From: a virus
Virus record (IMG/VR): IMGVR_UViG_3300005346_000067
Location: 1 to 25,329 of that record
Direction: 5' to 3' (one strand)
Length of the DNA: 25,329 bases
Part shown: positions 1 through 25,329 of the stretch, piece by piece
Layout: each line of letters opens with the position of its first letter
How positions within the stretch are numbered: position 1 is the stretch's first letter
Notes under the pieces: model-generated
Told to the model about the DNA's origin: nothing
The model's database searches: none
What the model saw: the letters and a program-made list of their open reading frames with translations, nothing else
Program-made: the position numbers and the translations under genes

Positions 1-867
1 CCGACTGCACTGCTCGGTCAGACATGGTCTGCTCCCATTGAGCTTTATCAACACCAAACGGCGGCTTCTCAAATCCATATGGGGTTTTTTGATAATCAAC
101 TTCAAATGCTGCATTGCCTTTTTTGTCTTTTTTAACTTTGACGTTTTTAACGACCATCCGATCTTGCGCCCATCCATCCGCGCTCGGGTAAGCAGCCTTT
201 TGCCCTGCTACCTGCTCTTGCACCTTGGGGACGCTTGCTCTTGGTACAGATGACCGGATTAAGCCACGCTCAGGCTTTGAAAGAATAATCTGTTGCTGTT
301 CTGGCGTGACAACCATAGCAGGCTGTGGCTCTGGCGGTGTAACTAAACTCTGGTGGTTTGGCAGGTAGCCCTTCGGTCAGGGCTTCCGCTGTCTGAGCAC
401 CATCTGTCGCCGCGTCAGCAATACGCCCGGCTCTCTTTGGTATACCGCCAATGCCGCCCAAGAAGAATAGCGGGTCAACAAACTCTTCAAAGTATTCTCC
501 AGCCAATGGGCTTCCCGTTGACTCGGCTACCGCCTCGCCGTACTGCTCGTACAATTGACCAACGGGCTCAAAAGAACTCACCGATTTGCTGAACATCCTC
601 TAAGCCGGCTTGAGTTCTAGGCACATAAGTCATAGCTTCTTGAATCTGCCGATACTGGTCGAGCGCCGCTCTTGGGTCTCCGCTTCTCATAAGCTCAAAA
701 ACATTACCACCCATACCGGCAACCGTTCCGGCCATCGAACTACCGACAGTAGCCAACGCTTCGGCGCGACCAATGGCGTTTTCCTTAAACCCCTGAAACG
801 AACTCGGAATACCCATCGTCTCAAGTACGCTTCTAACTCCGGTTTCGGTAATGTCTTTGTTGGCCAT
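1..867 (-). CDS. Unknown post-portal protein, partial at left edge, two frameshifts
   Basis: Begins at an ATG (MANKDITETG) 3 bases after the portal stop and stays open to the window edge, so the C-terminus is missing. Two frame changes are needed. Near 569-572 a run of four T follows GEF where three give '...GEFFEPVGQLYEQYG'. Near 349 an extra T in GAGTTTAGTT breaks '...PPELVTPPEPQP'. The joined product (about 288 residues here) starts with an Ala/Gly-rich helical part, has a hydrophobic Gly-rich stretch (FFLGGIGGIP) near residues 145-155, then a Pro/Gln-rich linker and a Lys-rich segment (VVKNVKVKKDKKG). I do not recognise a family. Position directly after the portal suggests a virion, ejection or head-assembly protein; a scaffold is possible but the Gly-rich hydrophobic patch is atypical for one. 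Confidence 0.7.
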
Positions 868-870
868 TGG

Positions 871-2960
871 TTACCCCTGTGGTAATTCAGTCGCTACGTC
901 AAACGCCTGATCGACAGTCTGTGTAAGCTTCTCGGCAGTCTCTAAGGCTAGGCGCTGCTCATCGTTCTCAAGCTCTGCCAAGGTCTTGAGCGTGCTCGCC
1001 TTGGTCTCTGCTGTCTGTGCAACACGGTACTCGGTGTCGGCCTGAGCTTTCACTGCATCCGCCTGAGCTTTAACTGCCTTGGCCTCAGCCTCCATCGCAC
1101 TAGCCTGCAAGAACATAGCATTCGGATCAGGCTGTTGGTTCTGTGCTTCCATTGCCATTTCTTCCTGCTCTGCCTCGTTGGGCTCGACAACACCCATGCG
1201 GACAAGCTTCTTACGGAAAAACTGACGAATATCACCAATGCCTTCGCCTTCCATGTTCATCATCGCCAAAGAGGTTAGGACCGCTTGAGTCTCCGGGTCT
1301 GTCGCTAGCTGAAGCATGCCGGTAACGCTTCTTACAGTGGCAGCTCGCTTACTGGATGAAGTGGGCCCAACGTCTACCGCTACATCAAAGCTTGCGCGTG
1401 TCAGATCGTTTCTGTACGTCAGCTCGCCGGTGTCTTGGTCGATTATCGGAGTCATTAGCTCATAGGTGTCTGGCGTTCCATCCTTCTCCATACCCTTGAG
1501 CTTGCGACCCTCTTCCACAAAAATATCACGAGCCATGCTTAACCAGATCTCGCCGCAGCGCTTCACAGCCTTAGACATATTCGACATATAGATGAACGAC
1601 TGCATATCCAATCGGTTCTGAATCAACTCTACGGCCTTACCAGACAAGTTCGGCTGCATTTCCTCACCAGCCTCTTGGTTGCCCAAGATGTCTCTCATAT
1701 CAGCTTCAGTGAGACTGTAAAAGACCTGCCATTGCCGGAGGAACCGCAGCAGATCGAGTGTATCCAACCGGACCGACTGCCTGCTCGTTGCCGTTCTGGT
1801 CTGTTACCGGGTTGATTAAAAGATACGGATAGTCCCTTCAGGTTGTCCTCGGCCCACATCATCTGGTGCCCAGCTACCTGCTCAGGTGTCATGATTGGCT
1901 TCTCAATGCTCGATAGCGCAGAGATTTCTGCCAGCTTAGACAACTGCATGTTCTTCAGTCGCTGAGCGTCTTTCGCCAGTCTGACATGACCCATGCAACG
2001 CTCAATGTTATCGATGAACCAGCGCTTTCCGTACACAGGAATGACCGGGATGTGCTTGCCAGCGATGATTCCATGATCCTCTAATACTTTACCGCCCGAG
2101 AGGGTGTACTTGTGGACCCTCTTACGCATGACACGCTTCTGACCTATCTCAATTGATCCAGTGGCCAGCAGGGTAGCCTCTAGGCCTTCATCGGCCTCAA
2201 AGTCTGCTCGAGTGTAGCGGGTCTCTTCGCCTGCGAGGTCTTGGAATATACGTACCGTTTCGCGTACTTCTTCTACCCGGTAATACTCAGCAACATAAAC
2301 AACGTCTGGAGTAGCCCAGTCAAACTCATGGTCGTGGATAGACTTGGGCCAGTTGGTTGGGTCATCGTCATACTTAACCTTGTACGACTCTCGAGTCATC
2401 GAGGTGATAACAAAGCAGCGAGTAGCATCACCCTTGTCTTGTCTCTTGGCATCGAGGTCAAAGAACACACTCGAATCAGCGTCATAGATCGGCTCGAAGA
2501 CAATCTTCTGCTCATCGTTCTCATCGTCCTCTTCGACTACGTAAACATTACGTAAGCGCCAAGCACCGAACCCACCACCGACAGCTTCCTCGAAAGCGTT
2601 GTCGTAGGCTTCATCTGCCCCAGAATCCTGCTCAGAGGCTCTGTATAGCGCGTCACAGGTCGATGCAAGTTCGATGTCCGTTGATCCATCCTTGGGCACA
2701 AAGTCCACTGTGATGCGATTGTTGCGGTACTCGTTGATTATTCGCATGACACTTAGCGCGATCTTGTTTACTTCGAAGCGGGGCTTGTTCTCGAACTGCT
2801 CTTCAAGCGGTCCTTCCCACTGGGCGCCGGCGATAGAATAAAAGCGTCTATCCTCGAGGCACTGGATGCGCTCGTCACGCATTGCGGTTTGAATGTTGTC
2901 GAAGTCTTTGAGGGCTTCAGCGTGGATGTCTGCTAAGCGTTCTGCTTTGGTCTTTGCCAT
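871..2960 (-). CDS. P22-like portal protein, two frameshifts
   Basis: Twelve copies of the portal form the capsid vertex through which DNA is packaged and ejected. The first segment (MAKTKAERLADIHAEALKDF onward) carries P22-portal-like traits: FYSIAGAQWEG near residue 42, many acidic patches, and a long region ending at DNLKG. An extra G at 1834-1836 moves the frame into '...DYPYLLINPVTDQNGNEQ'; an extra T near 1714 then moves it into 'LTEADMRDILGNQEAG'. The last part is a long Ala/Gln-rich coiled coil (AKAVKAQADAVKAQAD), like the P22 portal barrel. Corrected length is about 695 residues, close to the 725 of P22 gp1. The start overlaps the terminase gene by 28 bases. Both breaks are single-base insertions in a conserved essential gene, so sequencing error is most likely. 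Confidence 0.92.
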
Positions 2961-4180
2961 ATCACCACCGATTCACCGTAGCGATCGGCGCCACGTCCGT
3001 GGGTTTCTGTTTTCTGCGCTCTTCGCGCACTCTCACACGCATATCTTACCGCATCTATCACGTGATTGTCTTTATCGTCAAGCAACGGCAATACCTGCCC
3101 GGTTAAATTATCTGTCTTGTACGAATACATGGTGAGCTCATCAATCGTATGAACACATCTTGGGTGAACTATTATATCAAACGATTTCAACCACTCGATA
3201 CCTTCTTCTAGGCTCTTGGGACCTTTCACTGCCGGCACGATCTTAGGGAACCCGTGGTTACGCATGTAGCTGATTGTCTCGGGTCTGGCGTTGTCAGCGA
3301 CAATAGGCCAACGCTCGCTCTCAGGTACCGACATAAACAGCTCAGGCGTGTTCGTAATCTCACAACCGACCATGTAAGCCTCGTAGTCAATATACAAGTT
3401 CCTGCCCACAATAAAGCAGCGAACCAATACCGTTGGGTCAACAGAGAATCCCCAGTCAGCCCCAAAGCGTAGTGTAGCATCTTCTGGTGTCTCGAACTCT
3501 TCTACGTACCAGTTCTTAAACACCCGGCTCTCAGAGTTCTTAATGTACTCACCAAGCCAGACATGCTGATACTTTTCCATGTCCCGCTTCATGTCGTACT
3601 GCATCTCTTCTTGCAGCACACTAGGGAACCAAGGGTTATCAGAATAGTTAACTCGCACGACCTGAGAACTCGGCGGTGGGTTATCGCTTCTCAACAACAT
3701 ATCAATCGGATCGGTATCGAGGTGAGGGTTCCACGTAAAGATCAGCTCAGAGGTTTCCTTACGCATCGTAGGCCGAAGTAGGTCTAGGGAGCGCTGAGAG
3801 CACGTCTGAGCCTCTTCGAACCATGCGATGTCGAATGACTCAAGTGACTTGATAGAATCGGCTGTGTGGTTGCTCATGCCGGTAAAGATAATTACCCCGC
3901 CGTGTTTAGACTTGATTCGGTCGTGCTGTATCTCAAAGTAAGACTCAACACCTAGCGCTTCGATCTTAAGCTCGAGCAGCCTTTTGACCGACTGTTGTAG
4001 TGACTTCTGTACTTCACGTATGCAAACAACATCACAGCGACCCATGACAGATCGCTCTACGATGTATTCAGCAACAGCGTGTGACTTGCCCGATCCTCGA
4101 CCACCCCAGATACCTTTGTATCGAGCTGGCTCTAATAGCGGTACAAACCACCGAGGTGTGTCAATTTGTAGTGTCGACAA
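2933..4180 (-). CDS. terL: Terminase large subunit (PBSX/phage_terminase_3-like)
   Basis: ATPase-nuclease motor that translocates DNA into the prohead and cuts concatemers. Counting from the TTG start chosen here (MSTLQIDTPRWF), Walker A GGRGSGKS is at residues 26-33, Walker B with catalytic Glu (DIAWFEEA) at about 117-124, and an RNase H-like nuclease aspartate in GADWGFSVDPT near residue 242; NHVIDAVRYA near the C-terminus fits the last nuclease acidic site. Length about 415 residues is normal. The frame is open back to a GTG at 4213, but that would overlap the small subunit more deeply, and the MSTL..TPRWF start is usual for this family. The stop overlaps the portal start. Intact, unlike several neighbours. 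Confidence 0.95.
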   Translation of the reverse strand: MSTLQIDTPRWFVPLLEPARYKGIWGGRGSGKSHAVAEYIVERSVMGRCDVVCIREVQKSLQQSVKRLLELKIEALGVESYFEIQHDRIKSKHGGVIIFTGMSNHTADSIKSLESFDIAWFEEAQTCSQRSLDLLRPTMRKETSELIFTWNPHLDTDPIDMLLRSDNPPPSSQVVRVNYSDNPWFPSVLQEEMQYDMKRDMEKYQHVWLGEYIKNSESRVFKNWYVEEFETPEDATLRFGADWGFSVDPTVLVRCFIVGRNLYIDYEAYMVGCEITNTPELFMSVPESERWPIVADNARPETISYMRNHGFPKIVPAVKGPKSLEEGIEWLKSFDIIVHPRCVHTIDELTMYSYKTDNLTGQVLPLLDDKDNHVIDAVRYACESARRAQKTETHGRGADRYGESVVIWQRPKQNA

Positions 4181-4457
4181 TTCTACGCTCGATTGCTTTA
4201 ACCAAAGTATCACTAGCAGAGTGCTCGATCTCTTGCGCCTTTAGATCTGGCAGATACTTGTTAATCATCTTCATGCGCATTGCAAAGTTCGTAGTGATCT
4301 TGTCCGACCTATTCTTGAAATGCTCTTCGGTGGGGTCCAGCTCAGCGTGTTCATCAATACAATCAATAGCATGCTGAACCGTGCATTTAGCCGCCATGAA
4401 CTCTCTTAAAGATTCTTGACGTATTGCCTTATTCTGTTGAGCCCTTGTCTTAGCCAT
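4161..4457 (-). CDS. Terminase small subunit (probable)
   Basis: A 98-residue protein, MAKTRAQQNKAIRQ..., lying immediately upstream of and overlapping the large terminase by about 20 bases, the normal place for the small subunit that recognises packaging DNA. It has a basic N-terminus, a helical middle with an acidic loop (ELDPTEEHF) and a KYLPDLKAQEIEH segment typical of small terminases of this phage group. A helix-turn-helix is not obvious by eye. The assignment rests mostly on position, size and that C-terminal segment. Confidence 0.7.
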   Translation of the reverse strand: MAKTRAQQNKAIRQESLREFMAAKCTVQHAIDCIDEHAELDPTEEHFKNRSDKITTNFAMRMKMINKYLPDLKAQEIEHSASDTLVKAIERRIVDTTN

Positions 4458-4564
4458 CGTTTTACCTGTCTCAGAAATTCACGTAGGCGCCGCTTGTAGT
4501 CCTTGATCGTGACTTTAAGCAGCGCAATGTTGGCGTTCCGGTGCACCTGTTTTCGATTATACAT
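4406..4564 (-). CDS. Small basic protein, unknown
   Basis: A 52-residue very basic ORF (MYNRKQVHRNANIALLKVTI..., many Arg/Lys, no acidic clusters). Its ATG overlaps the TAA of the upstream zinc-ribbon gene (TAATG), supporting translation by coupling. Its 3' part overlaps the small terminase by about 50 bases in another frame. A one-base change near 4470 would instead end it at the TAA just before the terminase ATG, so the C-terminal 15-17 residues may be an artefact of an indel. The composition would suit nucleic-acid binding, but no family is recognised. Confidence 0.5.
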   Translation of the reverse strand: MYNRKQVHRNANIALLKVTIKDYKRRLREFLRQVKRWLRQGLNRIRQYVKNL

Positions 4565-4719
4565 TATTCTTCCTCCGCCTGCTTCTTTTCGCAGTCTTCA
4601 CAATAGTGCTCACAATCCTTATGGTTAAAACCGTACTCAAGTATGACCGAGCAGCCGTTGCAAAGTAACGCGCCCGTCCCGCCGTTAAACTTTACCTCTG
4701 CGTGGTCATAGTGCTTCAT
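4564..4719 (-). CDS. Small zinc-ribbon-like protein
   Basis: A 51-residue ORF starting MKHYDHAEVKFNGGTG with an ATGA overlap with the membrane peptide gene before it. It has two Cys pairs, CNGC near residue 20 and CEDC near residue 41, plus a nearby His-Cys (DCEHYC), a layout suited to a single zinc-binding ribbon. The C-terminus is a Lys/Glu tail. Similar mini-ribbons are common among phage early genes; the specific role is unknown. Confidence 0.65.
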   Translation of the reverse strand: MKHYDHAEVKFNGGTGALLCNGCSVILEYGFNHKDCEHYCEDCEKKQAEEE

Positions 4720-4811
4720 GACACCCAAGCTCCGAGTCTAATGCCGTACATTACGAACGATGACAATATCAAGATCACCGCTGCATACCAAACTATCAAA
4801 CGCTTCTTCAT
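4716..4811 (-). CDS. Small single-span membrane peptide
   Basis: A 31-residue ORF: MKKRLIVWYAAVILILSSFV then a short polar end. Positive N-terminus followed by about 18 hydrophobic residues indicates one transmembrane helix or an uncleaved signal anchor. It sits between the stop of the 69-residue gene (TAA directly before its ATG) and the ATGA overlap with the next gene, so it is within a tightly coupled operon. Function unknown; host-membrane modulation is a guess. Confidence 0.55.
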   Translation of the reverse strand: MKKRLIVWYAAVILILSSFVMYGIRLGAWVS

Positions 4812-5021
4812 TTACTGGTCATCAATGAAGTCTTCAAACGCATCCTGCTTTACCGGGTCAATGTAATCAAACTCAAACCAACTTACCCTTGGACAAAAGC
4901 CGGGCGGCGCTACAGCTTCCTCTACCCAGCCGGCATACTCGGCGTGTTGGTTGTCTGTATATACACCGAGTATATACTCAGTTTGCAAAGTGCTCGCGTT
5001 GACCATCTCGACTACGTACAT
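4812..5021 (-). CDS. Hypothetical acidic protein, 69 aa
   Basis: Starts MYVVEMVNASTLQTEYI behind a ribosome site of type GAGGAAGGA. The protein looks like a small beta-rich fold with an acidic C-terminus (QDAFEDFIDDQ) and a VSWFEFDYID core. No recognised family. Its first half has the same flavour as the 77-residue protein at 5585-5818 (a short beta strand start followed by an acid-rich end), but I cannot show homology by eye. Part of the small-gene row between the promoter at 5864-5892 and the terminase. Confidence 0.65.
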   Translation of the reverse strand: MYVVEMVNASTLQTEYILGVYTDNQHAEYAGWVEEAVAPPGFCPRVSWFEFDYIDPVKQDAFEDFIDDQ

Positions 5022-5175
5022 AATCCTTCCTCAACGGGTGAATTATCTCAATCGCCTTAGTCTCCGTATACATCGTTACCGCTTGGACACTTAGGTCGTC
5101 CATTAAAGCAAAAGGCCTATTCAACTTATTAGCCATTGAATGGGCCGCTTGTAACGCTACTAGTATATCATCCAC
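4978..5175 (-). CDS. Hypothetical protein, 65 aa, C-terminus uncertain
   Basis: Starts MDDILVALQAAHSMANKLNR, overlapping the stop of the membrane protein upstream. The N-terminal two thirds look like a real helix-strand protein; the last 17 residues (VRSRDGQREHFAN) overlap the next gene out of frame and are Arg-rich, so a lost base near 5020-5030 may have extended the ORF. No family recognised. Confidence 0.55.
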   Translation of the reverse strand: MDDILVALQAAHSMANKLNRPFALMDDLSVQAVTMYTETKAIEIIHPLRKDYVRSRDGQREHFAN

Positions 5176-5356
5176 AGCTTGGATTCCTATTTTCGTAATC
5201 CGGCCAGTGACCCTTACATACCATCTCGATATACAATTCGGCGCTATCTTCCTCTACCTCGATGTCTCCATTGCCAGCAATACCAAGGGCCAACAATACA
5301 AAGAGCAGCGCCATTAGTATTAGTGTGAGCTGTTGTACTTTCTTGTTGTCGTCCAT
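5168..5356 (-). CDS. Small membrane protein, 62 aa
   Basis: Starts at the ATG of a GTGATG pair behind a CTGGAGGGTAAGTG leader, one of the repeated start cassettes in this genome. Residues 1-8 are charged, followed by one strong transmembrane segment (LTLILMALLFVLLALGIAG, about residues 10-28), an acidic stretch (DIEVEEDSAELY) and a C-terminal part with two Cys (VCKGHW, NPSCG). Probably inner membrane with a periplasmic tail. No recognised family; not a typical holin because holin and lysozyme are encoded elsewhere. Confidence 0.6.
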   Translation of the reverse strand: MDDNKKVQQLTLILMALLFVLLALGIAGNGDIEVEEDSAELYIEMVCKGHWPDYENRNPSCG

Positions 5357-5380
5357 CACTTACCCTCCAGTAAAAGCCGC

Positions 5381-5557
5381 TTACGCAGCCAAAAGCTCTT
5401 CAAGTGCTTTGTTCAATTCTAGGATTTTCTCTTCGCAGATTGTTACGTTTTCTGGGTCAGGTGACCCGCCCCAAGCAGTAATATAGTACTCAAGATTTGA
5501 GTACCAGCCATCAAGTTCGTTAGCAATGCGTTCAATCGCGTATTCATTGTTAGTCAT
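5381..5557 (-). CDS. Hypothetical helical protein, 58 aa
   Basis: ORF MTNNEYAIERIANELDGWYS... ending ...NKALEELLAA. It is preceded by a strong ribosome site (CTGGAGAGGGAAGAATA before ATG). The sequence is acidic and helical at both ends with a central ITAWGGSPDPENV turn. No family recognised. It sits in the small-gene operon driven by the promoter at 5864-5892. Confidence 0.6.
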   Translation of the reverse strand: MTNNEYAIERIANELDGWYSNLEYYITAWGGSPDPENVTICEEKILELNKALEELLAA

Positions 5558-5584
5558 TATTCTTCCCTCTCCAGCAAGGGCCGC

Positions 5585-5818
5585 TTACGCGGCTTCCAGT
5601 GATTGCAATATAAACTCATTCACCGCGTCTGTTCGATATGACCGATTCCATCGTAATGCTGAAAAAATGTCATTTAAATGATGGTCAAAGCGAATTATGC
5701 AATCAAAGTTTTCGAAGGTTGCAGCATCTTCTCTGTCAAGCGCAACAATAAACTCGATATCCCAGCCTGTAGTGCCAGTAATTGGGTCAACTGTGTAGAT
5801 TTCGTATACCTTAAACAT
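5585..5818 (-). CDS. Hypothetical protein, 77 aa, first gene after promoter
   Basis: MFKVYEIYTVDPITGTTGWD..., first gene downstream of the sigma70-type promoter, with a good ribosome site (CTGGAGAGGAAGACACA before ATG). Predicted alpha/beta small protein with an acidic middle (ALDREDAATFENFD). No recognised family. Being promoter-proximal it should be among the most highly made products of this operon. Confidence 0.65.
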   Translation of the reverse strand: MFKVYEIYTVDPITGTTGWDIEFIVALDREDAATFENFDCIIRFDHHLNDIFSALRWNRSYRTDAVNEFILQSLEAA

Positions 5819-5863
5819 TGTGTCTTCCTCTCCAGTTAATGGGCTCCCTCGCCCGACAAGAGA

Positions 5864-5892
5864 ATCATCTCAAATACGAATCACCGTGTCAA
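5864..5892 (-). promoter_or_regulatory. Sigma70-type promoter for the small-gene/terminase operon
   Basis: Minus strand -35 TTGACA (5887-5892, perfect), 17-base spacer, -10 GATGAT (5864-5869, four of six matches). It lies in the gap between the ninG-like gene and the 77-residue gene, upstream of the ribosome site, and is the best promoter match I see in the window. It would drive the small genes, terminase and portal. Confidence 0.65.
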
Positions 5893-5908
5893 CTAATTAG
5901 TTTACTTT

Positions 5909-6322
5909 TTATAGGTTTTTTTTCAGTTCTTTTTCTCTTTCCTTCAGTTCGGCGATCAAGTCCTCGATCTCTGGGCGTGAATACTTCTTTGTCTGCCTCT
6001 TAGTATCAGACAGCCAATCCACGAACTCGGCGCCGTAGGTTTCCCTCATGTACCGGGAATAGTCATCGTGAATCTTGTGGGCGAAGCGATTGCAGCCCTT
6101 ACACTGGGGGTGGATGTTTTCTTCGAGGAGTTTGTGCTGAGTATAGGTCCGAGATATGTAGTGACCGCCGTCCATTTCTTTCCAGTGGCCTACTTTGCCG
6201 CAAGTGACACACTGGCAGTATCCGCTCTCATCGGCCGCCTTCATCCTTACAATTCGCTGCAAAATGGTAGCGGCGTCTTCAACAAGCCCGGCTATCGTTT
6301 TTGTCTTTTTCTTCAAAGTCAT
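5909..6322 (-). CDS. ninG: NinG/Rap-like recombination protein
   Basis: A 137-residue protein matching the NinG (lambda Rap) family, a structure-specific endonuclease acting on recombination intermediates. Cys cluster C36, C38, C41 (CQCVTC), then DGGHYISRTYT near residues 51-61, then C74 and C77 (HPQCKGCNRFAHKIHDD), together a zinc-bound HNH-like core. The C-terminus is a charged coiled coil (ELKEREKELKK). Lambda Rap is longer (about 200 residues), but shorter NinG proteins are known. It is the last gene of the upstream operon; the promoter follows its stop. Confidence 0.88.
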   Translation of the reverse strand: MTLKKKTKTIAGLVEDAATILQRIVRMKAADESGYCQCVTCGKVGHWKEMDGGHYISRTYTQHKLLEENIHPQCKGCNRFAHKIHDDYSRYMRETYGAEFVDWLSDTKRQTKKYSRPEIEDLIAELKEREKELKKNL

Positions 6323-6461
6323 TTTTAGTGTACCCCCTCTCTCGACCGATCGCTGGCGACGAAGTGTAAACAGGACTCACACACTCCAACCCTTGAGTCT
6401 TAAAATTTTCCGATGCGGTAAAGACCTCCTGCATCTGTTCATCGCAATCATCGCAAATCAT
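6279..6461 (-). CDS. Small protein with N-terminal CxxC, 60 aa
   Basis: Starts MICDDCDEQMQEVF; a GTG 12 bases upstream is an alternative start. The ATG overlaps the DUF3310 gene end, and the ORF overlaps the NinG gene by 44 bases. The run of five G near 6336-6341 is a likely indel site, and a one-base correction would end the protein near 6330 before the NinG start. N-terminal Cys pair suggests a metal site but the second pair is missing. Unknown function. Confidence 0.5.
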   Translation of the reverse strand: MICDDCDEQMQEVFTASENFKTQGLECVSPVYTSSPAIGRERGYTKNDFEEKDKNDSRAC

Positions 6462-6677
6462 TATCGCAATCACGTTCCCACTCCTCTATCAAGAATTCAA
6501 TGTAATGCTTCGCCTTCAGCAAGTCGCTTAGGCCGCCCTTTTCTTTCCAACGAGAAACGTACTTGACCACGTTACCTTCACAAAACCCAAGGCCGTTCGA
6601 CATAATGTAATCAATCGGCTGGATTAGCTTTGCTTGCGTAGTGATCGCCTTGTACTTGGTTAGTCTTTCGCGCTCAT
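6448..6677 (-). CDS. DUF3310-family protein, frameshifted
   Basis: Not visible as one open frame. ATG at 6677 follows a strong ribosome site (AGGAGGTGAC). The pieces are MSAKD, then in another frame TNQVQGDHYASKA, then IQPIDYIMSNGLGFCEGNVV with KYVSRWKEKGG and LLKAKHYIEFLIEE. The GDHY, IQP.DYI, GFCEGNVVKY.RW and KA.HY..LI motifs are the signature of DUF3310, a short phage protein sometimes noted as nucleotide-kinase-like but without proven activity. Two indels, near 6663 and 6622, restore it to about 75 residues. It sits between the phosphoesterase and NinG. Confidence 0.8.
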
Positions 6678-6685
6678 GTCACCTC

Positions 6686-7850
6686 CTAGCAAATCATCTT
6701 ATAGCTGATCGTTTGGCTGCCAACCTGCCCAAACTCTTTGTGATTATGTAATCACCTGAGCGTCTCGACCAGATAACCACCCGCCACGGCTCGCGTATGC
6801 GTCTGGAGCGGCAAGCGTTCTGTGTTGAGTGACTAGCATTAAATTAGTCTCTTTAACGTCCACTGAGTGATAGTGGCCCATGTGAGCGTTAAGCGTGTTC
6901 AGTCCGTCCGAATACCTCTCTAAACTTTAGCGGCAAAACACCGAATCAACATTGGCAACCTTCCGCTTGTGCCCGTGATGGAAAAACAAAGCGGTCTTGC
7001 CCCACTCAAAGCAGTAGTAAGTATCTGCGGAGTTATCAACTTCAATCCTCGGCTCTTGGTCGTACAGCGCTGTAAGGAATTCACGCATCCACGCGCTACT
7101 GGCTGGATCGTGATTCGCGTCACACCATTTGACGTGAACCTTCGGATACTTTTCCAAAAGCATACGAATGACCCTGCGGATAACGCGGATCGTTGTTCTG
7201 ACTAGCTTTTGAAATCTTGTGTCGGCGTCTAGGATATGCCGACTTGCTGGGGTGACCGCTTCTAGGGAATCGAAGTGCAGGAAATCACCAAGCTGTGCAA
7301 ACACACCAACGTCTGCCTCTGGTGATAGCTTGATAGCCTGGGCGAACCAGTTAACCAATGTGTCCTCTGCTATCTGTAAATCCCAGTCAGCGCCCGTCTC
7401 CTCATGCCAAGCAAGCATACCTGCATGGTAATCGGTAATGACGTACATATTGCATAACTGAGATTTCTTGACCTTTGGCGCATCGACCTTTGGCTCTGGC
7501 TTGATTTCCTCATTGAGCGCATGAATAGCCTCGCGCATCAACTCCATCTGACGCTCTTGGTTTATGTCAGACTTGACCCATTGGATAACCGGGTCTCCGT
7601 CCTTGTATAGGGTTGAAGTGCCCTTTACCTTGAACCCGTCTGGCACTGTGTGAACCATGTCGTGCCGTGGTGCGTAGCCTTGCTTTGCTGCCCTGTCTCT
7701 AATCCTCTGGCACATCATTAAGACATTGCGCCTATGGATGCCGATTATCTCTGCGACCTTCTCGACCGTAACTCCCTCAGATCTTAGCTTTACAACTTGG
7801 TGTTGCCGATCAGTCTGACAAAACGGCAAATAACCTTCCCACTCGTTCAT
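6686..7850 (-). CDS. HTH-metallophosphoesterase, frameshifted at the C-terminal end
   Basis: Calcineurin-like phosphoesterase with an N-terminal DNA-binding-like domain. Residues 15-60 form a helix-turn-helix of resolvase/sigma type (VEKVAEIIGIHRRNVLMMC). The phosphoesterase metal motifs follow in order: DYH (140-142), GD (188-189, QLGDFLHFD), NHD (246-248), HHGH (291-294). The open frame ends at 6927, but GHYHSVDVKETNLML and an Arg/Gly-rich end (APDAYASRGGWLSGRDAQ) continue to a stop at 6686 after indels near 6932, 6917, 6895 and 6747; this supplies the last GHxH motif. Close phage relatives occur beside nin genes. Substrate unknown. Confidence 0.85.
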
Positions 7851-7852
7851 TA

Positions 7853-8296
7853 CTAACCCCTTTGAGACTCCATCATCTTCATGTACTCGGAGTCCGCCGG
7901 GATAGGCAAGTTAACGCCGTGATCGGCTGCCCACTCGTGCACTCGGTCCATGAAGTAAGTCATCTCACCTTTAGTCAATTTTGAAGTCCTTTTTAACTGG
8001 CCTTCTATTACAGTGCTCCCAACTACCACATCCTCTGTGCCTAGGAATTTATTTTTCATTAGCAACTTCATTTGCTCTGCGTCCACTTCAACCTTCTTAG
8101 AGAAGTGCTTGGCCATAACGCTGAACCAAGTGTGAACCAGTGCGTTCTGAGAAAGAGACCGGGGATTGGTATACTTTCCCGGTTTAATGACCAAAGCGTG
8201 ATTAAAATCCCACTGATCCACCCAGTTAAGTAAGTCACCGACCACTCGTGGTGCGTCTTGCTTGTCTCTTATTACCCACACTTTTTCGTAATTCAT
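7853..8296 (-). CDS. ninB: NinB-like recombination protein (lambda Orf family)
   Basis: A 147-residue protein with the NinB pattern: an N-terminal strand-helix (MNYEKVWVIRDKQDAPRVV), then NPRSLSQNALVHTWFSVMAK around residues 43-62, and a C-terminal ELxxYMDRVHEWAADHGVNL-like helix. NinB (lambda Orf) is about 146 residues, loads recombinases by binding SSB and ssDNA, and stands in for RecFOR. It fits with the ERF/YqaJ/SSB-like set of this phage. Its stop is just upstream of the phosphoesterase start. Confidence 0.9.
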   Translation of the reverse strand: MNYEKVWVIRDKQDAPRVVGDLLNWVDQWDFNHALVIKPGKYTNPRSLSQNALVHTWFSVMAKHFSKKVEVDAEQMKLLMKNKFLGTEDVVVGSTVIEGQLKRTSKLTKGEMTYFMDRVHEWAADHGVNLPIPADSEYMKMMESQRG

Positions 8297-8357
8297 AAGC
8301 TACTTCAACGTGCCTCTTAACAAGAGCTTGAAGGTGATCTGGAACTTTCTCTAACAT
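8235..8357 (-). CDS. Small ORF overlapping ninB start, 40 aa
   Basis: ATG at 8357 overlaps the stop of the upstream gene (TGATG). The product begins MLEKVPDHLQALVKRHVEVA and looks genuine to about residue 20; beyond this it runs 60 bases inside ninB in another frame with an Arg/Thr-rich tail (RQARRTTSGR) that is probably spurious. One missing or extra base near 8300 would end it at the TGA overlapping the ninB ATG. Unknown function. Confidence 0.4.
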   Translation of the reverse strand: MLEKVPDHLQALVKRHVEVAYELRKSVGNKRQARRTTSGR

Positions 8358-8668
8358 CAAGAGACGTTTTTCCCGACAGGTTTCCGACTATAATTTCCAG
8401 CGCATAGGTCCTCGGCCACTTCACTTACCCACCGCTTCCTTAGCCACTTCTCACCCCGGCTTCTCCTGTAAGTCAGCTCTGAATTAGAGCCATGACTCTG
8501 AATGTAACCATCATCCATCAATAAGCGCAGTAACTCGTTCATTCTACTAGCATGTTTGACCATTGTACATTTTTCAGCCATCTGCTTGATAGTGAACGCT
8601 TCGCCTGAGTTGTACAAATCAGTCAATAGAATCTCTTGCATCTGATCTTCAGTTTTAAAATTAGCCAT
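8357..8668 (-). CDS. Probable winged-helix/HTH protein, 103 aa
   Basis: MANFKTEDQMQEILLTDLYN then AFTIKQMAEKCTMVKHASRMNE-type helix-turn-helix (residues 27-60) and a wing-like segment (LLMDDGYIQSHGSNSELTYR), followed by a basic Arg/Lys tail. The pattern resembles a small winged helix reading DNA, but I do not recognise a named family. It overlaps the preceding replisome-like gene by 8 bases. Possibly part of replication initiation or transcription control. Confidence 0.6.
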   Translation of the reverse strand: MANFKTEDQMQEILLTDLYNSGEAFTIKQMAEKCTMVKHASRMNELLRLLMDDGYIQSHGSNSELTYRRSRGEKWLRKRWVSEVAEDLCAGNYSRKPVGKNVS

Positions 8669-9035
8669 CGAATGCCTGCCCGTATTTATTAATGAATACC
8701 TGTCTCATATACTCTTTCTCTGAACCTTCTAGCCAAGTTATATCAGTTAGGTCATCGAGGTTTGATCTTTGTCTCATAGTCTTGGGGCCATCTCCCCATG
8801 GCTTGGGGCCATCAATCTTTATTGGACTGCTGCCGCCTTTATCCTGCGCCCTCGATAACCATGAGTTAACAAACCGCTTAATGCCCTTTGAGGTCTTGCG
8901 CTTAGTTGGGTTAGCATCGAGCCAGCTTTCCATCTTCGCTAGCTCTAAAAACACATCAACCGCTGGGTAAGTCTTTTGCCATTGAATGATATCCGCGTCA
9001 TCTGCTTGCCACTCCTCGCCCGTGTTTAAGATCAT
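8661..9035 (-). CDS. Replisome-organiser-like C-terminal domain, stand-alone
   Basis: A 124-residue protein, MILNTGEEWQADDADIIQWQ, with WLDANPTKRKTSKGIKRFVN and NSWLSRAQDK around residues 38-67. This K-R-K-T..GI.RF..NWL.RAQ block is familiar as the C-terminal part of many phage replication-initiation (O-like/replisome organiser) proteins, where it follows a winged helix. Here it stands alone, with a separate possible winged-helix gene directly downstream. It starts with an ATGA overlap. Role in replication is inferred from that block only. Confidence 0.6.
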   Translation of the reverse strand: MILNTGEEWQADDADIIQWQKTYPAVDVFLELAKMESWLDANPTKRKTSKGIKRFVNSWLSRAQDKGGSSPIKIDGPKPWGDGPKTMRQRSNLDDLTDITWLEGSEKEYMRQVFINKYGQAFDG

Positions 9036-9187
9036 TTCCCCTCCTTCACCAACTCATCTCTAACCTTCTCGCAATCCTCTAACCGCCCCCTAAACACATA
9101 GTTAATAGCGTCACCAGAGAAAGTAGTCGGCACAACAGACTCAAGAATGTAATCGCCTCGGTCTGATGGTTTTATTTGGTATTCCAT
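9032..9187 (-). CDS. Hypothetical protein, 51 aa
   Basis: MEYQIKPSDRGDYILESVVP..., ending in a charged helix (EDCEKVRDELVKEGK). Start is set by a TGATG overlap with the gene before and a good AGGAGGTTGGG ribosome site; the stop overlaps the next start (ATGA). Not recognised. Tight coupling on both sides supports it being real. Confidence 0.6.
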   Translation of the reverse strand: MEYQIKPSDRGDYILESVVPTTFSGDAINYVFRGRLEDCEKVRDELVKEGK

Positions 9188-9450
9188 CACCCAACCTCCT
9201 GCATAGCTTTATCAATTGCATCACGCCAGTCGTCAACCATAAAACAATACAAGTACCGCCCATTGTCGTGTATGTCATACCAGCCGTCTTGCAACCACAC
9301 TCGAGCATTGTTAAGCGCAAGCCACTCTAGCCTGCGTCTGTCTGACTCAAGCTCATCAATGCGCTCTACAAGTTTTCTAACTGTAGCCGCGTTGTACAGT
9401 GGGTAACTCTGCGGAAGTTGTACGCACTTCTTCCATTCTTCATATGTCAT
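9187..9450 (-). CDS. Hypothetical helical/Trp-rich protein, 87 aa
   Basis: Start at the ATG of a GTGATG pair behind AGGAGGGTGAG. MTYEEWKKCVQLPQSYPLYN, then a coiled-coil-like part (VRKLVERIDELESDRRRLEW) and a Trp/Tyr-rich end (VWLQDGWYDIHDNGRYLYC). This architecture resembles small phage accessory proteins (Ead/Ea22-like), but the resemblance is loose. Function unknown. Confidence 0.6.
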   Translation of the reverse strand: MTYEEWKKCVQLPQSYPLYNAATVRKLVERIDELESDRRRLEWLALNNARVWLQDGWYDIHDNGRYLYCFMVDDWRDAIDKAMQEVG

Positions 9451-9461
9451 CACTCACCCTC

Positions 9462-9665
9462 CTAATATCCTTTTCTAATTAGGAACTCTTTTAACAGTGT
9501 TGCTTCTTCAGGGGTGAGGGTAATGCCATCAATCCCATAGACACAATCGTCTATTGATATTATCACTTTACCCCTGCCTTCAGGATCAAGCAAAAGGACC
9601 TTAAGATCTCGTTTATCTCGTGAAACACGCCATTGGCGACTGTCTTCAAATACTCTATCGCTCAT
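9462..9665 (-). CDS. Hypothetical protein, 67 aa
   Basis: MSDRVFEDSRQWRVSRDKRD... beta-rich, with an acidic loop (SIDDCVYGIDGITL) and a C-terminal helix (TPEEATLLKEFLIRKGY). Start chosen at the ATG overlapping the previous stop (TGATG) after the GGAAGGGTGAG ribosome site. The C-terminal 'LTPEEA..L..FL' pattern recurs in the 70-residue gene just upstream as 'LTFGEFDLLTVLM', suggesting the two may share a fold. No family name. Confidence 0.6.
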   Translation of the reverse strand: MSDRVFEDSRQWRVSRDKRDLKVLLLDPEGRGKVIISIDDCVYGIDGITLTPEEATLLKEFLIRKGY

Positions 9666-9877
9666 CACTCACCCTTCCAGTTCATCAGCACAGTTAGCAG
9701 ATCAAACTCACCAAAGGTCAGACTAAACTTCTCATGACCATTCTTGCGATCAATGCAGATATCATAGCCCTCGCCATTACTCCATTTTGTGACTTCCATA
9801 AAATCGTTGTCACCTGCATGGCAGCAGTAACCCTTGAGTTCTGAGAATACTGCTTTGCGCTTACTTTGTTCGATCAT
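9665..9877 (-). CDS. Hypothetical protein, 70 aa
   Basis: MIEQSKRKAVFSELKGYCCH..., with CCHAGDNDF near residue 18 and a C-terminal LTFGEFDLLTVLMNWKGE helix. First gene after the repeat/palindrome region at 9899-9973, with ribosome site AGGAGAGCGAG before GTGATG. No recognised family. It may be a distant paralogue of the gene after it (see that entry). Confidence 0.6.
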   Translation of the reverse strand: MIEQSKRKAVFSELKGYCCHAGDNDFMEVTKWSNGEGYDICIDRKNGHEKFSLTFGEFDLLTVLMNWKGE

Positions 9878-9898
9878 CACTCGCTCTCCTAAATTGTT

Positions 9899-9921
9899 GT
9901 GTCCAATAACTTTATGGACAC
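9899..9921. promoter_or_regulatory. Perfect inverted repeat, possible operator
   Basis: GTGTCCA (9899-9905), 9-base centre, TGGACAC (9915-9921): a perfect 7-base inverted repeat in the gap between two genes, directly next to the two direct repeats. Its size fits a dimer binding site. As it overlaps the leader of the 70-residue gene it could also form a short mRNA hairpin. Confidence 0.45.
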
Positions 9922-9922
9922 T

Positions 9923-9973
9923 TATCCCACTTTTCTGCGCCTAATAAGTATAAATATCCCACTTTTCTGCGCC
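9923..9973. repeat. Two 19-base direct repeats, 32-base period
   Basis: The 19-mer TATCCCACTTTTCTGCGCC occurs at 9923-9941 and again at 9955-9973, identical. Similarity continues beyond it (TAATAAGTA versus ATATAAGTT), so the repeat unit is about 27-32 bases, three helical turns. It lies in the only gene-free strip between the HTH gene and the 70-residue gene. Candidate iterons or operator sites; an A+T-rich stretch separates them. Confidence 0.6.
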
Positions 9974-9993
9974 ATATAAGTTGCGTACGAAAC

Positions 9994-10191
9994 TCATGCG
10001 TTGCCCAAGTAGTACTCAGCGTACACCTTGTCATTGAAACGCCTGTGCCGGGTCTCTATCTCATAACCTTGCTCACGCAGTCTATAGACTCTAGCAGCCA
10101 GCCTCATGCAGCCGAATTTCTCTAGGGCCAAAAGCGGGGTCACTGCGTTCCCTTGGCGTAGGTAATCTAGGATTTGTTTTTCTTGGTTCAT
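9994..10191 (-). CDS. Small helix-turn-helix protein (HTH_39-like)
   Basis: A 65-residue protein, MNQEKQILDYLRQGNAVTPL, with LALEKFGCMRLAARVYRLRE and YEIETRHRRF. The pattern 'I..YL..G..VTPL.AL..FGC.RLAARI..LR..GY.I.T' is a well known small phage/prophage HTH domain family. It probably binds DNA as a dimer and is likely a regulator. Good ribosome site (CTGGAGGGCGAT before ATG). Its position right before the repeat region makes that region a natural target. Confidence 0.8.
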   Translation of the reverse strand: MNQEKQILDYLRQGNAVTPLLALEKFGCMRLAARVYRLREQGYEIETRHRRFNDKVYAEYYLGNA

Positions 10192-10216
10192 ATCGCCCTC
10201 CAGCGGTTGGTTGTAC

Positions 10217-10392
10217 TCAATGAAGTATTGAGTTGTCCTTTTCTATCATTATTATTTCCATCAGTAAAGCTTTTAAGTCATCAAAGTCTAAACTTGTGTA
10301 AATTTCTACTCCCTCATCACTTATCAAAATACCCGCATAATCGGTATCTTCATCCTGCATTCTTCTCGACTAAGCTGCTCATAAATATCCAT
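10217..10392 (-). CDS. Small acidic protein, frameshifted, about 58 aa
   Basis: ATG at 10392 follows a CTAAGGGAAAG ribosome site: MDIYEQLSREE, then after one missing A near 10356 the frame reads MQDEDTDYAGILISDEGVEI and continues YTSLDFDDLKALLMEIIMIE to a TGA at 10217. Acidic, alpha/beta. Uncorrected, the ORF stops after 22 residues. The joined version makes far better protein than either piece. Function unknown. Confidence 0.5.
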
Positions 10393-10419
10393 GGCTTTCC
10401 CTTAGACAATAGTTGTCAT

Positions 10420-10622
10420 TTAGAGGACTGAGGGTGACCCTAATCCATAACCATCATACCAGTCTAGTCCAATCAATCTACAGTCATCAGCAAACATTTC
10501 ATCGGTGGGTATCTCCGATCAGGCTGCCAAAACCTGCCCATTACTGTCACCACTAAACGCTGTTTATTCCCGTCCTCTAAAGGTCGTAGATTGATTCTGG
10601 CTTTATTGAGCGGCTGCACCAT
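10420..10622 (-). CDS. Small protein, frameshifted, about 67 aa
   Basis: From ATG 10622: MVQPLNKARINLRPLEDGNK and QRLVVTVMGRFWQPDR; one missing base near 10515 then gives EIPTDEMFADDCRLIGLDWY and DGYGLGSPSVL to a TAA at 10420. The start is uncertain, as the frame stays open about 40 bases upstream, and no clear ribosome site precedes this ATG. Unknown function. Confidence 0.45.
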
Positions 10623-10664
10623 GAGACAACGCAATTTAACTAGGCTCGACTAGGCGACTGATGA

Positions 10665-10694
10665 TTGCGGTTTGTAAAACTGGTGTGGTAAACT
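10665..10694 (+). promoter_or_regulatory. Possible plus-strand promoter (extended -10)
   Basis: Plus strand TTGCGG (10665-10670), 18-base spacer ending TGG, then TAAACT (10689-10694). The TGn before the -10 element makes it an extended -10 promoter; each hexamer matches consensus at four positions at best. It points toward the strong terminator at 10754-10791. Confidence 0.35.
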
Positions 10695-10699
10695 ACATT

Positions 10700-10791
10700 C
10701 ATCGTTGATCTCGCACTTCAATGATACTTCCTACGCACTCCCTCCAGTGCAACCCCCTTGGTTCTCCCTCCAGATCAAGGGGCTTTTTTTT
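10700..10791 (+). ncRNA. Candidate plus-strand small RNA, about 90 nt
   Basis: Defined only by the possible promoter upstream and the strong rho-independent terminator at its end. No ORF fits it. It would be antisense to the minus-strand leader upstream of the 67-residue gene and to the last bases of the Cro-like gene. It is the only place in the window where a plus-strand transcription unit can be proposed. It contains two CTCCCTCCAG copies (10738-10746 region and 10763-10773), whose complements look like ribosome-site sequence (CTGGAGGGAG). Confidence 0.3.
10754..10791 (+). terminator. Rho-independent terminator, plus orientation
   Basis: CCCCTTG (10754-10760) pairs with CAAGGGG (10776-10782) over a 15-base loop, followed by C and eight T on the plus strand. 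In the minus direction the hairpin is followed by a mixed sequence without a T tract, so it works for plus-strand transcripts. The T tract overlaps the stop codon of the Cro-like gene. Confidence 0.65.
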
Positions 10792-10978
10792 AATACTTGA
10801 TAAACTTCTCTACCTCAATATCCAAGGCCGCGCAGATCTTAACAATCGTTGACCACCTCAAATCATTCGCTTGCTTGTACTTGTGCACGTTCTGGGGAGT
10901 CACCCCGAGCAGTTTAGCTAACTGCCCGTTCGTGATTTCTGCCTCCGCCATAGCTGCCCTAACCTTGTTTCCTAACAT
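10790..10978 (-). CDS. Cro/C1-type helix-turn-helix regulator
   Basis: A 62-residue protein with an HTH_3/XRE fold: residues 1-62 include NGQLAKLLGVTPQNVHKYK (helix-turn-helix, about 17-36) and a C-terminal ICAALDIEVEKFIKY helix. Size and lack of any second domain match Cro-like repressors. Ribosome site AAGGAGTAGTAA before ATG. A short inverted repeat TGTACATACA at 11008-11017 in its leader could be an operator. There is no divergent CI-like gene, so it is not clearly a lysogeny switch. Confidence 0.85.
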   Translation of the reverse strand: MLGNKVRAAMAEAEITNGQLAKLLGVTPQNVHKYKQANDLRWSTIVKICAALDIEVEKFIKY

Positions 10979-11017
10979 TTACTACTCCTTAAAAATTGAT
11001 CTTGTGGTGTACATACA

Positions 11018-11497
11018 TTAATAAAATCCTTCTCCGTTTTTTTTATGCCAATCTGAATGGCATTTAGGGCAAAGCCATCTAACCTCTAGTGGCTTCGTAT
11101 AGTCATCGTGGTGTCCGTGTATCCTTCCCTCAGACTTGCCACACTCAGAGCACTCTGAACCCTTGTTCAACTTGCCACTTTTTATAGCGTTGCCAACCAT
11201 AATGTTAGCAGCTCGTTTGATCTGGTTTGCCATCTCTCCATCTTTTGCTTTTGCTTTGTTGTGAGCAGCTTTTCCTTCTTCGGTCTTGGCGTATTCTTCT
11301 CTAGCCCTAACCCTATCTGGCCTGCTTGCTCTTGCCCTATCGTACTCTTGATAGTAGTCAATTTTTGCCGCTCTGTTTTCCTTGACGTCTTTCTTGTTGC
11401 ATTCCTTGCACTTGTTTACGCGCCCGTCTTTCATTTCTGGGTGCTTGTAAAAACTGTCTAGCGGCAATTGTTTTTTACACTTAAAACATTCTTTCAT
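11018..11497 (-). CDS. HNH/zinc-ribbon protein, possible free-standing endonuclease
   Basis: A 159-residue protein. N-terminal Cys pairs C4/C7 and C30/C33 (CFKCKKQLPLDSF ... CKECNKK) form a recruitment-type zinc finger common in phage HNH proteins; the middle is Lys/Ala-rich and helical. The C-terminal block has C116/C119 (CSECG), HGHHDDYTKPLEV (127-139), then CPKCHSDWH (143-151), matching the HNH endonuclease layout with zinc Cys pairs around the HH and final H. Likely a DNA nicking/cleaving enzyme, perhaps mobile. It lies between the SSB-like gene and the Cro-like gene, with ordinary codon use. Confidence 0.75.
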   Translation of the reverse strand: MKECFKCKKQLPLDSFYKHPEMKDGRVNKCKECNKKDVKENRAAKIDYYQEYDRARASRPDRVRAREEYAKTEEGKAAHNKAKAKDGEMANQIKRAANIMVGNAIKSGKLNKGSECSECGKSEGRIHGHHDDYTKPLEVRWLCPKCHSDWHKKNGEGFY

Positions 11498-11555
11498 GGG
11501 TTTGTGTCCTATTTGCTGTTAGCCCCAGACACCTTACCATGAACTTAAAAGGGGC

Positions 11556-11818
11556 TCAATTAAAAGGTATATCGTCCTCAAAGTCTTCTTCGACAATCTG
11601 TTTGGCCTTCTGAATTGCTGGCGTTGCAACTTCATTCTTGGGCGTGATTGAGAGTGAGAAAAACTTCTTACCCTGCTTGGACTCTTTTAACCCCAAGCCG
11701 ACAGGTAATGATCTACCCCGCCTACGTCCATCGAGCCAGTGAAGTCTGGGTGCTTTTCTGTGTCTTTCTTGTCGTTGCGAAATAAAACCCCGCGATTAGT
11801 GTTATCGTATTCCATCAT
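11556..11818 (-). CDS. SSB-like/DUF736-like single-strand DNA binding protein, frameshifted
   Basis: Too broken to appear as one frame. ATG at 11818 has an ATGA overlap with the exonuclease stop: MMEYDNTNRGVLFRNDKKDT, then EKHPDFTGSMDVGGVDHYLS, AWG; one base missing in GGGG near 11697 restores LKESKQGKKFFSLSITPKNE and the end QIVEEDFEDDIPF. An N-terminal small OB-like strand pattern and the acidic tail ending DDIPF match the protein-docking tip of bacterial SSBs. The final N codon may be due to a missing T in the T run. About 87 residues. It completes a typical annealase-exonuclease-SSB trio. Confidence 0.7.
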
Positions 11819-12417
11819 TTCTTACTCCATTTTAAAGTTTCCGTTTCGATTATTTCGACTGCGCGTGTAACTGCGTCAGCCAGTTTTTTGATGTACGCTT
11901 CGTCCCTATAGACTCGAACAATCAAATCTTCCATCGCCGGGTGATAACTCATAAAGTCCCACCACTCGCGGCCAGTTATAAACAGGCAGCCTTGTATTTG
12001 AGGGACGTACTTTCCGGGCACATCACCAGCCCTCAGATAAGAAACGTGCGTATGGGGTAGCGGACACTTCACCTCGATACCGCCCTCATCGCCTACAAGC
12101 CCGTCAGGACTCGCACCACACTCAAGCTCATCATGCAGGCACAGACCGACCTCGACCACATCAAAGCCAGTAGTGAACTCGTACAAGGCCTTGGCGGCGG
12201 GTTCTAATTCGTTACCCCGCGCCATTGCTTCGTTCGTGTAGAACTCTGGCAATTCTCCAGTGATCCTCTGGGCGATGAGTTCGTTGATATACCCATCGGC
12301 AGACGCGCTAGGCTTGCCTGTGGGTGTGATTAACTTTCCAAAGTTGCTAGCAGTAGGCTTTCCTAATCGGCTCTGTAACCACTCCTGAGAGCCTTGTACA
12401 TGATTACTTATTCGCAT
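11815..12417 (-). CDS. YqaJ-type/lambda-Exo-like recombination exonuclease
   Basis: A 200-residue PD-(D/E)xK nuclease. The conserved opening SQEWLQSRLGKPTASNF (10-26) contains the usual W..R.G..TAS; E70/E72 in ARGNELEP, D105 in CGASPDGLV and E115-V-K117 in GGIEVKCP are the metal-binding set, followed by KYVPQIQGCLFITGREWWDF. This is the 5'-3' exonuclease partner of the annealase encoded just before it, resecting ends for single-strand annealing. Its start overlaps the ERF gene by 14 bases; length is normal. Confidence 0.93.
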   Translation of the reverse strand: MRISNHVQGSQEWLQSRLGKPTASNFGKLITPTGKPSASADGYINELIAQRITGELPEFYTNEAMARGNELEPAAKALYEFTTGFDVVEVGLCLHDELECGASPDGLVGDEGGIEVKCPLPHTHVSYLRAGDVPGKYVPQIQGCLFITGREWWDFMSYHPAMEDLIVRVYRDEAYIKKLADAVTRAVEIIETETLKWSKK

Positions 12418-12994
12418 CTTTTAGCTTCCTGTTCAGTGCTGCCATTGCTTTGTCGAACTGACTAGATAGCATCGCCTCGACTCCCTCAATATGAAACGCC
12501 TTGCAAAACTTCTCTATATCCGAATCGGTCTTGTCTAGCAGGTCGTAAATGACTGCTAACTGTGACTCGTCAATAACACTTGGCTTTTCGTGTTGATTGG
12601 TGGCGTCAGCCTCATTTGTGTCATCGATACAAAACAGACCGTTCAATGCGTATTTTCTAGCATACGAACTAGCCGAGCCTGTAACTTGTGAATCGTCCAT
12701 GCCTTTTCTATCTAATGACTCGCGAGCAAATGCCGTAGTCGATACAACTTGAGAGCTACTGCTTATAGATACAGTAGCCCTAACGTATACCCTGCCGCCT
12801 ACTTCTACAATGTCATCGGATATAGTTAGCACAAGGTCACCAAGAAGCGGTTTGACCGCCTCTAGGATATCTTCGCAACTGCGGTATTTGTAGCCGCCAA
12901 ACTTATTCATCTGTCCTTTTGGTGCCTTCAGTTTCTGCTGAATTGCCGCCAGTTTCTGCTGAATTGGAGCCGGTTGTAATGTTAAATCACTCAT
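12404..12994 (-). CDS. erf: ERF-family single-strand annealing protein
   Basis: A 196-residue protein with the ERF (P22 Erf) core: MNKFGGYKYRSCEDILEAVK (29-48), PLL, and QVTGSASSYARKYALNGLFC (about 103-122) followed by IDDTNEADATN. The N-terminus has a short internal repeat (two copies of IQQKLxA). ERF pairs complementary single strands during phage recombination and circularisation. The C-terminal ~60 residues form a helical variable tail. It is the first large gene of the early operon and is overlapped by the exonuclease. Confidence 0.93.
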   Translation of the reverse strand: MSDLTLQPAPIQQKLAAIQQKLKAPKGQMNKFGGYKYRSCEDILEAVKPLLGDLVLTISDDIVEVGGRVYVRATVSISSSSQVVSTTAFARESLDRKGMDDSQVTGSASSYARKYALNGLFCIDDTNEADATNQHEKPSVIDESQLAVIYDLLDKTDSDIEKFCKAFHIEGVEAMLSSQFDKAMAALNRKLKDANK

Positions 12995-13314
12995 ATTTTG
13001 CCCTCCTGAGCCAGTCTAATTGCACCGACCATCGAGTCGGCAAACGTGTCGTACATTAATTGTGGATCGTTAATCTCGTAGGCGAGTAGCATCGTTTCCT
13101 GATACTTGTCAATGTCAACCGCGTACTGGCCAGTAACAATTTCGCTTGCGAAACTCCAGTCTGCTTCCGCCCTATCTCTAACATAAGTCTCAGCACACTC
13201 CGCGCACCTGATATGCTCCTCTCGCTTTAAGGGCTCAAGGCAAACCGAGCATTCGTGATCGACTTCTCTCCAATCCTCGGGACTAACGTGGCTCTCAGCT
13301 AGTAAAATTTTCAT
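12991..13314 (-). CDS. Small zinc-ribbon protein, 107 aa
   Basis: Start at MKILLAESHVSPEDWREVD is chosen because of a strong AAGGAGGAAGTT ribosome site; the frame is open 20 codons further but without a site. Cys pairs CSVC and CAEC (HECSVCLEPLKREEHIRCAE) form one zinc ribbon near residues 20-38; the rest is helical and acidic (DKYQETMLLAYEINDPQLMY). The stop overlaps the ERF start (TGAG/ATGAG region). No recognised family. As second gene of the early operon it may be a regulator or host-takeover protein. Confidence 0.65.
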   Translation of the reverse strand: MKILLAESHVSPEDWREVDHECSVCLEPLKREEHIRCAECAETYVRDRAEADWSFASEIVTGQYAVDIDKYQETMLLAYEINDPQLMYDTFADSMVGAIRLAQEGKI

Positions 13315-13393
13315 AACTTCCTCCTTGTTGTAATTCCGTGTAGCCACACCAGCGCAGCCATTCTGAGTATTCAACTTGATTTAATTCGTCCAT
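13295..13393 (-). CDS. Possible leader peptide, 32 aa
   Basis: MDELNQVEYSEWLRWCGYTE then a short end, starting 33 bases after the promoter -10 region with a GGAGGGAAG ribosome site. Its 3' end overlaps the zinc-ribbon gene by 20 bases, including that gene's own ribosome site, so it may couple translation. Too short for firm support. Confidence 0.4.
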   Translation of the reverse strand: MDELNQVEYSEWLRWCGYTELQQGGSYENFTS

Positions 13394-13425
13394 GTGTGGC
13401 TTCCCTCCGTCATTCCACAAGACAA

Positions 13426-13454
13426 AGATTAACTCATTGGTTTACGATATGCAA
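13426..13454 (-). promoter_or_regulatory. Probable early promoter with A/T-rich upstream element
   Basis: On the minus strand TTGCAT (13449-13454), 17 bases, TAATCT (13426-13431); an alternative -10 GTTAAT lies 2 bases closer. Upstream (13462-13492) are runs of A on this strand resembling an UP element. It is in the 145-base gap between the lysozyme end and the first early gene. Hexamers are imperfect, so placement is approximate. Confidence 0.45.
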
Positions 13455-13518
13455 CAGATAGGTTGATTTATTTTTTAAGTTTTTTTGTGTTTTACTAGGG
13501 GGGTGTTAATTGCAATTT

Positions 13519-13540
13519 GCCCACTTCGGTGGGCTTTTTT
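13519..13540 (+). terminator. Rho-independent terminator with TTCG loop, plus orientation
   Basis: GCCCAC (13519-13524), loop TTCG, GTGGGC (13529-13534), then six T on the plus strand: a classical UUCG-tetraloop terminator. On the minus strand it is followed by AAATTGC without a T tract. The T tract contains the stop codon of the lysozyme gene. No plus-strand gene or clear plus-strand promoter precedes it. Confidence 0.7.
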
Positions 13541-13967
13541 ATTTCAGGTACTGGCCGGTCTCGATCATGTAAGAGATTTTCGTTTGGCCCGGTTGGGGGT
13601 CTGGTTTTGCCCACTTCGATCTTAGGCACTCAGAGGCAGCCTGGGAGTATTTCCCCTCGGCCAGATACTTGAGGGTCTTTTTTAAACTCCAAGAAGTTTT
13701 GGCAGGCCGAGCTGGAATAGCATCGATACCAAAGCTTCTTGTCTGATCTGATCTAGATCCATAAACCAAGAAAACACCTCGAGCTCACGGTAGCATCTCT
13801 CAATGTCGTTTCTCAGCAAGTAATTAATCTCATCGTCTGACAGCCCAAAAACCTTTCTCTGGGTCGAGACAACGCCCTACACCGACTGTTATATAACCCA
13901 GGTGGTCTTCGTATGCCCACTTAGATACACCCTCTTGCCGGCGTAGCATTTCGATTAGGTTTTTCAT
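13539..13967 (-). CDS. T4-type lysozyme (GH24 endolysin), several frameshifts
   Basis: Cell-wall muramidase for host lysis. MKNLIEMLRRQEG then SKWAYEDHLGYITVGVGR: the catalytic triad of T4 lysozyme is present as E12, D21 and T27. An extra T near 13864 ends the first frame; the next reads GLSDDEINYLLRNDIERCYR and QEALVSMLFQLGLPK; further indels near 13695-13700, 13685 and 13575-13600 lead into TLKYLAEGKYSQAASECLRS, then a segment that reads best as QTPNRAK, and finally ISYMIETGQYLK. Corrected length is about 142 residues, normal for this family. No signal peptide or SAR helix at the N-terminus, so it needs the holin. ATGA overlap with the gene before. Confidence 0.88.
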
Positions 13968-14331
13968 TCTTCGCCTCGTATGAACTTGCTTTGCTCTGGA
14001 GTGTAGAACTTGGCTTGCCCGGTATCAACCAAATTGATTATTGCCTTTTTAGCTTTAGCCCGGGTGCTTTCGTTAATCTGAAAGCCGAGGTTGTTGTTGT
14101 GGATATCCATCTCAATCATAATATCTATAGTCAGATACTCGCGAGCGTTAATAGCAAACAATGCAAGAGCAGGAAATTTAGACCTGCTAGCCAGCCAACC
14201 CAACCCAAGATGCCGGGCTGCATCGCCTCGGCCGTCTCTCTCTTCATTTTTGCCGTATAGCTTGCCTAATTTCGGACGTCCCACTGTAAGTCGTCATCTG
14301 TTATCCCAACTAGATTGGCAACGAAATTCAT
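13964..14331 (-). CDS. Unknown protein with RGDAARH motif in lysis cassette, frameshifted
   Basis: ATG at 14331 (overlapping the holin TGA) reads MNFVANLVGITDDDLQWDVR; one missing A near 14265 then joins it to KLGKLYGKNEERDGRGDAAR and HLGLGWLASRSKFPALALFA, ending STRAKAKKAIINLVDTGQAK. About 122 residues. GRGDAARHLGLGWLA is a motif I have seen next to phage lysis genes but cannot tie to a named enzyme; the conserved D, R, H and later DIHNNNLGF could be an active site or metal site. No signal peptide or TM segment. Sandwiched with ATGA overlaps between holin and lysozyme, so a lysis-related role is inferred. Confidence 0.7.
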
Positions 14332-14722
14332 CACGATCTGACCTCCTTAATGACCTTCTCAGCGCTTCTACCAACAACGTAACCACCTAGCCCTAGTTGC
14401 AACAACATCCACGCCTCGTCCCGCAGGGGGTTTGGTAGCCACCCTAACGAATCACCTACAGCTAGTGCGAGAAAAGTCAACATGGTAAATCGGTCGCCAA
14501 GTCGCGGTAATCCAGTGTTCTGATTTTGCTTCGGAGTTAATGATCTCAGCGCGGGAGGTCATCATCTCCTTTTCATACTGGAGTGATGAGTCCAAGACCA
14601 TGGCTTGTATTTCTAACAAGCGCCTTTGCTGCTTTAGTTTCTCTTCTTCAGAGGTGTGCAGGGCATCGATTAACTCAGCAGCGGGTTTGAAAATACCAGC
14701 TATTTAAGTCTACAAAGTTCAT
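14331..14722 (-). CDS. 3TM-type phage holin, two frameshifts
   Basis: Hidden by indels. ATG 14722 overlaps the previous stop (ATGA). MNFVDLIAGIFKPAAELIDA requires removal of an extra A near 14705; then LHTSEEEKLKQQRRLLEIQA (coiled coil), AEIINSEAKSEHWITATWRP, and after an extra T near 14484 the hydrophobic TMLTFLALAVGDSLGWLPNP and MLLQLGLGGYVVGRSAEKVI. This is the layout of the 'holin of 3TMs' family: short amphipathic start, Glu/Lys-rich coiled coil, WRP motif, two TM helices, charged end. About 129 residues. It would make the membrane lesions that release the lysozyme. Confidence 0.85.
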
Positions 14723-14991
14723 TTGCCCAAGAACCCGATTGACCCAACGGCTACAGTGATAACAATCCAAAGGAACCTTTCGGCTCTTGAGAACACAGCA
14801 ACCTGGGAATCAGCAGATTTTTGCAGCTCGGCAATCTTATCTGTGTGCTCTTCTTGGGTGGTCTCGTATCGATCCATACGCTTAAACAGCGTGACAATTC
14901 GCTCATCTATACGCGCCAACGTGACAATAGCTTCGTTTATTTCGTCCAGCTTCTTGTCTACTCGGTTTCGCCACAACTGATCATCAATCAT
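14719..14991 (-). CDS. Coiled-coil protein with C-terminal membrane helix, lysis cassette
   Basis: A 90-residue protein, MIDDQLWRNRVDKKLDEINE, with a long helical part (IDERIVTLFKRMDRYETTQE) and one C-terminal TM segment (FLWIVITVAVGSIGFLG, about 73-89). Topology resembles haemolysin XhlA-type or other small lysis accessory proteins, anchored in the inner membrane by its tail. It directly precedes the holin with an ATGA overlap. Could be a holin partner, antiholin or spanin-like component; no lipobox is seen. Confidence 0.7.
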   Translation of the reverse strand: MIDDQLWRNRVDKKLDEINEAIVTLARIDERIVTLFKRMDRYETTQEEHTDKIAELQKSADSQVAVFSRAERFLWIVITVAVGSIGFLGK

Positions 14992-15058
14992 TTCTTTTCC
15001 TCTTCCATACCTCTGAGGGCATCGTCAACGCGTTTTCTTGATGGCCTTGTTTTTTCAT
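14988..15058 (-). CDS. Tiny basic ORF, about 23 aa, frameshifted
   Basis: After the ejection-protein stop, an ATG at 15058 leads, with one added A in the A run, to MKKTRPSRKRVDDALRGMEE and a TGA overlapping the next ATG. Uncorrected it reads MKKQGHQENALTMPSEVWKR. The ATGA junction and charged sequence favour the corrected reading. Very short, so support is modest. Confidence 0.35.
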
Positions 15059-15059
15059 G

Positions 15060-16884
15060 TTAATTGCTGGCTTCTCGAAGCACCGAGACAATCGGCGCCG
15101 GAACACCAGTAACGCCAAACACTGCTAATTGATCCAGTGCAACCAAAACCGCAGACGCGGTGTTTGAATTAGTTTACCGCCACCCGGAGGAGCAGTAGTA
15201 AAACAACCTGAGCAACCTCAACCAAGTCCCTAATCTGCTGGGCTGTTTTCTTGCCGTACAGGCTCTCTAGCTTGCCTTGATCGTCTAATGATTTTACAGT
15301 TTTGGCTAGCTGGTTGACCTGTACTAAAGGTTGTCCGCGCTCGTCAGTTTGGCTGGGCGACACAGATCTTTCACGGATATGGTCTATAAGCTTGGCTTTT
15401 AGGTCAGTCCACGCCTGTTTGCCCTCTGGACCGGCTTTTAGTAGCGTTCCTCTAAGCTTGTTTACCTCTTCAATAGGTGAATCAATAATGACCTTTTTGA
15501 AAACGTCCTCAAACGCTATGGTTCGCTCATCAGTGCCGGGCTTTGTGCTTAACAGTCTTTTGGTAATACCGACATTTTCAAACTCTTGGCCAAACTGTGC
15601 TCGAAGCTTCCTTGCCCTTTGATACAACTCGCCACCGATACCAGACTGGTCGATAGTGTCATCAATGGCGCTTTTTGCAATCGTTCCTATTCGACCCTGC
15701 TGCGGATCATTAAAATTGGTAGCCGAGTTTACGAACTGCCTAAACAGTTCTGCGTCATTAAGTGTAATTGGGTTTAAAGACATCTGGCCGTCTTCACCAA
15801 CACTAATGGCGCCAATCCTTACAGCCTCGTCATAGATTGATTTGGCATTTGGCGCAACAGATTGATAGCGCATAATGTCATCGAGTGTGCTTGGTAATGA
15901 ATCCAGGGTAATCAGACCAGACATATCTCCGGCTTCTCGGGCGGCGTTATATGCGTCATTTATCTCACGCTTTTTGACATTCGCCTTATTCACCAAGGCC
16001 CTGTCTACAACCCGACCGATATCTCTAGGCTCAAAGTTTAGTGGACCTGGCTGATCTATCATTGCATCGAAATTACCTAGCATCGCTTCAGTCTGGTTTG
16101 AATACCGCTCTCTAATGGGCGCACCAAGATCACCGCGTTTTGCTGTCTCACGCTCGAACTGTAACTGCTCAAAGTTTCTAGTAGCCTGCCCTTTTGTTAA
16201 GCCACGCTCACCGGTAAATGGCACTGGTAGCTGTGCTGCCGTTTCTACGCGTTGCCTTCCAATTTCTGTTTCTGCGGAGCCAACATTTCTTTGTCTTGTT
16301 GCCTCTTCTATTTCCAGCCTTCTTGCTTCCTGAACATTCCTAACCGCTGTTGGGGCAACCTGACCGCTTCTGACAGTACCTGAAGCAATTGCACCAAGCT
16401 CTCCGGTAAGACCGGTCAATGGAGCCATTTGAGCGCCAACCTCGCCGATAGTCTCAACGAATTCTTGACCGGTTTCAGTTCGTGGTTGATAGGTGTATTC
16501 CGCCGCTAACTCATCAGCGCGTTGTTTGATTCTTTGGGCGGCCTCCTGAGTACCGAACTGACCAGACAAAATTTCCTCTGCCAGTCCGTATAAAGTACCG
16601 CGAATCTGTCCGCCCATACCAGAAGACGCACCGGTAGCCAAGGTTGCAGCGGCCTCTCCTGCACCAGCGACCACTTCCATCAAGCCGGGCTCTGGGCGAG
16701 GTTCTGCTGTGGGACCGCCAATCGCTTCTAACTGGCGCTCAACATCAACGCCGATAGTTTCCTGCCGTTGCTTGGCATATAAGTCTTGGGCAGCCTGAAG
16801 CACAGCCTCTGGGCTTGCGTCATCAGGGCCCTCAATCTCAAGTATGGTTCCGTCCGGGGCTTCTACTTCATAAATTGTTGGCAT
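15060..16884 (-). CDS. Ejection (internal virion) protein, large, two frameshifts at 3' end
   Basis: MPTIYEVEAPDGTILEIEGP opens with the small 'YEVEAPDG..LEIEGP.DASPE' domain found at the start of many podovirus DNA-transfer proteins, followed by an Ala/Gly hydrophobic stretch (VVAGAGEAAATLATGASSGM, about 69-88) and a long Gln/Glu/Arg helical body. This is the P22 gp16/gp20-like class, ejected with DNA to cross the cell envelope. The visible frame stops at 15169 after LLLLLRVAVN. Two missing bases (a T near 15196, an A near 15173) extend it through NSNTASAVLVALDQLAVFGV to TAA at 15060, giving about 608 residues. First of its group at the distal end of the virion operon. Confidence 0.8.
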
Positions 16885-16885
16885 A

Positions 16886-18158
16886 TTAGCCTCCGGTTCT
16901 TGTGCCTTTTAAGGTAAACCCACCAGACGTTACTGGCTGACCAGTGCTAGACGGAGCCTTTAATCGATCTATTCCATCTTTATATATGTCTATGGGGTTG
17001 GCAAGCTCCATGAGGGCGTCTCTGCCTTCTCTTCTGGTCAAATCACCAGCGAAGACTTTGTTCGCAATTGCGGCTTGTTCCATCTGATAATCATTAACGT
17101 CTTTTATCGTTTTAATGATGAGCTCGTTACCGCCAGGCTGGTTGATAATGCTAGGCAATGACTGCTTGAATAGCTCTAAGTCAGCGTCAGACATAACACC
17201 ACTTCCGGGCGCTCTCTGAGCTGGCACTAGTCGAGCGATAATTGCTTGAGCAGCTTGGATTTCATTTACGCCTTCAACTGGAATGCCAAGGCTTCCTGCA
17301 TACGATTTGATTCTGGCGCCAAAGCCCGTGTCAACATTCGACAACAAGCTCTCTAGCTCACCAATAACTGCCCTATTCTGACCAACTGATGGAGCCTGAT
17401 CTGCTAGATCGCCGAAGAATTTAGCATCTCGAGCGCTAGTGGCTTTTTCAAACTCATCACGCTCACGCTGGTCAATTTGCACCGCAGGTACACCGCCACC
17501 AGTAATCATGAACCTGTTGTATTCAGGTGTGCCCGGAGTAAGACCGGCAAGCCTTGCTCTTTCTTGAAGCTCCACAACTTTTTGGAGGCGGTGCATTTGG
17601 ATCAACAGCTCGCTTTCGCTGATCCTCGGCTATTTTAATTGCAGACTCTACTGTGTCTTTTCCGCCCGGCAGGGTGCTAACCATAACAGACAGGGAGTCT
17701 CTTACAGCAACTGGGTCTCTTTTGGCAGATTCTGCCATTGCTTTAAAAAACCTAGCGTCCTCAACATTTCCAGAGTTATTTTCTGCCTCCGCTCTTCTTA
17801 AAAGCATGTCAACGCCAATCTGCGGGTTGTCAGATGACAACGCAGCCAATGCTCTACCAGAGAACTGCAAAGTACCCCTTTGGCGATCTTCAGTTAACGT
17901 AGTGAAGCTAGCTCGCAAACTATCAGCCTGTTCTTTTGGCAACATGTTAGCGACTTCAACATAGTCCTGAGCGCTTGGGTTTGGGTTTTGAGCTAACGCG
18001 GTAAGCTTTTGCTGCATCAAGGCAGCTTGCTCTTGTTGCTGTTTGCGCTGTTCTGCCGCTTGTTGTGCCGCCCCAAACGCAGCCATTTGATTGTAACCCT
18101 GTGCAAACTGCTCGCCGATATTAGGGGTTTGAATACTGTAGTTGTAAGGTTGAGCCAT
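16886..18158 (-). CDS. Ejection (internal virion) protein, one frameshift
   Basis: MAQPYNYSIQTPNIGEQFAQ, then a Gln-rich segment (AAEQRKQQQEQAALMQQKL) and alternating helices. The frame breaks at DPNAPPPK near 17578-17582, where five A stand in place of four; corrected, it continues VVELQERARLAGLTPGTPEY to a Gly-rich end GGFTLKGTRTGG. About 423 residues. Composition and place between the gp7-like and the large ejection protein fit P22 gp20-like DNA-transfer proteins. Inner region (YAGSLGIPVEGVNEIQAAQA) resembles a common phage motif of this group. Confidence 0.8.
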
Positions 18159-18868
18159 TAGAAAACCCCCGCTTGCTTGCCGCCTACGTACATACCGAAT
18201 GCTTGGCTTGGTAATCCATACAATCCGGCTCGAGCCTGCCCTGCGGCTAGTGCGCCACCTGCTTGTGCTTGACCGGCCTGCGTTAATGCTTGACCAATAC
18301 CGGATGCAGCGCCACTCGCAGCCACTCCGGTTTGTGCAGCGGATGCCTGACCAAGCTCCGCAAGTCGCTGTTGTGTTTGAGCACCCATCGCAGTAAATCC
18401 ACCAAGGCGGCCATACTGCTGATTAATCTGCTCACTGAGCATTTGCGGTCTGAACTGAGCAAGTGCGCCTTGAATGTTTCCGCCACGTAGCCCACCGGTA
18501 GCAGATGCCTGTTGTAATAAAGCCTCTTCGCCCTGCCTAATCTGAGCCTGAAACAGAGGGTCTGATTCGATTTGAGCAATCTGAGCCGCTTGAGCTTCTG
18601 GACCCATCAAGCCGGCAATGGCTGCCTGTTGTTCCATTGCGAACAGGCCGGGCTCTGCGTATGCCGCGAGCTCTTCCACGCCACCATATCCAGCCTCAAC
18701 AAACGGGCTAAGAGTTGCCTGAGTAGCCTCAAACATTTCTCTTTGAACCTGTGCCGACTGATCTGCGGCTGCCACTTGAGCGGATGCCGCACGCTTAGCT
18801 GCTTTTGACTGTGCCCTACTACTTGCGACACCGCCGATAACGCTTGCGCCTAGTAATGCTGGCTTCAA
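18158..18868 (-). CDS. P22 gp7-like DNA transfer protein
   Basis: Ala/Gln/Gly-rich protein of about 236 residues (P22 gp7 is 229). Starts within LLGASVIGGVASSRAQSKAA, a short hydrophobic glycine-rich segment, then AAADQSAQVQREMFEATQAT, typical of gp7 ejection proteins that enter the cell envelope with the DNA. The start is uncertain: the TTG at 18868 is used here, while an ATG at 18875 (MGIEASI) is in another frame and would need an indel near 18850. Followed closely by the next ejection gene. Confidence 0.8.
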   Translation of the reverse strand: MKPALLGASVIGGVASSRAQSKAAKRAASAQVAAADQSAQVQREMFEATQATLSPFVEAGYGGVEELAAYAEPGLFAMEQQAAIAGLMGPEAQAAQIAQIESDPLFQAQIRQGEEALLQQASATGGLRGGNIQGALAQFRPQMLSEQINQQYGRLGGFTAMGAQTQQRLAELGQASAAQTGVAASGAASGIGQALTQAGQAQAGGALAAGQARAGLYGLPSQAFGMYVGGKQAGVF

Positions 18869-19246
18869 TTCCCATGATGTGACCTCGTAATGATCTGTTT
18901 GGCCATCAGTATCATTATAATTTCTAACCCTAGCTTTTTGGCCATATTGGATATTTTACCACGTGGACAATTTGTAATGATTTTATCAGCGCCCATGCTG
19001 AATAACCATTCCATTGCCTCGACCGTCCAATTTACGTGACGATCTAATACTGTCTTTTGGGCTGGCAATGTGCATCTCGTACACACCGTCTTCAATCTCC
19101 CAAAATACAAACAACAATTGGTGCATATCGTTGTGAGCAATCCAAGGCTGCACTTTAATATGCTCAGCCAGCAACCCGACTCTAGCCACTATCTGCGGTT
19201 CTAGCAGAATATGCTTGGCTTCTTTGTCGGATGCCAGTCGTATCAT
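18865..19246 (-). CDS. GNAT-like protein (T7 gp13-like), frameshifted
   Basis: ATG 19246: MIRLASDKEAKHILLEPQIV and LLFVFWEIEDGVYEMHIASP, then a break near 19025 (RKLDGRG versus WTVEAMEWLFSMGADKIITN). The joined order, strand 'EMHIASPKDS' followed by a helix, 'GADKIITNCPRGKISNMAKK' and 'LGLE', is the end of an acetyltransferase fold where the N-acetyl core helix follows a strand. It resembles small phage GNAT-like virion proteins such as T7 gp13. A second break near 18918 (a missing T) affects the C-terminus (EIYNDTDGQTDHYEV). Enzyme activity is doubtful; structural role likely. Confidence 0.6.
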
Positions 19247-19627
19247 TTAATCATCCCACGCCTGACACAGACGCATACCGTGGCAGATAAAGTCGAACTT
19301 CTTGCAGTAGCCTCGAGCGCCAGCGCCCTCATCCATATCGGTCAAAGGGATTTTTTCCATCTTCGCTTGAGTGCTAGGACAGTTCTTGAAGTATTCGCAG
19401 TTGCCACACATCATGCGCCGGGCTTCTTCTTCCTTAATGCCCATCGCCTTAGCAATCTTCTTGTAATAGTCTTTGTTCTCAGACTTATCTAGTGAAGGGC
19501 TCTCGGGACCAAGCATCCAGTTATCCAAGACGTTCTTGGTGTTGCGCTTGTTCTCAGCCGGTGAGATAAATGACTCAGAGAGCTCTATGCCCTCGATCAT
19601 CATCATTGGCATTTCGGCATCTATCAT
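19247..19627 (-). CDS. Cysteine-rich protein, possible Fe-S (HiPIP-like) protein
   Basis: A 126-residue intact protein. The N-terminal half is acidic and helical (ESPSLDKSENKDYYKKIAKA). The C-terminal half has six Cys: C74 and C77 in MMCGNCEYF, C83, then C108 in ARGYCKKFDF, C115 and C121 (HGMRLCQAWDD). The C-x2-C-x-(Y/F) followed later by G-Y-C-x2-F is reminiscent of high-potential iron-sulphur proteins; a zinc site is an alternative. It sits among virion genes with ATGA-style overlaps on both sides, so it is probably co-expressed with tail and ejection proteins. Confidence 0.65.
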   Translation of the reverse strand: MIDAEMPMMMIEGIELSESFISPAENKRNTKNVLDNWMLGPESPSLDKSENKDYYKKIAKAMGIKEEEARRMMCGNCEYFKNCPSTQAKMEKIPLTDMDEGAGARGYCKKFDFICHGMRLCQAWDD

Positions 19628-19959
19628 GTGATCTCTCTCCCGCTAGCCCGTATAACAATCGCAGATGCGGTTCCTGCAATGGTCGATATAAAAGCACCCG
19701 GAGATAATACCTGACCAACCAGCTCAGGGAATGTGTATGTTTCGTTTGGCGCAATTGTTCGAGTGTCTACGATCAAATTAGTGCCATCCGCAGTGCCGCC
19801 ATTGGTCACTATATTAACACTAATGGTGACATTCGCTCCACTGGTGTTTGTGCCTGTAAACTTGTCAATAGACGTTGTGCAGTTAACCGCTGTGTACTGG
19901 GTTGTCTGCGCGTCTTCGGCAAGTTTGGCCGATATAATTGGAACTACTGTTACAGCCAT
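19624..19959 (-). CDS. Small beta-rich virion protein, 111 aa
   Basis: MAVTVVPIISAKLAEDAQTT, then many Thr/Val/Ser-rich strands (NVTISVNIVTNGGTADG, TRTIAPNETYTFPELVG) and an Ala/Gly end. This is the look of a small head decoration or head-tail joining protein with an all-beta fold. A GTG at 19968 overlapping the previous stop is an alternative start. Intact frame. Family name unknown to me, but similar proteins sit beside tail genes in aquatic phages. Confidence 0.65.
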   Translation of the reverse strand: MAVTVVPIISAKLAEDAQTTQYTAVNCTTSIDKFTGTNTSGANVTISVNIVTNGGTADGTNLIVDTRTIAPNETYTFPELVGQVLSPGAFISTIAGTASAIVIRASGREIT

Positions 19960-19964
19960 GTTGG

Positions 19965-20369
19965 TCACCCATTTTCTAAATATCGCTTAATTATCAATTT
20001 CAACTGATCTAAATCGTTAGACAAATCTATATCAGATTGAACCCTTGCATCGTCATCTCTTATTTTCTGTCGTGCATTTTCAATTTCATTAACATCTACA
20101 TTTGGTATCTGAGCGGAAATTTTTTTGTCGTGCGGCTCAAACAGATGCTCTCTATGCTCTCGCCTTTTTTGATGGCAATAAAGTTTAGCTTTTTCTAGAT
20201 TTACCGATATAGATGACCCGTCTTTTTGCCACGCGCTTCTAAAAAAATCATCTGGAAATTCTCCAGACATCTCAATGGCATCTGGGAATATCGACAGCGT
20301 TTTTTCAACATTAACGGCGTCAATAATTTGAAGGTCGCCATTTTCTATTGTTCTAATCAGTTTCATCAT
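19965..20369 (-). CDS. Hypothetical protein, 134 aa, possible tail assembly chaperone-like
   Basis: MMKLIRTIENGDLQIIDAVN, with a basic helical middle (KAKLYCHQKRREHREHLFEP) and an acidic helix pair at the end (NEIENARQKIRDDDARVQSD). The middle-to-end pattern 'A....H...R...' plus 'IENARQ.IRD' is loosely like fibre assembly chaperone domains that carry 'K..R..LRD.T' segments. Identification is weak. Placed directly downstream of the neck/fibre-like gene with a 5-base gap. Confidence 0.55.
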   Translation of the reverse strand: MMKLIRTIENGDLQIIDAVNVEKTLSIFPDAIEMSGEFPDDFFRSAWQKDGSSISVNLEKAKLYCHQKRREHREHLFEPHDKKISAQIPNVDVNEIENARQKIRDDDARVQSDIDLSNDLDQLKLIIKRYLENG

Positions 20370-20374
20370 TAAGC

Positions 20375-21635
20375 CTAAGTATCAAAAACTGCGACATAGC
20401 ACCTGCCTAAATTTGTGCTAGCCCCACCTGAGTACGCGAAAAATCGAGCACTACCCACGGCAATTGATCCAGTTAGCACACCAAATTGAATTGTGGTTCC
20501 GCTATTCTGCTGATGGCCAGTAACAATGGCGTAATTTGTATCTGACATATCATCGTCCCAGTACAAATAAAAATCACCAGAATTAAATACACCAGATGCA
20601 ACATTGTAAGAGTCTAAGAGACCCGTACTCATGTTCACAGCGGCCCAAGCTTTACACACCGCGTTAGGGTTAACTGATGTGCTTGCAGCATTAACCCATT
20701 CAGTTCCGTCATACTGTAAAATTTCATTTGTCGCTGGGGATGTTATGTTTACATCTTCAAGATCATTAAGCTCAAGCGACTCATTAACCCAGCTTGTTCC
20801 GTCATATTGTAATACTTCACCAGATACCGGCGATGAGATATCAACACCTGTCAGTTGATCTAGCCGAGGCATGAAGGTAGGGCGTACCAGTACCGAGTCC
20901 GTTATTTCCGCTCGATGCTGTAATCACCACGCAAACAACAATCTCAGGTGTGGGTGAGGGCGGTTGTACGTTAGTCAGTCCACCTGGGTAAAACGGGTTG
21001 TACCAAAGAATGTCCCCATCGTTCCAAGTCTCACCGACAGACGCGCCATCGGTTCTAAAGCCTCGGACCACACCGAAGTTGATTAACATATCCGAACTGA
21101 TTGTTAGGAATGTCCATCGTGGCCACGCCCATAATGTACTGGCCGTCTGTGATTCCAGTGGCAGGCGCACCGGTAACCACACCAGACGCCCCTACGGCGC
21201 CCGTAAACATCACTAGCTGGCCTTTCGTGATTTGAGGCAGTAGCTTTGATCCTGTAATAAGATTCGAGCCCTACGTGCTGTATAACAGCGTCATAGCCCA
21301 TTCCAATCTCAAGTGTACCATTTTCGGTACCCCACCCCATTTGAACAGGGCTGAGTTCATGATTGGCGAACTGGTTAAACTCGATGTAATCGGTGTTTAC
21401 GCTGTTGTGCTCTTGGGGCAACGGAGCAAGTGCTGCAAGCTCTGCCAGTTTCTTTATACCCTCGGCTACAGCTAGCGCATTGGTCGCCTTAGAATCGGCC
21501 ATGCCGGACTGTTAAAACAACTTCCAAGATGTCAGCAGGAACAACATCAAACAACTGCTCAAACGCTTTTATAGAGCGCTGATCGGGCAGGAACTTTGCC
21601 AGCTCGTTTCTTGTTAACGCGGTAGGCTTAGTCAT
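20375..21635 (-). CDS. Neck/decoration or short-fibre protein, at least four frameshifts
   Basis: ATG 21635 overlaps the gp10-like stop (TAATG): MTKPTALTRNELAKFLPDQR, SIKAFEQLFDVVPADI. A frame change near 21500-21520 leads into DSKATNALAVAEGIKKLAEL and VQMGWGTENGTLEIGMGYDA, HVGLESYYRIKA. An extra T near 21237 hides ITKGQLVMFTGAVGASGVVT; an extra A near 21084 hides INFGVVRGFRTDGASVGETW; an extra C near 20882 joins GLGTGTPTF to MPRLDQLTGVDISSPVSGEV. The end holds two copies of 'D(I/V)(S/N)I/S-SP..(G/N)E(V/I)LQYDGT.WVN', a repeat found in phage fibres. The 'YYRIKA..ITKGQLVMFTG' part is DUF2190-like. The C-terminal MPRL part could also be a separate gene. Confidence 0.7.
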
Positions 21636-23038
21636 TAGAAGTTCAGCCCTTCTAGCTGCACCTCAAGCCTCGCAAACGCGATATGAGCGTCACTATCGCC
21701 AGAGAACCTCTGTACACGCCAGTTGTCCATACTGCCCTGTCTGCGCCATACAAGCCGTTTCTGGCGCTGTCCTGTAGTGCCCGCTTGGATAGACCTCTCA
21801 GGAGAATAAGTAACGCCATCCAAAGAATAAGAAGTCGATATCGTTGGGGTAACGCCTTCAGCGATTCGCCCGGTAAGTGCAACTAATTCCAGTTCATGGA
21901 ATATCGCATGGCGGCCTTCGTTGTAGATGATCGTTGTGCCGAACTCCCAACGCACCTTAGTGCCCCAGTGAGTTGAGACTGTATCGTCTACATGGCCATA
22001 CTTACCAGTCGTTGGATCGGCGCATACCTGCTTACCGTAGACCCATATAAAATGCCTTCCGCGATACTGAGAGAACCCGTCAATAGAGCTTGTTAAAACG
22101 TACCACACAGGCGATCCAGTGGTCTGAGATGAAAAGGCATCATAAGCCAGCGTTCTGTCTGGCAGGTGTAGGTATAAAGTCTGAGCGTTCTTGTCCTTGC
22201 GAGACTCTAATACAATGCCGCTCATCTGGGCATCTGTAAGATCAGACAACAAGGTGTCGATTTCACTTGTCGATATTTTTACAGTCTGAGAGCTTGCGCC
22301 AAGATAAACACCCGGCTGCTCGTTTCGTGCTGAGCCCACAAACGCAATCGCGTCTACGAATTCACAGCAAGCATGAGTGCCTACGCACCCCCGCTGAATC
22401 TGAGCGCCGTCTATTCTGGCAAATGGGAACAAAGACCCGCCCACGTTATCAAAGACTTCGATAGTGTGCCGGTTGATTGCGTATATCTCGTTTCTTAGCT
22501 TAATCACCGCTACCACTGGGTCGGGGTCAACTTCACTTGAGCCGTACTTTAGAGGGTTTACAGCAAACGGGTCTGATAGGTCTGTTACAACCAGGAACTC
22601 GCCATCCGTGGTCATGAAGTAACCATCTACCCATGCGACATCGAGAACCGTACCGAGGTCTGGATCGGTTACCTGAGATAAGGTAGTGCCATCGTAATAA
22701 AACAGATTCTCATTGGACGCTATCGCTAGTCGGTCAAAAGAGTAGTCAAAGGTAACAGGCTTCCCGTCATTGCCGACATCGCCAATCTGGGTCAGAGTTC
22801 CGCTTGAATCAATCTGTACAAGCTTTGATCCCATGACTCGATACAGCTCGCCATTCCAATTTATGGCGCCTCTGTCTGGACCGGGACCTGTGCCCTCTTC
22901 TACTAGGCCTTCGCCTGGGCGTAAATAGCCAGCGCTGATTCCGTTTGCCATTGACACAGGAACCAAGTTGACCGGATAGGATATGCGAAAGTCTGGCTCA
23001 CCGTCCGTGAATATTCCATTTAGGATGGGTATTTGCAT
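21635..23038 (-). CDS. P22 gp10-like packaged-DNA stabilisation / tail hub protein
   Basis: An intact 467-residue protein (P22 gp10 has 472). The N-terminus resembles gp10: MQIPILNGIFTDGEPDFRIS, then 'YPVNLVP..MANGISAGYLRPGEGL'. The body is a beta-propeller-like series of strands (LYRVMGSKLVQIDSSGTLTQ; FDRLAIASNENLFYYDG; ALRNEIYAINRHTIEVFDN), and GCVGTHACCEFVDAIAFVGS mirrors the gp10 'GIAGTYCKTPFADSYAFISH' block. It plugs the portal channel after packaging and forms part of the short tail. TAATG overlaps on both sides. Confidence 0.9.
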   Translation of the reverse strand: MQIPILNGIFTDGEPDFRISYPVNLVPVSMANGISAGYLRPGEGLVEEGTGPGPDRGAINWNGELYRVMGSKLVQIDSSGTLTQIGDVGNDGKPVTFDYSFDRLAIASNENLFYYDGTTLSQVTDPDLGTVLDVAWVDGYFMTTDGEFLVVTDLSDPFAVNPLKYGSSEVDPDPVVAVIKLRNEIYAINRHTIEVFDNVGGSLFPFARIDGAQIQRGCVGTHACCEFVDAIAFVGSARNEQPGVYLGASSQTVKISTSEIDTLLSDLTDAQMSGIVLESRKDKNAQTLYLHLPDRTLAYDAFSSQTTGSPVWYVLTSSIDGFSQYRGRHFIWVYGKQVCADPTTGKYGHVDDTVSTHWGTKVRWEFGTTIIYNEGRHAIFHELELVALTGRIAEGVTPTISTSYSLDGVTYSPERSIQAGTTGQRQKRLVWRRQGSMDNWRVQRFSGDSDAHIAFARLEVQLEGLNF

Positions 23039-23304
23039 TACGCTTTCCTAATCTGATACACATTGTTTCCGACCACTAAAACATACAGCCCAACCAAGCA
23101 CCACAACGACCAGTGCCCGACAAGGAATAAACCAGCAATGATAATCGAGCCACCCTTGACAACCATCAGGGTTTGAACAACGCCAAACTTTCTAAACAGG
23201 TAGTTTAGCATCGGGTTTGCCTCTCTCCCATTTAGATTCAAGGCTGTGATGGTAGTCCATGCGTCAGCAACTTGTAAGAGTATGAATAGTAAAAATGCTA
23301 TCAT
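23038..23304 (-). CDS. DUF5658-like multi-span membrane protein, 88 aa
   Basis: MIAFLLFILLQVADAWTTIT (first TM helix), then 'ALNLNGREANPMLNYLF' and a second and third hydrophobic segment (LMVVKGGSIIIAGLFLVGHW; WCLVGLYVLVVGNNVYQI). The 'D..TT..L...G.EANP..' motif followed by TM helices is the DUF5658 pattern. Inner-membrane protein of unknown function. ATGA overlap with the fibre stop and TAATG overlap with the gp10-like start place it firmly within the virion operon, although it is unlikely to be a virion structural protein. It could also be a small holin or lysis-timing protein. Confidence 0.75.
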   Translation of the reverse strand: MIAFLLFILLQVADAWTTITALNLNGREANPMLNYLFRKFGVVQTLMVVKGGSIIIAGLFLVGHWSLWCLVGLYVLVVGNNVYQIRKA

Positions 23305-25329
23305 CGAGCAAGAGCCTCTTTAAATGGATGCTCTGCAAATGCCATGTAGATGTATGTGCTACCGCTTGCGTTGTGGTCGCTAGCAGAGTTTAAGATTTTA
23401 AAGCCGTTTGCAAAAAGGTCTATGCTTGTGCCAATAGATTCTTCTAAACTTAAGTTTGGATACAATGCTGGGTTATCTCCGTTATAACCTTCTCGCTCAT
23501 TGTCAGCTAATATCCAGTTGCCTGTTCCACCAATAGCTCGCTTGTAAAGCACAAGCGAGGGTTTAAACCCTGTGTAAACAAATGGCCCATCTGCTGATCC
23601 GTTTCCGACATAGGAGCCAAACTTGGAAAAGCCTTCAACGCTGTGAAAAGAATACATAACAAAACTATAAGAAGTGCTGTTAACTGTTACTGTGTTACTG
23701 TTATAGACATTAACTACAGAGTCAGACCAACCGCCATAATTAAAAAACGAACCCCCTGTGCCGTCAACATAATTAGTCAGTGCCGATGTACCGTTTAGTA
23801 CAAGGTAATTGTTTGTGCCAAAAGAAGGCGAGCCAGTAAACCAACCTGCAGCAGCACCTCTATTTTTTATTATCACCAATTCAGGTTTTTTATTTAAACC
23901 ATGCCCTATAGTTCCAGTTGAACCGTTTCCAGTATAGGTTGCAATACTAAACCCAGCATCAACATTAGCAGACACGCTAGACGTTATAGCTCCGTCTGTG
24001 TTTGTTACTGCTGTGCCGCCAGCTTTCCAGCACCATGCTACATAAGAGCCGCCAGATGCGTTTGTTCCAGTTGCAACTCCGTCTACAGCAACGGTAAATC
24101 CATCTGAATCAAATGAAGTGATTGTGTTGTAACTCAGCTCGGCGCCTGAGTCATTTGAAAAAAAGTAATTTTTTACCAGCCCCTCTTACAGAATACTTGC
24201 AGTTGATGAGAAGCCGTAGAGTTTCTCTGTTTAATCCACACAAAGTCTGGCTGGAATCCAACGTCTGTAATCGCTTGTGAAGTGCCATTACCCGTATACG
24301 TCACAACATTAAAACTGAGTCTCTGGCTGCTCAATAGCTGGTGCTGGTAGGTTATCAGTGCAGAGTGCTAGATAGCCTGTAGGTGGCGCGTAGTAGAAGT
24401 CACCAATGCCGTTAGCGTCTGTGTTGCCTTGGCGGGTTTTGTTACCTGCGAATGATGAGTCTTGACCGAAGTTTTCAACATGCCAGTCAGTTGTAGCACC
24501 TGCCGCCCTAAAATGCAAACGCCATTGTCCCGCCAGAAATTGATGACGGTATTGATAACCCACCAGTTCCTGCAACGGGATCGGCAGAATTTTGCCAGAC
24601 ACCATTTACACTAAAGTAAATAGTATTGATATCTGCATCAATGGCAACCCCAACTACATCACCAGATGTAAAAGCAGAGCCATAAGACGTGTTTGTTCCA
24701 TTGTAATAATACCTTCCAGATTGGTGATAAGCCAATCCAAAACTGTTACTCCCAACATAATTACCCATGTTTGCGCCCGCCAATCCAACGCCAAACATTG
24801 AATCGTTAGTACCGCCAACATATCCCTCACAATACCATTTGTTTGAGTTTATGCTAATTGTTGACTGTGTGGTTGAGTTTGATATAAACCCAGCCTTTAG
24901 GTTTCCCTCTGAATAAGTTGGAGAATTAGCACCAGCGTACAAAGGATTCAACACACTAAATTATTAGAGGGTGTATCGATCATGTAATCGGTAGAAGCTA
25001 AGTTGTTCTCTGTCCAGTTGTTACTGTTGCCGCTATCGTCATTGGCATTGCCATCAAATGGTAGATAAAAGCCATTAGTGCCGTATGTGCCTGCGTATGC
25101 TTTAGGACTCCACTCGCCTGTGGTTTCACTTATCTGACCGAAGTCATCAGCGGTTAGGGCTTGACCGTCTATGAAGTTGACTTCGGCAAGGTATCCGTCG
25201 CCATATACTGCGCTAGCCGCTTGCTTACCTATATTATGCTCGTAAACGCCGTTAATCGCTCCATCATCATTAGCGATAGCTGTGGTAACTGTTAAGGCTT
25301 GGTCTATACCATTAATGTAAATGTTGATT
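23301..25329 (-). CDS. Tail fibre protein (LamG-like, SPRY-like, 'YTGNG' repeats), partial, five frameshifts
   Basis: Enters from the right edge. Domains in order: end of a LamG/concanavalin-like fold (INIYINGIDQALTV, GDGYLAEVNFIDGQALTADD, NGFYLPFDGNANDDS; 25329-24960); a SPRY-like domain (YSEGNLKAGFISNSTTQSTI, KWYCEGYVGG, GVAIDADINTIYFSVNGVWQ; 24954-24510); a linker (GNTDANGIGDFYYAPPTGYL); then three related repeats beginning NVVTYTGNGTSQAITDVGFQ, FSIATYTGNGSTGTIGHGLN and KFGSYVGNGSADGPFVYTGF. Breaks: a missing T near 24958, extra T at 24510-24513 and 24311-24314, extra T near 24195, extra A at 24169-24174. This repeat fibre is common in aquatic phages and should bind the host surface. About 675 residues are visible. 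Confidence 0.85.

Follow-up and report, generated by a model that had tools for sequence, protein, structure and literature searches.

A putative small RNA locus next to a Cro-like gene

The window, i.e. the whole stretch of 25,329 bases analysed here, is a complete virus record that is probably a genome fragment. Its head module, with terminase, portal and head-closure families, is P22-like, and by terminase the nearest among the matches listed were metagenomic P22-like phages and Xanthomonas phage PBR31. In tblastn searches with the exonuclease, the terminase and the head-closure protein, none of the matches listed exceeded 70% identity. The RNA described below is flanked on one side by genes for ERF, the exonuclease, a short DDIPF-ending product, an HNH protein and a Cro/XRE-like protein, and on the other side by small genes, a winged-HTH gene and NinB. 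A phage integrase was found in none of 16 records (the window and related ones, possibly fragments) and an S24-type repressor domain in none of 12 incomplete records, and the group may therefore be lytic. Compared with their intact counterparts in relatives, some genes of the window seem broken up or truncated, namely in the portal region (two overlapping frames; 871-2960), the short DDIPF gene (11556-11800) and an endolysin-like region (13539-13900); assembly errors were not distinguished from real frame changes.

Direct reading of the plus strand revealed a promoter at 10665-10694, composed of a -35-like TTGCGG (10665-10670), an 18-nt spacer and an extended -10 element TGG-TAAACT (10686-10694). 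It precedes a small RNA of about 92 nt (10700-10791, plus strand; 5' end inferred), which rests on folding, homologs and covariation and comprises three hairpins: H1 (10701-10725) with the loop UCUCGCACU, H2 (10735-10750; GCACU-CCCUCC-AGUGC), the loop of which is an anti-ribosome-site hexamer, and the terminator hairpin H3 (10754-10791), which again exposes CCCUCC in its loop (10766-10771). The H3 stem is formed by CCCCTTG (10754-10760) and CAAGGGG (10776-10782) and is followed by a C and a T8 run (10784-10791). An earlier sequence-only reading had proposed that an extended -10 promoter and a T8 terminator frame an RNA without ORF, and had pointed to two CTCCCTCCAG copies; the direct reading bears out this arrangement, and both copies were located, at 10738-10747 and 10764-10773. 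The plus-strand RNA folds at -26.8 kcal/mol (z = -5.2; 0/200 shuffles as low) with both CCCTCC hexamers as hairpin loops, and the minus-strand fold of the same interval has a z of only -0.6. No ORF of at least 50 aa lies inside the interval. An ATG within H1 (10721, plus strand) opens 43 codons; a peptide starting there was rejected, as no ribosome site lies upstream, the start is missing in the relatives L015, L016 and L020, and the distances between the hairpins vary by lengths other than multiples of three.

No Rfam match at the gathering threshold was obtained for the window, nor for 11 relatives apart from one tRNA, and a permissive search of the interval gave a best match at chance level (E 2.4, minus strand). 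A promoter scan of the window did not list the RNA promoter among its sites, and terminator-like sites were found at near-chance frequency (13 in 10 kb, 8.1 expected). Window scans alone are thus unconvincing, and it is the conservation in relatives that raises the RNA above chance.

The gene convergent to the RNA (10790-10978, minus strand) encodes an XRE/Cro-like protein (PF13443, Cro/C1-type HTH, E 2.7e-10), which agrees with the proposed position of the RNA beside a Cro-like gene. Its stop codon lies inside the T run, so that the RNA fills the gap between this stop codon and its own promoter and shares no more than 1-2 nt with the XRE gene. In all 23 members of the family described below the RNA 3' end and the stop codon of the convergent ORF are no more than 3 nt apart, and PF13443 scored above cut-off in all nine convergent proteins tested, which were picked to cover different types. 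The RNA had also been proposed to be antisense to the leader of the next operon. This holds for read-through transcripts from the XRE gene, whereas the leader itself would be affected only if the next gene block lacks a promoter of its own downstream of this position.

Two inverted repeats frame the promoter. Repeat A (GATGATTG, 10660-10667, plus strand) overlaps the -35 element and is the inverted partner of repeat B (CATTCATC, 10696-10703, plus strand), which spans the probable transcription start as inferred from its distance to the -10 element. The sequence of A and B varies between groups of phages and agrees within each phage; in eight group representatives, the match of A to the B of its own phage (8.4) exceeded that to the B of other phages (5.3; 1/20000 permutations). 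Judged from its sequence the pair looks like an operator, from which we infer that the timing of the RNA during infection is probably switched. The XRE protein as the repressor acting on these repeats was weakened as an idea by L110, where L024-type repeats accompany an L112-type XRE, and by L269, which has an L024-type XRE but window-type repeats. In these recombinants a given XRE type no longer goes with a given repeat type, so the regulator is left open; the repeats travel with the promoter. The two phages are mosaics: in L269 (2110-2187) a window-like promoter is joined to an L024-like RNA body and XRE gene, and in L110 (4662-4740) the L112-type XRE gene is found with the L024-type promoter repeats. 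The upstream repeat region of several class 1 RNAs also contains a partial inverted copy of the H1 loop (TGCGA).

Directly upstream of the RNA promoter, on the gene strand, a two-hairpin element with compensatory changes was observed in 11 distinct sequences (L015 4058, L016 3730, L017 7186, L019 2770, L023 5504, L096 7275 and others). It consists of CTAACGGGCGTTAG or a near form followed by CTGGGG...CCCCAG, CCGAGG...CCTCGG or CTTGGG...CCCAAG, and possibly serves the next gene block as a structured leader.

Conservation of the RNA in related phages

Homologs of the exonuclease (best 80 of 111) pointed to loci in which the XRE gene and the next gene enclose a similar region, and an H1 pattern together with a covariance model (R1) brought the family to 13 distinct sequences. 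The H1 pattern had hit 32 loci, comprising six new members, five known contigs and 21 loci that seemed unrelated by eye. A second protein scan (best 80 of 172; R1 was run on 70, the remaining ten being contigs already included) added L282, L268, L269, L278 and L273. The resulting class 1a contains 18 distinct sequences, the window and 17 on related viral contigs, with identical copies counted once. Among the 15 exonuclease loci closest to the window (L014-L028), eight have a class 1a RNA, four lack it despite sufficient room (L021, L025-L027) and three end before the place.

More diverged members were assigned to class 1b, which has eight loci and four distinct RNAs, five of the loci being identical (L305, L302, L316, L318, L320, L328, L289 and L290; 22.7-29.4 bits, E 5e-5 to 3e-3). 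They occupy the same place and have a TATAAT or TATACT -10 element, the H1 loop UUCGCAC and an H2 that is C-rich but different. A -10-like hexamer, picked by eye, stands directly before the RNA in 23/23 members, the variants being TAAACT, TATACT, TACACT, CAAACT, TAAAGT, TATGCT and TATAAT. Conservation of promoter, terminator and C-rich loop in relatives had been suggested as a check of the sequence-only reading, and all three are conserved.

Other searches were unproductive. The two-copy CTCCCTCCAG pattern hit 11 loci in viral contigs, all of them unrelated repeats or other sequence, and was discarded. When 3.5 kb were compared with the phage collection by blastn, a 113-nt match inside the HNH gene was the sole result. 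R1 found nothing in four P22-like relatives and no RNA at E 0.001 near five distant exonuclease homologs from a genome-contig scan. No match was obtained in 369 sampled genomes from the class to which G017 belongs, which is weak evidence as the search had no positive control and used stricter filters.

The structure was assessed on an alignment of 23 sequences (22 distinct) in which 89.9% of the cells pair. Both sides had changed in 14 of the 18 pairs, among them 6/7 in H1 and 4/5 in H2, and 0/500 shuffles reached the covariation score; structures slid along the alignment kept only two to four such pairs. As the alignment was model-guided, i.e. fitted to the structure, this result leans towards the structure. 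In a first alignment, in which H2 was misplaced in some rows, the RNAalifold consensus lacked H2 and little covariation was seen.

In the lowest-energy fold, CCCUCC is wholly unpaired in a hairpin loop in all 18 class 1a RNAs. The hairpin that carries it differs: it is both H2 and H3 in the window and L112, H2 only in, for example, L096, L105, L119, L278 and L273, and H3 only in, for example, L024, L018, L015 and L020. A loop that stays constant while its carrier is free and the stems drift has the appearance of a pairing seed. In class 1b the hexamer is absent in three of five rows and partly paired in the other two. The H1 loop UCGCAC or a near form (CGCAC in L278, UCGCAA in L273) is likewise kept despite stem changes, with L020 as an exception.

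The sequence-only reading would have been refuted by a structure that evolves only as a minus-strand element, which is not what was observed. In 19 of the 23 aligned members the terminator stem is immediately followed by a T run on the plus strand; in the four with a tetraloop terminator, L096, L105, L119 and L278, this run is weak or displaced by a few bases. The register of H1 is certain, and this hairpin contains six G-U and no A-C cells when read as plus strand, although few independent events underlie these numbers. Seven A-C cells in alignment columns 84/108, at the end of H3, were judged from the rows to be register errors and excluded. The comparison of fold energies between strands was rejected as a guide to direction; it leans to the minus strand, which in 17/22 members has a lowest-energy fold equal to or below that of the plus strand.

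Ribosome-site usage and predicted pairing

The complement of the repeated motif had been said to resemble a ribosome-site type that recurs in this phage, and GGAGGG is indeed enriched in phages carrying the RNA. A simple script defined initiation regions as an ATG with an ORF of at least 45 codons and a purine-rich site. GGAGGG was present in 63/334 such regions of the 18 class 1a phages and in 17/978 regions of 114 related loci without an assigned class; an earlier count with 13 class 1a phages had given 53/281 and 12/500. Counted by gene family, the site occurred in 28/117 class 1a families compared with 13/236 unassigned ones (p = 1.5e-6). As many of the unassigned loci are fragments, some may hide an RNA. 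Six near relatives without a class 1a match were intermediate (6/68 regions); two of them end before the RNA place and two carry another C-rich RNA candidate. GGAGG sites were followed by a further G in 53/84 cases in class 1a, in 13/73 in 65 distant relatives and in 6/13 in the near relatives. The usual anti-Shine-Dalgarno end of 16S rRNA is CACCUCC, which leaves the sixth base of GGAGGG unpaired, whereas the loop of the RNA matches this base.

The preference is confined to part of the genes. GGAGGG precedes 5/30 early and 0/23 late genes in the window, and 22/115 early and 0/10 late genes in 12 relatives, and among 21 early gene families with homologs it was seen in no member of 14 and in 1/9 of another. 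In class 1b phages it was absent (0/66 sites), and a match of their sites to their own loops was not shown. Since the phages share ancestry, site and loop preferences may be co-inherited without function; the family-level test reduces this concern without removing it.

Pairing energies were calculated net of opening costs, and random minus-strand segments served for comparison (median -2.4, 5% point -8.0, lowest -11.9 kcal/mol). Of the 21 early leaders of the window, ten reached -7 kcal/mol or lower and eight passed the random 5% point, the other 11 being weaker than -7; none of the eight late leaders fell below -5 kcal/mol. The best random segment paired better than every leader. All sites named here lie on the minus strand and belong to candidate targets. 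The best of the 29 leaders was that of the gene at 5168-5356 (CUGGAGGG at 5363-5370; -10.7 kcal/mol). The winged-HTH gene (9994-10191; PF14090) also has CUGGAGGG as ribosome site (10196-10203), an 8-nt complement to the loop with -9.2 kcal/mol, and GGAGGG is present in 7/10 relatives having this gene. For erf (12404-12994; PF04404, ERF), -9.4 kcal/mol was predicted at GGAGGG 13001-13006, and 8/10 relatives having the gene share the site. The gene at 8661-9035 (GGAGGG 9039-9044) reached -9.5 kcal/mol with the site in only 1/9 relatives, and the gene at 9187-9450 (GGAGGG 9457-9462) -7.2 kcal/mol. Six leaders had been named in advance as possible partners; they gave -7.2 to -10.7 kcal/mol, four of them passing the 5% point and none surpassing the best random segment. 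The idea that the RNA pairs with several phage ribosome sites is hence supported by predicted energies and by the enrichment of GGAGGG, and neither pairing nor repression in cells has been shown.

In seven exonuclease relatives without a class 1 RNA, an unrelated and shorter RNA of about 46 nt was identified on the opposite strand. This class 2, to which a wider scan added L263, comprises at least eight sequences (L052, L055, L069, L079, L080, L082, L092 and L263) and shows an extended -10 element (TGCTATACT or TGCTATAAT), a hairpin with the loop UAUCGCUCC on a stem of ACCTC/GAGGT, ACCAC/GTGGT or similar, and a terminator. Its 3' end was checked in four loci and lay in each of them 3-4 nt away from the stop codon of a short convergent gene that is located behind the exonuclease and whose product ends in IPF, as in the window. 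GGAGCGA, the complement of the UAUCGCUCC loop, was found in 14/126 initiation regions of class 2 phages, compared with 2/978 elsewhere and 0/334 in class 1a; by family the counts were 7/49 and 2/236 (p = 8e-5). GGAGGG was found in none of the 126 class 2 regions. These counts were not blind, as the match of loop and site was noticed first and counted afterwards. The GGAGCGA site precedes erf in 6/8 loci (PF04404 in both proteins tested) and a NinB-like gene in L069 and L080 (PF05772 for L069, the one tested).

Further RNA candidates were noted. A second one on the plus strand of the window (13490-13545) has a weak -10 element and GTGTTAATTGCAATTT, followed by GCCCACTTCGGTGGGC and T6, and its core recurs in seven relatives (L014, L022, L023, L025, L026, L110 and L269). 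L025 and L026, which lack class 1, have an opposite-strand terminated candidate about 1.3 kb upstream of the exonuclease end, with a TATAAT -10 element, a C-rich single strand and, by eye, a possible CCUCC hairpin loop. A third candidate, the hairpin ACGCGC...GCGCGT about 1.45-1.68 kb past the exonuclease (L047, L059 and others), was dropped: because its loop varies (AATCCC, AATCAA or GAATGGACTA) and, by eye, a same-strand ORF seems to precede it, it looks like the terminator of that ORF.

Interpretation and relation to known systems

Since two different RNAs each match the site variant of their own phage, the best explanation is that the class 1 RNA is an anti-Shine-Dalgarno regulator which lowers the translation of a set of phage early genes. 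We consider this probable, with expression and repression untested. The proposed mechanism starts from a terminated RNA of about 92 nt, whose transcription is inferred and whose conserved structure presents CCCUCC as a loop on one or two hairpins. The loop is predicted to pair with GGAGGG, often within CUGGAGGG, at several early genes, chiefly erf and the winged-HTH gene. An occupied site would block 30S binding and might so lower early-gene translation, alone or together with decay. From the enrichment it may further be inferred that the phage marks its targets by a site extension that is matched fully by the RNA and not by the usual 16S rRNA end. As to timing, the RNA could act as an early brake that is later lifted or as an early-to-late switch, its promoter presumably being timed by an unidentified regulator. 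Against the anti-Shine-Dalgarno regulator stands the short loop seed of six bases. A more far-reaching version is a private translational regulon, in which a GGAGGG or GGAGCGA address and an exactly complementary loop co-evolve, the whole set can be switched off together, and the arrangement arose on two or more occasions within this early region, with the RNA always ending at a convergent stop codon; this remains a tentative proposal.

The constant position of the RNA invites a different explanation, in which an OOP-like cis regulator, or merely its transcription, acts on the convergent transcript through collision, read-through pairing or setting of the 3' end. The RNA end within 3 nt of the XRE stop codon (23/23) and the class 2 ends 3-4 nt from a stop codon (4/4) fit this well, and lambda oop adjoins cII likewise (excerpt of PMC5869508). 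We nevertheless regard it as unlikely, as the overlap with coding sequence is almost nil compared with the 52 bases of oop and cII given in the same excerpt, and as the retention of the CCCUCC loop and the match to ribosome sites in two unrelated RNAs would stay unexplained. The loop could also be aimed at host mRNAs with GGAGG-type sites in the course of host takeover, given that CCUCC complements any strong ribosome site and that numerous host mRNAs are targeted by alphaproteobacterial RNAs carrying such loops (excerpt of PMC10746234). That each of two unrelated RNAs matches the site variant of its own phage speaks against host targets, if only indirectly as the host is unknown, and we think such targeting quite unlikely.

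Two remaining explanations dispense with a plus-strand regulator. If the minus-strand structure were the working one, GGAGGG loops in a leader or 3' UTR might serve, for instance, CsrA/RsmA-type binding or as a decoy. Complementary hairpins with such loops are possible, and they fold as low or lower in 17/22 members; the z of only -0.6 in the window, the T run (19/23) and the -10 element on the plus strand, and six G-U cells against no A-C cell in H1 make this very improbable. A plain terminator and promoter pair with a chance likeness to ribosome sites would be in keeping with window scan counts near chance and with a two-copy pattern that hit unrelated sequence in 11/11 viral loci. This reading was already disfavoured and is hardly credible in view of the covariation, the position and the loop retention across 23 members.

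The anti-Shine-Dalgarno regulator has counterparts among bacterial RNAs. Cuckoo (CcsR) RNAs are built like NfeR1 and alpha-r14. NfeR1 has several hairpins with differing stems in which redundant anti-Shine-Dalgarno motifs stay unpaired, and blocks translation initiation, as described in an excerpt of PMC10746234. The likeness to NfeR1, alpha-r14 and the cuckoo RNAs, an anti-Shine-Dalgarno motif in the loops of hairpins with unlike stems, is met by the phage RNA. The motif itself differs, being CCUCCUCCC in those RNAs and CCCUCC(AG) in the phage RNA. Moreover, NfeR1 and the cuckoo RNAs reside on bacterial chromosomes, whereas the phage RNA lies in an early region, its motif matches the preferred site of the phage itself, and it had no Rfam match (the presence of these families in Rfam 15 was unchecked). 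The sibling RNAs SisA-D of Caulobacter share a common 10-mer with an anti-Shine-Dalgarno signature and have many targets (excerpt of PMC12559287); they differ in being bacterial and studied through Hfq.

Among phage RNAs, the likeness to OOP lies in a short, terminated RNA that is convergent with an early regulatory gene (23/23 members). Lambda OOP causes RNase III-dependent decay of its target mRNA and is under LexA control. The short terminated OOP RNA of lambda and P22, with its place opposite an early-region regulatory gene, is described in excerpts of PMC5869508 and PMC12197685, with P22 oop in one of PMC13397905; lambda oop overlaps cII in antisense over 52 bases (excerpt of PMC5869508). 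The phage RNA lacks such an antisense overlap with the 3' coding part of the gene, sharing 1-2 nt with it in the window, and its conserved feature is a loop suited to action in trans. The RNAs sar of P22 and C4 of P1/P7 silence ant, C4 at the ribosome site and probably via loops (excerpt of PMC12197685). They act on this one gene, whereas several leaders match the phage RNA (ant homologs were not searched for), and no start site lies opposite the phage RNA.

No description of this RNA was found in the open-access literature, subscription papers and preprints being outside the search. It is a new RNA family of an already known kind, which would work like NfeR1 and C4, sits like OOP and is by the tests a member of none of them. 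OOP, sar and C4 each silence one gene in a temperate phage (excerpt of PMC12197685); by contrast, the RNA described here would control several early genes as a set, with the ribosome site itself as its point of action. If this is true, the ribosome-site sequence of a phage carries an address beyond its strength, and such RNAs could be searched for via the complement of a phage's ribosome-site consensus in a terminator-linked hairpin loop.
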